DNA from: Falsiroseomonas tokyonensis
GTDB lineage: Bacteria; Pseudomonadota; Alphaproteobacteria; Acetobacterales; Acetobacteraceae
DNA length: 64,000 nucleotides
Direction of reading: 5' to 3'
Assembly: GCF_019024325.1 (NCBI RefSeq)
Contig: NZ_JAFNJS010000007.1
Span: 124,001 to 188,000, forward strand
How positions within the stretch are numbered: the first letter of the stretch is position 1; each line of letters starts with the position of its first letter. The position numbers and the translations under genes were made by a program. The notes beneath the pieces are model-generated. The model did no database searches. It worked only from the letters and a program-made list of their open reading frames with translations, and was not told the DNA's origin. Positions 1 to 64,000 of the stretch are shown piece after piece.

Positions 1-258
1 CCGCATCCTCTCCCGCCCCTGCTCGGCATCCCGCACATCCATGCCCGAGATATCGCCACCCGAGCAGAAGGTCCCGCCCGAGCCCGTGACCACCACCGCG
101 CGCACCGAGACATCGCCCTGCGCCGCCTCCAGCGCCTCGAACAACTGCTCCCGCAGCGGCACGGACAAGGCATTGCGCCGCGCCGGATTGTCCAGCGTCA
201 GCGTCAGCACGCCACCCTCGCGCGCCTGGACCACGCGCATCACCGGAGCCTCGCTCAT
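1..258 (-). CDS. Enoyl-CoA hydratase/isomerase family protein (C-terminus beyond window)
   Basis: Only the first 86 codons are present; the gene runs off the left edge. The start ATG is at 256-258 on the complement and overlaps the stop of the upstream CoA-transferase B gene as ATGA. The visible protein reads through a typical crotonase N-terminal half: a strand ending in LTLDNP, then ARRNALS, and the oxyanion-hole segment FCSGGDISGMD, where the family binds the acyl-CoA thioester. Crotonases hydrate 2-enoyl-CoA or isomerise it in beta-oxidation. It is the last gene seen of a CoA-dependent catabolic operon. Exact substrate cannot be told. Confidence 0.85.
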   Translation of the reverse strand, partial: MSEAPVMRVVQAREGGVLTLTLDNPARRNALSVPLREQLFEALEAAQGDVSVRAVVVTGSGGTFCSGGDISGMDVRDAEQGRERMR

Positions 259-902
259 GCGTCGGTGTGCAGCACGGCGCCGGTCTGCGCCTGCAACTCC
301 GCGAAGGACATGCCCTCCGCCAGGATCTCCCGCAGCACGAAGCCGCGGCCCTGCACCACATCCACAACGGCCAGGTTGGTATAGACCCGCTGCACCGCCC
401 CCGGCGCCGTCAGCGGATAGCCGCAGCTCTCCACCAGCTTCGGCCGGCCATCCTTCGTCGTGTGGTCCATCACCACCCACAGCCGCTTGGCCCCCGCGGC
501 GAGGTCCATCGCGCCACCCACCGCCGGCGCCGAGTCATTCTCGCTCGTCGCCCAATTCGCGATGTCGCCATTCGACGCGACCTCGAACGCCCCCAGCACG
601 CACAAATCGATGTGCCCGCCCCGAATCATCCCGAAACTGTCCGCGTGATGGAAAAAGCTGCCCCCCGGCCGCAGCGTGACCTGCTGCTTGCCGGCATTCA
701 CCAGCCAGGCATTCCCCTTGCCCGGCTCCGGCGCCGGACCCATCCCCAAAATGCCATTCTCGGAATGCAGGATCACCTCCCGCTCCACCGGCACATGATC
801 CGCCACCATGGTCGGAATCCCGATCCCGAGATTGACAAACCACCCCTCCGGAATGTCCCGCGCCACCCGCGCCGCCATCCCCTGCCGCGTCACACCCGCC
901 AT
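255..902 (-). CDS. scoB: 3-oxoacid CoA-transferase subunit B
   Basis: A 215-residue beta subunit of a class I CoA-transferase, which moves CoA from succinyl-CoA to a 3-oxoacid such as acetoacetate or 3-oxoadipate. The segment SENGILGMG holds the glutamate that forms the covalent thioester in the family, and NLGIGIPT near the N-terminus is also typical. I start at ATG 902, preceded by GGAGG at a good distance; a longer open frame upstream runs through the hairpin array and lacks family similarity. The partner subunit A is encoded upstream, but about 290 bp of repeat separates them, which is unusual. ScoB and PcaJ cannot be separated on sequence alone. Confidence 0.9.
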   Translation of the reverse strand: MAGVTRQGMAARVARDIPEGWFVNLGIGIPTMVADHVPVEREVILHSENGILGMGPAPEPGKGNAWLVNAGKQQVTLRPGGSFFHHADSFGMIRGGHIDLCVLGAFEVASNGDIANWATSENDSAPAVGGAMDLAAGAKRLWVVMDHTTKDGRPKLVESCGYPLTAPGAVQRVYTNLAVVDVVQGRGFVLREILAEGMSFAELQAQTGAVLHTDA

Positions 903-969
903 CAGCTCGCCTCCAATCGGATCGTCCAGAGGACACGCGCGTGCCCTTTGGGTTGCGCTGGATGATTCG

Positions 970-1174
970 CAGGGGGACGCTGTCCCCCTGCACCCCCTGC
1001 CAAGGGGCAGTGGCCCCTTGGAACCCTTCGATTCATGAGGGGAGATGGAGAGGGGCCAGCGGGGCCGCTGGATCGGCGGGCGCTCCGGCCCCTCTCCATC
1101 TCCCCTCAAGGTCCCGTGGTCCAGGAGGCCACTGCCTCCTGGCGGGGAGGGTGCGGGAGGGGCAGAGCCCCTCC
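970..1174. repeat. Array of five inverted repeats between the two CoA-transferase subunit genes
   Basis: Five successive hairpins fill the gap. Stems are 970-978/982-990 (9 bp), 1000-1008/1013-1021 (9 bp), 1037-1057/1087-1107 (perfect 21 bp, 29-nt loop), 1121-1129/1134-1142 (9 bp) and 1156-1163/1167-1174 (8 bp). No credible gene is present in 903-1192. The structure resembles the GC-rich intergenic palindromic elements scattered through many alphaproteobacterial genomes; that comparison is from memory, not from a search. It could attenuate or process the scoA-scoB transcript. Confidence 0.8.
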
Positions 1175-1192
1175 TGCGAAACCACCCAACCG

Positions 1193-1873
1193 CTACACCC
1201 AAGGCGCGCCGCGTTCCACCTGGACGACGCGTTGGACGAAGATGCCGGGGGTGTGGACGTGGTCGGGGCTGATCTCGCCGAGGTCCAGGATGTGGTGGGT
1301 TTGGGCCACGGTGAGGGTGGCGGCCATGGCCATGACCGGGTTGAAGTTCCGGCCGGATTCTCGGTAGGTCAGGTTGCCCCAGCGGTCGGCTTGCCAGGCT
1401 TCGATCAGGGCGACGTCGCCGGGCAGGGCGTGTTCAAGGATGTGTTCGCGGCCGTTGAAGACGCGGCTTTCCTTGCCCTGGGCGAGTTTGGTGCCGGCGC
1501 CTGTCGGCGTGAAGAAGGCGGGGATGCCGGCGCCGGCGGCGCGCATGCGTTCGGCGAGGGTGCCTTGCGGGACGATCTCGAGCTCGAGTTTGCCGGCGCG
1601 GTAGAGCTCCTCGAAGACGGTGGAGCCGGCGGAGCGCGGGAAGGAGCAGATGATCTTCCGGACGCGGCCTTCCATCATCAGCCGGGCCAAGCCCACCTTG
1701 CCGGCGCCGGCGTTGTTGGCGACGACGGTGAGGTCGCGTGCGCCCTGTTCCAGCAGGCCTTCGATGAGTTCGTCGGGCTGGCCGACGGCGCCGAAGCCGC
1801 CCATCAGCACGGTGGCGCCGTCCTTCACGCCTTCCAGGGATTCGGCGATCGACTGGACGATCTTGTTGATCAT
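1193..1873 (-). CDS. scoA: 3-oxoacid CoA-transferase subunit A
   Basis: A 226-residue alpha subunit of a class I CoA-transferase. The N-terminal MGGFGAVGQP loop and the NNAGAGK segment match the CoA-binding fold of ScoA/PcaI proteins, and the length is about normal. I prefer ATG 1873 (GAGG a few bases upstream) to the TTG four codons earlier. It works as a heterodimer or heterotetramer with the subunit B encoded downstream, activating a 3-oxoacid to its CoA ester in the cytoplasm. The operon also holds a MaoC hydratase and an acyl-CoA synthetase. Confidence 0.9.
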   Translation of the reverse strand: MINKIVQSIAESLEGVKDGATVLMGGFGAVGQPDELIEGLLEQGARDLTVVANNAGAGKVGLARLMMEGRVRKIICSFPRSAGSTVFEELYRAGKLELEIVPQGTLAERMRAAGAGIPAFFTPTGAGTKLAQGKESRVFNGREHILEHALPGDVALIEAWQADRWGNLTYRESGRNFNPVMAMAATLTVAQTHHILDLGEISPDHVHTPGIFVQRVVQVERGAPWV

Positions 1874-1928
1874 ATCCGCCCTCAATTTGCGCGGTGTCAG
1901 GTAACCGGCTTGGTGGTGTGCGTCCAGC

Positions 1929-2789
1929 TTACCGGCTGCGGAAGGCGCCGTGGCTGATGACGGTGATCTCTCGTTCCACGACCTTGGCGCGGAAGGCGGC
2001 GCCGGTGGGGGTACGCCAGATTTCGGTACGGATAGTCTCGCCCGGGAAGACGGGCGCGGAGAAGCGGCATTCCATGCGGCCGAAGCGGTCCGGGTTGTGG
2101 TCGCAGATGGTTGCGAGCAGGGCGCGGCCGACCACGCCGAAGGTGCCGAGGCCGTGCAGGATGGGGCGCGGAAAGCCGGCCTTGGCGGCGAGCGCCGGGT
2201 CGCTGTGCAGCGGGTTGTGGTCGCCGTTCAGGCGATAGAGCAGCGCCATTTCGGGCCGCGTCGGCAGGTCCAGCGTGATCTCGGGCACGGTGTCGGGCTC
2301 CGCCGCCAGGCGTTTGACGGGGCCATCGGGACCGCCGAAGCCGCCATCGCCACGCAGGAAGGTGGTGTTCTCCACCGTGGCCAGCTTGGCGCCCGTGGAC
2401 TCGTCGATGATGTCGCGCGCGGTGTAGAGCAGCGCGCCCTTGCCGGCGCCGCGATCCACCAGGCCGGTGACGCGGGATTTGCCGACCACCGTGCCGCTGG
2501 TCGGCAGGGGCGCGAAAAGCTCCACGGCCTGTTCGCCGGCCACCAGCTTCACGGCGTCCACGCCGGTGGCGGGGTCCGCCAGCCAAAAGCCGGGATAGCC
2601 GAGCACCACCGCCATGGTCGGCAGCGCGCGCATGGCCGGGCCTTCGGTGACGTAGCGCAGCGCCTCGGCGTCCATCGGGTCCTGGCCGAGACCCAGCGAC
2701 AGGGCATAGAGGGAAGAGTCCTGCCAGCGGAGGTCCTGCCGGATTTCCGGGATCGGGAAGTGCAGCAGCGTCTGATAGTCGATCGGCAT
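1929..2789 (-). CDS. MaoC-like double hot-dog enoyl-CoA hydratase
   Basis: A 286-residue protein with the arrangement of hydratase 2 enzymes: an N-terminal hot-dog half (about residues 1-150) and a C-terminal catalytic MaoC half. The C-terminal half carries the hydratase signature YRLNGDHNPLHSDP with its Asp and His, followed by PILHGLGTFG. The family hydrates (2E)-enoyl-CoA to (3R)-hydroxyacyl-CoA. It starts 2 bp after the acyl-CoA synthetase stop, so the two are surely co-transcribed. The substrate, whether fatty, branched or sterol-like acyl-CoA, is not decided by sequence. Confidence 0.85.
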   Translation of the reverse strand: MPIDYQTLLHFPIPEIRQDLRWQDSSLYALSLGLGQDPMDAEALRYVTEGPAMRALPTMAVVLGYPGFWLADPATGVDAVKLVAGEQAVELFAPLPTSGTVVGKSRVTGLVDRGAGKGALLYTARDIIDESTGAKLATVENTTFLRGDGGFGGPDGPVKRLAAEPDTVPEITLDLPTRPEMALLYRLNGDHNPLHSDPALAAKAGFPRPILHGLGTFGVVGRALLATICDHNPDRFGRMECRFSAPVFPGETIRTEIWRTPTGAAFRAKVVEREITVISHGAFRSR

Positions 2790-2791
2790 GG

Positions 2792-4909
2792 TCAGTCCGT
2801 GAGTTCGAGAACGGCGTCGGCGGCGAAGGCGCCCTGCCCTTCCGGCAGCACCAGCAGCGGGTTGATTTCGGCCGAGGCCAGGCGCGGCCCGGCCGCCGCG
2901 CCGAAACGGGACAGGGCGACGAGCGCCTGCGCCAGCGCCGCCACATCGGCCTTCGGCTTGCCGCGCGCGCCATCCAGCAGCGGAAAGCCGCGCAGCGACC
3001 GGATCATCGCCTCCGCCTGCGCCGCATCCACCGGGCAGCGGCGGAAGGCGACATCGGCAAAGATCTCGATGAAGACGCCGCCGAGGCCCACCATCGCCAT
3101 CGGCCCGAAGACGGGGTCACGCACCACGCCGAGCGCAATTTCCGTCCCGCCCACCACCTGCCTGGCAATCAGCACGCCGTCGATGCGGGCATTCGGGGCA
3201 TGGGCGCGGGCGCGCTGCTTCAGCAGCGCAAAACCCTCGCGCACTGCCGCGGCATGGCCGAGGTTCAGCAGCACGCCGCCGATCTCCGACTTGTGCAGGA
3301 TATCCGGCGACAGGATCTTGGCGACCACCGGATAGCCGATGGCCTCCGCGGCATTCACCGCATCCTCGGCGCTCTGGCAGGCGGCTTCCGGCACCAGGGG
3401 GATGCCGGCAGCTTCCAGGATGCGCTTGGCATCGGCCTCATTGGGCGAGACCGCAGGCAGCGGGATTTCGGCCAGGTCCTCGGCGGCGGCCGGCGCTTCG
3501 GCGAAGGCGGCGCCGAAGCGGCCCATGGCGGCCAGGGCGACCACGGCGCGGGACGGGTCCTCCATGCACAAGAAGCCGTCGGCTTCCCATTCCCGCACCC
3601 GCTCCAGGGGCGCGAGGATGGACAGCAGAAAAATGCGGTCGGGATGGGCGTCCAGCACCTTCTTCAGCTCGGCCCGCAGCCGCGGCGCGGTCGAGGGGCT
3701 GGCGCCCCATTGGGTGAAGAAGGCGATGACGCTGGCATAGCCGCCATCGGTCACCATGCTTTCGGCGAAGGCGCCGATCACGCTCATGTCGTTGAAGGCC
3801 TGCGCGGTGCAGTCCACGGGATTGAGCGGCGAGGAGAAGGGCACCAGTTCCTTCAGCTTCTGCTGCGCCGCCTCCGGCATCGGCGGCATGGGCAGGCCCA
3901 CCGCCTCCGCCGCATCGGACATCAGCACGCCGGCACCGCCGGAGATGGTGACCACGCCCAGCGAATTGCGCGCCGGAAAGATGCCGCGCTGGGCGACGTA
4001 GCAGACGTCCAGCAGTTCCTCGGTGGTGCGCGCCCGGTGCACGCCGAATTCGGCCAGCACGGCGTCCATCACCCGGTCGTCGCCGGCAATCGACGCGGTG
4101 TGGGACTGCGCCGCCGCTTGGCCGAGCGCGCTGCGCCCGACCTTCATCATCACCACCGGCTTCTTCGCGGCGCGTGCGGCCTGCAGCGCGGCGATGAAGC
4201 GCGGGCCGTTCTGGATGCCCTCGGCATAGGCGGCGATGACCTGCACCTCCTCGCTTTCCGCCATCCAGCCGATGATGTCGGACAGGCCCAGGTCGGCCTC
4301 ATTGCCCGTGGTCACCAGCACCGGGGTGGCGATGCCGCGGTCCCGCGCGGCGGCGAACAGATGGCTGCCATAGGCGCCGGACTGGCTGGCGATGCCCACC
4401 CCGCCCATGCCGCGGGCGGCGGGCCGCGGCCAGCCATTCTCGAAGCTGGCGGAGAAGATGGGGAAATAGCCGAGCGTCGCATTGAACATGCCGAGGCAGT
4501 TCGGCCCCAGCAGCCGCATACCGGAGGGTCGCGCCGCCTCCAGCAGCCGCGCCTGCATCGCAGCCCCCGCCTCCCCGGTCTCCGCAAAGCCGGCGGTGAA
4601 GACGATGGCGGCGCCGCAGCCCTTGGCGCCGAGATCCGCCACCGCCTGGATCGCCGCCTCGCCGGGGATGGCCACGATCGCCGCATCCGGCGCCTGCGGC
4701 AGGGCCGCGACGCTGGCGAAGGCCGGCACGCCCTGCACCGTCGCCCGGTTCGGGTTCACCGGCATCAGCGCGCCCTCCCGACCCTGGGCAAAACCCTGGG
4801 AGAGCATATAGGCTAGCGGCCGCCCGCCGATGCGGGTGGCGTCGTCGGAAGCACCGACCACGGCGACGGAGCGCGGCCGCAACAGCCGATCGAGATCCCG
4901 GAATGCCAG
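2792..4909 (-). CDS. ADP-forming acyl-CoA synthetase (acetate-CoA ligase family)
   Basis: About 705 residues in the order CoA-binding domain (LLRPRSVAVVGAS at the N-terminus), succinyl-CoA ligase-like domains with the phospho-histidine segment SHTASIAGDD, and a C-terminal ATP-grasp_5 domain (about 480-705). The family joins CoA to a carboxylate using ATP, giving ADP and phosphate, through a phosphohistidine. The start is uncertain. The conserved N-terminus begins at a CTG codon (4909) that has GGGGAGG five bases upstream. The open frame extends to 5098, but the added residues look non-coding. It opens an acid-degradation operon with the MaoC and CoA-transferase genes. Confidence 0.85.
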   Translation of the reverse strand: MAFRDLDRLLRPRSVAVVGASDDATRIGGRPLAYMLSQGFAQGREGALMPVNPNRATVQGVPAFASVAALPQAPDAAIVAIPGEAAIQAVADLGAKGCGAAIVFTAGFAETGEAGAAMQARLLEAARPSGMRLLGPNCLGMFNATLGYFPIFSASFENGWPRPAARGMGGVGIASQSGAYGSHLFAAARDRGIATPVLVTTGNEADLGLSDIIGWMAESEEVQVIAAYAEGIQNGPRFIAALQAARAAKKPVVMMKVGRSALGQAAAQSHTASIAGDDRVMDAVLAEFGVHRARTTEELLDVCYVAQRGIFPARNSLGVVTISGGAGVLMSDAAEAVGLPMPPMPEAAQQKLKELVPFSSPLNPVDCTAQAFNDMSVIGAFAESMVTDGGYASVIAFFTQWGASPSTAPRLRAELKKVLDAHPDRIFLLSILAPLERVREWEADGFLCMEDPSRAVVALAAMGRFGAAFAEAPAAAEDLAEIPLPAVSPNEADAKRILEAAGIPLVPEAACQSAEDAVNAAEAIGYPVVAKILSPDILHKSEIGGVLLNLGHAAAVREGFALLKQRARAHAPNARIDGVLIARQVVGGTEIALGVVRDPVFGPMAMVGLGGVFIEIFADVAFRRCPVDAAQAEAMIRSLRGFPLLDGARGKPKADVAALAQALVALSRFGAAAGPRLASAEINPLLVLPEGQGAFAADAVLELTD

Positions 4910-5190
4910 CGACGCCTCCCCTGAGCAGCGGTCGGCAAATTGCGGGAGGCCGGGGGGCGCGGCAAGACCCGCCCCCCTTGCGGCATCGTGATGCCGACCG
5001 CGCGGCATCCCGGCGCGGTCCTGACGCGCCCCCCCAAAACCCGCCGGAAACATGGATCTTCGGGGCGCGGAGGCGGCCCGGCGCCGCAGGCCGGCCACCG
5101 CCCGATCCGCCCCACCCGGCCCAGGCGCGGGTTGATCGCCCGAGGCGCTGCCTCATCTGCCTCAAGAGGACGTAGCAGGAGACAGTCTGG

Positions 5191-5619
5191 ATGCGCGGCA
5201 CCTTCTTGGCGGCCACCCTTGCCCTTGCGGCCCTGCCGGGCTTGGCCCTGGCGCAGGAATTCGACAGCGGCTGGCGGCGCATCGCGCCGGGCGACCTGGT
5301 GAACCTGGAGCTGAACGGCGGCGGCGTGCGGCTAAACAACTTCGTGGTGGCGCCCGCCGGTGCGCAGCGGGAGGGGGAGACGCTGGTGAACTACACCTTC
5401 TCCGCCACCGCCCTGAAGCAGGTGGAGGGGCGGCGCAGCGTGCGGGTGGAGCTGGTGGGCGTGACGGAGGAGCGCATGCCCACCATCACATCCTCGCTCG
5501 TCTTCAATATCTCGGCACGGGAGCCGAACCGGACCTCGATGGACCAGCACCGCTTCGTCGCGCTCCCGGCGGATATCGCGGCGACGGAGGCCTATATGGT
5601 GCGGGTGGTGGTGCCCTGA
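5191..5619 (+). CDS. Secreted hypothetical protein with signal peptide
   Basis: I do not recognise this 142-residue protein. It begins with a clear Sec signal peptide (MRGTFLAATLALAALPGLALA, likely cut before QEF) and then has a beta-rich soluble domain of alternating hydrophobic residues, with no cysteines and no second membrane segment. An AGGAG site lies about ten bases before the ATG. It points toward the next gene and ends 6 bp from that gene's stop on the other strand. It is probably periplasmic. Confidence 0.7.
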   Translation: MRGTFLAATLALAALPGLALAQEFDSGWRRIAPGDLVNLELNGGGVRLNNFVVAPAGAQREGETLVNYTFSATALKQVEGRRSVRVELVGVTEERMPTITSSLVFNISAREPNRTSMDQHRFVALPADIAATEAYMVRVVVP

Positions 5620-5625
5620 CCTGAC

Positions 5626-5898
5626 TCAGCCGATCAGCAGGCCGAGCATCACCATCGCCGCCAGCAGGACCCCACCGGCCAGCAGGGCCGTCACCAGGCT
5701 GCTGCGGGCCCCGGAGCCGCTCTCCTCCTCATCCCAGCCCGAGGAGACGGTGGGGTAGTGCGGGCGCGACAGCCCCGCGCCGCCATCCGTGGCGGGCGGC
5801 GCGGCCCGGGGCGGCAGCATCCCCTCGGCGAGTTCCGCCGGAGGGCGCAGGCCCAGCAGGCCACGCGGATCATCGGGATTTTCGATGCGGGTCGTCAT
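5626..5898 (-). CDS. Small tail-anchored membrane protein, function unknown
   Basis: A 90-residue protein. Residues 1-65 are hydrophilic, rich in Pro, Gly and acidic residues (GWDEEESGSG). A single hydrophobic segment at the extreme C-terminus (LVTALLAGGVLLAAMVMLGLLIG) would anchor it in the inner membrane. The start chosen is the ATG at 5898; the ribosome site is weak, with a G-rich stretch about ten bases upstream. The open frame continues upstream but loses protein-like composition. Function unknown. Confidence 0.5.
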   Translation of the reverse strand: MTTRIENPDDPRGLLGLRPPAELAEGMLPPRAAPPATDGGAGLSRPHYPTVSSGWDEEESGSGARSSLVTALLAGGVLLAAMVMLGLLIG

Positions 5899-6106
5899 GG
5901 GGGACAGTATTTCCCCCCCGGAAGGACCCGGCCACCATCCCTGGGTCGCACAGCCCGGTTTTTTCGACAGCCGGACGCGGGAGGCCGGGGGGCTGCGGAC
6001 AACCCTGCCGCCGCCCGTCCCATTCTTCCAAAGCCTGGCCGCTAGATCCGGCCCGGCCGTCGCCCACCGCGTGCAGGGGCGGGGTCGACGATGCAACCGT
6101 CGCGGT

Positions 6107-6742
6107 TCATTCAGGCAAGGGCCTGGCCGGCACGCCGCCCACTCGGGCCCCATCGGCGATCGGCCCGCCCAGCGCCGCGCCGGGTGCGACCAGCACCCCC
6201 GCCCCCAGCGCCACCCCCGGCCGCACCACGGCCGCCGCCGCGACCAGGCTGCGGGCCCCGACCGTGACGCCGCCGCAGAGCACCGCGCCAGGGCCCAGAT
6301 GCACCGCATCCTCCAGCCGGCATTCGTGCTCCACGATGGCGCCCGTATTCACCAGCACTAGCCGTCCCAGCCGCGCCTGCGGCCCCACCACCGCGCGTGC
6401 CATCACCTGACAGCCGGCCCCGATCATGGCGCTGGGCGAGACGATGGCGGAGGGATGCAGCACCACCGGCAGGCCGAAGCCCGCCGATTCGGCCAGGGCG
6501 CCGAGTCGCGCGCGGGCTTGATTGTCACCCACCGCCACCGCCGCCTCCGCCAGCCCCTGGCGGCGCAGTTCCGGCAGCTTGTCGGTGGTGCCGAGCACGG
6601 CGCAGCCCAGCAGCGGGCCGCGCGGCGCGCCATCATCCAGCAGCCCGGCCACGGGCCGGCCCATGGCGCGCAGCGCCTCGATCACCACCAGGGCGTGCCC
6701 GCCCGCGCCGATGACCAGCACCGGCGCCGGCAGGGGGCGCAT
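6107..6742 (-). CDS. NeuD/PglD-type sugar O-acyltransferase
   Basis: A 211-residue protein with a small Rossmann-like N-terminal domain (PVLVIGAGGHALVV, the PglD_N domain) followed by left-handed beta-helix hexapeptide repeats from about residue 95 to the end. This is the architecture of NeuD/PglD enzymes, which transfer acetyl or related groups from acyl-CoA to a sugar or sugar nucleotide. The conserved histidine in the HECRLEDAVHLGPGA stretch is the likely catalytic base. It starts 2 bp after the lytic transglycosylase stop and lies 3 kb from the polysaccharide locus, so a role in surface-glycan decoration is likely. Confidence 0.8.
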   Translation of the reverse strand: MRPLPAPVLVIGAGGHALVVIEALRAMGRPVAGLLDDGAPRGPLLGCAVLGTTDKLPELRRQGLAEAAVAVGDNQARARLGALAESAGFGLPVVLHPSAIVSPSAMIGAGCQVMARAVVGPQARLGRLVLVNTGAIVEHECRLEDAVHLGPGAVLCGGVTVGARSLVAAAAVVRPGVALGAGVLVAPGAALGGPIADGARVGGVPARPLPE

Positions 6743-6744
6743 GG

Positions 6745-8307
6745 TCAGACGCCGGGCGCCACCACGATGCAGGCGCTGCGCATGCGCTCGCAGGCCTGCT
6801 CGGCGGCGGCGCGGTCCGCCAGCCCCTGCACGCGCGCCCGGTAGAGCGTGGTACGGCCCTGCGGCGCGGGCTGCACCAGGGTGCGGGTGCCGGAGGCGCC
6901 GATACGATCCCGCGCCTGACCGGCCGCGGCGCGGGCCAGGTTCTCGGAGGCGAAGGCGCCGACCTGCACCGCCCAGCCACCGCCGCCGGCCGGTGCCGCC
7001 GCCGCCGCCGGGCGGGCCGGCAGCGTGCTGGCCTGCGCCTGCGGGATGAAGGAGAAGCCGCTGCGGGCGGGCGAGGCCGCCAGGCCCGGCGGATCGACGC
7101 GCACGAAGGGCAGGCTGGTCGGCGCGGCCGGCTGCAGGGCGGCCAAAGCGGGGGCGAGCTGGCGCGGCGCCGGGTCCCGCGTGATCCCCGCCTGGGCCAG
7201 GCGGCTGCTGGGCGCCGGCGGCGGCGGGGCCGCCATGGCCGGGGGGACGACCAGCGGTTCCGCCTGGATGCTGCCGGGGTCGCCCGGGCTCACCACCGGG
7301 TCCATCCGCGCCATCTGCACGCTCGGCTGCGCACCCGTCTGCTGGTAGCTGGCGAAGCTGCTGCCCAGGCTGGATGCGGCGGCCGGCTGGCTGTCGCCGG
7401 GGCTCGAGATCGGCTCCATCCGGGTCTGGAAATCGCCCAGGCTGGCGACCGGCGCCATGGCGACGACCATGCCCTGCGGCGCCGCGGCCGAGGCCTGGCT
7501 GACGATGACGCCCCCGGCCGAGGCCAGCTGCGTCGGCGCCGGCGTATAGGCCTGGGTCGAGCCATCCGGAATCGGGTCCATCCGCACCACCGGGCCCGGC
7601 GGCAGGCTGGCCACCTGCACGCCCGGATCCACCGCGCGGCGCTGGTCGCGCAGCGCCAGCATGGTTGCGGTATCGCCGCGGCGCGGGCCGGCCGGGATGC
7701 TCAACGGGATTTCGGCGGCGGCATAGATTTCCGGCGCCGCGCGGCGATTTGGATGCGCGCCCTGGATGCGCGGGCCGATGCGGGCGACGTAGTTGCGCGT
7801 CTCCGCCGGCAGGCCGCGGCCGCCCCAGAGGTAGTCCTCCAGCCGCCGCGGGCCGGCGTTGTAGGCGGCCAGGAAGCCCGGCGCGCCATACAGCTCATAC
7901 ATCTCCCGCAGATAGGCTGTGCCGGCCATCAGGCTGTCCCAGGGATGATAGGGATCGGAGCCGAGACCGTACTTCGCCTGCAATTCGCGATAGGTGCCGG
8001 GCATCACCTGCATCAGCCCCATGGCGCCGACGCGGGAAGTGGCGGAAACCCGCCCGCCCGATTCCTGGCGCATCACCTCGCGGATCCAGCGCTCCGGAAT
8101 GTCGAATCGCTGCGAGGCCTGGCTGATATAGGGGCCCCAGGGATCATGCGAGGGACCCGGCGGGTCGTAGCTGGAAGGCCGTGCCCATTGGGAATTGGAG
8201 ACGCTGGCCGTGGTGACCGGCCGCTGGGTGGTCTGGCCGCAGGCGGCAAGCATTCCCAGAAGCAGGCAGGCAGCCAGGGGCCGTCCTGCAGCGCTGAACC
8301 GGTTCAT
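6745..8307 (-). CDS. Lytic transglycosylase lipoprotein with C-terminal SPOR domain
   Basis: A 520-residue protein. It starts at ATG 8307 with GGAGAG upstream and a lipoprotein signal ending LAAC (Cys23). Residues about 55-170 form an SLT (goose-lysozyme-like) domain with the catalytic glutamate in RQESGG (Glu82), then GLMQVMPGT and AAYNAGPRR. A long Pro/Ala-rich low-complexity linker follows, and a SPOR domain closes the protein (WAVQVGAFASENLARAAA to the end). The family cuts glycan strands to 1,6-anhydro-MurNAc ends; SPOR domains bind denuded glycan at division sites. The product should sit on the outer or inner membrane facing the periplasm. Confidence 0.9.
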   Translation of the reverse strand: MNRFSAAGRPLAACLLLGMLAACGQTTQRPVTTASVSNSQWARPSSYDPPGPSHDPWGPYISQASQRFDIPERWIREVMRQESGGRVSATSRVGAMGLMQVMPGTYRELQAKYGLGSDPYHPWDSLMAGTAYLREMYELYGAPGFLAAYNAGPRRLEDYLWGGRGLPAETRNYVARIGPRIQGAHPNRRAAPEIYAAAEIPLSIPAGPRRGDTATMLALRDQRRAVDPGVQVASLPPGPVVRMDPIPDGSTQAYTPAPTQLASAGGVIVSQASAAAPQGMVVAMAPVASLGDFQTRMEPISSPGDSQPAAASSLGSSFASYQQTGAQPSVQMARMDPVVSPGDPGSIQAEPLVVPPAMAAPPPPAPSSRLAQAGITRDPAPRQLAPALAALQPAAPTSLPFVRVDPPGLAASPARSGFSFIPQAQASTLPARPAAAAAPAGGGGWAVQVGAFASENLARAAAGQARDRIGASGTRTLVQPAPQGRTTLYRARVQGLADRAAAEQACERMRSACIVVAPGV

Positions 8308-8631
8308 GCCAGGCTCTCCGTCGGTTGCGGGTGCCGATCCCCGAGGCCTGCCCCCCCGGCCGTGGCATCGCCCCCAAAGCGATGCCCGGCCCAGGCCAAC
8401 CCCGACTTCCGTCCCGTCGTTCAAGTCTGCTCGCAAGTCCTAGAGCCAATTGCCTAACCCATTGCGACCGGCCGAGGCAAGGACGAGATCATGGCGGCGA
8501 GGCGGGCTCGTTGCCCTCATCGCGCCATCGTGGTGGAACAGCTTGTGGTTCATACCCATCTCTGGCGCCGCGGCACGAAGCCGCGGCCCTGATGCGGCTT
8601 CGGCCGCCGATACCGCTCCGAGGATGTTCCG
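8308..8631. promoter_or_regulatory. Divergent intergenic region (324 bp) with two hairpins
   Basis: No convincing gene is seen here. The region separates two divergently read lipoprotein genes, so it must hold both promoters, but I cannot pick reliable -35/-10 boxes. It contains two clean inverted repeats: 8365-8371/8379-8385 (7 bp) and 8567-8574/8580-8587 (8 bp, loop ACGAA). GAGG at 8623-8626 is the ribosome site of the plus-strand gene. Confidence 0.4.
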
Positions 8632-9237
8632 ATGCGCCTGACCAAAAGGCTGATGTCCCAAAGGCTGATGTCCCAAAGGCTGATCCCGGCCGTGGCGGCC
8701 CTGGCCCTGGTGGCCACCCTGCCCGCCTGCGCCCCGACCCAGACCGGCAACACGGTCTCCGCCCGCTCGCTCGGCTCCGCCGCCTCTGTTTCCTACGGCA
8801 CCATCGTCGGCAGCCGGCCGGTGCAGGTGGCGGGCGGCGGCAGCGGAGTCGGCACGGTGGGTGGCGCGGTGGCGGGCGGCATCGCCGGCAGTTTCATCGG
8901 CGGCGATACCCGCTCCAACCTACTGGCGGGCCTCGGCGGCGCGCTGCTGGGCGGCCTGGCGGGCAGCGCGGTGGAAGGTGGGCTGACCCGCGGCACCGCG
9001 ATCGAGTTCATCGTGCGCGAGGACAATGGCGGCGATATCGCCGTGGTGCAGACGAATGAGGAAGGGCTGCAGGCCGGCGACCGGGTGGTCATCTCCCGCT
9101 CCGACCGCGTCCGGCTGTCCCGTGCCGCGGGCGGGCCGCCTCCCCAGGGCTATGCACCCCAGGGGTATGCCCCGCAGGGTTATGCCCCCCAGGGAGGTTA
9201 TTCGACGCCGCAGGGCTATGGGGTGAACCCTAAGTAA
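8632..9237 (+). CDS. Glycine-zipper outer-membrane lipoprotein (17 kDa antigen / SlyB-like)
   Basis: A 201-residue lipoprotein: signal peptide with lipobox LPAC (Cys33), then a glycine-zipper stretch (about residues 65-118, GTVGGAVAGGIAGSFIGGD and similar) typical of the Rick_17kDa_Anti/SlyB group, then a small domain that in relatives faces the periplasm. The tail is a Gln-Gly-Tyr-Ala-Pro repeat. The N-terminal basic region is stretched by a 15-bp tandem repeat, which adds in-frame ATGs at 8653 and 8668. I keep 8632 because GAGG lies eight bases before it. Function in the family is envelope integrity. Confidence 0.75.
   Translation: MRLTKRLMSQRLMSQRLIPAVAALALVATLPACAPTQTGNTVSARSLGSAASVSYGTIVGSRPVQVAGGGSGVGTVGGAVAGGIAGSFIGGDTRSNLLAGLGGALLGGLAGSAVEGGLTRGTAIEFIVREDNGGDIAVVQTNEEGLQAGDRVVISRSDRVRLSRAAGGPPPQGYAPQGYAPQGYAPQGGYSTPQGYGVNPK
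8645..8684 (+). repeat. 15-bp tandem repeat, 2.7 copies, in the lipoprotein signal peptide
   Basis: The unit AAAGGCTGATGTCCC occurs at 8645-8659 and 8660-8674, and its first ten bases again at 8675-8684. It encodes repeated (K/Q)RLMS units in the positively charged n-region before the hydrophobic core. Because the unit is a multiple of three, copy-number change would keep the frame and alter only signal-peptide length and the number of start codons. Confidence 0.85.
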
Positions 9238-9288
9238 GGAGCCGGCCCGGCCGCGCGCCGCCACTGGCCCGGCGCTTTCGGCCGGGCT

Positions 9289-10143
9289 ATGAGCCGCCGC
9301 ATGCTCGACCAAACCGCCGCGCCGATCCCGGCCTATCACGTCGATGCGGCGGACCCGCAGCGCCTGCGCAAGGCGCTCGAGGACCTCCGGCTCGGCGTCA
9401 GCCGCTGGCGCCTGGCCTCCAGCCTCGCCTGGCTGGATATCCGCAACCGCTACCGCGGCTCGGTGCTCGGCCCCTTCTGGCTGACGCTGTCTACCGGCGC
9501 CATGCTGCTCGGCCTCGGCCTGCTCTATTCGGCGCTGTTCCAGATGTCGCTGCGGGAGTACCTGCCGCACCTGGCCGTCAGCCTGGTGATCTGGAACGCC
9601 ATCAGCCAGATGGTGAACGACGCCACCACCAGCCTGACCTCCTCCGAAGGCATCATCCGGCAATTGCCGCTGCCCTATACCGTGCACGCGCTGCGCTGCG
9701 TGATGCGCAACGGCATCATCGCGGCGCACAATTTCCCGCTGATCCTGGTGATCTTCCTGATCTGCGGCCACCTGCCGGGGCCGGAGGCGCTGCTGGCCAT
9801 ACCGGGCTTCCTGCTGATCGCGATCAATTCGGTGGCCGTGGCGCTGTTCCTCGGCATGGTTTGCGCGCGCTTCCGCGACATCGGGCCGATCGTCGGCAGC
9901 ACCATGCAGCTGGCCTTCTTCCTGACACCCATCCTGTGGAAGCCGAGGCTGCTCGGGCATTGGGAGGCCTGGATGCCGCTGAACCCCTTCTATGCGATCC
10001 TGGAGACGGTGCGCGGCCCGCTGGTGGAAGGCGGCGGGCCGCCGCTCGCCTGGCTGGCGGCGGTGCTCTACACCCTGGCCACCGTGACCATCGCCGCGGC
10101 CTTCTTCGTGCGCTTCCGCGGCCGCGTGGCCTTCTGGGTCTGA
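9289..10143 (+). CDS. ABC-2 type polysaccharide exporter, permease subunit
   Basis: A 284-residue membrane protein of the ABC2_membrane family (Wzm/KpsM type). A cytoplasmic N-terminal stretch with the amphipathic WRLASSLAWLDIRNRYRGSVLG segment is followed by about six transmembrane helices. It is 12 bp upstream of its ATPase and clearly shares an operon with it and the downstream glycosyltransferase. The pair should move an undecaprenyl- or lipid-linked glycan across the inner membrane. Wzm and KpsM cannot be separated here. Confidence 0.9.
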   Translation: MSRRMLDQTAAPIPAYHVDAADPQRLRKALEDLRLGVSRWRLASSLAWLDIRNRYRGSVLGPFWLTLSTGAMLLGLGLLYSALFQMSLREYLPHLAVSLVIWNAISQMVNDATTSLTSSEGIIRQLPLPYTVHALRCVMRNGIIAAHNFPLILVIFLICGHLPGPEALLAIPGFLLIAINSVAVALFLGMVCARFRDIGPIVGSTMQLAFFLTPILWKPRLLGHWEAWMPLNPFYAILETVRGPLVEGGGPPLAWLAAVLYTLATVTIAAAFFVRFRGRVAFWV

Positions 10144-10155
10144 GGGGGCACGACC

Positions 10156-10893
10156 ATGGCGGTGATCGAAGCCAAGGGGCTCTGCCTCGACTTCCCCTAT
10201 TACCATATCGGCGCGCGGTCGCTGAAGAAGCGGCTGATGGGCAAGTCCCGGCTGCATACCGACCCGTCCAACCGCATCGTCGTCACCGCGCTGCGCAACC
10301 TGACCTTCCGCATCGGCACCGGCGATCGCGTGGCGCTGGTGGGTCCCAATGGCGCCGGCAAGACCACGCTGCTGCGGACACTGGCCGGCGTCTATGAACC
10401 GGTCGCCGGCAGCCTGACCGTGACCGGCCAGATCGGCGCGCTGATCGACGTGGCCGCCGGCATGGATACGGAATCGACGGGGCGGGAGAATGTGCGCCTG
10501 CGCGGGCTGTATCGCGGGCTGGACGATGCCGCCTGCGACCGGCTGGCGGAGGAAGTGGCCGAATTCGCCGGCCTCGGCGATTTCTTCGACGTGCCGATCC
10601 GCACCTATTCGGCCGGCATGGGCGTGCGGCTGGCCTTCGCCATGGCCACCGCCATGCAGCCGCAGGTGCTGCTGATGGATGAGTGGTTCCTGGCCGGCGA
10701 CGCCGCCTTCATGGCCAAGGCGGAGGAACGCCTGGCCCGGCTGGTGGGCGGCGCCGATATCATGGTGGTCGCCACCCACGACTTCGCCGTGGTGCGGCGC
10801 TGGTGCAACCGGGCGATCCGGCTGGAGGGCGGGGTGATCCTGGCCGATGGCCCGGTGGAGGATGTGCTGGGCGGCCTGGAAGCGACGGCGTGA
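10156..10893 (+). CDS. ABC polysaccharide exporter, ATP-binding subunit
   Basis: A 245-residue ATPase of the Wzt/KpsT/TagH group. Walker A is GPNGAGKTT (residues 63-71), the signature loop reads YSAGMGVRLAFA instead of LSGGQ, as is usual in this subfamily, and Walker B is VLLMDEW. The N-terminal region before Walker A (YYHIGARSLKKRL) is the subfamily gate segment. There is no C-terminal carbohydrate-binding domain such as that of E. coli O9a Wzt, so export probably does not depend on recognising a terminal sugar modification. The stop overlaps the next start as GTGA. Confidence 0.9.
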   Translation: MAVIEAKGLCLDFPYYHIGARSLKKRLMGKSRLHTDPSNRIVVTALRNLTFRIGTGDRVALVGPNGAGKTTLLRTLAGVYEPVAGSLTVTGQIGALIDVAAGMDTESTGRENVRLRGLYRGLDDAACDRLAEEVAEFAGLGDFFDVPIRTYSAGMGVRLAFAMATAMQPQVLLMDEWFLAGDAAFMAKAEERLARLVGGADIMVVATHDFAVVRRWCNRAIRLEGGVILADGPVEDVLGGLEATA

Positions 10894-13412
10894 ACGGCCC
10901 CCGGCCTTTCCTCTGCATCGCCGACCCCAGCCTGCGCGACTTCGTCGGCCATCATTTCTCCTACGACCACGCGGTGGCGGAGGCGGCGCGGGAGGCAGGC
11001 TTCACCCCCCTGGTGCTGGGCCACCGCGCGCTGCCCGAGGATGTGGCCCGCCAGGCCGGCGCCCTGCCCTGCTTCCGCGACGATATCTTCGCAGGCCTGC
11101 AGGGCGGCGGGCCGATCCGGAGGCGTCGCGACGACCTGCTGCGCAACCGCCGCTTCGCCGAGGACCTGCTGGCCGGCCTGCCGCGGGACCTGCCGCCGGG
11201 CTCCATGCTGCTGGCCCATATGCTGACCAAGCGGCAGATGCTGGGCCTTGCGCGGGTGGTGGAGGCGCTGCCGAAGCACGTCACCATCGTGGCCCTGCTG
11301 CGCTACCAGACGGAATTCTACGATGACGGGCTGACCGCCCGCGCCTTCGCCCGGCTGCGCCGCGCGGTGGCGGGCGGGGCGAAGCTGCGGCTGGCTTCCG
11401 ACAGCGCCCGGCTGGCGCGGCGCATCGGCCGCCTGGCCGGCCTGCCGGTGGAGGTGCTGCCCATCCCGCATACCCCGCCGGAATTGCCGCCGCCCGCCCC
11501 CCCGCAGGGCCGCGCGCTGCACATGGTCAGCCTCGGCAATGCGCGGGACGAGAAGGGCATCCTCGAGATCCTGGAGGCGATCCGCCTGCTGCGGGCCGAG
11601 CCCGCCGGGCTAGAAGGGCTGCGCTTCACCCTGCAGGCCAATGACGCGGTGCCGGAGATTGCGGCGGCGATCGACAGCTTCGCGCTGGAACTGCCGGAGC
11701 AGGTCCGCCTTCTGCGCCGCGCCCTCTCGCCCGAGGCCTATGCGGCGCTGCTGGCCGAATCCGACCTCGTACTGCTGCCCTATTGGCGCGAGATCTACGA
11801 GGCGCGGACCTCCGGCGTGCTGCCGGAGGCGCTGGGCGGCGGGCGCCCGGTGATCTGCACCGCCGGCACCTGGATGGCCGATGAGCTGGCGCTGTGCGGC
11901 GCCGGGCTGCTGGTGGCGGATCACGATCCGGCGGGGCTCGCCGCCGCGATCCGCCAGGCGCATGCCGCCTGGCCGCGCCTGGCCGCCGGCGCCCTGGCCG
12001 GCCGCGCCTTCTGCCTGGCGCGCCATGGCGGCGCGCCGCTGATGCGCGCGCTGATGGCCCCGCCGCCACCGCCGCTGCCGCCCGAGCCGCCGCGGCGCGT
12101 GCAGGTCTTCTATCCCTGGCCGGATTTCCTCGGCCGCAGCGCCGGCGCCAGCCTGCGCAGCAACCTGATGGCGGAGGTGGTGGCCCCGCATGTCGAGGAG
12201 CTGCGCGTCATGCAGGACGGCGCGGCGCCCACCACGCGGCGCGGCAATATCCTGGTGGAGGCGCTGCATGAGCGCCGGCTGATCGGCCTGGCCAAGGGCC
12301 TGACCTGGCGCGGCCTGCGCCTGCTGACCCGCCCGTTGAGCGGCGCGGCGCAGCAGGGGGAGGTGCTGTTCCCCTGGCTGCATCTGCAGCGCATGGTGGA
12401 CCCCTTCTTCCGCCGCCGCATGGAAAGGCTGATCGGCGGCTCGGACGCGGTGCTGCTGGAATACGGCTTCTGGTCCGCCCCGGTGCTGGAGATCTGCGAA
12501 AGGCTCGGCGTGCCCTGCGTGCTGACGGCACATGACGTGATCGAGGATCGCGTCGCCGGATCGGCCCTGCTGCGGCGGCTGACGGAATGGCTGGAACGGC
12601 GCGCCCTGCGCCGCGCGCCGCATGTGGTGGCGGTGACGCCGGGCGATGCGGCGCGTTTTGCCGCGCTCGGCGTGACGGCGCAGGTGATTCCCAATCCTGT
12701 CGACCTCGGCGCCATGTCGAAGCCGCTGCCGGCGCCGCCGCGCCTGCTGCTGGAGCGCCTCGGCATCGACCTGCCGGACCGGCCCTTCGGCCTGTTCGTC
12801 GGCAGCCGCCACCCGCCGAACATCGCCGCCGTGGCCGCGCTGCGCGAGGTCGCCGCGCGGATGCACCAGGAGCTGGGCGAGGCCGCGCCGATGATCGTCG
12901 TCGCCGGCAGCGCCGCCCCGGCCGAGGAAGCGCCCGGCTTCCTGGCGCTGGGCCAGGTGCATGCGATGGCGCTGGCGGCGCTGTACCAGGCCGCGTCCAT
13001 CGCCCTGGTGCCGCTGCCGGAAGGCACCGGCAGCTCGCTGAAGACGCTGGAGGCCATGGCGGCCGGCCTGCCCGTGCTCGGCACCGCCGTCGCCTTCCGC
13101 GGCCTGGCGGTGACGCAGGGCGAGCAGGGCCTGGTGGAGGATGCGCTGGAGCGCTGGCCTGCGCTGCTGCCGGCGCTGACGGCTGATCCGGCGCGGCTGG
13201 CGCGGCTGGCCGAGGGCGGACGCGCACTGGCCGCCCGCTACGACCATCGCCTGGTGATGGCGGCCTATCTGCCGCTGCTGGGCCTGGCCGAGGATGCGGC
13301 GCCGATGCCGGCGCTGCCGCAACTGCTGGCGGAAACGCCGCCCTTCCCGGCCCGCATCGCAGCGCGACCGGCGCTGCCCGCCTTCAGCGGCGGAACCCTG
13401 CCCGTGGACTGA
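10890..13412 (+). CDS. Double glycosyltransferase (two GT-B units in one chain)
   Basis: An 840-residue protein; I start at GTG 10890, which overlaps the ATPase stop. It has two glycosyltransferase-like halves. The first (about 1-375) begins CIADPSLRDFVGHHFSYDHAVAEAA and has an EARTSGVLPEALGGG nucleotide-binding segment. The second (about 390-830) is GT4-like, with LFVGSRHPPN and PEGTGSSLKTLEAMAAGLPV. The first half is clearly related to the single-unit transferase at 21780-23036. It likely adds two sugars in turn to the exported glycan. Donor sugars are unknown; GDP-heptose is a candidate because of the nearby pathway. Confidence 0.8.
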   Translation: MNGPRPFLCIADPSLRDFVGHHFSYDHAVAEAAREAGFTPLVLGHRALPEDVARQAGALPCFRDDIFAGLQGGGPIRRRRDDLLRNRRFAEDLLAGLPRDLPPGSMLLAHMLTKRQMLGLARVVEALPKHVTIVALLRYQTEFYDDGLTARAFARLRRAVAGGAKLRLASDSARLARRIGRLAGLPVEVLPIPHTPPELPPPAPPQGRALHMVSLGNARDEKGILEILEAIRLLRAEPAGLEGLRFTLQANDAVPEIAAAIDSFALELPEQVRLLRRALSPEAYAALLAESDLVLLPYWREIYEARTSGVLPEALGGGRPVICTAGTWMADELALCGAGLLVADHDPAGLAAAIRQAHAAWPRLAAGALAGRAFCLARHGGAPLMRALMAPPPPPLPPEPPRRVQVFYPWPDFLGRSAGASLRSNLMAEVVAPHVEELRVMQDGAAPTTRRGNILVEALHERRLIGLAKGLTWRGLRLLTRPLSGAAQQGEVLFPWLHLQRMVDPFFRRRMERLIGGSDAVLLEYGFWSAPVLEICERLGVPCVLTAHDVIEDRVAGSALLRRLTEWLERRALRRAPHVVAVTPGDAARFAALGVTAQVIPNPVDLGAMSKPLPAPPRLLLERLGIDLPDRPFGLFVGSRHPPNIAAVAALREVAARMHQELGEAAPMIVVAGSAAPAEEAPGFLALGQVHAMALAALYQAASIALVPLPEGTGSSLKTLEAMAAGLPVLGTAVAFRGLAVTQGEQGLVEDALERWPALLPALTADPARLARLAEGGRALAARYDHRLVMAAYLPLLGLAEDAAPMPALPQLLAETPPFPARIAARPALPAFSGGTLPVD

Positions 13413-13419
13413 ATCCTTC

Positions 13420-13431
13420 GCGCCCTGGCGC
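13420..13431. terminator. Short palindrome between convergent glycosyltransferase genes
   Basis: GCGCC-CT-GGCGC (5-bp stem) lies in the 24-bp gap between two converging genes. It has no T-tract on either side, so it is a weak candidate for a bidirectional terminator. Confidence 0.25.
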
Positions 13432-13436
13432 AGTCG

Positions 13437-16400
13437 TCAGGCCGCGCTCCAGGACCAGAAGTGCTGCTCGTAGCGGTTGTCGTTGAAGACCTGGAAGGGC
13501 GGATCCGCCGCCAGTCCCAGCCTTTCCCGCTGCCGCCGCGCCTGCGCCTGGGCCTCGCGCAGTTGCCGAATGCCCCAGAGGCGGCGGGGGATGCCGCTGC
13601 CGGGGCGGCGCATATCCTCCGGCACTTCCTCGAAGCCCCGCACCAGCGCCAGCGCCCGCCGGCTCTCCTGCCAGGCGGCAGCCGCCCAGTCCGGCCGGTC
13701 CTCCCGCCGCAGCAGGTGGTCGGCCAGCGCCTCGGCCAGGTCGAAATCGGTGGAGAGATGGCCGCAATAGGATTTGCGATAGCCGAAGCAGTCCCGCAGC
13801 AGCGCCGCCGCATCCTCCGGCGCGCGCTGGCCGAAGGCATAGTCCATGCCCGGCGCGCTGCGCCACAGGTACCAGGCGCGCAGATCCTCGATCTCCGCCC
13901 GCGGATGCTGCGTCGTGCGCTCCTCGGGGTAGTTGTTGAAGATGCCGAGCGGGGCGGGCACGTGGATGCTGCGGATATGCGGCATCACCCGGTTCTTGAA
14001 CTCGGTATCGCCGGCGGCCCGGAAGCCTTCGTCGTAATAGCCGAAGCGGTCGTGGATGGAGCGGCGATACAGCGCGCCGACCCAGGACAGGTAGCAGGTC
14101 TCCAGATAGACCAGGTCCTGCCGATAGCCGGTGCGGTCATAGACCATGATGTCGCTGTCGTAGACGCCATGGCGATCGACATTGGTGACGATGCTGTCCG
14201 CCATGGCCCAGTCGGCGGAGCCATCGGCATCCAGCGCATCCGCCAGGCGGCGCAGCGCGTCCGGGTGCAGCCCCTCATCGGCGCCGAGGAAGGCGAGGTA
14301 GGGGGCGCGGGCCAGCTTGATGCCGCGGTTCCAGGCCGCCTGGATCGTCTCCCGCTCCGCCGAGCGGGCGTAGCAGATGGGCAGGTCCGGATGCGCGGCG
14401 GCGAAGGCGGCGAAGGCGCCCTGCTCGTCGGCCGGGGAATTGCTGTCCACCAGCACCACCTCCAGCCCGCCCTGTTGCGCGAGCGTCTGGCGCGCCAGCA
14501 TCCCCAGGAGCGTCGGCAGCTTGTCGGCGGCGTTGTAGAGCGAGGCGATGACGCAGGCGCGCGGTCGCGCAGCAGGGTCGCGCCGATCGTCCAGCACCGC
14601 CAGCGGCAGGTCCGGCTTGGTGCGGTTGCGCGCATAGGCGCCGCGCATCAGGTCGAGGCAAAGCGCGCCGCGATCCGCCGCATCGCCGAACATCGCCTCC
14701 GCCGTCAGCGCCTCCTGCACGAAATTGTGCTGGCGCAGGGTATGGGCGATGAAGGGCAGGTCGCCGCGGGGGTCGCCGCCGACCCAGCGCAGCGTGCGCA
14801 GCAGGTAGGTGGCGGCGGTCAGCGGATTGCCCAGCCGGCGTTCCAGCCGCGCCATCTCCCGGAACAGCGGCACGCGATCGGCCAGGTGGGTGCCGCTGGC
14901 GGCGCTCAGGCAGCGCAGCTTGTCTTCGATCTCCTCCGCCCGGCGTTCCGGCATCTCCCGCAGCGCGGCCAGCAGGGGCGGCAGGCGGGACAGGTTGCGG
15001 ACCTGGTCGTATTCCTTCTCGCCGAAGCCGCCACGCCGGCGGATGGCGCCATCCACCTGCCCGATCAGCGCGCCGCGGCGGGAATGGCCGGGCGGCGTGG
15101 CCAGCACGGCCTGCAGCCGGCCGTTGATGTCCAGCACCTCCGACCGCGCCTGGTGCGGCAGAAGGCGCCAGGCGCTGCGCAGCGCCCGCTTCACCGGCAG
15201 CACCGCATGCACCCGGCGCGCGCCAGCCAGCAGCGCGGCGCGGCCCTGCGCCAGCCGGGCCTCGGCGGATTGCCGCAGCCCCTGCGGCGGGTCCATCAGC
15301 GCGGCGGAAAGCTGCGCCACGATCTCGATCGCCGCCTGCTGCGCCCGCAAATCGGCCGGGCCCTGGGCCTCATGCACCCGGTCCAGCCCGCTGGCATCCG
15401 GCACCAGCGCCGCCTGGTGCAGCGCCTGCGCCAGCCGGTCGCGATGCGCGTCATAGTCGCCCAGCACGCCGGCCGCCGCCGCCGCCGCGCCGCGCGCGCA
15501 ATCGATGTCGATCACCGCCCAGTCCAGCGCCGGCAGGCGCGCGCGCAGCCATTCCGCCACGCCCGCCCGCTCCGAGACCAGGGTGGGGCAGCCGCTGCAG
15601 ATGGCCTCCAGCGCCGTCAGGTTGAAGGTATCGTGGCGGGAGGGCAGCAGCAGCAGGCTGCGCCCGGACAGCAGCGCCTGCACCGCGTCCCGTCCCATCG
15701 GGCCGGTCATCTCCAGCCGCCCCTCCAGCCCGCGGCGGCGGGCGGCGGCGCGCAGCAGCGCCTCCGACCCCTGGCCGAGCCGGTTCGGGCCTTCCGGGCC
15801 GATCAGCAGCAGCCGCCGGTAGCTGTCCGGATCCAGGCCCCAGGCGGCATCGAGGAAGAGGTCCGGGCCCTTCCACTTCTCCCGCCGCCCGAGGAATGCA
15901 AGGTCCGGCGCGCCGTCCCGCCGATCAGCCGCGCGTGGCGCCGGCGCGCCGGTGATCACCAGCGGGTCGAGCAGCGTGACCGGCGCCGGCACGCGCCGCT
16001 GCCAGGCGCGGGCATAGCTTTCGCTGATGGCATAGCGCGCATCCGCGGCGCGGAACTGCAGGTGTTCGCGCACGCGGAGTTCCGCCAGCACCCGCCCCTC
16101 ATCCTGCCCGGTCGGCCAGCCGCCGCGGAAGGCGTCGGAGAGGGTGCCGTGCATGGAGACGACGACCCGGTCCACCGTGCAGCCTTCCGCCGCCAGCGCC
16201 AGGCGCATGAAGGGGCCGAGCTGGGTGTAGTCCGGCACATCCACCACGTCGAAATCGACGCGGCCGCAGGCCAGGGCGACGGAGCGCGCCATGTTGCGCG
16301 CGATCTGCCAGACCCAGAGGAAGTGGTGCAGCGTCTCCGGCACCTCCTGCGGCAGGGCCAGCAGCGGCTCCACCAGCGGGATGGCCTGGGCATTGACGGG

Positions 16401-16571
16401 GCGGGGCGCATCGGCCGCTTCCTGCCGCCGGAAGTAGAACCAGCTGTCCTGCGGCCGGTGCTGCATCATGCGGCGGAACACCGCCTGGCCGCCGCCGACC
16501 TGGCCGAAGAGGTCGGAATCCAGCACCAGGATCCGGCGGCCTGCCGATCCCTTGGTCTCGGCAGAGGCCAT
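13437..16571 (-). CDS. Large bifunctional glycosyltransferase (GT4-like plus GT2)
   Basis: About 1044 residues. The N-terminal half (about 10-400) is GT-B/GT4-like: LFGQVGGGQAVFRRM near the start and a donor-site region with PSRHDTFNLTALEAICSGCPTLV. A helical middle region follows, then a GT-A/GT2 domain (about 660-900) with CVIASLYNAADKLP, VVLVDSNSPADE and a metal-site-like LGADEG. The start ATG at 16571 has AGGGG upstream; a TTG two codons earlier overlaps the preceding stop. It converges on the double transferase gene and heads away from the heptose-kinase operon, of which it is the last gene. Sugars transferred are unknown. Confidence 0.8.
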   Translation of the reverse strand: MASAETKGSAGRRILVLDSDLFGQVGGGQAVFRRMMQHRPQDSWFYFRRQEAADAPRPVNAQAIPLVEPLLALPQEVPETLHHFLWVWQIARNMARSVALACGRVDFDVVDVPDYTQLGPFMRLALAAEGCTVDRVVVSMHGTLSDAFRGGWPTGQDEGRVLAELRVREHLQFRAADARYAISESYARAWQRRVPAPVTLLDPLVITGAPAPRAADRRDGAPDLAFLGRREKWKGPDLFLDAAWGLDPDSYRRLLLIGPEGPNRLGQGSEALLRAAARRRGLEGRLEMTGPMGRDAVQALLSGRSLLLLPSRHDTFNLTALEAICSGCPTLVSERAGVAEWLRARLPALDWAVIDIDCARGAAAAAAGVLGDYDAHRDRLAQALHQAALVPDASGLDRVHEAQGPADLRAQQAAIEIVAQLSAALMDPPQGLRQSAEARLAQGRAALLAGARRVHAVLPVKRALRSAWRLLPHQARSEVLDINGRLQAVLATPPGHSRRGALIGQVDGAIRRRGGFGEKEYDQVRNLSRLPPLLAALREMPERRAEEIEDKLRCLSAASGTHLADRVPLFREMARLERRLGNPLTAATYLLRTLRWVGGDPRGDLPFIAHTLRQHNFVQEALTAEAMFGDAADRGALCLDLMRGAYARNRTKPDLPLAVLDDRRDPAARPRACVIASLYNAADKLPTLLGMLARQTLAQQGGLEVVLVDSNSPADEQGAFAAFAAAHPDLPICYARSAERETIQAAWNRGIKLARAPYLAFLGADEGLHPDALRRLADALDADGSADWAMADSIVTNVDRHGVYDSDIMVYDRTGYRQDLVYLETCYLSWVGALYRRSIHDRFGYYDEGFRAAGDTEFKNRVMPHIRSIHVPAPLGIFNNYPEERTTQHPRAEIEDLRAWYLWRSAPGMDYAFGQRAPEDAAALLRDCFGYRKSYCGHLSTDFDLAEALADHLLRREDRPDWAAAAWQESRRALALVRGFEEVPEDMRRPGSGIPRRLWGIRQLREAQAQARRQRERLGLAADPPFQVFNDNRYEQHFWSWSAA

Positions 16572-16573
16572 GC

Positions 16574-17566
16574 TCAACCCCTGAGGATGGTGGCGCCGAG
16601 CGTATCGAGCCCGACGGGAATGAGGGAATGGTCCGCCATGTCGGACCGAAAGCCGGCCTGCCGGTCGGGCGGCACCAGCATCAGCAGGAAGCCGCCGGCG
16701 CCGGCGCCGCAGAGCTTGCCGCCCAGCGCGCCGGCGGCGCGAGCCTTGTCATACAGCGCATCGATCTGCGGGCTGGAGACCTTGGAGGAGAGGCGCTTCT
16801 TCGTCTCCCAGCCCTCATGCAGCATGGCGCCGAACTCGGCGAGCATGGCGGCCGGGTCGCTGCCCTCCAGCACCGTCTGCGCCTGGTCGACCAGCGCCAG
16901 CAGATGCGTCAGGTCCTTGTCCGAGGCGCCGGACTTGGTCTTCGCCATCTGCTCGTCCAGCGTGGCGGAGGCGAAGCGGGTCATGCCGGTATAGACAAGG
17001 AACAGCGAGCCGGTGAGCGCCGCCTGGCAATCCGCGGTCATCTGGATCGGGCTGATGCGGGTGCGGCTGCCTTCGAAATCGAAGCGGTTCAGCCCGCCGA
17101 AGGCGGCATGGTGCTGGTCCTGCACGCCGCAATTCTCGCCCAGCAGGCCGCGCTCCACATGCACCGCCTCTCGCGCCAGGTCCATCTTGGTGGCGCCGCG
17201 GCCCAGCAACTCGAACAACAGGTTCACGAAGCCCACGGTGAAGCTCGATGAGGAGCCGAGGCCGCTGCGCGCCGGCAGGTCCGCCATGATCGAGATATCG
17301 AGCGGGTTACCGTAGCCGTAGTGGCGGATCGCCTCCCGCACCACTGGATGCTCGATCGCCTCCAGCTCCCTCACCTGCTCCATCTTCGAGTAGGAGATGC
17401 GGTAGCGGTAGTCGAGGATATTGGTCAGCCGCAGCGCCGCGACATAGACATACTGGTCAATCGCCATGCCCAGTACGGCGCCGCGGGCCCGCGCGAAGTA
17501 TTCGGGGTAGTCGGTGCCGCCGCCGAAGAAGGACACGCGCAGCGGCGTGCGGGAGACGGTCATCAT
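16574..17566 (-). CDS. hddA: D-glycero-alpha-D-manno-heptose 7-phosphate kinase-like GHMP kinase
   Basis: A 330-residue GHMP kinase. Visible motifs are RTPLRVSFFGGGTDYPEYF at the N-terminus, the ATP loop LPARSGLGSSSSFTVGFV (about residues 100-117) and GGKLCGAGAGGFLLM near the end. This pattern matches HddA, which makes D-glycero-alpha-D-manno-heptose 1,7-bisphosphate in the GDP-heptose branch. The assignment is strengthened by GmhA and an HddC-GmhB fusion encoded upstream in the same direction. The gene overlaps its upstream neighbour by four bases. A fucokinase-like role is a less likely alternative. Confidence 0.8.
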   Translation of the reverse strand: MMTVSRTPLRVSFFGGGTDYPEYFARARGAVLGMAIDQYVYVAALRLTNILDYRYRISYSKMEQVRELEAIEHPVVREAIRHYGYGNPLDISIMADLPARSGLGSSSSFTVGFVNLLFELLGRGATKMDLAREAVHVERGLLGENCGVQDQHHAAFGGLNRFDFEGSRTRISPIQMTADCQAALTGSLFLVYTGMTRFASATLDEQMAKTKSGASDKDLTHLLALVDQAQTVLEGSDPAAMLAEFGAMLHEGWETKKRLSSKVSSPQIDALYDKARAAGALGGKLCGAGAGGFLLMLVPPDRQAGFRSDMADHSLIPVGLDTLGATILRG

Positions 17567-18501
17567 CGGGCGGCGGCTCCAGCCTGGCGGGCTGCGAGGA
17601 TCTGCGCCACGCCCTGCTCCACGCTCAGCTTCGGCGTCCAGCCGGTCTTCGCGAGGAAGCGGCTGGAATCCAGGCTCTTGTAGCCGGCCCCCTGGAAGGA
17701 GCCGGGCGGGCTGACGATGCGGGCGTCCCAGCGCAGCGCGGCCAGGATCGCGCGGGCGCAGTCGCCGATCTCGACGGGGGCGTTCGGCGTCACGTTCAGC
17801 ACGCAGTCGGTGAAGGCGTCGTCGGCAGCGATGATGGCGTCGATCTGGTCATGCACGTGCAGAAGGTCGCGCACCGTGCGGGGGTTCCCCCAGACCTCAA
17901 ATTCCGTCGCGCCGGAGGCCTGGGTGCGGATCGCGCGGTCGATCATCGCGGCCATGAAATGCGCGCGCGTATCCTCGGTATGCGCATGCGGGCCATAGAC
18001 CGTGGCCAGCACGCAGTGCAGCCAGCGCATGTCGTACTGCTTGCCGAAGACCTCGCAGCCGGTGGCGAGCAGTTCCTTGGCCAGCGCATAGCCCTGCACG
18101 GAAGGATGCGGCCGGCCGATGCCGAATTCCGCCTCCGGCGTCGGATGGTCGGCCTCCGCATAGGTGCAGGAGGAGCCGAGCGAGACGAGCTTGGCCTGCG
18201 GCTGATGCGACCGCCAGGCATCCAGCACGTTCAGGTGGATGCGCGCATTGTCGCGTAGCAATTCCCCCTGCATCGCGTATTGGATCTGCCCGGTGCGCTG
18301 CTTCGTCACCGCATGGAAGATCCGGCCGGCCTTGGGCGCGTCGCGGAAAGCGCGATCAACGACGGCGAAATCCGTCAGGTCTCCCGCGGCGCGGCCGATG
18401 GCATGCACCAGCCAGCCCTCGGCCTGCCATCGCTCCACCAGGTTGCGCCCCAGAAAGCCATCGGCACCGAGGATGATGGTGGCGCTATCGGCGTAGGGCA
18501 T
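17563..18501 (-). CDS. SDR sugar-nucleotide reductase/epimerase (GDP-fucose synthase-like)
   Basis: A 312-residue extended short-chain dehydrogenase. The NAD(P) loop is GADGFLGRN (residues 12-20), the catalytic serine region is LGSSCTYAEADHP, and the Tyr-Lys pair is in YALAKELL. The layout and the SSCTY/NPRTVRDLLHVHD segments recall GDP-L-fucose synthase (WcaG). In a GDP-heptose operon it may be a 3,5-epimerase/4-reductase acting on a GDP-6-deoxy-heptose intermediate, but that is inference. I start at ATG 18501; it overlaps the end of the upstream SDR gene by 17 bases. Confidence 0.75.
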   Translation of the reverse strand: MPYADSATIILGADGFLGRNLVERWQAEGWLVHAIGRAAGDLTDFAVVDRAFRDAPKAGRIFHAVTKQRTGQIQYAMQGELLRDNARIHLNVLDAWRSHQPQAKLVSLGSSCTYAEADHPTPEAEFGIGRPHPSVQGYALAKELLATGCEVFGKQYDMRWLHCVLATVYGPHAHTEDTRAHFMAAMIDRAIRTQASGATEFEVWGNPRTVRDLLHVHDQIDAIIAADDAFTDCVLNVTPNAPVEIGDCARAILAALRWDARIVSPPGSFQGAGYKSLDSSRFLAKTGWTPKLSVEQGVAQILAARQAGAAAR

Positions 18502-19498
18502 CGCGATACCAGGCAAGTGTTGCGGCCATGCCGTCATCCAGGCTGCGGAAGGGGGCGAGGCCCGGCAGAAGCTGGCGCAGCTTCGCCGCCGTGGCGCGGC
18601 GCACCTTCACGCCGCGATTGCCGGCGGCCGGCGGCGAGGTGAGCTTGATGGGGCGCTGCCGGCCGGCGGCGCGCATGGCGCATTCGGCGAGCTCCCGCAC
18701 GGTGCGGGTCTCGCCATAAGCCAGGTTCGCCACATCCGTCACACCGCGCAGCTTCAGCGATTCCACGAAGGCCGCGGCCGCGTCGCCCGCATAGATGAAA
18801 TCGCGCTCCGCATCCGGGTCGCCGCGCACTTCGAATTCCGGCGCATCCCCGGCGGCGCGGATGACGAAGGCGGTGGCGACATGGGCCTCGGCCTCGTCCA
18901 GCGTGTCGTGCGGGCCGTAGGGGTTGGTCAGGCGGAAGCTGATCGTGTGGATGCCGGCGCGGCGGCGCCAGAGTTCCCCGGTGATTTCGCCCCAGCGCTT
19001 CGACCAGGCATAGGCGGCCTCCCCGTCATGCGGCCAGTCGTTCAGGTCGAGCGGCAGGGCATCGTCCTGCACCGCCCAGCTGGCCGGATAGACGGCGGAG
19101 GAGGAGGCGGCGCGGATTTCGGTGATGCCGCGGGCGAGCGCGAAGCGATAGACCGCCTCCGTCATGGCAAGGTTCGCGGACAGGATCTCGGCCTGCTGCT
19201 TGCCGAAGATGGAGGCGAAGTAGCGGAAGGCGGCGACATGGATGATGGCGGTGCCGGCCGGCAGCGCGGGCAGCCCATCCACCGCAATGGCTGCGACGGT
19301 CTGCGTGCAGCCCGGCACCGGCGTGCCGGAGGCAGTGACGCCGATCAGCATCGGCACCTTCCCGACCAGCGCCTCCACCACATTGCGCCCGATGAAGCCG
19401 CTGGCGCCCCAGACGAGAACCGCGGGCGGCAGGCCTTCGCCCTGCGGCCGATTCAGACCTTCGCGCCCTGCGGCGCTACGGTCATCGGACGCAATCAC
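18485..19498 (-). CDS. NAD-dependent epimerase/dehydratase (extended SDR)
   Basis: A 337-residue extended SDR with the loop VWGASGFIGRN, catalytic ASSSAVYPAS and YAWSKRWGE (Tyr-x-x-x-Lys), and the NPYGPHD segment common in UDP/GDP-sugar epimerases. The GTG start at 19498 overlaps the upstream methyltransferase stop as GTGA, showing tight translational coupling. About 25 residues precede the nucleotide loop, longer than usual, so a later start is possible. The substrate is unknown; it is probably a GDP- or NDP-activated sugar for the surface glycan. Confidence 0.75.
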   Translation of the reverse strand: MIASDDRSAAGREGLNRPQGEGLPPAVLVWGASGFIGRNVVEALVGKVPMLIGVTASGTPVPGCTQTVAAIAVDGLPALPAGTAIIHVAAFRYFASIFGKQQAEILSANLAMTEAVYRFALARGITEIRAASSSAVYPASWAVQDDALPLDLNDWPHDGEAAYAWSKRWGEITGELWRRRAGIHTISFRLTNPYGPHDTLDEAEAHVATAFVIRAAGDAPEFEVRGDPDAERDFIYAGDAAAAFVESLKLRGVTDVANLAYGETRTVRELAECAMRAAGRQRPIKLTSPPAAGNRGVKVRRATAAKLRQLLPGLAPFRSLDDGMAATLAWYRDALRR

Positions 19499-20772
19499 GC
19501 CGACTCCTTCCCGTAGGCATGCACCTTCGGGATCGGCACGATCAGCTCGCCACCGCCGGCCAGATAGGCCTTCTCCTTCACCAGGAACTCATTGATGAAA
19601 TTCCAGGCGAGGACGAGATAGGCGTCCGGCCGCGCGCCTTCCTCCGCCTCGATCGGAATGCGCACGCCGGGGATGGCGAGGCCGACCTTCATCGGGTTCT
19701 TCTCGACCGCCTTCTGCACCAGCTCCGGCCCGATGCCGAAGCTGTTGAGCAGCGTGGCGCCCTTGGCCGGCGCGCCATAGGCCCAGACCGATTTGCCCGA
19801 ATCCTTGTAGCCCTGGAGCAGCGCGACGAGGCGGGTGCGCAGGTCCAGCACATTGTCGGCGAAGCGGCGATAGGTCTCGATCTCACCGAAGCCCTTGCGG
19901 GTTTCCTCGGCCTGCATGCTGCGGACGCTGTCCTGCACAGGGCGCACGCCCTTGCGGGCCACATGCGCCTCGATGCTACCGCCATGGATATCCACCAGAT
20001 CGGCGGAGAACACCTCCAGCCCGTGCTGCTCCAGCAGGGCGGAAAGCGACTTCAGCGTGTAGTAGCAGAGATGCTCGTGATAGACCTGATCGAAGGCGGT
20101 GTTCTCCACCATGCCGCCGAGGTAGATCGCCTGCACCACGAAGACGCCGTCATCGGCCAGCAGGCTGGCGATGCCTTCGACGACGCTATGCAGCTCCTCC
20201 AGGTGGAAGAAGACGCCGGCGGCGGTAATCACCTTCGCCGGGCCGTATTCCTTTCGGATATCGGCGCAGCATTCGGCGTTGAAGAAGCGGTGCCAGGTCG
20301 GCACGCCTGCCTCCTGCGCCAGCTTCGCGACATTGCCCGCCGCTTCCACGCCCAGCACGCGGGCGCCGCTGAAGGCCCATTGCTTCAGCCAGGTGCCGTC
20401 ATTGCTGCCGATATCGACGACCAGGTCGCCGGGCTTCACATCATAGGCGGCGGCGATGCGCTGGCTGGTGGCCAGGAAATGCGCCGGCAGCGTCTTGGTG
20501 GTGCCGGAGACATAGGGATAGTCGGTGAACATCGATTCCTTCGGAATCGTATGGTCGATCTGCACCATGGTGCAGTCGCGGCAGAAGCCGACGCGCAGCG
20601 GGTAGTGCGGCTCCACGCCGGGCGCGAGGTCCGGCCGCACCAGGCGGTTGCAATGCGGCTGGTCGCCGAGGTCGATCACCAGCTCCACCCGATGCCCACC
20701 GCAGCAGCGGCAGGACATGTCCAGCATCACGCCGGGCGGCGGCACCACCATGCGGGATGTCGCCTCAGACAT
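19495..20772 (-). CDS. Sugar C-methyltransferase (zinc-binding, NovU/TylCIII type)
   Basis: A 425-residue SAM-dependent methyltransferase with the three-part build of deoxysugar C-methyltransferases. An N-terminal zinc domain has Cys21, Cys24, Cys64 and Cys67 (CRCC and CRDC). A central SAM domain contains VVDIGSNDGTWL. A C-terminal Methyltransf_14 domain includes VWAYGAPAKGATLLN. Family members methylate C-3 or C-5 of NDP-4-keto sugars, which suggests the locus makes a branched keto-sugar intermediate. It sits between SDR genes and overlaps both neighbours. Confidence 0.85.
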   Translation of the reverse strand: MSEATSRMVVPPPGVMLDMSCRCCGGHRVELVIDLGDQPHCNRLVRPDLAPGVEPHYPLRVGFCRDCTMVQIDHTIPKESMFTDYPYVSGTTKTLPAHFLATSQRIAAAYDVKPGDLVVDIGSNDGTWLKQWAFSGARVLGVEAAGNVAKLAQEAGVPTWHRFFNAECCADIRKEYGPAKVITAAGVFFHLEELHSVVEGIASLLADDGVFVVQAIYLGGMVENTAFDQVYHEHLCYYTLKSLSALLEQHGLEVFSADLVDIHGGSIEAHVARKGVRPVQDSVRSMQAEETRKGFGEIETYRRFADNVLDLRTRLVALLQGYKDSGKSVWAYGAPAKGATLLNSFGIGPELVQKAVEKNPMKVGLAIPGVRIPIEAEEGARPDAYLVLAWNFINEFLVKEKAYLAGGGELIVPIPKVHAYGKESA

Positions 20773-21697
20773 TGGCGAAGCGCCCGTTGCGCAGCATGCG
20801 GTAGCCCTTGATCAGCTCCTGGATGCCGGCATCCAACCCGTGATCGGGCATCCAGCCGGTGGCTTCCAGCTTGTCGTTGGAGACGATGTAGTCGCGCTTG
20901 TCCGGATCCTCGCCCACCGGCGCCTCCAGCCAAACGAAGCCGGGCACATGCTTGGCGATGCGGTCGCAGAGCTGCGCCTTGGAGAGGTTGGCCTCCGACA
21001 GGCCCACATTATAGGCCTGCTGGCGCATGGCATCGACATGGTCGATGCCGTGCAGGAAGGCCTTCACCACGTCGCGGATATGGATGTAGTTGCGGCGGAA
21101 ATGCGCCTCGAACAGCACCACGGCGCGGTCGTTCACCGCGCGCCAGGTGAAGTCGTTCACCAGCAGGTCGAGCCGCATGCGCGGCGCCATGCCGAAGACG
21201 GTGGCCAGGCGGAAGGACAGCGAATTGGGATGCGACAGCACCGCATCCTCCGCATCCACCTTGGTGCGGCCATAGAGGCTGACGGGGCGCAGCGGCGTTT
21301 CCTCGGTGCAGAAGGCATTGCCCTCACCCACGCCGTAGCCGGAATTGGTGGTGGGATAGGCGATCAGCTGCTGCTTGCCGGCGCGCTTCACCAGGTCCAC
21401 CACCGCATCGCGATTCAAGGAGGTGGCGCCGATCTGGTCCCGCGCGCAGAGCGGCGCGCCGACCAGCGCTGCCAGCGGCAGCACGATATCGGCCTCCTTC
21501 AGCAGGGGCTCGACCACCCGCATGTCGCGGCAATCGCCGCGCACCGGGTTGAAATTCGGATCGGCGCAGGAATGGGCCAGGAAAGGTTCCCCTGCTGTGA
21601 AAGTATCCAACACGGTTACCTGCCAGCCACGGCCCAGAAGCGCCGGAACCAGCATGGAGCCGATGTAGCCGGCGCCGCCGGTGACAAGCACGCGCAT
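20765..21697 (-). CDS. NAD-dependent epimerase/dehydratase (extended SDR)
   Basis: A 310-residue extended SDR: MRVLVTGGAGYIGSML nucleotide loop at the very start, catalytic YGRTK (Tyr-x-x-x-Lys), and an NSGYGVGEG stretch in the serine position. I start at ATG 21697, where the conserved Rossmann strand begins; ATG 21718 is possible. It overlaps the C-methyltransferase by eight bases. Together they could form and methylate a 4-keto sugar. The 82 bp upstream (21698-21779) shows no gene and may carry a promoter for the six-gene run toward 13.4 kb. Confidence 0.75.
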   Translation of the reverse strand: MRVLVTGGAGYIGSMLVPALLGRGWQVTVLDTFTAGEPFLAHSCADPNFNPVRGDCRDMRVVEPLLKEADIVLPLAALVGAPLCARDQIGATSLNRDAVVDLVKRAGKQQLIAYPTTNSGYGVGEGNAFCTEETPLRPVSLYGRTKVDAEDAVLSHPNSLSFRLATVFGMAPRMRLDLLVNDFTWRAVNDRAVVLFEAHFRRNYIHIRDVVKAFLHGIDHVDAMRQQAYNVGLSEANLSKAQLCDRIAKHVPGFVWLEAPVGEDPDKRDYIVSNDKLEATGWMPDHGLDAGIQELIKGYRMLRNGRFANV

Positions 21698-21779
21698 ATA
21701 TTTTCTTTCCCTGGCCATCAAGAAGTCCCGGCGCGTATAGGAGTTGCCGTCCGACCGGGCAACCTCGGGTGGCACCCGA

Positions 21780-23036
21780 TCATGGCGATGGCGTGGCGCC
21801 ATTCACCCGCCCGAGCAGGGCCTGCAGCAGGGAATCCGCATTGTGCCGGGCGCGCCAGGCGGGCGCGCCCTGCTGCGCCGCCCGGGTCAGCCCCGGCAGA
21901 CGGTCCAGCGCCGCCGCCAGCGCCCTGCCGGCGGGCGTGCCGGCCGGGATGGCCACCGCCCGGTCCGGCCCGGCGGCCTGCTCCATCCAGCAGCCCGCCG
22001 GCACCACCGCCGGCAGGCCCAGCGCCAGGGCTTCCGCCAGGATGCCACTGCTGCGCGCGCCATAGGTCGGGCCGTCATAGGGCAGCAGCAGCAGGTCGGC
22101 TTCGGCCAGCAGTGCCGCATAATCCGCCGGATCCAGCGCCTGCTCGATCAAAGTCACATCCGCGCGGGCGCGCAGCGCGCGGTGGGCCCGCTGCACCAGC
22201 GGGTCGGCCTCGGACCCCACCGGGCCGGACTGCACGGTGAAGCGGGCACGGCCGGCGACGGCGGCGATGGCCTGCGGCAGGGCGGCATAGCCCTTCTCCG
22301 CCCTCGCCCCGCCGGCGAAGACCACATGCGGCGGCTGGCCGATCGGCCGCGGCGCCAGCGGCGGCACCTCCACCGGCAGCGGCACCGGCCGCACCGGAAG
22401 GCCGGACAGGGCGGCGAATTGCGCGGCCAGCGGCTCGGTATCGGCGAAGAGGTGCAGCGCCGGGCCGAAGCGTGCCTCCAGCCGGCGCAGCAGCCCGGGC
22501 AGGGGCTCCGGCGCCGGGTCATCCGCCTCCATCTCCGCCGGCATCCGGCGCAGCACCACCAGGAGTTGCATGGACGGGAAGCCCGGCGCCATAGCCACCC
22601 CGTGCAGATTGGCGCCGGAGACGCTGTGCAGCAGCAGCCGGTCGTCCGGCGCCGGGTCCAGAGCCGCCAGGGCCCGCGCCAGCTCCGCCCCCAGCGGATC
22701 CACCGCATCGCCCCGGCGCAGCCGCCGCCGCAGTTCACGCAGGGGCGGCGCCACCAGCCCGGCCAGCGGCGCCGGCAGGCGCGCCGCCAGGCCGAAGGCC
22801 AGTCGCCGCGCCAGGCCGCCACCGCCGGCGGTCTGGTAGCTGGCGCCGAGCACCGCCTGCACCGGAATGCGCCCGCCCTGTAGCCTGCCGGTGAAGCCGC
22901 GCCCGGCCAGCACCAGCGGCTGCAGCCCGGCGCGCTGCGCCGCCTCCGCCACCGCCTGGCTGTAGGACAGATGATGCCCGAGCGGCCCGTTCAGGCCGGG
23001 ATCGGCGATGACGAAGCGCCCGGCCGGCGCCGTCAC
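21780..23036 (-). CDS. Glycosyltransferase, GT-B fold
   Basis: A 418-residue transferase. The opening FVIADPGLNGPLGHHLSYSQAVAEAA and the C-terminal GARSSGILAEALALG segment match the first half of the double transferase at 10890-13412, so the two are paralogues. The GTG start overlaps the stop of the HddC-GmhB gene (GTGA). With that neighbour it is tempting to see it as a heptosyltransferase using the GDP-heptose made alongside, but the donor cannot be read from the sequence. Confidence 0.75.
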   Translation of the reverse strand: MTAPAGRFVIADPGLNGPLGHHLSYSQAVAEAAQRAGLQPLVLAGRGFTGRLQGGRIPVQAVLGASYQTAGGGGLARRLAFGLAARLPAPLAGLVAPPLRELRRRLRRGDAVDPLGAELARALAALDPAPDDRLLLHSVSGANLHGVAMAPGFPSMQLLVVLRRMPAEMEADDPAPEPLPGLLRRLEARFGPALHLFADTEPLAAQFAALSGLPVRPVPLPVEVPPLAPRPIGQPPHVVFAGGARAEKGYAALPQAIAAVAGRARFTVQSGPVGSEADPLVQRAHRALRARADVTLIEQALDPADYAALLAEADLLLLPYDGPTYGARSSGILAEALALGLPAVVPAGCWMEQAAGPDRAVAIPAGTPAGRALAAALDRLPGLTRAAQQGAPAWRARHNADSLLQALLGRVNGATPSP

Positions 23037-24238
23037 GCGCGCAGCAGCCGCGCCACGAAGGCGTCCAGGTCGCCACCCTGGAAGAGATGCCCCGGCACGC
23101 CGCAGGCGGCGGCCGCGGCGATGTCGCTGTCCTTGTCGCCGATCAGGAAGGAGCCTTCCACGCGGATCGGCCAGGCGGCCAGTAGATCCTCAATCATGCC
23201 CGGCTTCGGCTTGCGCCGGCGGCAATCCAGCCGATAGGCCGGGAGCGGCGCCTCCGGATGGTTCGGGCTGTATTCGAAGGCATCGACATGCGCGCCGGCG
23301 CCGGCCAGCACGCCGGCCATCCAGCGATGCATGACGCCGACCTGGGATTCGGGGAACTTGCCCTTGGCGACGCCGGCCTGGTTGGTGACCACGAAGACGA
23401 AGTGCCCGGCATCGTTCAGCCGCTTCACCGCGGCCGCCGCACCCGGCATCCAGCGCACCTGGGCGGGGTCATGCGGCCAGCCGGTATCCTCGATCAGCAC
23501 GCCGTCGCGGTCCAAGAAGACGGCGCGGCGGCGCGCCATGGCCGGGATCACGGTCTGCGCCGCGGCCAGGTCCTCGGGGATGCCGATATCGATGAAATCG
23601 CCGTCATAGAGCCCGCCGCGCAGCAGCCCGGCCTCCGCCAGCTTCGGAAAGACCTCCGATTCCAGGGAGACCGCACCCGGCCCGATATGGTCCAGGATCG
23701 CGCGGCGCAGCCAGTAGATGCCGCCATTGATCGGCCCGGTCCGCCCCGGATCGCGCGCCGCGAAGCCCGTGATGCGGCCATCCGCCGTGACCTGCACCGT
23801 GCCGTAGCGGGCACCGGGCGCGGTGCGGCGCAGCGCCAGAGTGGCCAGGGCGTCGCCGGCCTGCAAAGGAAGGTCCAGCAGGTTCACGTCGAAACGCGTA
23901 TCGCCGTTCAGCAGCAGGAATTCCGGCTCCAGCCGGTCCGCGAAAAGCCGCAGCCCGCCGCCGGTGCCGAGCGGCTCGGGCTCGATCACCACCTCGATCC
24001 GGCTGCCGCGCACCTGCGTGCCATCGTAGCGATCGGCGATGGTCCGGCCGAGATAGCCGGCCAGAAGGGTGATGCGGGGGATGCCGAAGCGGGCCACTTC
24101 CTCGATCAGCCAGTCCAGGAAGGGGCGGCCCGCAACCTCGACCATCGGCTTCGGGATGGCATTCGTCAGCGCGCCCAGCCGCGTGCCACGGCCACCGACC
24201 AGGATGGCCGCCTGGGCCGGCACGGCCGGCTCAGCCAT
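23033..24238 (-). CDS. HddC-GmhB fusion: heptose-1-P guanylyltransferase and heptose bisphosphate phosphatase
   Basis: A 401-residue fusion of two enzymes that are usually separate. Residues 1-230 are a nucleotidyltransferase (VGGRGTRLGALTNAIPKPMVEVAGRPFLDWL, LLLNGDTRFDVN) of the HddC/RfbA fold. Residues about 235-401 are a HAD-IIIA phosphatase of the GmhB type (FLDRDGVLIEDTGW, VVTNQAGVAKG, KPKPGM, IGDKDSDIAAA). GmhB removes the C-7 phosphate and HddC then activates heptose 1-phosphate with GTP, so the fusion joins consecutive steps. The gene overlaps gmhA by eight bases. Confidence 0.85.
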   Translation of the reverse strand: MAEPAVPAQAAILVGGRGTRLGALTNAIPKPMVEVAGRPFLDWLIEEVARFGIPRITLLAGYLGRTIADRYDGTQVRGSRIEVVIEPEPLGTGGGLRLFADRLEPEFLLLNGDTRFDVNLLDLPLQAGDALATLALRRTAPGARYGTVQVTADGRITGFAARDPGRTGPINGGIYWLRRAILDHIGPGAVSLESEVFPKLAEAGLLRGGLYDGDFIDIGIPEDLAAAQTVIPAMARRRAVFLDRDGVLIEDTGWPHDPAQVRWMPGAAAAVKRLNDAGHFVFVVTNQAGVAKGKFPESQVGVMHRWMAGVLAGAGAHVDAFEYSPNHPEAPLPAYRLDCRRRKPKPGMIEDLLAAWPIRVEGSFLIGDKDSDIAAAAACGVPGHLFQGGDLDAFVARLLRA

Positions 24239-24803
24239 CTGCCAAGCGGGCTTCCACGGCGGCGCAGTAGCAATGGTAGAAGGCCAGGTGGACCTGCTGG
24301 ATGGCGGGGGTGGAGCGGGAGGGCACCGCCAGCAGATGGTCCGACAGCGCCGCCATCTTGCCGCCGCCCTGGCCGGTCATTCCGATGGTGGTCATGCCGA
24401 GCTTCCGCGCGGCCTCGAAGGCCAGCAGCACATTCTCCGAATTGCCGGAGGTGGAGAGGCCGAGGATGACGCCGCCGGCCTCGCCATAGGCTTCCACCTG
24501 GCGGGAGAAGACGGTGGCGAAGCTGTAGTCGTTCGACCAGGCGGTCAGCACCGCGGGGTTGGAGGAGAGGCAGATCGCCTTCAGCGCGCGGCGTTCGCGC
24601 AGGAAGCGGCCCACCATCTCCCCCACGATATGCTGCGCATCGGCGGCGGATCCGCCATTGCCGCAGACCAGCAGCGGCTTGTTGGCGGAGAGCGCCGCGA
24701 CGGTTGCATCCACCGCCGCCTGCATCACGGAATCCAGCCCCTCGGCGCGGGTGGCGGCCAGCAGGGCCTCGGCCTCGGCCAGCCAGGAATCGAGCGTGAA
24801 CAT
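24231..24803 (-). CDS. gmhA: Sedoheptulose 7-phosphate isomerase
   Basis: A 190-residue SIS-domain protein with the GmhA signature CGNGGSAADAQHIVGE, the loop LSTSGNSENVL and HLAFYHCYCAAVE at the C-terminus. GmhA turns sedoheptulose 7-phosphate into D-glycero-D-manno-heptose 7-phosphate, the first step of nucleotide-heptose synthesis. I start at ATG 24803, where family similarity begins; GAGG directly abuts it, so the ribosome site is poor. It is the first gene of the operon, and the 127 bp upstream separate it from a divergent methyltransferase gene. Confidence 0.9.
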   Translation of the reverse strand: MFTLDSWLAEAEALLAATRAEGLDSVMQAAVDATVAALSANKPLLVCGNGGSAADAQHIVGEMVGRFLRERRALKAICLSSNPAVLTAWSNDYSFATVFSRQVEAYGEAGGVILGLSTSGNSENVLLAFEAARKLGMTTIGMTGQGGGKMAALSDHLLAVPSRSTPAIQQVHLAFYHCYCAAVEARLADG

Positions 24804-24930
24804 CCTCAAGCGGCGCCCCTTTCGACCAGGCGAATTGGCTGCGCCGCTTACACCAGCGGCGCGACTCGGTCGAGCCTGGACGCAGGCTTGCGCGGCGGCT
24901 AGACCAGCCTGAATTCGATTTGGGGTTGAA
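24804..24930. promoter_or_regulatory. Divergent promoter region between gmhA and a methyltransferase gene
   Basis: This 127-bp gap must start transcription in both directions. It has the A/T-richer stretch GAATTCGATTTGGGGTTGAA just before the plus-strand gene. I cannot assign -35 and -10 boxes with confidence, and there is no small gene visible. Confidence 0.35.
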
Positions 24931-25917
24931 ATGCGTGCCAGGCTCCTCGACCTGATCCGCCGGGCAACGGGCACCACCGCCCTGGCCCGCCGCTTCGATG
25001 CGCTGGAAGCCCGGCTGGCCGAGATGGCCGAGACGCTGGCCCGGCCGGCGCCGCCGGCCCCGCCGCCCACGCCGGGCCTGACGGCGGCGGATCGCGACGC
25101 CATCCTGCATCAGGTCAACTACACCAATCACAATTTGTATCTGCACCTGAAGGAAGCCATGCGGGTGCGGGAGCTGGCGAACCGCGACCTTCTGCTGGCG
25201 ATCGACCGGCTGGCGCAGATCCTGCCCCAGGCCCCGATGGTCTTCGAGGCGGCGAAGCCGGTGGCGGTCGATACCGACGACCATCTTTTCCCCTGGGGTG
25301 CCGCGCAGGACAACACCCGCTCCCCGCGCTTCGTCGCGGCCTGCGAGCGGCATTTCCCCGGGCGGGCGCTGACCTTCATGGATCTGGGCTGCTCCGGCGG
25401 CGGCCTGGTGCTGGACTTCATCCTGCGCGGCCACCAGGCCTATGGCGTGGAGGGCAGCGACGCGCCGCAGCGGGCCCAGCGCGCCGAGTGGCGGCTGCTG
25501 CGGCACAACCTGTTCACCGGCGACATCACCTGCCCCTTCGCCCTGCGCCCGGCACCAGGCGCCCCGCCGGTGGCCTGCGACGTGATCTCCGCCTGGGAGG
25601 TGATGGAGCACATTGCCGATGAGGACCTGCCCGGCCTTTTCGCCAATCTGCACACCCACCTGAAGCCGGATGGCCTGTTCATCGGCTCCATCGCGCTGGG
25701 ACCGGACGACAACCCCGTGACCGGCGCGCGCTACCACCGCACCGTGCAGCCGCAGGCCTGGTGGCGGGCGCGCTTCGCGGAGCTCGGCCTGCCCATGCTG
25801 GACCGGCACGACTTCGCCTTCGAGGATTTCTGCCGCGGCACCAACAACGGCCCGATCGACGAGAACTATCGCCAGAATCCCGAAATCGGGTTCCACTTCG
25901 TCGCCCGCCGCTCCTGA
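24931..25917 (+). CDS. SAM-dependent methyltransferase with N-terminal coiled coil
   Basis: A 328-residue protein. The N-terminus (MRARLLDLIRRATGT) is followed by a predicted coiled-coil stretch (about 15-40) and a proline-rich linker. The class I methyltransferase domain (about 145-310) has motif I FMDLGCSGGGLVLDF and the acidic loop VISAWEVMEHIADEDLPGL. It is 18 bp upstream of an FkbM methyltransferase that carries the same kind of N-terminus. It is probably a glycan-modifying methyltransferase; the acceptor is unknown. Confidence 0.75.
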   Translation: MRARLLDLIRRATGTTALARRFDALEARLAEMAETLARPAPPAPPPTPGLTAADRDAILHQVNYTNHNLYLHLKEAMRVRELANRDLLLAIDRLAQILPQAPMVFEAAKPVAVDTDDHLFPWGAAQDNTRSPRFVAACERHFPGRALTFMDLGCSGGGLVLDFILRGHQAYGVEGSDAPQRAQRAEWRLLRHNLFTGDITCPFALRPAPGAPPVACDVISAWEVMEHIADEDLPGLFANLHTHLKPDGLFIGSIALGPDDNPVTGARYHRTVQPQAWWRARFAELGLPMLDRHDFAFEDFCRGTNNGPIDENYRQNPEIGFHFVARRS

Positions 25918-25935
25918 CCCCAGGCAAGGACTGCC

Positions 25936-27141
25936 ATGCGCCAGACCATCCTCAGCTTCCTCCGCCGCGCCACGGGAACCGCCCAGCTGCGCCAACAGGT
26001 CGTGCTGCTGGAGGAGGAGGTGGCGCGGCTGCTGCAGGCGCCCCGCGGCCAGGCAACTTCCCCCAGCAACCCGGCGCTGGAGCGCCTGGCGCGCCATGCC
26101 GATTTCCCGCTGCAGGCCTGGTGGGAACGCTCGCTGTGGGAACCCGTGGTGCAGCTGGCGGTGCGGGATCATGTGCGGCCCGGGGATATCGCCTTCGATG
26201 TCGGCGCCAATGCCGGCGCCTTCGCGATGCAGATGTCGCGCCAGGCCGGGCCGCGCGGCACCATCTGCGCCTTCGAGGCCAGCCCGCGCATCATCGGCCG
26301 CACCCAGCACAACCTGCTGCAGGCGGCCTGCCACAATGTCACGCTGTATCACCGCGCCATCTGGCACCGCAGCGGCGACTTCGTGCATATCGCCGAGGGC
26401 AGTCACCTGAACGACCGGGTGGAAAGCGGTGCTGGCGGCATCCCGGTGCCGACGCTGGCGCTGGACGATTTCATCGCCGCCACCGGCCTGATGCCCAGCT
26501 TCATCAAGATGGACATCGAGGGGGCGGAGCTGGATGCGCTGCGCGGCAGCCCCCGGCTGATCGCGGAAGGCCGGCCAATCATGGCGCTGGAACAGGCGCC
26601 CGACGACATGCGCTGCCACGAATTGCTGACCGCGGCTGGCTACCTGGCGGTCGACCTCGGCAGCTACAAGCGCATCACGCGCGGCGAGGATTTCGCCAAT
26701 CCGACCGGCGTGAACAACGTGCTCTTCGTGCCGGAGGAGCAGACCGCCGCCTCGCCCTATTTCGATTCGCGGCAGGAGCTTGTGGCGAAGCTGGAGGCCG
26801 GTGCCTTCACCCGCGATGCCGCCGGCGGCGCGCGGCTGGCGCAGCCGATGGAGCTGCCCGCCGGGCGCTACCTGGTGCGCGCCGATTTCTCCGCCCAGGG
26901 CCGGGACAACGAGGTCTATGCCGGCGTCGATGCGGATGGCGAGACGGTGTTCCGCTACCACACCTTCACCGCCTTCATGGCGGAATGCTATCGCGACTGG
27001 GTGGTGCAGCTCGACCGCCCCGGCCGCATCGAGCCCTTCCTGCGCTTCCTGAACGGCCGCGATGCCACGCTGGACTGGCGCGGCGCGGAGGTGATCCGGC
27101 TGCCGGCTTTCGACAGCGTGGCGCCGCCGCTGGTCTTCTAG
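25936..27141 (+). CDS. FkbM-family methyltransferase with extra C-terminal domain
   Basis: A 401-residue protein. The N-terminus MRQTILSFLRRATGT plus a short coiled coil copies that of the gene before it. An FkbM methyltransferase domain spans about 65-265 with motif I AFDVGANAGAFAMQM and FIKMDIEGAELDALRG. The remaining 130 residues form a separate domain I do not recognise, with several aromatic residues and possibly a jelly-roll. FkbM enzymes O-methylate sugars and polyketides. The TAG stop overlaps the stop of the converging ATP-grasp gene in the palindrome CTAG. Confidence 0.8.
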   Translation: MRQTILSFLRRATGTAQLRQQVVLLEEEVARLLQAPRGQATSPSNPALERLARHADFPLQAWWERSLWEPVVQLAVRDHVRPGDIAFDVGANAGAFAMQMSRQAGPRGTICAFEASPRIIGRTQHNLLQAACHNVTLYHRAIWHRSGDFVHIAEGSHLNDRVESGAGGIPVPTLALDDFIAATGLMPSFIKMDIEGAELDALRGSPRLIAEGRPIMALEQAPDDMRCHELLTAAGYLAVDLGSYKRITRGEDFANPTGVNNVLFVPEEQTAASPYFDSRQELVAKLEAGAFTRDAAGGARLAQPMELPAGRYLVRADFSAQGRDNEVYAGVDADGETVFRYHTFTAFMAECYRDWVVQLDRPGRIEPFLRFLNGRDATLDWRGAEVIRLPAFDSVAPPLVF

Positions 27142-28256
27142 TCGTACCAGCCGACATCCAGCGTCGCGACTTCCCCGAAGGGCACGCGGCGCTGGGCGGC
27201 CATGCGGATGATGGGCCAGGTGGTCCAGGGCATGGCGAGCAGGGGCATCGGATCCGCTGCGCGCCAGCAGACGTCGCGCGTGGTCAGCAGGGCGCGCAGG
27301 TTTCGGCCGAAGGGGCCGCGGCGGAATAGCGAGAGCTGTGTCTCCGTCAGGCAGGACCAGAATTGCTGCAGCCGGGTCTCCGGGCGGTGACGCGGGGCGG
27401 GTGCGGTCGGGTCCACCACGGCGCGTGCGAGATCGGCCGATTCAAAAAAATGCAGCCCGCTGGTGGTGCGCGGATTGCACTCCAGCCCCCAGGGGCGGCC
27501 GCCCGCATCCACGATCAGGTCGAAGGCGATGAAGCCGGACCAGTCTGCGGCGGCGACGAAGCGGCGCACCCAGTCCTCGATGGCGGGGTGCGCCACGCGC
27601 TCGAAGGCCACGGCGACGGAGCCGGACATCTGCGTGCCGCGATAGATGGTGGTGGCGAGCGCACGGCCCTGATGCGCCAGCGTGCAGGTGCTGAATTCGG
27701 CGCCCGCGACGAAGCTTTGCACGATGCTGGGCACCTCCGCCGGCGGCAGCGCCGCGCCCTGCGGCAGCATCACCACGCCGCGGCCGGAGCAGCTGTGCAC
27801 CGGCTTGATCACCACGCGACCCGCGGCCGCGATCGCCACCGCCGCGGGATCGCCGAGCGGCGCGGAGGCCGGCACATCCAACCCGTGGCGCTGCGCAAAC
27901 GCCACAAAACCGCCCTTGTGGTGCAGCGGCAGCAGCGCCTCGGGCGGCATGGTCAGCACGCGCACGCCGGCTGGCAGCAGCGGGGGCAGGTGGGCGACAT
28001 GCATGGTCTCCTCCGAGACCGGCAGCACCAGCTCCACACCTTCGTCGCGGACCACCTGGGCCAGCGCCTGCAGATAGGCCTGCTTGCCCTCGGCGGGCGC
28101 CGGCACGCGGATGGATTTCGCGACGGCGCGGGAGGATCCGCAGAGATGCCGCGCAAAGGGCTCCGCCACCGCCACGCGCCAGCCGATCTCCGAAAACCCG
28201 CGCGCGAGGTCCAGCGCCTTGGGCAGGCGGCCCAGCGTCAGCAGCACGGTCGGCAT
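27138..28256 (-). CDS. ATP-grasp domain protein, substrate unknown
   Basis: A 372-residue cytoplasmic protein with ATP-grasp features: VVIKPVHSCSGRGVVML (nucleotide lysine and glycine-rich loop), the IVQSFVAGAEFSTCTL segment (E at the adenine hinge), and GLECNPRTTSGLHF with the metal-binding Glu and Asn. ATP-grasp enzymes activate a carboxylate as acyl phosphate and join it to an amine or thiol. Its start overlaps the P450 stop as ATGA, so the two are one transcript. I cannot name a product; it sits outside known bacteriochlorophyll and carotenoid steps. Confidence 0.75.
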   Translation of the reverse strand: MPTVLLTLGRLPKALDLARGFSEIGWRVAVAEPFARHLCGSSRAVAKSIRVPAPAEGKQAYLQALAQVVRDEGVELVLPVSEETMHVAHLPPLLPAGVRVLTMPPEALLPLHHKGGFVAFAQRHGLDVPASAPLGDPAAVAIAAAGRVVIKPVHSCSGRGVVMLPQGAALPPAEVPSIVQSFVAGAEFSTCTLAHQGRALATTIYRGTQMSGSVAVAFERVAHPAIEDWVRRFVAAADWSGFIAFDLIVDAGGRPWGLECNPRTTSGLHFFESADLARAVVDPTAPAPRHRPETRLQQFWSCLTETQLSLFRRGPFGRNLRALLTTRDVCWRAADPMPLLAMPWTTWPIIRMAAQRRVPFGEVATLDVGWYD

Positions 28257-29650
28257 CAGGCGGTGGTCACCCGCATCCGGATCTGCCGCGCCGGCCGCGT
28301 GGTCAGCCGCGCGGCGGGGCGCACGGATTGCGGCGCCGCCAGGTGGAAATCGAAGCGGCGGAACAGGCGGGCGATCAGGAGCACGGCCTCAACCGTTGCG
28401 AAGGCGGCGCCGGCGCAGATGCGTGGGCCGATGCCGAAGGGGATATAGGCGCCTGGCGTCATCTCCGCCTCCCGTTCCGGCAGGAAGCGGTCGGGGTCGA
28501 AGGCATTGGGGTTGGTCCAGTAGCGGCGATGGCGGTGCAGCAGCCAGGGCGCCACCATGATCAGCGCGCCGCGCTTCACGCGATAGTCGCCGATGCGCGT
28601 CGCCTCATTCGCCACGCGCGGCAGGAAGGTGATGGGCGGATAGAGCCGCAGTGTTTCGCGAAAAATGTTGCGGGTGAAGACCAGGCGCTTGGTGTGTTCG
28701 AAGCTGATTGGCCCATCGCCGCAGACGGAGGCGACCTCGGCGCGCAGCCGCGCCACGAAATCCGGCCGCGAGGCCAGTAGAAAAAACACCCAGGTCAGCG
28801 CGCTGGCGCTGGTCTCATGCCCCGCCAGGAACAGCACGCCGAGCTGGTCGATCAGCTCCTCCCGCGTGAAAGCCTTGCCTTCGACGTCATGCGCGGCGAC
28901 CACGGCGCTGGCGATATCATCGAAGCTGTGGCCGGCTTCGAGGTGGCTGTCGAGCAGTTCGCCCAGGCTTCGGCGAATCAGCGCGCAGCTGTCCAGCACC
29001 GCCCGGGTCTGCGGGATGCGCGTCCAGGCGCGGTCCATGATCAGGCGGCGGATCTCCACCTGCGCCACGCTGCGTTCGAAGAAGGTGAAGGCGTCGAAGA
29101 CCTCGTGCGCCACGCGGGATTGCAGGCTGGTGGAGAAGACGGAGCGGCAGATGATGTCGGCGGTCAGATGGCTCATCGCCAGGTCGAGCGAGAAGTCCTC
29201 GCCGGAGGCCACCGACCGGTCCAGCGTTTCCTCCGCCGCATCGATGCCGGCTTCCATGCTCGAAAAGGCACGGTTCACGCGCATCAGCGTCAGCGCCGGA
29301 TCCATCATCTGCCGCTGGCGCTTCCAGGTGGCGCCGGAGCTGACGAAGATGCTGTCGCCGATCAGTGGCTCCAGCGCATTCACCATCAGGTCCGATTTCG
29401 GGAAGATGCCCTCCGCATCCACCAGCACCTGGCGCACCAGCTTCGGCTCGTTCACCACCACGATGGAGCGGCGCGAATAGCCGAGCGGGCCGATCGGCAT
29501 GGTATAGGCCTCGCTCGGCAACAGGCCGAGCAGGTCTCCCTCCCCTTCCAGCAACGCGCGGAACAGCGCGACCACGGGGGAGCGCGGCCTGGGGTGTGGC
29601 GGCACGAAAGCCCCGCCCGGCCTGGCGCCAAAGCCTTCCATCACCGCCAT
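28256..29650 (-). CDS. Cytochrome P450
   Basis: A 464-residue soluble P450. The I-helix oxygen motif is FLAGHETSAS, the ExxR motif is ETLR, and the heme loop is FGIGPRICAGAA with the ligand Cys412. There is no N-terminal membrane anchor, so it should use ferredoxin-type partners, none of which are encoded nearby. It is co-transcribed with the ATP-grasp gene and divergent from the crtD-side pair, across a short region with PpsR-like sites. A carotenoid hydroxylase or ketolase role fits the place, but it could equally act on another lipid. Confidence 0.85.
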   Translation of the reverse strand: MAVMEGFGARPGGAFVPPHPRPRSPVVALFRALLEGEGDLLGLLPSEAYTMPIGPLGYSRRSIVVVNEPKLVRQVLVDAEGIFPKSDLMVNALEPLIGDSIFVSSGATWKRQRQMMDPALTLMRVNRAFSSMEAGIDAAEETLDRSVASGEDFSLDLAMSHLTADIICRSVFSTSLQSRVAHEVFDAFTFFERSVAQVEIRRLIMDRAWTRIPQTRAVLDSCALIRRSLGELLDSHLEAGHSFDDIASAVVAAHDVEGKAFTREELIDQLGVLFLAGHETSASALTWVFFLLASRPDFVARLRAEVASVCGDGPISFEHTKRLVFTRNIFRETLRLYPPITFLPRVANEATRIGDYRVKRGALIMVAPWLLHRHRRYWTNPNAFDPDRFLPEREAEMTPGAYIPFGIGPRICAGAAFATVEAVLLIARLFRRFDFHLAAPQSVRPAARLTTRPARQIRMRVTTA

Positions 29651-29672
29651 TTCCTCGCCTTGCAGCCGGAAC

Positions 29673-29713
29673 TGTCAAGTGTCATTGTCATTTGCTGTCA
29701 AGGTAGGAGAACA
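29673..29713. promoter_or_regulatory. Two PpsR/CrtJ-like sites between the P450 and the DUF2306-crtD genes
   Basis: 29673-29690 reads TGT-N12-TCA (one base off the right half-site) and 29696-29713 reads TGT-N12-ACA, with 5 bp between them. The region also holds four direct TGTCA copies. The right-hand site overlaps the ribosome site of the plus-strand gene. PpsR/CrtJ binds TGT-N12-ACA palindromes and represses photosynthesis genes in air; whether these weaker sites bind is unproven. Confidence 0.45.
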
Positions 29714-29718
29714 GGGCG

Positions 29719-30459
29719 ATGGAGCTGATGCTGTTCCACAGCCTGATCGTCGCCCATATCCTCACCGGCACCACCGGCGCCATCGCCTTCTGGGTGCCCG
29801 TGCTCGGGCGCAAGGGTGGAGTGAACCATCGGCGCTGGGGACGCGTCTTCACCTATGCCATGCTCGCCACCGGCAGCTTCGCGGTGGCGATGAGCCTGCT
29901 GACCCTGGCGGATCCGCTGGGCACGCATCCGCACCTGGCGGCGGATTACAGCCCCGCCTTCCTGCGCGGCGTTTTCGGCTGGATGATGCTGCATACTGGC
30001 ATCCTGACCATCAACCTGGCCTGGTATGGCTGGCTCTGCATCACCAACAAGCAGCGCCACGCGGCCAACCGCACGCCATTGAACCTGGCGCTGCAATACG
30101 CCGTCATCGCCGCGGCGCTGGTCTGCGCGCTGCAGGGGTGGCTAATCGACCAGAAGCTGATGATCGGCATCGCCGTGGTCGGCGTCGCCACCGGCCTGAC
30201 CAACCTGTGGTTCCTGCACAAGCCGCGCGTGGCGCGGGAGGATTGGCTGAAGGAGCACATCAAGGCCTTGGTCGGGGCCGGAATCTCCGTCTACACGGCC
30301 TTCATGGCCTTTGGCTCCGTGCGCGTCTTCCCGGAGCTCGCGCTGCATCCGGCGATGTGGAGCATTCCGCTGATCGTCGGCCTGGCGCTGATCATCTGGC
30401 ACCGGCTGGAGGTGGAGCGCCAGGCGCGCAACCGGCAGCGGCTGCGCGCGGTCGCCTGA
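29719..30459 (+). CDS. DUF2306-like seven-helix membrane protein
   Basis: A 246-residue protein with about seven transmembrane helices. The opening HILTGTTGAIAFWVPVLGRKGGVNHRRWGRVFTY resembles the DUF2306 pattern, with a His in helix 1 and the RKGG-x2-HRR-x-GR loop. GGAG lies ten bases before the ATG. It ends 4 bp before crtD and is surely co-transcribed with it. Function unknown. Its place next to crtD and the absence of crtC nearby make a carotenoid-related membrane role worth considering. Confidence 0.7.
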   Translation: MELMLFHSLIVAHILTGTTGAIAFWVPVLGRKGGVNHRRWGRVFTYAMLATGSFAVAMSLLTLADPLGTHPHLAADYSPAFLRGVFGWMMLHTGILTINLAWYGWLCITNKQRHAANRTPLNLALQYAVIAAALVCALQGWLIDQKLMIGIAVVGVATGLTNLWFLHKPRVAREDWLKEHIKALVGAGISVYTAFMAFGSVRVFPELALHPAMWSIPLIVGLALIIWHRLEVERQARNRQRLRAVA

Positions 30460-30463
30460 TTCC

Positions 30464-31948
30464 ATGCATGTCGTGGTGATCGGCGCGGGGATCGGCGGAC
30501 TCACGGCCGCGGCCGATCTCGCGCGGCAGGGGGTGCGCGTTTCGGTGCTGGAACGCGCGGCGACGCCCGGCGGCAAGATGCGGCATGTGCAGGCCGGCGG
30601 CGCGGCCATCGATGGCGGGCCCACCGTCTTCACCATGCGGTGGATCTTCGCGCAGCTTTTCGCGGATGCGGGGCGGCGGCTGGAGGATGCGCTGGTGCTG
30701 CACCAGGCGGATATCCTGGCGCGGCATGCCTGGCGGGAGGGCGGGCGGCTCGACCTGTTCGCCGATGTGGAACGCTCGGCCGAGGCGATCGGCGATTTCG
30801 CCGGCGCGCGGGATGCGCAGGGCTTCCGCGATTTCGCCGCCCGCAGCGCGGATATCTTCCGCACGTTGCAGCACAGCTTCATCGCGGCGCAGCGCCCCTC
30901 GCCGCTCGACCTGGTGCGGCGCGTCGGCCGGCTGGATGCGCTGTGGCGGACGGCGCCCTGGGCGACGATGTGGCAGGCGCTCGGCCAGCATTTCCAGGAC
31001 CCGCGGCTGCGCCAACTGTTCGGCCGCTACGCCACCTATTGCGGCTGCTCCCCCTTCCTCGCGCCCGCCACGCTGATGCTGGTGGCGCATGTGGAACAGG
31101 ATGGCGTCTGGCTTGTGGAAGGCGGCATGCATCGCGTGGCGCAGGCCGTCCGCGAGCTCGCTGAGAGCCAGGGCGCGACCTTTCGCTTCAATGCGGAGGT
31201 ACGGGAAATCCTGGTGCAGGGCGGCCGCGCCGCCGGGGTGCGCCTGGCCGATGGCGAAACGCTCGCCGCGGATGCGGTGGTCTTCAACGGGGACGTCGCC
31301 GCGCTCGGCCAGGGGCTGCTCGGCGGCAGCGCCCGCCGCGCCGCGCGGGACACGCCGCGAGCCGCTCGCTCCCTCTCCGCCGTCACCTGGTGCATGCACG
31401 CGGTGACGCGCGGCTTCCCGCTGACCCACCACAACGTCTTCTTCGCCGAGGACTACGCCGCCGAGTTCCAGGCCATCTTCCGCGAACGCCGCATCACGGC
31501 CGCGCCCACGGTCTATATCTGCGCCCAGGAACGCGGCCAGGCCGAGGTGACGCCCGGCACGCCGGAACGCCTGCTGCTGCTGGTGAATGCCCCGGCCGAT
31601 GGCGACCTCGGCGACCTGTCCGCCGATGCGATGGACCAGCTGCAGCACCGCACGCTGGCGCTGCTGCGCCGCTGCGGGCTGGAGATCGAGGCGGCGCCCG
31701 CCCAGACCACCGCCACCACCCCCGCCGGCTTTCACGGCCTGTTTCCGGGCACTGGCGGCGCGCTCTATGGCCGCGCCAGCCACGGCGCCACCGGCACCTT
31801 CGCGCGACCCGGCGCCATCTCCCGCCTGCCGGGCCTATTCCTGGCGGGCGGGTCCGTACATCCGGGGCCCGGCGTGCCGATGGCCGCCATGTCCGGCCGA
31901 CTGGCGGCGGCGCGGGTGATGGCGGAGGCGCCGCTCAGCCGCGGCTAG
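30464..31948 (+). CDS. crtD: Methoxyneurosporene/rhodopin 3,4-desaturase
   Basis: A 494-residue CrtI-family flavoprotein. The FAD loop is VVIGAGIGGLTAAADLARQGVRVSVLE and the C-terminal FAD segment is GLFLAGGSVHPGPGVPMAAMSGRLAA. It has the CrtD-type MRHVQAGGAAIDGGPTVFTMRWIF stretch and lies close to crtI, which has a different pattern. CrtD desaturates C-3,4 of the acyclic carotenoid on the way to spheroidene or spirilloxanthin. Its TAG stop overlaps that of crtI, transcribed the other way, in the palindrome CTAG. Confidence 0.85.
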   Translation: MHVVVIGAGIGGLTAAADLARQGVRVSVLERAATPGGKMRHVQAGGAAIDGGPTVFTMRWIFAQLFADAGRRLEDALVLHQADILARHAWREGGRLDLFADVERSAEAIGDFAGARDAQGFRDFAARSADIFRTLQHSFIAAQRPSPLDLVRRVGRLDALWRTAPWATMWQALGQHFQDPRLRQLFGRYATYCGCSPFLAPATLMLVAHVEQDGVWLVEGGMHRVAQAVRELAESQGATFRFNAEVREILVQGGRAAGVRLADGETLAADAVVFNGDVAALGQGLLGGSARRAARDTPRAARSLSAVTWCMHAVTRGFPLTHHNVFFAEDYAAEFQAIFRERRITAAPTVYICAQERGQAEVTPGTPERLLLLVNAPADGDLGDLSADAMDQLQHRTLALLRRCGLEIEAAPAQTTATTPAGFHGLFPGTGGALYGRASHGATGTFARPGAISRLPGLFLAGGSVHPGPGVPMAAMSGRLAAARVMAEAPLSRG

Positions 31949-33471
31949 TCGGCGCGCGCCCTGGCTACCTCGCTGCCATGCGGCACCACCTGGTCCAGGA
32001 TCCTGGCCGAGGAGACCACGCCGGGCACGCCCGCGCCCGGATGCGTGCCGGCGCCGACGAGGAACAGGCCGGGCAGGTCCTCGCTGACATTATGCGGACG
32101 GAACCAGGCGGACTGGAACAGCTGCGGCTCCAGCGAGAAGGCGGCGCCCTGCACCGAAAGCAGCCGATCGCGGAAGTCCTGCGGCGTCAGGATGCGGGAG
32201 GTGACGAGGCTGGCGCCGAGGCCTGGCAGCACCGTCTCCTCCAGCCGCTTCTCGATGGCGGCGCGATAGGGTTCCGCATGCCGGGCCCAGTCCGTGCCGC
32301 TGCCGAGATGCGGCACGGGCGAGAGCACGTAGAAGCTGTCGCACCCCGGCGGCGCGAGGGAGGGGTCCGTCGCCGTCGGCCGATGCAGGTACAGCGAGAA
32401 ATCCTCCGACAGGATTTTCCGCTTGAAGATGTCGGTCAGCAGTTCCTGGTAGCGCGGCCCGAGCACCATGGTGTGGTGGTAGACATCGTCGAAGCGGCGG
32501 TTGGTGCCGAAATACCAGACGAAGAGGCTCATCGAGTAGTTGGCGCGCGCCACCTTGGCATCCGTCCAGCGCCGGCGTTTCTGCTCCGACAGCAGCTTGG
32601 TATAGGTCCAGCCGACATCGGCGTTGGAGACGACGATATCGGCCGCCAGCGTCTCGCCACCCGCCAGGCGCACGCCGCTGGCCTGGCCGTCCCGCACGGT
32701 GATCTGCTCCACCTCCACGCCGGTGCGCAGGCGGCCGCCGAAGTGGTGGATCAGGTCGACCAGCCCGTTCACCACGGCGCCCATGCCGCCCATGGCGTAG
32801 TGCACGCCGTGCAGCCGCTCGAGATGCGCGATCAGGCAGTAATAGGCCGTGGTGTTCAGCGGATTGCCGCCGATCAGCAGCGGATGGAAGCTGAAGGCGA
32901 TGCGCAGCTTGTCGTTGGTGAAATAGTCGCTGACCTTGCTGTAGACGGTGCGATAGCCCTGCAGGCGCAGCATGTCCGGCACCGCGCGCAGCAGTGTCGA
33001 CAGCTGGTGGAAGGGCTGGTCGGCCAGCTTGGCGAAGGCGACCTCGAAAATCTTTTCGCTGTCGGCGATGAAGCGGGCGAAGCCGGGCAGGTCCTCTGGC
33101 GCGATGCGGGCGATCTCGGCGCGCGTGGCGTCGAGGTCCGCGCTGCAATTCATCACCGTGCCGTCGTCGAAGCGGATCTGGTAGAAGGGGTTCATCGCGC
33201 GCAGATCGAGGTGATCCGCCATGCGCTGCCCCGCCAGCGCCCACAGCTCCTCCAGAAGATAGGGCGCCGTGATGATGGTAGGGCCGGCGTCGAAGGTGAA
33301 GCCATCCTGCCGGTAGACATAGGCGCGGCCGCCGGGCGCATCCAGCTTCTCCACCACCGTCACGCGCCAGCCGCGCGCGCCGAGGCGGATGGCGGCGGCC
33401 AGGCCGCCGAAGCCGGCGCCGATGACCACCGCATGCGGGCGATGATCCAGCGGCAGGGTGGTTCCGTCCAT
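31945..33471 (-). CDS. crtI: Phytoene desaturase
   Basis: A 508-residue flavoprotein: FAD loop VVIGAGFGGLAAAIRLGARGWRVTVVEK, phytoene-desaturase segment GGRAYVYRQDGFTFDAGPTIIT, and C-terminal GLFLVGAGTHPGAGVPGVVSSARI. CrtI carries out three or four desaturations of phytoene to neurosporene or lycopene. ATG 33471 is favoured by GGAGG seven bases upstream; a GTG lies one codon earlier. It follows a YqaA-like gene by 16 bp and is separated from crtB by about 12 kb, whereas crtI and crtB are adjacent in Rhodobacter. Confidence 0.95.
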   Translation of the reverse strand: MDGTTLPLDHRPHAVVIGAGFGGLAAAIRLGARGWRVTVVEKLDAPGGRAYVYRQDGFTFDAGPTIITAPYLLEELWALAGQRMADHLDLRAMNPFYQIRFDDGTVMNCSADLDATRAEIARIAPEDLPGFARFIADSEKIFEVAFAKLADQPFHQLSTLLRAVPDMLRLQGYRTVYSKVSDYFTNDKLRIAFSFHPLLIGGNPLNTTAYYCLIAHLERLHGVHYAMGGMGAVVNGLVDLIHHFGGRLRTGVEVEQITVRDGQASGVRLAGGETLAADIVVSNADVGWTYTKLLSEQKRRRWTDAKVARANYSMSLFVWYFGTNRRFDDVYHHTMVLGPRYQELLTDIFKRKILSEDFSLYLHRPTATDPSLAPPGCDSFYVLSPVPHLGSGTDWARHAEPYRAAIEKRLEETVLPGLGASLVTSRILTPQDFRDRLLSVQGAAFSLEPQLFQSAWFRPHNVSEDLPGLFLVGAGTHPGAGVPGVVSSARILDQVVPHGSEVARARAD

Positions 33472-33487
33472 CACGCGGCCTCCGGCA

Positions 33488-33937
33488 TCAGGTGAAGCCC
33501 AGCGTCGCCAGGGCCAGCAGGGTGTATCGTCCGGTCTTGGCGATGGCGACCAGCGGCAGAAAGCGCCAGAAGGGCTCGCGCAGCACGCCGGCGGCCAGCG
33601 TCAGCGGGTCGCCGATGATGGGCGCCCAGCTCAGCAGCAGCGACCAGTGGCCCCAGCGGCGGTACCACCCACTGGCCTTGTCCAGCGCCTCCGGCTTCAC
33701 CGGAAACCAGCGCCGATCCTGCCAGCGCACCAGCTGACGGCCCAGCGCCCAGTTGATGACGGAGCCCAGCGTATTGCCAGCGCTCGCCACCGCCACCAGC
33801 AGCCAGGCGGGCTGTTCGCCCAGCAGCAGCAGCCCGACCAGCAATGGCTCCGACTGCAGCGGCAGCAGGCTGGCGGCGCCCAGCGCCACCACGAACAATC
33901 CGGGAAGTTCCAGCATATCCGACACGGCAGCCCTCAT
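33488..33937 (-). CDS. YqaA/DedA-like (SNARE-associated) membrane protein
   Basis: About 149 residues with four or five hydrophobic segments and the VTT-family layout: GLFVVALGAASLLPLQSEPLLVGLL, then a NTLGSVINWALGR loop, and a re-entrant GDPLTLAAGVLREPFWRF. YqaA-like proteins are small DedA relatives implicated in lipid or membrane homeostasis; the substrate is unknown. It precedes crtI by 16 bp in the same direction. The start is uncertain (ATG 33937 or 33916), and neither has a strong ribosome site. The region up to 34060 carries hairpins that could end the puf transcript. Confidence 0.7.
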   Translation of the reverse strand: MRAAVSDMLELPGLFVVALGAASLLPLQSEPLLVGLLLLGEQPAWLLVAVASAGNTLGSVINWALGRQLVRWQDRRWFPVKPEALDKASGWYRRWGHWSLLLSWAPIIGDPLTLAAGVLREPFWRFLPLVAIAKTGRYTLLALATLGFT

Positions 33938-33968
33938 GCCGCATCGCGCACGGGATGAAAATGCCACA

Positions 33969-34049
33969 GGGCCGGCGCCGCCCGAAGGCGAGGCCGGCCC
34001 CGTATTGGGCAGGGTCTCGGGCACGGTCGCCCGGCCATGCCGGCCGGGC
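33969..34049 (-). terminator. Two hairpins downstream of pufC
   Basis: On the minus strand, pufC is followed by an 8-bp stem at 34042-34049/34029-34036 and a second 8-bp stem at 33993-34000/33969-33976 with internal pairing. After the second comes TGTGGCATTTTC, a modest T-rich stretch. Together they look like the end of the puf operon, though some read-through into the yqaA-crtI genes is possible. Confidence 0.5.
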
Positions 34050-34060
34050 GCCGTCGCGGG

Positions 34061-35134
34061 TCACTGCGGCGTGGCCGAGGCTGCCCGCAGCGGACCCTGG
34101 GAGACCAGGTTCAGCTCCGGATAGTCCTGCAGCATGGGCGCGCCGTAGAAGGGCCGGTTGGCGCCCTGGTGGCAGGTGGCGCAGTTCACCTTCAGCGCAT
34201 CGCCCGCCGGGCCCAGCCGCGGCATATGCGGGCCTTCCGCCGGCCCACGCGGATGCGCGGCCCAGAGCGGCGTCAGCGGCACGATATAGGCGGTGTTGAT
34301 ATCCCGCACCATGCGGATGCCGTGCCAGGCGGTCAGCCGCGCCGGCGGGCTGCTGGACCAGTTCGCGAAGGACCGGCTATTGTGGCAGAAGGTGCAGTTC
34401 ACGCCGAGGCCTTCGGACATATGCATCATCAGCGCATAGGTCCATTCGGTCTGCTGGATGTTCGCCGTATTGCCATTGGGGTGGGCGGCCGTGCTGATCA
34501 CACGGATCTCGTTGTCCTGCAGCAGGAAGGGCGTGAAGGGCTCGCCGGGCAGCGAGCTGTCATTCGCCACCGGGGCAGGGTGGTTCTGCCCGCGCGGCGC
34601 CTGCAGGCCGTTTTGCGCCAGCACCGTGGAGGCCCAGACCTCCGCCGGCACCGGGCGGCCGCGGTGGCAGGTGTAGCAGGTGACGCCGGTATTGCCGACA
34701 TGCGGCTGCCAGTCCGCGTTGATGTGCCGCGTCATCTGCAGCATGCGGCGGGAGACCACCTTGGTATAGACCTCGTCCGAGGCCATGTTCTCCACGTTGT
34801 GGCAATAAGCGCAGCCCTGCTCGGGTGCGATCCACTCCGTCATCGCCTGCATGATGCGGCCGAACTGCGCGACGCTGAGCTCCCCCAGCACCTGCACGTT
34901 CTCGTAGATCTCCCTTGCCTTCTCGCCTTCGGCATCCGCGGCCTCAGGCGCTTCGGGAATGCGGTTGGCAGCCAGGCGCACCGCCTGGGTCCGCGGATTG
35001 ACCACCTGCTCCATGGCCGTGCCGCGGAAGCCCACCTGCGTGGCGCGGACCGGTGGCCGTTCGAAGGTCATCAGCACGATCACGACGCAAAGAGCTGCGG
35101 CGAAGACCAAGCCAACGCGTGCCGTGAGGCTCAT
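34061..35134 (-). CDS. pufC: Reaction-centre tetraheme cytochrome c subunit
   Basis: A 357-residue periplasmic cytochrome held by one N-terminal hydrophobic segment (about residues 5-24). Four CxxCH heme motifs are visible: CAYCH, CYTCH, CTFCH and CATCH, as in other PufC proteins, with the family segment [12 protein letters not shown] after the anchor. It re-reduces the photo-oxidised special pair. I start at ATG 35134, which overlaps the pufM stop as ATGA; longer upstream frames are antisense noise. It is the last puf gene; no pufX is present. Confidence 0.95.
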
Positions 35135-36141
35135 CGCGGTGCTCCTTGCAAGGCCGGCGTTGCGGCCAGCGCCGGATCCACGACCGGCTGCCAGATCTGC
35201 GGATAGGCCGGCGCGAAGTGCCGATCGACCGCCCAAAGGTACCAGTTGTCCACCACCGTGCCGGTCAGCAGGATGCCGAGGCCGCCCGTCAGCGGGCAGA
35301 GCACGGCAAACCACCAGGCCCAGCGATGGATGCTCTCGAAGCTGGCGTTGAAGCCCATGCACCAGCGCCAGAACAGCGCACCACGTTCAGCCGCCGTGCC
35401 ACGGTCCAGCACCAGCTCGATCTCACGCTCACCGCCGTAGCGGCCGAGTGCGAGGATGGTCGCGCCATGCATGGCAAAGAGTAACGTCGAGCCATACAGG
35501 AAGACGATCGAGAGGGCGTGGAACGGGTTGTAGAACAGGTTGCCGTAGCGGATGGAAAAGGCCGCGGTCCAGTCGAGGTGCGGGAAGATGCCGAAGGGCA
35601 CCGCCTCGCTCCATGAGCCCATCAGCACGGGGCGGATGAAGCCCAGCACCAGGTACAGCCAGATGGCGGCGGCGAAGGCCCAGGCCACATGCGTGCCCAT
35701 GCCGAGCGCCCTGGCGCGGCGATAGGTACGTGCCCACCACAGCAGGATGGAGACCGTGAGGCAGAAGCCGGCGACGATCCACCATCCGCCTTCACGCATC
35801 GGCGGGATGCGCAGCCCGTATTGCGCGGGCGGCGGCTCCAGCGCCAGCCAGAAGAGCTGGCGGATGAACTGCACCGGATCCCAGTTGACCGAGGCCAGCA
35901 TATTCAGGCCGATGATCTCGAAGGCGATGAGGCCGAAGACCAGCGACAGCACGCCGAGCGTGCCGAGATAGACGGGGCCGACCTGGGCATCGCCGATCTT
36001 GCCGAACAGATGGACGAAGGTGCCGGGCAGCTCGCGTTCGGAATTGCCGGCGAGCAGCTGGGCCGTCCCCATCGGCGTGCCGGGATAGGGCACGGGGCCC
36101 CGGACCTGCACGCGGGTGAAGAGGTTCTGATATTCAGGCAT
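35131..36141 (-). CDS. pufM: Photosynthetic reaction centre M subunit
   Basis: A 336-residue five-helix membrane protein. The histidines that bind the special-pair bacteriochlorophyll and the iron are in [16 protein letters not shown] and [11 protein letters not shown], and a further iron His lies in [13 protein letters not shown]. The TM-C/D region [14 protein letters not shown] is also characteristic. It pairs with L to bind the pigments and quinones. It starts 21 bp after the pufL stop and overlaps pufC by four bases. The roughly 30-residue C-terminal tail is typical of species with a PufC. Confidence 0.97.
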
Positions 36142-36162
36142 CTGCGTTGTCCCCCTTCCCCG

Positions 36163-36990
36163 TCACTTGTTCCAGATCGGCAGGTTGAGCCACCAGCCCC
36201 ACCATTCCGGCCATCCGCGTGTCCAGAATGGCCCGCTGATGACGATGCAGACTGCGCTCCAGAATCCCGCCGACAGTGCCAGGAAGAGGCCGAGGCGGTG
36301 GATGCCGAGCGTGCCGATCGAATAGCCGATCAGGTCGCGGAAATAGGTGTTCTCATGTTCCGCGGTCTTCACCACCTCGCCCTTGGCGGGGTTCAGCGCG
36401 GAGAGCACCAGGCCGCCGTGCATCGACAGCGCCAGGGTGGTGGTGAAGAAGAAGGTCACCGCCAGCATATGCGCCGGGTTGTAGTGGAAATGCAGGTGCT
36501 GGTAGCCGACGTTCGACACCCAATCGAGGTGGCTGAAGATGCCGTAGGGAAAGCCATGCCCCCAGGCGCCCATCAGCACCGGCCGGATCACCACCAGGGT
36601 GATATAGGCGAAGACCGCAACGCCATAGGCAATGGGGATGTGATAACCCATGCCCAGCTTGCGGGAGATTTCGGCCTGGCGCAGTGCCCAGGACACGAAG
36701 GCGCCGATCGCGCAGACCGTGATGGCCTGCCACAGCCCGCCCTGCGCCATCGGCGCCAGGCGCAGCCCGTAGCTGAGGTCCGGCGGCGCGATGTTGATGA
36801 GCCAGGGATTGAAGGTGCCGCCCATGGCCGCGCCCATCAGGATCAGGCCGACACCGATGAAGGTGAAGAAGGCCGTGGTGACCCCGAAGAAGCCGATCCA
36901 GAACGGACCTATCCAGAAATCGAACAGGTCCCCGCCCACCAGGGTGCCCCCGCGGACGCGATATTTCCGCTCGAAAGTCATTATCGCCAT
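36163..36990 (-). CDS. pufL: Photosynthetic reaction centre L subunit
   Basis: A 275-residue five-helix protein. Pigment and iron histidines are visible in [32 protein letters not shown] and [10 protein letters not shown], and the secondary-quinone region is [13 protein letters not shown]. The start at ATG 36990 has GGGAG nine bases upstream; an internal ATG at 36981 begins the conserved [12 protein letters not shown], so the mature start may be there. The 150-bp gap before it holds strong hairpins. Confidence 0.97.
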
Positions 36991-37050
36991 CGCATGACGC
37001 TCCCAAATGGGCGCGACCTGCGCCCGCCTGCCCGTGTTGTCGTCCCGAGC

Positions 37051-37121
37051 AGCGGGCGAGGCCCGCTATCCTTGCCTCGCCCGCTGTTGCGGGGCGACCT
37101 CGCTCCGCTTGCGCGGAGCGA
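37051..37121 (-). promoter_or_regulatory. pufA-pufL intercistronic RNA hairpins
   Basis: Two perfect stems lie in the 150-bp gap after pufA. One is 9 bp, 37113-37121 with 37100-37108, with a GCAA tetraloop on the mRNA strand. The other is 12 bp, 37074-37085 with 37051-37062, with an 11-nt loop. In Rhodobacter, hairpins in this position shield the pufBA segment from 3' decay, so LH1 is made in excess over reaction centre. I infer the same role here. Confidence 0.75.
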
Positions 37122-37140
37122 CACCGGCGTCTGCGCCTTG

Positions 37141-37326
37141 CTAGCGCATGACCCCGACCGGTTGCCCCGGGGTGAAGGTTGCCGGCGTCGCGCACCAGCC
37201 CCAGTGATCGCAGTAGCGGGGCGAGCTGAGCACCACGATGTGCAGCAACCCCGAGACGGCAATCACGCCGACCATCGCCAGGAACAGCGATCGCCGCGGG
37301 TCCACCACCATCCAGATCTTATGCAT
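37141..37326 (-). CDS. pufA: Light-harvesting complex 1 alpha polypeptide
   Basis: A 61-residue single-span antenna protein. The N-terminus MHKIWMVVDPRRSLF is typical of LH1 alpha. The transmembrane helix FLAMVGVIAVSGLLHIVVLSS holds the bacteriochlorophyll-binding histidine, and the C-terminal side has aromatic and cysteine residues (CDHWGWC) in the region that tunes absorption. It lies 36 bp after pufB, and hairpins follow it. Confidence 0.95.
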   Translation of the reverse strand: MHKIWMVVDPRRSLFLAMVGVIAVSGLLHIVVLSSPRYCDHWGWCATPATFTPGQPVGVMR

Positions 37327-37362
37327 TGCCTCTGTCTCCTCTCTGTCGTCGGGACCCGCGCC

Positions 37363-37542
37363 TCAGAAGAAGCGCCAGTCCGGCGGCACGATCTGGTTGC
37401 CGTAAACCAGCGGCCGCCACAGCCACACCAGGATATGCGCGCCCATCGAGGCGAAGACGGAGAAGGCCCAACCCTGGATCAACAGGGAATGGATCTCTCG
37501 CGCCTCGCCTTCGGTCAGGCCGGTCTTTGAACCTTCGGCCAT
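37363..37542 (-). CDS. pufB: Light-harvesting complex 1 beta polypeptide
   Basis: A 59-residue antenna protein: acidic N-terminus (GLTEGEAREIHSLLIQGW), then the helix AFSVFASMGAHILVWLWRPL with the bacteriochlorophyll-ligand histidine, and a short aromatic tail. ATG 37542 has GGAGG eight bases upstream and overlaps, as TGATG, the stop of a small open frame lying between bchZ and pufB. First antenna gene of the puf operon. Confidence 0.95.
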   Translation of the reverse strand: MAEGSKTGLTEGEAREIHSLLIQGWAFSVFASMGAHILVWLWRPLVYGNQIVPPDWRFF

Positions 37543-37685
37543 CAATTCGACCTCCAACTGGCCTTTCGGCCGATACCGCGCTGCTCCCGCGCGGCGGGGA
37601 TGGAACCGGCGGGAAACCGCCGAGGCCGATTCGCAAACCGCTTGCTGCGGCTGGCGAGATCGGAGGTATGCAGGGGTCGCGTCAT
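37542..37685 (-). CDS. Possible 47-residue basic protein in the pufQ position
   Basis: This short frame starts with an ATG that overlaps the bchZ stop as ATGA, has GGAGGG six bases upstream, and ends in a TGA that overlaps the pufB ATG. That is just the spacing of a translated, coupled gene. The product is strongly basic (many Arg and Lys) and has no membrane helix, unlike PufQ of Rhodobacter (about 74 residues, one helix). It could be a degenerate pufQ remnant, a new small protein, or a leader that couples bchZ and pufB translation. The same frame stays open upstream inside bchZ, which weakens the case. Confidence 0.4.
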
Positions 37686-39142
37686 GCGACGCCCTCCGCA
37701 ACTTGGTGCGCGACCACGTCGCCCAGCTCGCGCTGGACGCGTTCGCGCAGGATGCGCGTCTCGCCGGCCGCGCGGGCGGCGCGTTCCACGGCCTCGCGCA
37801 GGCGCTTGGCGGCGGAGATGCGCAGCAGGAAGGGCTCGGCCTCGACATGCGCATCGAGCAGGGCGACGGCATCGTCCTCCCAGGTCTCGGCGGCACGCGC
37901 GGGCGTCGGCTCGACGCGGTCGAGATCGGTGCCGAGCGGAATCATGTGGAACAGCGCATCGAACAGCGCGTTGCAGTATTCCTGCACGATGTAGGTCGCG
38001 CCGGCATAGCCCATGAAGGGCGTGCCGGTGGCGCGGCGGATGATGGCGCCGGGGAAACTGGCCGGGATGTACATCGCACGGGACTTCAGCTCCGCCGCAT
38101 ACATCCGTTCGTTGAAGCTGCCGAAGAGCACGAGGGGCGGCGACTTCTTCATCGCCTCGCGCACCGCCGCATTGTCCGGCTTCTCGCCGGCCTTGCGGCT
38201 GAAGGCGAAGGCGCAGGGCACGCCCATCTCTTCGCCCAGGAAGCGTTGCAGCCCACGCGCGTAAGTGTCGGTCGCGACGACCGCGAAGCTGGCACTGGCA
38301 AAGAAATCCTGGGTGACGCTGCGCCACAAATCCCAGATCGGCTTGATGGTGGTGTGCTTCTCACGCTCGATGAAGGGCTCGGGGTCGAGGCCGGTCATCT
38401 CGCCGAGCTTGCGGAGGAAGTTGGTGGTGGCGAACAGGCCCATCGGCGCACGCAGCCAGGGACGCTCCAGCTCCTCGCAGAGCTTCTGGCCGAATTCGCG
38501 ATACATGCAGACGTTGACATCCGCATCCGGCAGCTTGGCGATGTCCTCGACATGGCTGCCGAGGGGGAACACCAGATTCACCTCGCAGCCGATGCCTTCC
38601 ACCAGGCGCCGGATCTCGGCCAGGTCGGACGGCATGTTGAAGGTGCCGTAGATCGGGCCAATGATGTTGACGCGCGGCGTAGTGCCGAGCTTCGGGTTGC
38701 GCGCGCGCATCTTGCGGCCGCGAGCGCCGAATTCGGTCCAGAGCCACATGATGGCGCGGTCGGCGGCCTGCCACTGGTCCTCGTCGATGGTTCGGCAGAT
38801 GAAGCGCTGCAGGTTGCTGCCCTGCGGCGTCACGCCGCCGCCGATCATTTCGGCGATGGAGCCGGTGACGACGACAGCCGGCAATTCCTTGTCCTGCGTG
38901 CCGGCGGCGCGGCGCATGGAATCCTCGGTGCCGTTCTTGGACAGGCTGTCCTCGTCCAGACCCGTAACCACCACCGGCAATTCATGCGGCGGCAGCGCAT
39001 CCGTGTAGTGCAGCACGGCTGTGACGGGCAGGTTCTCGCAGCCCACCGGACCGTCGATCACCACGCGCAATCCGCGCACGGCGGAGAAGGCGTAGATCGC
39101 ACCCCAATAGCCACCAGCCCGGTCGTGATCGAGGACAAGCAT
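37682..39142 (-). CDS. bchZ: Chlorophyllide a reductase subunit Z
   Basis: A 486-residue NifK-like subunit of the nitrogenase-like reductase that reduces ring B of chlorophyllide a. The start [31 protein letters not shown] with a cluster cysteine, and [16 protein letters not shown] are typical of BchZ. With BchY it holds the catalytic site, fed by BchX. It starts 3 bp after the bchY stop. Confidence 0.95.
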
Positions 39143-39145
39143 GCG

Positions 39146-40627
39146 TCAGGTCCCCACCGATTCTTCGGCTTTCGCCTTGGCCGCCTGGATCTTGCGCTGA
39201 CGCTCCCGGAAGCCCGGCGGGTCCACCGGCTTATCGCGGAACCCGTAGCCCGCACCATCCGGCGTGCCGACGCCCTCGAAGAAGCTGACCATGCGGCTGA
39301 ACCGCTCGCGCCCCTTGGTCTGCGCCGCGACGATGCTGGCCATGGAACCGGCGCCGGCGGCGCCGAACAGCGGCCGCGCGGAGACCATATTGGTGAAGTA
39401 GAGTGCGGGGATGCCGAGCTCCTTGGCCTTCTGCACCAGTGGCGTGGTGCCCAGCGCCAGGTCCGGCTTCACCTCCCGCATCGCGGCCATGTCCTGCTCC
39501 AGGCTGGCGCGGTACTGCACATGAGTGCCGCGCGCCTCCAGCCATTCGCGGTCGGCGTCGGACCATTCGGTGCGCGGGCAGGCGGTGCCGACATAGGGCA
39601 CTTCTGCGCCGGCCTCGACCATCAGCCGCGCCACCAGCAGTTCGGAACCCTCGTAGCCGGAGACGGTGATGCGTGCGCTGATCGGCGCCGCGGCCAGCGC
39701 GGCCTTGATGGCCGGCAGGGCCCGCGCCTTGGCGGCATCGAGCTGCGCCGCGGTGCTGCCGGTGGCGCGCGCGATGGCATCGAGCCAGGCCGCCGTTCCG
39801 TCATGCCCCACGGGGCCGGAGCCGACGACGGGTCGCCCGGCGGCGCGAAATTCACGGATGCTGGCAGTGTAGAAGGGATGCACGGCGGCAACGACTTCGC
39901 AATCCAGCGCGGCATAGAGGTCGCGCCATTCGCGCGCCGGCGTCTGCGGCGCGACGGTCAGGCCCATCGGCGCGATCATGGCGCCGACGCCCATCGGGTC
40001 CGCCGGGAACAGCTCTCCGATGAGCGCGACGGTGCGCTCGCCATCGACCATCTGCCGCGGCCGCGCCACGGGGCCGGCTTCGGCCTCGCCGCGGGCATAG
40101 CGCAGCATGGCGCCGGCCAGCACGTCCTTGGCCTCTGCATGCGTGGGCACACCGAAACCCGGCACATCGATACCGATGATGCGCACGCCGTTGATCTGCT
40201 TCGGCAGCAGGTCGAGCGGGACGCCGGAGGCAGTCGGCACGCAGAGATTGATGATGACGACGGCGTCGTAGTCCTCGGGCTTCGCCGTCTCCGTCACCGC
40301 ATCCCGGATATCCTCGAAGAGCTTTCCGGTGACCAGCGTCTCGGAGTTGAAGGGCACATAGCCCACCGTGCGCCGTGCGCCATAGAAATGGCTGGTGAAG
40401 GTCAGGCCATAGACGCAGCAGGCGCTGCCCGACAGGATCGTGGCGGTGCGCCGCATGCGCAGGCCGACGCGCAAGGATCCGAAGGCCGGGCACATGCTCT
40501 GCGGCTGGTCATGCGGCCCGCGCGGGTAGTTCTTGGTCAGTTCGTCCATCACCAGGGACTTGCCGGCGGCGCGCGCGGCCGCCTCCAAAGTCTCACGGCC
40601 TCCGTGGCAGCCGGCGGTCTCGGTCAT
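39146..40627 (-). CDS. bchY: Chlorophyllide a reductase subunit Y
   Basis: A 493-residue NifD-like subunit of chlorophyllide a reductase. Cysteines around MCPAFGSLRVGLRM, SGSACCVYGLTF and INLCVPTASGVP are placed as in BchY, where they bind the shared Fe-S cluster with BchZ. The C-terminal part is lysine-rich (KIQAAKAKAEES). It follows bchX by 3 bp in the crtEF-bchCXYZ-puf run. Confidence 0.95.
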   Translation of the reverse strand: MTETAGCHGGRETLEAAARAAGKSLVMDELTKNYPRGPHDQPQSMCPAFGSLRVGLRMRRTATILSGSACCVYGLTFTSHFYGARRTVGYVPFNSETLVTGKLFEDIRDAVTETAKPEDYDAVVIINLCVPTASGVPLDLLPKQINGVRIIGIDVPGFGVPTHAEAKDVLAGAMLRYARGEAEAGPVARPRQMVDGERTVALIGELFPADPMGVGAMIAPMGLTVAPQTPAREWRDLYAALDCEVVAAVHPFYTASIREFRAAGRPVVGSGPVGHDGTAAWLDAIARATGSTAAQLDAAKARALPAIKAALAAAPISARITVSGYEGSELLVARLMVEAGAEVPYVGTACPRTEWSDADREWLEARGTHVQYRASLEQDMAAMREVKPDLALGTTPLVQKAKELGIPALYFTNMVSARPLFGAAGAGSMASIVAAQTKGRERFSRMVSFFEGVGTPDGAGYGFRDKPVDPPGFRERQRKIQAAKAKAEESVGT

Positions 40628-40630
40628 GGC

Positions 40631-41650
40631 TCAGGCGCCCTCATAGACGACTTCGAGGGACGGCTTGTTCAGCACCTCGGCGCCGCACATGTCCTCCATC
40701 GTCGCCGGATCCAGCACCACGCCGCGGCCAACCGCATCGCCCTTGAACAGGTTCAGCAGATTCTCATGCGTCAGCGGGTAGGGACGCATCGGCGGGGCGC
40801 CGGCGACCTGCAAAGCGAGCTCCTCGAAGACGCTGGCCCATTGGCCGCCGGGCACGCCGACGATCTCGTAATTCGCCGACTTGCGGCGGATGTCGTCATC
40901 GGCCGGGATCGCGGCCAGCACCGGAATGCCGACCTCCTTCGCGAAGGCCGCAGCCTCCCCCGTACCGTCATCCTTGTTGATGACCATTCCGGCCACGCCG
41001 ACATTGCCGCCGAGCTTCTTGAAGTACTCGACCGCGCTGCAGACGTTGTTCGCCACATAGAGCGACTGCAGGTCGTTGGAGCCGACCACGATCACCTTCT
41101 GGCACATGTCGCGTGCGATCGGCAGGCCGAAGCCGCCGCAGACCACGTCGCCCAGGAAGTCGAGCAGGACGTAGTCGAAATCCCACTGGTGGAAGCCGAG
41201 CTTCTCCAGCAGTTCGAAGCCGTGGATGATGCCGCGCCCACCGCAGCCGCGGCCGACTTCCGGCCCGCCGAGTTCCATGGCGAAGACGCCGTCGCGCTTG
41301 AAGCAGACGTCGCCGATCTTCACCGCCTCACCGGCCGCCTTCTTCTTGGAGGAGGTCTCGATGATCGTCGGCACGGACCGGCCGCCGAACAGCAGGCTGG
41401 TGGTGTCGGACTTCGGATCGCAGCCGATCAGCAGCACGCGCTTGCCCTGCTGCGCCATCATGTAGGACAGGTTCGCCAGGGTGAAGGACTTGCCGATGCC
41501 GCCCTTGCCGTAGATGGCGATGATCTGCGTTTCCTTCTTCACCGGCCCCGAGGCGACGGCATCCGGCTCCTGCGCCGCTTCCTCGCGCAGCGCATCCGCC
41601 ATGCTCTGCTGCGCCGTGGTCGCCGCGGGCGATGCCGTATGTGCGTTCAT
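40631..41650 (-). CDS. bchX: Chlorophyllide a reductase iron protein subunit X
   Basis: A 339-residue NifH-like ATPase. The P-loop is YGKGGIGKS (about residues 47-55), followed by IGCDPKSDTT. The cysteines that bind the bridging 4Fe-4S cluster are in GRGCGGRG and [10 protein letters not shown]. It passes electrons to BchYZ with ATP use. I take ATG 41650 (overlapping the bchC stop as ATGA, GGAG nine bases upstream); ATG 41656 is two codons earlier. The roughly 40-residue N-terminal extension before the ATPase is usual for BchX compared with BchL. Confidence 0.95.
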   Translation of the reverse strand: MNAHTASPAATTAQQSMADALREEAAQEPDAVASGPVKKETQIIAIYGKGGIGKSFTLANLSYMMAQQGKRVLLIGCDPKSDTTSLLFGGRSVPTIIETSSKKKAAGEAVKIGDVCFKRDGVFAMELGGPEVGRGCGGRGIIHGFELLEKLGFHQWDFDYVLLDFLGDVVCGGFGLPIARDMCQKVIVVGSNDLQSLYVANNVCSAVEYFKKLGGNVGVAGMVINKDDGTGEAAAFAKEVGIPVLAAIPADDDIRRKSANYEIVGVPGGQWASVFEELALQVAGAPPMRPYPLTHENLLNLFKGDAVGRGVVLDPATMEDMCGAEVLNKPSLEVVYEGA

Positions 41651-42576
41651 GAGCATGCTCTCCAATCGAGGATCATCTTGAGGCACGCGGGATCGTCGAA
41701 GGCGGTGCGGTAGGCGTCCTGCGCGGCGGTGGCCTTGCTGCGATGGGTGATGAGCCCGTCGAGCGACAGCCGCCCCGCATCCAGCAGCGCGCGCACCGCC
41801 ACCAGGTCCGGCTCCCGCCATTCCGCCGTGACGCGGAAGCGCGCCTCCCGCATGAAGGCCGGCGGGAAGGAGAAGCTGAGCGGCGCGCTGTAGAAGCCGG
41901 CCAGCACGATCTCCCCGCCCGGCGCCAGGCGCTGCACGAGGCTGTCCAGCAGCGTGCTGTCCCCGCTGACATCGCAGATGCTGCGGTAGTCGCGGCGAGC
42001 ATCTTCCTCCGGCACCGTCACGCGATAGCCTGCGGCGCCCTCGGCGCGCGCCGGATTGGTCTCCCACACCGTGGGCGTGCCGCCGGCGGCCACCACCAGG
42101 CGCGCGACCAGCCGGCCGAGTACGCCATGGCCGATGATGAGCTCCGGCAGTTCCTGCGCGATGGCGTGCTGCGCCGTGGCGGCCAGCGCCATCAGCACGC
42201 CGGCCTCGCCCAGCGATTCGTCGATCGGCACGGCCCGCGTGCCCGGCAGCACCAGCCGCGCTGCGGCGCCGCCGAAAAGGCCGCGCACCGCGCCGAAGCA
42301 CTTGGCGCCGGGCACGAAGACCCGCTCGCCCACGCGGCGCTGGGAAGACGGGCCGGCGGAGGCCACGCGGCCCACGGATTCGTAGCCAGGCACCAGCGGA
42401 TAGCCCATGCCCGGGAAGGGCGGCATGCGGCCGGACCAGAGCAGGCGCTCCGTCCCCGTGCTGATGCCGCTCCACTCGACCTCCACCACGATGTCCTCCT
42501 CGCCCGGGGGCGTGAGGTCGAGGCGGCTCAGAACGAGTCGTTCCGGCGCTTCCAGCAAGACTGCCACGGTATCCAC
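41647..42576 (-). CDS. bchC: 3-hydroxyethyl bacteriochlorophyllide a dehydrogenase
   Basis: A 309-residue zinc-less medium-chain dehydrogenase-like enzyme that oxidises the C-3 hydroxyethyl to acetyl. Seen: VEWSGISTGTERLLWSG, MGYPLVPGYESVG and IIGHGVLGRLVARL (nucleotide loop), typical of BchC. I choose GTG 42576 (AGGGAG upstream) because the protein similarity starts there and the longer frame would run through the promoter with its two PpsR palindromes. It opens the bchCXYZ-puf part of the run. Confidence 0.92.
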   Translation of the reverse strand: MDTVAVLLEAPERLVLSRLDLTPPGEEDIVVEVEWSGISTGTERLLWSGRMPPFPGMGYPLVPGYESVGRVASAGPSSQRRVGERVFVPGAKCFGAVRGLFGGAAARLVLPGTRAVPIDESLGEAGVLMALAATAQHAIAQELPELIIGHGVLGRLVARLVVAAGGTPTVWETNPARAEGAAGYRVTVPEEDARRDYRSICDVSGDSTLLDSLVQRLAPGGEIVLAGFYSAPLSFSFPPAFMREARFRVTAEWREPDLVAVRALLDAGRLSLDGLITHRSKATAAQDAYRTAFDDPACLKMILDWRACS

Positions 42577-42603
42577 CTGGACGGCCGCTCCCTTGTAGTT
42601 GTC

Positions 42604-42647
42604 TGTCAGCCTATCCTGACAGCGGAACATGTCAAGATAAACTGACA
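42604..42647 (-). promoter_or_regulatory. bchC promoter with tandem PpsR/CrtJ palindromes
   Basis: Two exact TGT-N12-ACA sites lie at 42604-42621 and 42630-42647, with 8 bp between them. That is the spacing of the cooperative CrtJ pair at the Rhodobacter capsulatus bchC promoter. On the minus strand a -35-like TTGACA (complement of 42630-42635) overlaps one site. A -10-like TAGGCT (complement of 42608-42613, 16-bp spacer) overlaps the other. Binding would block RNA polymerase. No ppsR gene is in the window. Confidence 0.85.
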
Positions 42648-42655
42648 CCAAAGCG

Positions 42656-43798
42656 TCAGGAGTTGCTGACATCCGCCACGATCAGCCGCGTCAGCAGCGG
42701 CGTCGGGGTCGGCAGGGCCCGGCTGGCGGCGAATCCGGCCTCGGACAGCATGGCGTGCAGCTCCTCCGGCCGACGCGGGCGGCCGCGACCCATGGCGAGG
42801 AGGTAGAAGCCGAAATAGGCCTCGCCCATCGGCTCCGCCCCACTGGTGCCGGCCATAGGCTCCGCGATCAGCAGGCGGCCGCCGGGCGGCAGGGCGGCGC
42901 GGGCGGCGCGCAACAGGCCCATCACCACCGCATCGTCATGGTCGTGCAGCACGCGCACGAAGCTGATGAGATCGGCGCCCTTCGGCAGCGGATCCGCGCT
43001 GAAATCCCCACCGAAGACCTGTGCCCGCCCCGCCAGCCCGCGCGCGGCGAAGCGCGCCGAGGCCCGGGCCGCCACCTGCGGAAGGTCGAACAGCATCAGC
43101 CGCAGGTCGGGCGCTGCCGCCGCGACCTCCGACAGGAAGGCCCCCTCCCCGCCGCCGACATCGAGCAGCACGCGGTGGCGCCGGAAATCGTAGCTGGCCA
43201 GCACCTCCGCCGCGACCATGGGCTGGGAGGCAGCCATCAGCGCCGAATAGTCCGCCACCCGCTCCGCCCCCAGCGCCTCGGGCTGCGCGGCGCCGGCATA
43301 GGCCCAATAGGCGGAAAGCGCATTGCCCCCGCGCTCCCGCCGCAGCAGCGCCACGGGGTCGGCCAGGTCGGCGTAGAGCAGCGCGTGGTGTTCCACCATG
43401 GCGGCGATGCCCGGATTGCCGATCATCGCGGCCCCCAGCGGCCCGAGCACCCAGAGCCCATCGGCGCGGCGGCGCGTGAGGTCCAGCGCCGCGGCGGCGG
43501 CCAGCAGCCGGGCCATGGCCTCGGGCGGCACGGCAAGGCGCAGCGCCAGCGCCGCCTCGCTGGCCGGGGCTTCGTGCAGGATCTCGAACAGCCGCAGCTT
43601 CACGCAGGCGGCCAGCACCTGCGAATAGACGAAGCCGGCGCAAAGATCGAACAACTGCCGCGCCCGCCGCCGCGCCATCGGCCGGGTCAGCGGGAAGCGC
43701 GCGGCCCAGGCCCGGAAGCCGGGATTGGCCGTCACCCCTTCCCGCCAGGCGCGGAATCGGTCCATCAGGCCTGGCGCGGGCACGGCCCCGGCCTGCAT
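42656..43798 (-). CDS. crtF: Demethylspheroidene/hydroxycarotenoid O-methyltransferase
   Basis: About 380 residues; a helical dimerisation domain (RQLFDLCAGFVYSQVLAACVKL) is followed by a SAM domain with LLDVGGGEGAFL, and a catalytic-region FVRVLHDHDD. This is the acetylserotonin-type O-methyltransferase fold used by CrtF to methylate the C-1 hydroxyl of acyclic carotenoids. It lies 8 bp after crtE and before bchC, as in Rhodobacter. The start is uncertain (ATG 43798 or 43765). It needs a hydroxylated substrate, yet no crtC is seen in the window. Confidence 0.88.
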   Translation of the reverse strand: MQAGAVPAPGLMDRFRAWREGVTANPGFRAWAARFPLTRPMARRRARQLFDLCAGFVYSQVLAACVKLRLFEILHEAPASEAALALRLAVPPEAMARLLAAAAALDLTRRRADGLWVLGPLGAAMIGNPGIAAMVEHHALLYADLADPVALLRRERGGNALSAYWAYAGAAQPEALGAERVADYSALMAASQPMVAAEVLASYDFRRHRVLLDVGGGEGAFLSEVAAAAPDLRLMLFDLPQVAARASARFAARGLAGRAQVFGGDFSADPLPKGADLISFVRVLHDHDDAVVMGLLRAARAALPPGGRLLIAEPMAGTSGAEPMGEAYFGFYLLAMGRGRPRRPEELHAMLSEAGFAASRALPTPTPLLTRLIVADVSNS

Positions 43799-43806
43799 GG
43801 CCTGTC

Positions 43807-44679
43807 TCACGCCGCCTGGGCGGAAAGTTTTGCGGGCACCAGGCGCTTCGCCTCGGCCAGGATCAGCCCGCGCAGCAGAGCCTGGCCGTGGCAGGCCGGA
43901 ATCGCCGCCACCGCCTGTTCGGAGAGCGCGCGCAGCCGTGCCACCGCGCCCTCCAGCCCGAATTCCGCCACCGCGCTCGGCCGACCCAGCGCCTTGTCCA
44001 CGCCCACCGGCTTGCCCAGCGTTGCCTCGTCCTCCACGGCGTCGCGCAGGTCGTCCGCCACCTGGTAGGCCTCGCCCAGCCGGTCGCCGAGCAGGCGCCA
44101 CAGTTCCGGCTCCGCGTGGCCCGCCGCGGTGGCGCCGGCCACCGTGGCGGCGGCGAAGAGGCTGCCGGTCTTCTGCCGCTGGTATTCCGAAAGATCGGCG
44201 CGCGGCTCGCATTCCCAGGCCTGGCCGGCGACGATGCCGAAGGGCACGCCGACGCCATCCCCCACCACCAGCAGCAGCGGCCCCAACCTTTCGGGCGCCG
44301 CCGGCGCGGCGCGGGCCAGGGTCTGGAAGGCCAGGACGATCAGCGCATCGCCCGCCAGCACCGCCAGCGGCTCGCCGAAGGCGCGATGGACGCTGGGCTT
44401 GCCGCGGCGCGTCGCGGCATCGTCGAAGCAGGGCAGGTCGTCATGGACCAGGCTGGCGCAGTGCAGCAGCTCGATCGCCGCGGCGGCCGCCGAGGAGAGG
44501 CCCGGCCGATCGTCGCCGCAGGCCGCCGCCACCGCCAGCGCCAGCCGCGGCCGGATGCGCCCGCCCTTGGGAAATACGGCATGGCGCAATGCCGCTGCCA
44601 GGCGAGGCGGCGCACCCGCCGCCTCCGCATAAAGCACGGCATCCGCGAGGCTGGATTCGATGCGCGATGCGGCATCCAT
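43807..44679 (-). CDS. crtE: Geranylgeranyl diphosphate synthase
   Basis: A 290-residue polyprenyl synthase. The first aspartate-rich motif lies in LVHDDLPCFDDAATRRGKP and the second is VADDLRDAVEDE. CrtE extends farnesyl diphosphate to the C20 precursor for phytoene and for the bacteriochlorophyll tail. ATG 44679 has GGGAGGG six bases upstream. It is the first gene of the long minus-strand run that ends at pufC, and has PpsR-type sites in front. Confidence 0.93.
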   Translation of the reverse strand: MDAASRIESSLADAVLYAEAAGAPPRLAAALRHAVFPKGGRIRPRLALAVAAACGDDRPGLSSAAAAAIELLHCASLVHDDLPCFDDAATRRGKPSVHRAFGEPLAVLAGDALIVLAFQTLARAAPAAPERLGPLLLVVGDGVGVPFGIVAGQAWECEPRADLSEYQRQKTGSLFAAATVAGATAAGHAEPELWRLLGDRLGEAYQVADDLRDAVEDEATLGKPVGVDKALGRPSAVAEFGLEGAVARLRALSEQAVAAIPACHGQALLRGLILAEAKRLVPAKLSAQAA

Positions 44680-44710
44680 GGGAAACCCTCCCGACTCCGC
44701 CTGGCTTGAT

Positions 44711-44754
44711 TGTCATACCGGCTTGTCAGTCATGACTGTCATGCTTTCTTGACA
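44711..44754. promoter_or_regulatory. PpsR/CrtJ-type pair between crtE and a divergent membrane-protein gene
   Basis: 44737-44754 is an exact TGT-N12-ACA palindrome. 44711-44728 reads TGT-N12-TCA, one base off. The gap is again exactly 8 bp. The pair lies 32 bp upstream of the crtE start and about 140 bp before the plus-strand gene at 44893, so it may control both. A TTGACA at 44749-44754 overlaps the exact site. Confidence 0.7.
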
Positions 44755-44892
44755 CTCAAGTCAACTGCGAAAAACTGGTCACGCGAGGTTGAGGCGCGGC
44801 CCCATTCGTCCACCCCACTTGACAGTGGCGGGGTCCTAACCGGCCGTCGCCGGTGCTGGGCCATCCGCGGAACCCAAAGGGGGAAGCGAAAA

Positions 44893-45699
44893 ATGGCTGA
44901 GGTCGTGACCACCACACCCCATTTCGCAGCGCCCTCCCCGGCGCTGCGCCAGATCGGCCTGCCGGACCTGGCCACGGCGCTGCGGCGCGGCTGGGCGGAT
45001 TTCCTCGGGACGCCGACGCAGCTGATGTTCCTCTGCGTGCTCTATCCCTTCATCGGCCTGGTCGCCGCCACCATGGCCGCGGGCGGCGATGTGATGCACC
45101 TGTTCTATCCAATGGCCGCCGGCTTCGCACTGGTGGGCCCTCTGGCCGCGCTCGGCCTCTATGAGATCAGCCGACGGCGGGAGGCCGGGAAGCCCGCCCA
45201 CTGGTCGCATGTCTTCGAGGTGCTGAAATCGCCCGCCCTGCCCGGCATCGCCGCGCTGGGCCTGCTGCTGGTGGTGCTGTTCCTTGCCTGGATCTGGGCC
45301 GCGCATGCCATCTTCGCCGCGACGCTGGGCGCGCTGCCGCAGGATCCACGCGGCCTCGGCGCGCTGGCGCTGCTGGAGCAGGTCTTCGGCACGCCGGAGG
45401 GGCATCGGATGCTGCTGCTCGGCCATCTGGCCGGCCTCGGCTTCGCCGCCGTTGTGCTGGCGCTGACCGTCGTGTCCTTCCCCATGCTGCTGGACCGGCC
45501 GCAGAACGGGTTGGGCCAGGCGATCGGCACCTCGCTGCGCGCGGTCGCGGCGAATCCGGTGCCGATGGCGGCCTGGGGCCTGATTGTCGCCGTGCTGCTG
45601 CTGGCAGGCTCCCTGCCGCTGTTCATCGGCCTGGCGGTGGTGCTGCCGGTGCTGGGGCATGCGACCTGGCATCTCTACCGCCAGGTGGTGGTGCGTTGA
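44893..45699 (+). CDS. DUF2189-like membrane protein
   Basis: A 268-residue integral membrane protein with about six helices. The start LPDLATALRRGWADFLGTPTQLMF, the LVGPLAALGLYEISRRRE segment and FPMLLDRPQ fit the DUF2189 pattern. ATG 44893 has AAAGGGGGAAG upstream. It is divergent from crtE across the PpsR-type sites and converges on crtB with only 1 bp between stops. In Rhodobacter this slot between crt genes holds tspO; this protein is not TspO. Function unknown. Confidence 0.75.
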   Translation: MAEVVTTTPHFAAPSPALRQIGLPDLATALRRGWADFLGTPTQLMFLCVLYPFIGLVAATMAAGGDVMHLFYPMAAGFALVGPLAALGLYEISRRREAGKPAHWSHVFEVLKSPALPGIAALGLLLVVLFLAWIWAAHAIFAATLGALPQDPRGLGALALLEQVFGTPEGHRMLLLGHLAGLGFAAVVLALTVVSFPMLLDRPQNGLGQAIGTSLRAVAANPVPMAAWGLIVAVLLLAGSLPLFIGLAVVLPVLGHATWHLYRQVVVR

Positions 45700-45700
45700 A

Positions 45701-46714
45701 CTACATGCGTCCGAAGGCGGTGGGATCGGCGAGGCGGTCAAACAGCGCGACCGCCCGCGCGATCCGCTCCGGCAGTCCATCCCGGGCCGGGGTGGCCTGC
45801 GCGGCCACCGCCTCCACCAGGAAGCGCGTCGCCGGCAAGGGCGGCGCGGGGTTTCGGGCACGGCGCGCCGCCAGGGCTGCCACGCCGCGCGCCATCAGCA
45901 GCGCCTTGCGGCGGTTCGGCACCACGGCGCGGCGGCTGACCGAATCGCCGCCCTGGTGCTCCACCGCGCGACCGATGCCGGCATAGACGTGCCGCGCCGC
46001 GCCGATGCCGGCGCGGCAATCCCAGGGCAGGCGCGCGAAGCCGTCCTCGGCCCGGGCATAGAGCAGATCCGCCGCATCGAGCAGCCGCTGCACCACGCGG
46101 CCGAGGCCCGGGGTGAAGCGTGGTGCGGCGAGAAAGGCCTCCGCCGCGATGCTCTCCTCGGCCAGCCAGTCCAGCGGCAGATAGAGCCGTCCGTTGCGCG
46201 CATCCTCGCCCACATCGCGCGCGATATTGGTCAGCTGCATGGCCACGCCCAGGTCGCAGGCACGCGCCAGGGCCGCCTGGTCGCGCACGCCCATCAGCAG
46301 CGTCATCATGGCGCCGACGGTGGCGGCGACGCGCGCGGCATAGGCTTCCAGCGCCTCCAGCGTCGCGTAACGGCGGCCCTCGCCATCCCAGGCGAAGCCT
46401 TCCAGCAGCGCGGCGGGCAGCACCTGCGGAATCGCGTGGTCCCTGACCACGACGGCGAAGGCGCGATCGGCGGGATGCGGCTGCGGCCGCCCGGCATAGA
46501 TCGCATCCAGCCGGCGCTGCAGCGGCGGCAGGGCCGCGACCGGATCCGGCGCCTCGTCGATCGCATCATCCGCGACGCGGCAGAAGGCATAGAGCGCAGC
46601 GGCCGGTTCAGCGATCCGCGCGGGCAGCAGCAGCGCGGCCGCCCGGAAGGATTTGGACCCGCCGGCCAGCATGGCGCGGCAGGCAGCGCGATCGGAGTCG
46701 GAGAGGTCCCTCAT
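45701..46714 (-). CDS. crtB: Phytoene synthase
   Basis: A 337-residue squalene/phytoene synthase. The first aspartate motif is YAFCRVADDAIDEA (Asp49, Asp50, Asp53) and the second is LTNIARDVGEDARNGRLYLP. It joins two geranylgeranyl diphosphates head to head to phytoene. Its start overlaps the bchO stop as ATGA, so it belongs to the hemA-bchIDO run and is separate from crtI. Confidence 0.95.
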   Translation of the reverse strand: MRDLSDSDRAACRAMLAGGSKSFRAAALLLPARIAEPAAALYAFCRVADDAIDEAPDPVAALPPLQRRLDAIYAGRPQPHPADRAFAVVVRDHAIPQVLPAALLEGFAWDGEGRRYATLEALEAYAARVAATVGAMMTLLMGVRDQAALARACDLGVAMQLTNIARDVGEDARNGRLYLPLDWLAEESIAAEAFLAAPRFTPGLGRVVQRLLDAADLLYARAEDGFARLPWDCRAGIGAARHVYAGIGRAVEHQGGDSVSRRAVVPNRRKALLMARGVAALAARRARNPAPPLPATRFLVEAVAAQATPARDGLPERIARAVALFDRLADPTAFGRM

Positions 46715-47592
46715 GCTGCCATCTCCTGCCGCATCTCGCCGAGGATCAGCGCCGCCGCCTGTGCCGGCTGTTCCTCATGCGCCAGGTGGCCGAGGCCGGA
46801 GAGCGTCAAGATGCGCGCGGCGGGCAGCAGTCGCCGCACCGCCTGGGCCTGCACCGGCGGCACGGCGCGGTCATTCGCGCCCACCACCAGAAGCAGGCGC
46901 GGCGCGAGCTTCGGCAGGTCGCGCAGCAGCGGCACGAGGTCCCAATTCGCCATCATCCCGAGGGCGGCAGCGAGGTGGCCCGAATGGCGGAACAGCCGCG
47001 CATAGAGATCGACGCCGCGCGCATCGATCCGGCTGCCGGTGTCGCGCAGCAGGCGCTCCGCCACGGCACGGTCCGCGGCGCGCCAGGCAAAGAGGCTCGG
47101 CACGAAGGGCAGGCCCACCAGCATGCGCGCGGCGCGGGTGAAGAAGGCGGCGTGCCGGTCGCCCAGTGGCTGCAGCGCGCCGTTCAGGCTGATGATGGAG
47201 TCGGGCGCGATGCGGCCATCGAGCGCCATGCGCAGCAGGATCGCGGCGCCGGCGGAATGCCCGGCGGCGAGCACGGGCCGCAGGCCGAGCACGTTCAGCA
47301 GCGCGGCGACCGAGGCTGCCATGCCCGGCAGCGAAAGCCGCGCCGTCGATACCGAATCCGAAAAGCCATGGCCGGGCAGGTCCGGCGCCACCACGGTGAA
47401 ATCGCGCGCCAGCAGGGGCAGCAGGTCACGCCAGGAATGCGTGGCCGCCGCCGTGCCATGCAGCAGCAGCATCACCGGCCCCTGCCCCGCCACCTGCACA
47501 TGCCAGCGCAGGCCAGCCGCTGTGACGAAGCGGCTCGCCTCCCGGTTCGGCCAGTCGCGGCCCTCAGCGCGCCAGTCCGGGCGTTCGGCCAT
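46711..47592 (-). CDS. bchO: Magnesium-chelatase-linked alpha/beta hydrolase BchO
   Basis: A 293-residue alpha/beta hydrolase: oxyanion LLLHGTAAATHSW, nucleophile elbow AAGHSAGAA, acid in VVGANDRAVPP and histidine in GLGHLAHEE. BchO is always found next to bchID; its role in Mg chelation is not settled. ATG 47592 overlaps the bchD stop by one base (TGATG). Confidence 0.93.
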   Translation of the reverse strand: MAERPDWRAEGRDWPNREASRFVTAAGLRWHVQVAGQGPVMLLLHGTAAATHSWRDLLPLLARDFTVVAPDLPGHGFSDSVSTARLSLPGMAASVAALLNVLGLRPVLAAGHSAGAAILLRMALDGRIAPDSIISLNGALQPLGDRHAAFFTRAARMLVGLPFVPSLFAWRAADRAVAERLLRDTGSRIDARGVDLYARLFRHSGHLAAALGMMANWDLVPLLRDLPKLAPRLLLVVGANDRAVPPVQAQAVRRLLPAARILTLSGLGHLAHEEQPAQAAALILGEMRQEMAA

Positions 47593-49316
47593 CACGCCGC
47601 CTCCCGCGTCGTGGCCACGGCCGCAGACAGTTTTTGGGAATCCACGCTGGGAAGTGCCAAGTAGCGGGCGCCCATCGCTTCGGCGAGCTGCTTCGCGAAG
47701 GGTTGCGGGCGCGGCGCGGTGTCGACCAGCAGCGTGGCCAGCCCGGCGGCACGGCAGGGCGCGGCAGCGGCCAGGGCATCGGCCTCCGCGCGGGGGCGGC
47801 CCGCGGTGCCATCCCGGGCAATATTGGCGCGGCCATCGGTCAGCAGCACGAGCAGCGGTGTGCGGCCGCGGCGGCGCGCTTCCTCGGCGAGCGCCATTGC
47901 GGCGTCGATGCCGGCGGCCAGCGGCGTGGCGCCGCCGCCAGGCAGGCCGGCCAGGCTGCGCTTGGCGCGCAGCAACGAATTGGTGGGCGGCAACAGCAGC
48001 TCCGCCGCACGTCCGCGGAAGGCGACGACCGCCACGCGGTCGCGCCGCACATAGCAATCGGCCAGCAGCAGCTCCACCGCACCCTTTGCCTCGGCCAGGC
48101 GGGCCAGCGCGGCGGAGCCGGATGCATCGACGGCGAAGATGGCGGTGGTCTCGGTGTGCTGCTGGAAGCGCAGCAGGCGGATGTCCTCGCGCTTCACCCG
48201 CACCAGCGGACCCGCGCCGCCTTCGCGCCGCCGCAGCCCCTGCCAGGGCGCCGCGGCGCGCAGTGTTTCGACCAATGCCAGCCGCGCGCCAGCCCGCAGC
48301 GCGCCGGCACGCGTGCCGATCGGTCGGCCGCGCTGTGCCGAGAGACGTTTATGGCCCGCACGGCCCTGGGCGCCGGCGCGGCGCGCGGCCTCCCGCGCAC
48401 CGGCGCCCAGCGTGGCGAGCAGCCCTGCGGGCAGCGCGGCGCGCGTGGCCTCCAAAAGCATTTCCTGCAGTGCGCCGGACTCGGGCTGCTTCTGGTTCTC
48501 GGCGCTGTCGTCTTGCTCCGGCGGCGGCTCGGGCGGATCGGGCTCCGACGGCGCCTGTTCGGGCAGCTGCGTGGCGCGGTGGCCATAGACGAGGCGCACG
48601 GCCAGCGCCGCATCCGCCTCCTCCACCGTCGCATGGCCGGCCAGCGCCGCGGCCGCACGGGCGGCGCGTAGGGCGAAAAGGGGCGCGCGCAGGCTGTGGA
48701 TGCCAAAAGCCATGGCGGCGGCGCAGAGCGCCGGCAGCAGAGTCTCGGGCACCGCGATATCGGATAGCCGCGCCCGAGCTTCCTGCACCTCCTTCGGCGC
48801 GCCCGTGGGCAGGTCCTCCAGCAACAGCCGGAAGGCGAGTCGCTCCGCCAATGCGGCCGGCGGCGCCTCCTCCTCCGCCAAACCCTCATCCAGCGCCACC
48901 ACGGCGAGGCGCGCCGGCAGCGTCAGGCCAAGCCCGTCGCGCTGCACCGAAACCTCCCCCGCATCGAGCACCGAACAAAGCTTGGCCGCCGTGGTCGTGT
49001 CCATGCGTTCCGCCATGGCGGCGACCAAAATGCCGCCATCGGCCTCCGCCAGCACGCCGCGCTCCGCCACGGCTCGGCCGGTGGCCAGGGTCGCGGCGAG
49101 GTCCAGCCCGCCGAGCAGCCGCGAATCCGGAATGCCCAACGGCAGGCGCCGCCAGGGCGTGGCGTCCGGCAGGGCGGCGCGCAGCCGCGCCAGCCAGCCT
49201 TCCCGTGCCGGGCCGGGTGCGGCGCGCAGCACGGCGCCGCCGAGGCCCAAGGGATCGATCGCGAGCAGAAGCGCGGCCAGCTCCACATCGGCAGCGGGCC
49301 CCGCCACGCCGCTCAC
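47592..49316 (-). CDS. bchD: Magnesium chelatase subunit D
   Basis: A 574-residue protein: an N-terminal AAA-like domain without a working P-loop (about 1-250), an acidic and proline-rich linker (about 265-295, EPPPEQDDSAENQ), and a C-terminal von Willebrand A domain with the metal site VDASGSAAL and LLTDGRAN. It forms a double ring with BchI that drives BchH to insert Mg into protoporphyrin IX. It overlaps bchI by four bases. Confidence 0.93.
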   Translation of the reverse strand: MSGVAGPAADVELAALLLAIDPLGLGGAVLRAAPGPAREGWLARLRAALPDATPWRRLPLGIPDSRLLGGLDLAATLATGRAVAERGVLAEADGGILVAAMAERMDTTTAAKLCSVLDAGEVSVQRDGLGLTLPARLAVVALDEGLAEEEAPPAALAERLAFRLLLEDLPTGAPKEVQEARARLSDIAVPETLLPALCAAAMAFGIHSLRAPLFALRAARAAAALAGHATVEEADAALAVRLVYGHRATQLPEQAPSEPDPPEPPPEQDDSAENQKQPESGALQEMLLEATRAALPAGLLATLGAGAREAARRAGAQGRAGHKRLSAQRGRPIGTRAGALRAGARLALVETLRAAAPWQGLRRREGGAGPLVRVKREDIRLLRFQQHTETTAIFAVDASGSAALARLAEAKGAVELLLADCYVRRDRVAVVAFRGRAAELLLPPTNSLLRAKRSLAGLPGGGATPLAAGIDAAMALAEEARRRGRTPLLVLLTDGRANIARDGTAGRPRAEADALAAAAPCRAAGLATLLVDTAPRPQPFAKQLAEAMGARYLALPSVDSQKLSAAVATTREAA

Positions 49317-50374
49317 GGCCCGAACAGCTCGGCTACCGCGCGGTCCACGCGGGTGGTCGCCACCGCTTCATCCAGCGGGTTGCGGCGCAGGCGGTGACGC
49401 AGCGCCGGCGGGGCGATACGGCGCAGATGCGGCAGACCCACCACCTCATCACCCTCCAGCGCCGCCAGGGCGCGCGCGGTGCGGATCAGCGTCAGCTCGC
49501 CGCGCAGCCCATCCGTGCCCAGCGCCATGCAAAGCCGCGCCGCATTTTCGAGCGTCGCATCGGGCACCGCCACGGCCGGCATCAGCGCCCGCGCCGCCAG
49601 GATTCTTGCCCGCGTCGCCTCCGCCGCCTCGGCCCAATTCGCCAGGAAACCGGCGGAATCGCGTTCGAAGGCGTCGCGCCGCTTGATGACCTCGACGCGG
49701 GTGGCGAGGTCGCTGGGCGTGCGGACATCGACGGAGAGGCCGAAGCGGTCCAGCAGCTGCGGCCGCAGCTCGCCCTCCTCGGGATTGCCGCTGCCGACCA
49801 GCACGAAGCGCGCAGGGTGGCGGATGCTGATGCCCTCGCGCTCCACCACATTCTCGCCCGAGGCCGCGACATCCAGCAGCAGATCGACCAAGTGATCCTC
49901 CAGCAGGTTCACCTCGTCGATATAGAGGAAGCCGCGATGCGCCCGCGCCAGCAGCCCCGGCTCGAAGGCCTTTTGGCCATGCGCCAGGGCGCGCTCGATA
50001 TCCAGCGCGCCGGCCACGCGATCCTCCGTCGCACCGAGCGGCAGGTCGACCACCGGCACCGGCACCGTGGCGACCGCCAGCTCCGCCGCCTGCTGGCAGG
50101 ATTCACAAAGGTCCGCGGGACGGCCGGGATCGCAGCTGAAGCGGCAGCCGGCCACCGCCTGCATCGGCGGCAGCAGTGCCGCCAGCGCCCGCACCGCGGT
50201 GGACTTGCCCGTCCCGCGATCGCCAAACACCAGCACGCCACCGACGGAGGGATCCACCGCCGCGATCAGCAATGCCAGCTTCATCTCGTCCTGGCCGACG
50301 ATGGCGTCGAAGGGGAACACCGGCCGCGCCACCGCGGCCTTGCGCGTCACCAAGGCAGAAGGCCCGAGATCCAT
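49313..50374 (-). CDS. bchI: Magnesium chelatase ATPase subunit I
   Basis: A 353-residue AAA+ ATPase. Walker A is FGDRGTGKST (about residues 50-59), Walker B is GFLYIDEVNLLEDH, and sensor 1 is LVGSGNPEEGELRPQLLDRFG. A cysteine-rich insert (GCRFSCDPGRPADLCESC) is typical of BchI. ATG 50374 overlaps the hemA stop as TGATG; similarity begins at [12 protein letters not shown], so the 11 extra upstream codons are not needed. Confidence 0.95.
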   Translation of the reverse strand: MDLGPSALVTRKAAVARPVFPFDAIVGQDEMKLALLIAAVDPSVGGVLVFGDRGTGKSTAVRALAALLPPMQAVAGCRFSCDPGRPADLCESCQQAAELAVATVPVPVVDLPLGATEDRVAGALDIERALAHGQKAFEPGLLARAHRGFLYIDEVNLLEDHLVDLLLDVAASGENVVEREGISIRHPARFVLVGSGNPEEGELRPQLLDRFGLSVDVRTPSDLATRVEVIKRRDAFERDSAGFLANWAEAAEATRARILAARALMPAVAVPDATLENAARLCMALGTDGLRGELTLIRTARALAALEGDEVVGLPHLRRIAPPALRHRLRRNPLDEAVATTRVDRAVAELFGP

Positions 50375-51585
50375 CAGGCCGCCCGCTGCAGGCTGAACTG
50401 CGACCACACGGCGGACAGCGCCTCCACCAGATGGTCCATGTCGGCGTCGCTATGCACCGGACTCGGCGTGATGCGCAGGCGCTCCGTGCCGCGCGGCACG
50501 GTGGGGTAGTTGATCGGCTGCACATAGACGCCGTGATCATCCAGCAGGATGTCGCTGATCGCCTTGCAGACCACCGGATCGCCCACCATCACCGGCACGA
50601 TATGGCTGGGATTGTCGAGATGCGGCACGCCAATGGCATCCAGCCGGCGGCGCAAGGTCGCCGCCCGCTCATGCAGCCGAAGCCGCTCCACGTCGCTCGC
50701 CATCAGATGCTCGATGGAGGCACGGGCGCCGGCGGCGATGGCCGGCGGCAGCGCGGTGGAGAAGATGAAGCCGCTGGCATAGCTGCGCACGAAATCGCAC
50801 ATGGCGGCGGAGCCCGCGATATAGCCGCCGATCACGCCAAAGGCTTTTGCGAGCGTCCCCTCGATGACGGTCAGACGGTGGGAGACGCCGTCGCGATCCG
50901 TGATGCCGCCGCCATTCGGGCCATACAGGCCGACGCCATGCACCTCGTCACAATAGGTCATCGCGCCGTATTTGTCGGCAAGGTCGCAGATGGCGCCGAT
51001 GGGGGCGATGTCGCCATCCATGGAATAGACGCTCTCGAAAGCCACCAGCTTCGGCGCGGCGGGGTCGATCTCCGACAGCACGCGCTCCAGGTCCACCAGG
51101 TCATTGTGGCGGAACATGCGGCGCTGGGCGCGGGAATGGCGCATGCCCTCGATCATCGAGGCATGGTTCATCTCATCGGAGATGATGACGCAGCCCGGCA
51201 TGCGCGCCGCCAGGGTGGAGAGCGAGGCCCAGTTGGACATGTAGCCCGAATTGAACAGCAGCGCGTCTTCCGTGCCATGCAGCCGCGCCAGGGCGCGTTC
51301 CAGCAGCACATGCTCATGGTTGGTGCCCGAGATATTGCGCGTGCCGCCGGCGCCCGCGCCGTGCTGGTCCAGCGCCTTGTGCATCGCCGCCAGCACCTTC
51401 GGATGCTGCCCCATGCCGAGATAGTCGTTGGAGCACCAGACGGTGACCTCGGACGTCTTGCCATTGCGGTGCCGCGTCGCCTTGGGGAATTGCCCGGCAT
51501 GCCGCTCGATATCGGCGAAGACGCGGTAGCGGCCCTCGCGGCGGAGGCTGTCGAGCTGGGCACGGAAGAAGGATTCGTAGTTCAT
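50374..51585 (-). CDS. hemA: 5-aminolevulinate synthase
   Basis: A 403-residue PLP enzyme that condenses glycine and succinyl-CoA to ALA, the first tetrapyrrole precursor in alphaproteobacteria. Seen: [38 protein letters not shown] and the PLP lysine in [15 protein letters not shown]. Start [11 protein letters not shown] at ATG 51585. It lies between puhE and bchI, so ALA supply is wired into the photosynthesis operon; a housekeeping copy may exist elsewhere. Confidence 0.95.
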
Positions 51586-51649
51586 CTCGGACCCCCAGTG
51601 GCCTTGCGCATGGCCGATCTTGTTCCGCAGTGCCGTGGCGCGCATCGTA

Positions 51650-52456
51650 TCATGTCACGGGCGCGGTTGCTGGGGGACTAACGCCCCCGGGCCGCCCTTT
51701 TCGCGAGGCCAATCCCCAGCGCCACAGCGCATCCGCCGGCACCGGCATGACCATGAAGATATGTTCGATCAGGCCCAGCGCCACCAGCGTGGCGAGCAGC
51801 GAGAAGCCCGTGACCTCATGCGGCGTCGCGCCCGCCGCAATCGCCTCCTGCACCAGCAGGATGCAGGCCAGGATGCCGGCCGCGACGGAGACCGGGAAAA
51901 GCAGGTTCATGCGCCGCCGGCGAAAGAAGCTTTCCAGGTAGCGCAGGTGGTCCGGCAGGAAGGACTCCGCCAGATTCCGCACGCCGAGATAGACATTCAC
52001 CTTGGCCGATTGCCGCATCACCCAGAAGGCGAGGAAGGTCCAGAGCCCGATGCGGTTGGGCGCGCCCCAGGTGGCCAGCGCGATGCAGGCGGCGCCGGCG
52101 ATGATGGCCAGCTCATGCCACAGCACCGCGGCCAGCGCCGCGCGCAGCCGCGGCCAGCCTGTGGCCCCCGCCGGGCATGCGATGCGCCGCGGTCCGGTGA
52201 CCAGGCCGGTGAGGAAGGCCATCTCGATCCAGGCCCAGACCAGCAGCCCGCCCAGGAAGCCGAGATAGGCGCCGCGCGTCGTCGTCTCCCAGGCCGTGAC
52301 ATGCAGCATGGCCAGCGCCGCCAGCAGCAGCGTGGTGGCACCGAGCATGGTCCAGCGGAAGGTCTCCCGCCGGAGCCCGTCCAGGTAAAGGATGACGCCA
52401 GTGCTGAACCACCAGATGAACAGCGTGAACAGCGCGGGTAGCCCATGCTCGGCCAT
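51650..52456 (-). CDS. puhE: Photosynthetic complex assembly protein PuhE
   Basis: A 268-residue membrane protein with about seven helices, of the DUF3623 family found only in purple phototrophs. [21 protein letters not shown] at the start and [30 protein letters not shown] in the middle are typical. In R. capsulatus PuhE affects reaction centre and bacteriochlorophyll levels. It follows acsF by 4 bp; 64 bp separate it from hemA. Confidence 0.93.
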
Positions 52457-52460
52457 GCCG

Positions 52461-53579
52461 CTACCAGGCCGGCGAGAGGCGGGGGTCGGCCGGCAGCGCC
52501 TGGCGCCGCGGCGGCAGGAAGTACAGCCGCGCGAAGCTGGCCGCCGCCGCCACCGAGAGCGCGGCCCGCTTCACGCCACCGACCACGCCGCCCTGCGCCT
52601 TGGCCGCCGCGATGCCGTCGCCGATCTTGCGCAGCCGCTCCAGCCCCCGCAGGAAGCTCGGATTGTCCACATCCAGCGTGGCCGGGAAGACCTGGCGGCA
52701 GATCTCCTCGGTGATCCGGAAAACCTTCATGTCGTAGTCGGTCGGCGTCATGCCGAGCGCCTTGTGGAATTCCGGCCGCGCATGGTCTCGCACATACATC
52801 GTGGCGAAAACCGCGAGCTGGAAGAAGCGAACCCAGTAGACATTGGCGCCCGATAGCAGATGCGGGTTCGCGCGCATCAGCAAGGCGAAGGCCTCGCCAT
52901 GGCGGAACTCGTCGTTGCACCAGTTCTCGAACCACTTGAAGATCGGGTGGAAGCGCAGTTCTGGATGCCGCTCGAACTGGCGGAAGATGGTGATGTAGCG
53001 CGCGTAGCCGATCTTCTCGCTGAGATAGGTGGCGTAGAAGATGAACTTCGGCTGGAAGTAGTGGTACTTCTTCGCCTTGGTCAGGAAGCCGAGGTCGACG
53101 CCGACGCCCACATCCTTCAGCGCATCGTTGATGAAGCCCGCATGCCGGCTTTCATCCCGCGCCATGACGCTGAAGATGTCCTTCATGTCCGGATTGGTGA
53201 CGCGCTTCTTGATCTCGGCATAGAGCACGCAGCCGGAGAATTCGGCGGTGACGGAGCTGACCAGGAATTCCAGCAGCTCCTTCTGCAGCGGCTCCGGCAG
53301 CGCCTTGATGTCGAATTCGTCGAATTCGCTGGTGCGGGTGAAATGGCCCTTGTTCGGATCGGCATGGAATTCCGCCATCATCGCATCCCATTGCGCCCGC
53401 ACGGGCTCGATGCTGATGCGGTCCATCGCCGCGAAATCGGTGGTGTAGAAGCGGGGCGAAAGCACCGTTTCGGTCAGCGCCATCTTGGTGGCGACGCCAT
53501 CGGCATCCGGCCGCCCGCCCGGCGTCATGCCCGGCGCAGGCTCGGCCACGACCGGCCCATCCAGGATCAGGCGTTCCAT
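52461..53579 (-). CDS. acsF: Aerobic Mg-protoporphyrin IX monomethyl ester oxidative cyclase
   Basis: A 372-residue di-iron enzyme that forms ring E with oxygen. Iron ligands are visible in the first helix ([13 protein letters not shown]), DESRHAGF and [13 protein letters not shown] 53579 has GGAGG six bases upstream and overlaps the preceding gene by 13 bases; the first 35 residues are variable. Its presence, with no bchE in the window, says that pigment synthesis works in air. Confidence 0.95.
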
Positions 53580-53899
53580 GCGACGGCCTCCTTCGGCTCG
53601 AACCCGCAATGGTACAGCTCGGTCAGTTCGAAGATCGCGACCCATTGGGTCCAGAAGCGCGTCAGCGGCCCGGCGCGCAGCACCGTCGCCCGTGTCTCGA
53701 AGGTCATGCGCTCGCCGAAGGCGACATGGTCCGGCGTGCCGTGCACGATGACCTGGTCGCCGGGGCGCAGGAACACGCCCTCCGGTACGGCATAGGCATG
53801 GAAGCTGTCCGCCGTTCTCTCGATATCCACCGTGCAGGGCACTTCGAGGGTTTCACCCCCACCGAAGATCGCCCGGCCCACTCCCCAGCGGCCGTTCAT
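53567..53899 (-). CDS. Conserved-position small protein between puhC and acsF
   Basis: A 110-residue soluble protein. It looks like a small beta barrel: [22 protein letters not shown], then [14 protein letters not shown], and a C-terminal [29 protein letters not shown] lies eight bases before the ATG, inside the last puhC codons. A gene of this kind often sits at this place in purple photosynthesis clusters, from memory; I know no function. Tight coupling to puhC and acsF suggests a role in complex assembly or the cyclase step. Confidence 0.8.
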
Positions 53900-53904
53900 C
53901 TTGG

Positions 53905-54351
53905 TTACTCCTTGGTTGCCAACAGACGCACAAACGCCTCCGCATTGGTCTGGCCGAAGCCGGTCAGGTCGAGCTTGCGCCCGGTGGCCTGGTCTTCCAG
54001 CGTGACCTGGCCAGTGTGCCACGCCGTGAGCCGGAACGGTATCGCGGATCCGATGTCCTCGCGTTTCCTCTCCCGCACCAGGCTGCGCACCGTGCCGCGC
54101 ACGAAGCCGCCCTCGCCGGGCTGCAGCACCGCCACCTGCTGGCCGCTGCGGGCTTCCGTGATCACCACGCCGCCATCGGCCCGGTCGCCGAAGAACAGGT
54201 CCCGCTGTGCCACCGCCACCGGCACCACGCCATCTCGCGCGCTCGGCAGCAGGGGTGTCGCCAGCACCAGCGCCAGCACGCCGGCGATCAGGCTGCCGCA
54301 GACGAGCGCCGGACGGCGCAGGATGGGGTGGGTCTCGATGGTTTGCGACAT
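53905..54351 (-). CDS. puhC: Photosynthetic complex assembly protein PuhC
   Basis: A 148-residue protein with one N-terminal transmembrane helix (LVCGSLIAGVLALVLATPLL) and a periplasmic domain. It has the PuhC-type DLFFGDRADGGVVITEA and LDLTGFGQTNAEAFVRLL segments. PuhC aids reaction-centre/LH1 assembly. GGAGG is close before ATG 54351. Confidence 0.9.
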   Translation of the reverse strand: MSQTIETHPILRRPALVCGSLIAGVLALVLATPLLPSARDGVVPVAVAQRDLFFGDRADGGVVITEARSGQQVAVLQPGEGGFVRGTVRSLVRERKREDIGSAIPFRLTAWHTGQVTLEDQATGRKLDLTGFGQTNAEAFVRLLATKE

Positions 54352-54368
54352 GATCTCCTCCCTCTCCT

Positions 54369-55034
54369 TCAGGCCATGGCCTCGGCCGGGCCAGGCTTGC
54401 GCGCCTCGCCTGCCACCGCGATCGCCGGCACGGGGGCGGAGGCCGCGGCCGCCAGCGCGCGGGACAGCACCTGCCCCGCCGCGTCCGCATCCTTCAGCGC
54501 CCGCAACATGGGTTGGGGGCGCGAGATGCGGAAGGGCCGGATATGCGGCCACAGCGCCAGCCAGGAGACGCGATGCGGCTTGGCCAGGCTGACCAGCAGG
54601 TCGCCCGTGCCATCCGCATGCTTCGCCACACCCGCCTCGTCGATCAGCGCGAAGGGAATGTTGATGGTCATCGGCAGCGCCACGCCGACGCGCATGACGA
54701 TGCGCCGCGTGGTGATGGTGTAGAGCGTGGTGCGGGCCGAAAGCCCGGCGAAGAGCAGCAGCAGCGCCACCGGCACCACGCCGATCAGCACCAGCAGGGT
54801 GCCCTCGGCCAGCGCCTCCATCGCGCCGGCGCCGCCCGCGGTCAGGTCCGCCACGCGCAGTGCGGCCATCAGCACGAAGTAGATGGCGATGCCGCGGACG
54901 AAAAGCGCGCGCCGCGCGATGCCGCGCCATTCCGGCGCACCCTGCCAGAGGATGCTCTCCCCCTTCGGCAGCGGGCCGGGCAGGCCGGGGATCGGTTCCC
55001 CGTCATGCTCGGCGATATCCGGATGGCGGGTCAC
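54369..55034 (-). CDS. puhB: Photosynthetic complex assembly protein PuhB
   Basis: A 221-residue membrane protein with two helices in the first half (about 45-65 and 75-100) and a PH-like cytoplasmic domain (TLYTITTRRIVMRVGVALPMTINIPF). The ending is Ala/Pro-rich. PuhB is a reaction-centre assembly factor. Its start overlaps the puhA stop as ATGA. Confidence 0.92.
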   Translation of the reverse strand: MTRHPDIAEHDGEPIPGLPGPLPKGESILWQGAPEWRGIARRALFVRGIAIYFVLMAALRVADLTAGGAGAMEALAEGTLLVLIGVVPVALLLLFAGLSARTTLYTITTRRIVMRVGVALPMTINIPFALIDEAGVAKHADGTGDLLVSLAKPHRVSWLALWPHIRPFRISRPQPMLRALKDADAAGQVLSRALAAAASAPVPAIAVAGEARKPGPAEAMA

Positions 55035-55807
55035 AGCAGGGCCTCGCTGCGCTCGGGCGTCGCGTAGAAATGCCCGCCGCCGAAATAGGCCGCGACCTTG
55101 TCCTCCTCCAGCAGCGTGATCTGCTCCGGCTGCGCGATGGCCGGCGCTGCGGCGAGCTGGGCGGCGGTGACGGAGATGACGCGCACCGTGCCGGCCGAAT
55201 TGATGGTGGCGAGGAACATCGGCACCAGCACGCGCCGCGCCGCGCCGGTCGCCTCGACCTCGAGGTAGCGCAGGATCATCTCAGACCGGTCGACCCAGAG
55301 GTCCACCACCACGCCGGCGATCTTACCATCCAGCGTCACCACCGGCTTGCCACGCGGGTCGGGGTCCGTCTCGCCGATGCTGAAGCCGGGTGCGGCGCGC
55401 AGCGGGACGATCTTCGGCAGATCGTCGTCGAAGGCCAGGTCCGGCACATCCGCGCGTTCCGCATAGGCGGCGGGGCCGACGCCATCGCGCATCGCATCGC
55501 CGGTCGGGATCAGTGGCGCGCCCGGATAGCCATCGGCCGGCACGACGAGGCCAGTCAGGTCGCGTTCCCGCCGCGACGCCGCGTGGTGGTCCTCATGCTT
55601 CAGCTTGAAGACCTTCAGCCGCGGCACGCCGGGAAAGCCCTCGATCGGCACGCGCAGCGGATGATCCGGCCGATCGGATATCAGCGGATAGCCCTCGCGC
55701 TTGCCCTCCCGGTGCAGCCAGAGGCACAGGATAAAAAAGAAGGCGAAGAAGGCGTAGAGCAGCCCCGCCGCCAGATCCATCTGAACGAATTGGTGTGCGC
55801 CGGGCAT
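55031..55807 (-). CDS. puhA: Photosynthetic reaction centre H subunit
   Basis: A 258-residue protein: one transmembrane helix near the N-terminus (LAAGLLYAFFAFFFILCLWL), then a large cytoplasmic beta domain with KVVVTLDG-like GKPVVTLDGKIAGVVVDLWVDR and RYLEVE. H caps the L/M core and shapes proton entry to the secondary quinone. It follows lhaA by 24 bp and leads the puhABC set. Confidence 0.96.
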   Translation of the reverse strand: MPGAHQFVQMDLAAGLLYAFFAFFFILCLWLHREGKREGYPLISDRPDHPLRVPIEGFPGVPRLKVFKLKHEDHHAASRRERDLTGLVVPADGYPGAPLIPTGDAMRDGVGPAAYAERADVPDLAFDDDLPKIVPLRAAPGFSIGETDPDPRGKPVVTLDGKIAGVVVDLWVDRSEMILRYLEVEATGAARRVLVPMFLATINSAGTVRVISVTAAQLAAAPAIAQPEQITLLEEDKVAAYFGGGHFYATPERSEALL

Positions 55808-55831
55808 GGATGGGCCTCCGCTTCCTGAGTG

Positions 55832-57262
55832 TCAGATCTGCGCCGCACCGGCCAGGCCGGTGGCGGGACGCGTTTGGGGAATGCCGCGCTTGCGGACCAG
55901 CGGCCCGACCACGGCGAGGGTGACGAAGAGCAGCGCGATCTCGATGAGGTAGATGCTGACATAGCCGGTGGCGGCCTGCGCCAGACCCTCCCCCAGCGCG
56001 CCGGACAGCGCGAGCGAGGAAATCACGTCCCGCAACACGCCGCCCAATGCGATGGCGCCACCCGCGGCGGTGGCCTGCACCGCGCCCCAGACGCCGAGCG
56101 CCAGCCCCGCCTGGTCCGGCGGTGCGGCCGCCATGCAGGCGGTCAGCGTCGCATGGCCGAAGAGGCCGGCGCCGAAGCCGATCAGCGCCACACCGATGGC
56201 GAATAGCGCGCCGAGTCCGACGGCGCCGGAGAAGATGATGAGCGTGAAGCCCGCAATGCCGAACAGCCCGCCCAGCGCCGCCACCTGGTGCGCATCCGCG
56301 CCCTGCCCCAGTCGCCGCGCCGCGCGCAGAAAGCCCAGCACCGCACCACCCGCGAGCAGCGCCGAGAGCGCGGTGGTCGCGCCCACCGAAAGCCCGAGGA
56401 TCTGGCCGCCATAGGGCTCCAGCAGCACGTCCTGCATGGCGAAGCCCGCCGTGCCGAGCCCGGCGCCGAGCAGGCGGCGGTTCCAGGGCCCGGATTGGCG
56501 CAGCGCGCGGAAGGCTTCGAAGAAGGTCGGCTCATGCTCCGCGGTCCGCGCGGTACGGGACGGGTCGCGCACTTCCTGCTGCCAGGCCGCGACCAGGTTC
56601 AGCACCAGCGTCAGCGCCGCCGCGCCCTGCACCACCTGGATCAACCGCAGCTGGGAGAAATCCGCCAGCAGCGCGCCGAAGACCAGCGCCGCCAACACCA
56701 TGCCCACAAGCTGCATGGCCGAGAGCATGGCCACCACATTCGGCTGCTGGTCGCGCGGCGTCAGATCGGTCGCGAGCGCCAGACCCACCGTCTGCACCAT
56801 ATGCATGCCAAAGCCGGTCATCAGGAAGGCAATGGCCGCGGCCAGCTGCCCGGTCCAGGGCTCCGCCCAGGTATCGCCGGACAGCACCAGCAGCGCGAAG
56901 GGCATCATCGCCAGGCCGCCGAACTGGATGATGGTGCCAAGCCACAGATAGGGCACGCGCTTCCAGCCGAGCACGGATTTGTAGGTGTCCGACTTGAAGC
57001 CGATCAGCGCGCGCAGCGGCGCGAAGACCAGCGGCAGCGCCACCATGGTGGCGACCAGCCAGGCCGGCACCTTAAGCTCCACGATCATCACGCGGTTCAG
57101 CGTGCCCACCAGCAGCACCGCCGCCATGCCACAGGAGATCTGGAACAGCGACAGCCGCAGCAGCCGCGCCATCGGCAGGCGCTCCGAGGTCGCCGCGGCG
57201 AAGGGCAGCAGATGCGGCCCCACGCTCTGCCACATCCGGATGATCCTGCCGGGGCGCTTCAT
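55832..57262 (-). CDS. lhaA: LH1 assembly / BCh1-type transporter LhaA (PucC family)
   Basis: A 476-residue protein with about twelve helices of the PucC/LhaA branch of the major facilitator superfamily. Seen: LFQISCGMAAVLLVGTLNRVMIVEL, RALIGFKSDTYKSVLGWKRVPYLW and FGMHMVQTVGLALATDL. LhaA helps to deliver pigment to LH1. It lies between bchM and puhA, the usual place. Overlaps bchM by four bases. Confidence 0.92.
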   Translation of the reverse strand: MKRPGRIIRMWQSVGPHLLPFAAATSERLPMARLLRLSLFQISCGMAAVLLVGTLNRVMIVELKVPAWLVATMVALPLVFAPLRALIGFKSDTYKSVLGWKRVPYLWLGTIIQFGGLAMMPFALLVLSGDTWAEPWTGQLAAAIAFLMTGFGMHMVQTVGLALATDLTPRDQQPNVVAMLSAMQLVGMVLAALVFGALLADFSQLRLIQVVQGAAALTLVLNLVAAWQQEVRDPSRTARTAEHEPTFFEAFRALRQSGPWNRRLLGAGLGTAGFAMQDVLLEPYGGQILGLSVGATTALSALLAGGAVLGFLRAARRLGQGADAHQVAALGGLFGIAGFTLIIFSGAVGLGALFAIGVALIGFGAGLFGHATLTACMAAAPPDQAGLALGVWGAVQATAAGGAIALGGVLRDVISSLALSGALGEGLAQAATGYVSIYLIEIALLFVTLAVVGPLVRKRGIPQTRPATGLAGAAQI

Positions 57263-57959
57263 CGCCGCACGAGCTCCAGCGCCTGGGAGGTATAGAAGCC
57301 GCTGGCCACGCGATGCGTGCGCACCGGATGCCAGCCGGCCATGGCGGGATCGCCCGTGACCAGCCGCCGCAGCGTCGCCTCCGCCACCGGCACGATGGCG
57401 GGCGAGCGATCGCCGCGCGGCACCAGGCGGCCCACCGTCAGGAAAGCCATCAGGAAGGCGCTACGCGGCGCGAAGGTGAAGAGGATGCTGCGCTGCGTCC
57501 GCGCCGAAAGCCCCGCCAGTGCGCGCTGCACATCGGCGGGCTTGTAATGGATCAGGCAATCCATGCCGACCACATGGTCGAACTGGCCGAAGGCGGGGTC
57601 CAGCATGTCGCCGACATGGAAGCTGACGGAGCCCGTGCCGTGATGCCCCGCCGCGCGGTCCTGCGCCAGGGCGATCAGCGTGGGCGAGATGTCCACCGCC
57701 ACCACCTCCGCCCCGCGCCGCGCGGCTTCCACCGCCAGCGCGCCGGTGCCGCAGCCGGCATCCAGCACGCGCTTGCCGCGCAGATCCGGCGGCAGCCAGG
57801 ACAGCAGTTTCGCCCGCATCGCATCACGGCCGGCGCGCACCGTGGCGCGAATGCCGCTGACCGGCGCGTCCGAGGTCAGGCGTTCCCAGGCCTTCGCGGC
57901 CGTGCGGTCGAAATAGGTCTCGAGTTCGCCGCGGCGGGTGGCGTAGCTGGCGGTGGGCA

Positions 57960-57960
<1 letters not shown>
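57259..57960 (-). CDS. bchM: Mg-protoporphyrin IX methyltransferase
   Basis: A 233-residue SAM enzyme that methylates the C-13 propionate of Mg-protoporphyrin. Motif I is VLDAGCGTGALAVEAA, and YFDRTAAKAWERLTSDAPVS near the start is typical of BchM. Its ATG overlaps the bchL stop as TGATG. Product goes to AcsF encoded downstream. Confidence 0.95.
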
Positions 57961-62470
<4,510 letters not shown>

Positions 62471-62503
62471 AAGGCCCTCCGGTCCGGCGGCGAGAGGAAT
62501 GTC

Positions 62504-64000
62504 TCACCGCGAAAAATGCGCCTTCGCGTCGTAGAGCGTCTCGATCGTGATGGTCCCGATGCCACGTTCCTGCGCGAAGCGTTCGGTATTGCGCCGGGCC
62601 TTGCCGCGGACGAAAAAGGGAATCTTCTTCAACTCCTTCTCCGCATCGGGGACCCAGGACAGCAAAGGGGCGCCCGCGGCGGAGTGGGGAGTCTCCGCCG
62701 CGGGCACGGGCATGGGCTGCGCGGCGGGCGCGGCCTCTTTGCCCGACTGTGACGGGGCGCCGTGGCCAAGGTGGCTGGGCTGCACGCCGTCGTTGAACTC
62801 GAAATCCTCGCGGAACATCCCAAGCAGATGTTCCTCCAACCCCATCATCAGGGGATGCACCCAGGTGTCGAACAGCACGTTCGCACCTTCGAGACCCATC
62901 TGCGGCGAATGCCGCGCCGGGAAGTCCTGCACATGCACCGGGGCGGAAATCACCGCGCAGGGCACGCCAAGGCGCTTGGCCACATGGCGTTCCATCTGCG
63001 TGCCCAGCACCAGCTCCGGCTGCAGCGCCGTGATCTGCGCCTCGACCTCCAGGTAGTCGTCGGTCACCAGCGGCTCCACGCCATAGAGCGCGGCGGCGGA
63101 GCGGATTTCGCGGCCGAATTCGCGCGAATAGCTGCCGAGGCCGACCACGGTGAAGCCGAGTTCCTGCTGCGCGACCCGCGCCGCGGCGATGGCATGCGTC
63201 GCATCGCCGAAGATGAAGACGCGCTTGCCGGTCAGGTAGGTGCTGTCGACGGAGCGCGAGTACCAGGGCAGGCGCAGCGTGCCTTCGGCGGTGGTGGCCG
63301 GCACGCCGGCAAGCTTCGCAACCTCCCGCACGAAATCGCGCGTGGCGCCGACGCCGATCGGCACCACCGTGGTGCAGGGCTGGCCGAAGCTGCGGCGCAG
63401 CCAGGCGGCCGCCTGGCCGGCGACTTCCGGGTAGAGCACCACGTTGAAATCGGCCTCGCCCAGCGTGGCGAGATCGGCGGGCGTCGCACCCATCGGCGCG
63501 ATCACATGCGTCTCGATGCCCAGCGCGGCCAGCAGCCGCTCCACCTCCGGCACGTCGTCGCGGTGACGGAAGCCGAGCGCGGTGGGGCCGAGGATATTGC
63601 AGCGGGGCGTCGCGTTCTTCGTGCGCTGCGTGCCGGGCGGCGGCACATGCGGGCCGGCGCAGGCGCGCACCAGCTGGTAGAAGGTCTCCGACGCGCCCCA
63701 GTTTTCCTTGCGCTGATAGGCGGGCAGTTCCAGCGGCACCACGGGGATCGGCAGGCCCAACGTCTTGGCCAGGCCACCGGGATCGTCCTGAATCAGCTCT
63801 GCCGTGCAGCTTGCGCCGACCAGCATCGCCTGCGGGCGGAAGCGTTCATAGGCATCCAGCACCGATTCGCGAAACAGATTGGCCGTATCGCCGCCGAGGT
63901 CGCGCGCCTGGAAGGTGGTGTAGGTGACCGGCGGACGCTTGGCGCGGCGCTCGATCATGGTGAAGAGCAGGTCGGCGTAGGTATCGCCCTGCGGCGCGTG
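62504..64000 (-). CDS. bchB: Light-independent protochlorophyllide reductase subunit B (N-terminus beyond window)
   Basis: The gene runs off the right edge: the first visible codons read [19 protein letters not shown], which matches about residue 31 onward of known BchB, so about 30 residues are missing. The aspartate in this stretch is the unusual cluster ligand (Asp36 in R. capsulatus). Other features are [18 protein letters not shown] and a C-terminal DVP/BchB domain ([20 protein letters not shown]). With BchN it forms the catalytic part of the dark reductase. A Pro/Ala-rich linker (about 50 codons before that domain) is longer than in Rhodobacter, from memory. Confidence 0.96.

Follow-up and report, generated by a model that had tools for sequence, protein, structure and literature searches.

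Computational evidence for a geometry-conserved reading frame and a structured RNA sharing the gap between bchZ and pufB

Does the short reading frame that fills the gap between bchZ and pufB matter for its peptide, for its position, or only for the RNA in which it lies? We addressed this question at a locus on the minus strand of a 64,000-nt stretch of DNA (the window), where the gene order is bchZ, pufB, pufA, pufL and pufM. The host genome is 6.16 Mb; judged by BchZ, its nearest named relatives belong to Roseomonas and Falsiroseomonas. The original prediction pointed to three coincidences in the gap, an ATGA start, a GGAGGG Shine-Dalgarno sequence and a TGATG stop, and all three were confirmed on the sequence (Table 1): the ATG of the frame (37685-37683) overlaps the end of bchZ (..GCA TGA) as ATGA, and its TGA (37544-37542) has one A in common with the pufB ATG (37542-37540). 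The accompanying warning that the frame is open far 5' inside bchZ was equally accurate, with 261 codons open; high GC lengthens open frames. The window's PufB (37366-37542) has an unusual-looking C-terminus, NQIVPPDWRFF, and its Pfam LHC score is sub-threshold (19.0 vs 23).

Table 1. Features of the bchZ-pufB gap and flanking genes in the window.
Feature	Coordinates	Strand	Evidence or remark
bchZ (chlorophyllide a reductase subunit Z)	37682..39142	minus	ORF and matches
GGAGGG, Shine-Dalgarno-like site of the bridging frame, within bchZ	37692..37697	minus	6 nt 5' of frame start
Bridging reading frame, 47 codons	37542..37685	minus	fills bchZ-pufB gap; geometry kept in relatives, peptide not conserved
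H0, variable hairpin, directly 5' of the conserved element	37602..37627	minus	both-side pair changes; shuffle z
Conserved RNA element, 49 nt (S1/S2 likely pseudoknot and H3 GNRA hairpin)	37556..37604	minus	model R1 match 66.1 bits; no Rfam match
S1 5' arm UCCC	37597..37600	minus	three-pair core kept in 97-98/98 rows; not above column shuffles
S2 5' arm GCCGCGC	37589..37595	minus	covariation
S1 3' arm GGGA, within S2 loop	37585..37588	minus	same evidence as S1 5' arm
S2 3' arm GCGCGGU	37575..37581	minus	covariation
H3 hairpin GGCC-GAAA-GGCC	37560..37571	minus	covariation; GNRA loop in 65/75 full-stem copies
GGAGG, pufB Shine-Dalgarno	37551..37555	minus	sequence
pufB (LH1 beta)	37363..37542	minus	ORF; Pfam LHC 19.0 bits, below cut-off 23
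pufA (LH1 alpha)	37141..37326	minus	ORF; Pfam LHC 33.8 bits

For comparison, bchZ loci were collected from 59 related genomes, 20 of them with a match, and from named genome contigs (80 loci), giving a first set of 71 distinct gaps before pufB, none longer than 260 nt. Among close relatives the peptide itself appears neutral. Within three clades whose gaps are equally long, the frame gave pN/pS values of 0.77, 0.88 and 0.91, compared to 0.04, 0.05 and 0.11 for pufB in the same clades, while the last 240 nt of bchZ gave 0.15 in clade 1, 0.06 in clade 3 and 0.95 in clade 2, where the tails are unaligned and of unequal length. Variable sites were spread evenly over the three codon positions of the frame (12/14/17 in the window's clade, 3/3/3 and 8/9/10 in the other two), and GC by codon position was flat in the spacer (70/71/73%) versus 68/51/84 in bchZ. 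Gap lengths within the window's genus range from 139 to 166 nt, with local phase shifts; in the L050 group the two unequal lengths (143 vs 140) differ by three. The 47-aa product is basic and matched no Pfam or NCBIfam family up to an E-value of 10, and a recognizable PufQ remnant was not supported. A peptide shared by many translations, PAAR..RGNGRKA, was dropped as a candidate, as it is an RNA motif read in one phase that persists where the gap places it in other phases. A functional small protein could draw on the basic product, and a PufK-like peptide with ribosome-slowing codons on the resemblance to PufK, a short frame before pufB with joined stop and start, as described in PMC5725709; with pN/pS of 0.77-0.91, an even codon-position spread and an RGNGRKA-like stretch that follows the phase of the RNA motif, we regard either as very unlikely.

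That motif belongs to a structured RNA, missed in the original prediction, that is written over the same bases as the frame. Its parts follow in the order S1 (UCCC/GGGA), S2 (GCCGCGC/GCGCGGU) and H3 (GGCC-GNRA-GGCC), and then comes the pufB Shine-Dalgarno sequence. Searches of the window and 10 loci against Rfam returned no gathering-score matches, and nothing over the element at E-values up to 10. To evaluate the pairing, two alignments were compared with column shuffles. Alignment A3 placed 98 matches, amounting to 86 distinct rows, on a model pairing S2 and H3 but not S1, and because of that model it leans towards S2 and H3; in it, 96.9% of cells pair versus 94.1% in shuffles, and both sides have changed in 8 of 15 pairs, with 24 such cells versus 3.3 in column shuffles. 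In the model-free MAFFT alignment A1, 8 of 16 pairs showed both-side changes, with 16 cells versus 5.9 in shuffles. Both-side changes exceeded all 500 column shuffles in A1 and A3, and nearly all in the set that includes H0. A control structure slid by +3 columns matched or exceeded the both-side cell count of S2 and H3 (29 vs 24 in A3, 18 vs 16 in A1), with only about 38-39% of its cells pairing. Across 87 segments, H0 had a mean z of -1.30 against shuffles, 25 of the 87 falling in the best 5% of their own shuffles, and 7 of its 8 pairs had changed on both sides in 38 distinct rows, taken from 40 hand-chosen among the 87. For the structure including H0, these 38 chosen rows held 55 both-side cells, compared to 17.3 in shuffles and at most 20 in any slid control. 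Of the 75 copies whose H3 stem is complete, 65 have a GNRA loop. At the computational level, these comparisons show selection on RNA pairing in S2, H3 and H0.

The both-side changes of S1 do not rise above column shuffles in A3 (82/500 and 140/500), and S1 as a proven helix is unsupported by A3 alone. A three-pair core is present in 97-98 of the 98 rows, a count that includes 15 remote rows, 7 of which passed a detector of S1-like letters and 8 of which were read by eye; U-A replaces C-G in 3 of the 98, and columns 5 and 20 associate. From these patterns, an S1/S2 pseudoknot is likely rather than demonstrated. A diverged copy, L210, has S1 as ACCU/AGGC, S2 as GCCACGU/ACGUGGU and a UUCG loop in H3, with both-side changes in S1 and S2.

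The element mostly lies 31-37 nt (S2 end to ATG) 5' of the pufB start, on the sense side. The same block could be read as a DNA site, a promoter or dyad for a photosynthesis regulator, given that S2 is an inverted repeat and that puf promoters are often near bchZ. Covariation extends to H0 and H3, the H3 loop keeps to GNRA, and the spacing to pufB on the sense side is largely held; a DNA site is therefore highly improbable. The few conserved unpaired bases outside the CCC/GGG core would speak against a riboswitch ligand pocket. General hiding of the pufB Shine-Dalgarno sequence by the leader was not found among 88 leaders, with a probability of being unpaired of 0.47 in the full leader, 0.49 with the leader removed and 0.42 with a shuffled leader. 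Such hiding is predicted in part of the window's clade (0.20 unpaired in L001, 0.99 in L009).

We then asked where the RNA occurs. In the window's genus, the best match lies in the bchZ-pufB gap in 14 of 14 bchZ-bearing genomes. Among 385 class genomes, model R1 gave six matches in other genomes at E ≤ 1.4e-7, all six between bchZ and pufB, and in three of these a pufQ-like frame also lies between the two genes. Among the weaker class loci examined, down to an E-value of 6.5e-4, L119 and L121 are at pufB and L118, L120 and L122 are elsewhere. At E ≤ 0.001, matches were present in 60 of 299 order genomes; bchZ, pufB and pufL were present in all 29 loci L141-L169, and among 20 stretches fetched (L174-L193), 15 were at LH-beta genes and 5 were not. 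From a set of 398 phylum genomes came another two LH-beta cases (L170, L171), along with two that are not at LH genes (L172, L173). The element occurs four times in genome G678, each copy ending 16-23 nt before an LH-beta start, and the stretches fetched around three of them (4.0, 4.0 and 2.1 kb) had no bchZ or pufL hit. From the opposite direction, an LH-beta match was found in 27 of the 385 class genomes, the window's own included, and a script found the element before the best LH-beta match in 14 of the 27, with false positives in 18 of 900 mononucleotide shuffles; in G161 and G361 the element was found by the model and missed by the script's anchor, raising the count to 16 of 27. A shorter version was recognized by eye in 8 of 8 Rhodobacterales plasmids, and in L079 and L080 the element lies between a PufQ-like frame, identified by eye, and pufB. 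Taken computationally, this distribution shows a tie of the RNA to LH-beta genes.

The distribution is not uniform. There was no match at E ≤ 1 in L017, L020, L084, L090 and L097, matches were weak (12.6-21.1 bits) in L071, L089, L091, L094, L101 and L110, the Novosphingobium gap (L198) showed no element, Methylobacterium (L197) gave an ambiguous picture, and in Thiodictyon (L196) only H3 seems to be retained. Matches that do not precede LH genes (L118, L120, L122, L172, L173, L179, L180, L184, L185 and L186; 28-33 bits) were set aside as chance or unexplained. In L120 (1501-1551, minus strand), paired variants of S1 and S2 lie immediately 5' of, or within, a long non-LH open frame. Genome G182 carries, besides its pufB copy, a second, weaker copy (30.7 bits) just before pufQ (L114, 1895-1943, minus strand). 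In two loci labeled Gemmatimonadetes and Kuenenia (L108, L109), an S1/S2 part precedes pufB, with bchZ about 1.1-1.2 kb away. Within the window's genus, G009, a genome 99% complete, had no bchZ match, and phototrophy may have been lost there; in L005-L008 the BchZ C-terminus is longer and variable, with the stop 51-87 nt beyond that of other same-genus loci.

If the RNA accounts for the conserved bases and the peptide is neutral, the frame might be dismissed, and a reading of it as mere noise, drawn from the indels and the neutral pN/pS, was entertained and then overturned by frame tests across relatives. In the first set, an ATG overlaps the bchZ stop in 51 of the 71 distinct gaps, and an NTG codon of any kind does so in 67. 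A Shine-Dalgarno-like 4-mer (AGGA, GGAG or GAGG) in the 12-nt window 5' of the frame start was present in 48 of 71 gaps, compared to 274 of 2840 control windows from bchZ (9.6%). Representatives at most 80% alike in BchZ retain NTG in 27 of 29 cases and the 4-mer in 14 of 29, against 9.7% in the control. With frame 0 defined as the one set by the codon that overlaps the bchZ stop, and frames 1 and 2 serving as comparison, stops before the element numbered 6 in 2421 codons in frame 0, and 17 in 2336 and 22 in 2366 in the others. That the coincidences favor translation could not have been decided from one genome; across relatives, the start codon, the 4-mer and the frame ends described below support it.

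The frame tests were confined to loci where the element was matched. Searching 100 sources gave 98 element matches at 97 loci, and the 85 of these whose element is no more than 200 nt from the bchZ stop form a second set; of the remaining 12, 3 lack a bchZ hit and 9 have the element 329-1157 nt away from the bchZ stop. Eight of the 85 are the same gap held in two collections, leaving 77 distinct pufQ-less gaps that hold the RNA element. Across the 85 loci, the spacer contained 2 stops in 2513 codons of frame 0, versus 14 in 2403 and 13 in 2440 in the other frames, and the element was crossed without a stop by frame 0 in 77 loci and by the others in 52 and 37. In 52 of the 85 loci, frame 0 ended no more than 15 nt from the pufB start, compared to 8 and 1 for frames 1 and 2 (47, 7 and 1 in the 77 distinct gaps). 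Because the phase of the element relative to bchZ varies among loci, the test was stratified by that phase, with each frame read from S1 onward only. In the 77 distinct gaps, 47 such ends were observed against 23.6 expected (z 7.9), and the excess held in every phase class: 15 of 23 for frame 0 versus 8 of 54 for the other frames in class 0, 27 of 42 versus 2 of 35 in class 1, and 5 of 12 versus 1 of 65 in class 2.

The signal persisted as close relatives were removed, weakening in the smallest sets. The phase-stratified z was 6.1 for 51 spacer representatives; thinning by BchZ identity, which lowers relatedness but does not remove it (related rows are not independent), gave z 6.5 (n=61), 5.9 (n=50), 5.2 (n=40), 4.2 (n=29) and 2.4 (n=14). 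In the 29-member set (at most 80% alike), 19 of 29 frame-0 readings ended at pufB versus 8 of 58 others, and in the 14-member set (at most 75% alike) 9 of 14 did so versus 5 of 28, where a 30-nt window lowers z to 1.3. The rule has exceptions: 30 of the 77 distinct gaps have no frame end within 15 nt of the pufB start, 8 of them stopping 29-184 nt short, and outside the 85-locus set the frame ends too soon in L053, L090 and L097 (by 124-160 nt) and in L106 (by 35 nt). The exact TGATG join is a local feature: among 14 same-genus loci, only the window and L002 have it; in 11 of the 14 the frame runs 28-32 nt past the pufB start, and in L012 it ends 30 nt short. A one-base overlap of frame stop and pufB start was seen in 11 of the 71 gaps. 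In L113 and L114, where a PufQ-like frame is present, an ATGA frame of 49-50 codons (hand count) runs from the bchZ stop to about 8 nt into the PufQ-like frame, and bridging frames may thus also lead into pufQ.

These comparisons show, computationally, selection on the geometry of the frame and on the Shine-Dalgarno-like site before it, and the geometry supports translation of the frame. The original prediction had joined translation and a link to pufB with a possible small protein; frame geometry speaks for the former, and the pN/pS values and flat GC speak against a conserved product. It had also held that frameshifts or a lack of purifying selection in relatives would refute it. Both were found, and the frame is kept nonetheless; that test assumed selection on the product.

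We propose that the frame is a translated bridge, indifferent to its peptide sequence, that couples translation of bchZ to that of pufB across a structured pufBA leader, and we give this reading a probability of roughly 0.62. Ribosomes finishing bchZ would either reinitiate at the overlapping NTGA or be recruited by its Shine-Dalgarno sequence, and would then read the spacer of about 140 nt in frame 0, ending beside the pufB start, where the terminated ribosomes or their 30S subunits would restart on pufB. The pufBA leader would present, in order, the H0 hairpin, the S1/S2 pseudoknot, the H3 GNRA hairpin and the pufB Shine-Dalgarno sequence. On the long bch-puf transcript, moving ribosomes would keep the spacer translated; where a transcript starts within bchZ or the spacer, or is cleaved there, the RNA would fold and most likely guard the 5' end of the pufBA message, as reported for the corresponding R. 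capsulatus region. Actual translation, coupling, the pseudoknot and protection from RNase E are the parts of this reading that we infer. A guarding role is favored because the RNA does not generally hide the pufB Shine-Dalgarno sequence, and for the same reason the structure gives no evident reason for needing coupling. It fits passages on Rhodobacter in which 5' UTR secondary structure has a part in pufBA stability in R. capsulatus (PMC7148126), RNase E processes puf mRNA (PMC6238624), and the half-lives in R. sphaeroides are about 35 min for pufBA versus 14 min for pufBALMX (PMC3320616).

The guarding role raises the question of whether the RNA alone matters, with the processed pufBA message protected by a structured 5' leader, and with high GC and shared ancestry enough to explain the open frame. 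Covariation in the pairing, the absence of amino-acid and codon-position signals in the frame, and the lengthening of frames by high GC all accord with this view, as do the three G678 copies that precede LH-beta genes without a bchZ hit in the fetched stretch, from which it follows that the RNA can act without a bridge. It does not account for the frame tied to the bchZ stop exceeding the other two in ending at the pufB start in every phase class, or for a Shine-Dalgarno-like site far over control before the frame start, and we consider it unlikely.

The position of the frame also recalls pufQ. The notion of a pufQ slot was apt: annotated pufQ and bchZ share four bases in 7 of the 8 Rhodobacterales plasmids fetched (17 nt lie between them in the eighth), and they do so in Rba. 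sphaeroides according to a passage of PMC5725709. The ATGA and Shine-Dalgarno sequence could accordingly be left from a lost pufQ, in a frame now without a role, and the window's gap has no PufQ-like gene. Such a relic would leave unexplained why the stop tracks the same frame to pufB after phase shifts and why NTG and the 4-mer are retained at ≤80% BchZ likeness, and the product shows no PufQ similarity in Pfam or NCBIfam; we judge it improbable.

A closer parallel to a translated bridge is PufK of R. sphaeroides (Gong and Kaplan 1996, as described in PMC5725709), likewise a short puf-operon frame preceding pufB, which was suggested to gate ribosomes into pufBA. In that operon pufQ is present and the effect is credited to rare codons, whereas the present locus lacks pufQ, its frame begins on the bchZ stop, and peptide and length are free. 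The frame thus starts in the pufQ position and its arrangement would work like PufK, but it is not PufQ. The same position before pufB is occupied in R. capsulatus by the intercistronic region between pufQ and pufB (Heck et al. 1996). ATGA and TGATG overlaps are reported in PMC6728339 to have coupled translation in almost all of the 14 gene pairs tested there, and in the window both overlap types are present, at the two ends of the frame; the difference from such termination-reinitiation is that here the middle frame would be a bridge without a conserved product. The PhotoRC and psaA motifs are also structured RNAs at photosynthesis genes, but they are cyanobacterial, phage or marine and lie at other genes, and the main text of PMC2864571 has no word beginning with puf. 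In the literature searched, whose coverage excluded most subscription papers, we found no description of such an RNA or of a sequence-free bridge.

A broader possibility, which we hold only tentatively and think unlikely as a whole, is two-layer control of a kind that differs from known leaders, in which an RNA family of LH-beta genes would be folded or not according to ribosome traffic from the last bacteriochlorophyll-reductase gene, delivered through a frame conserved in geometry only. The family would range over alphaproteobacteria and the assembled loci labeled Gemmatimonadetes and Kuenenia. To our knowledge, most work on the pufBA leader has been done in Rhodobacter. A leader RNA that accompanies LH-beta genes from one order to another, combined with a geometry-conserved frame, would be directly testable by reporters. 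Frames of this kind fail Ka/Ks and homology tests and would therefore be discarded in annotation, and a phase-stratified stop test could find others. The matching of antenna protein to pigment in phototrophs is a long-standing question; if two-layer control is true, antenna synthesis would depend on continued production of the pigment enzyme and would require no peptide.
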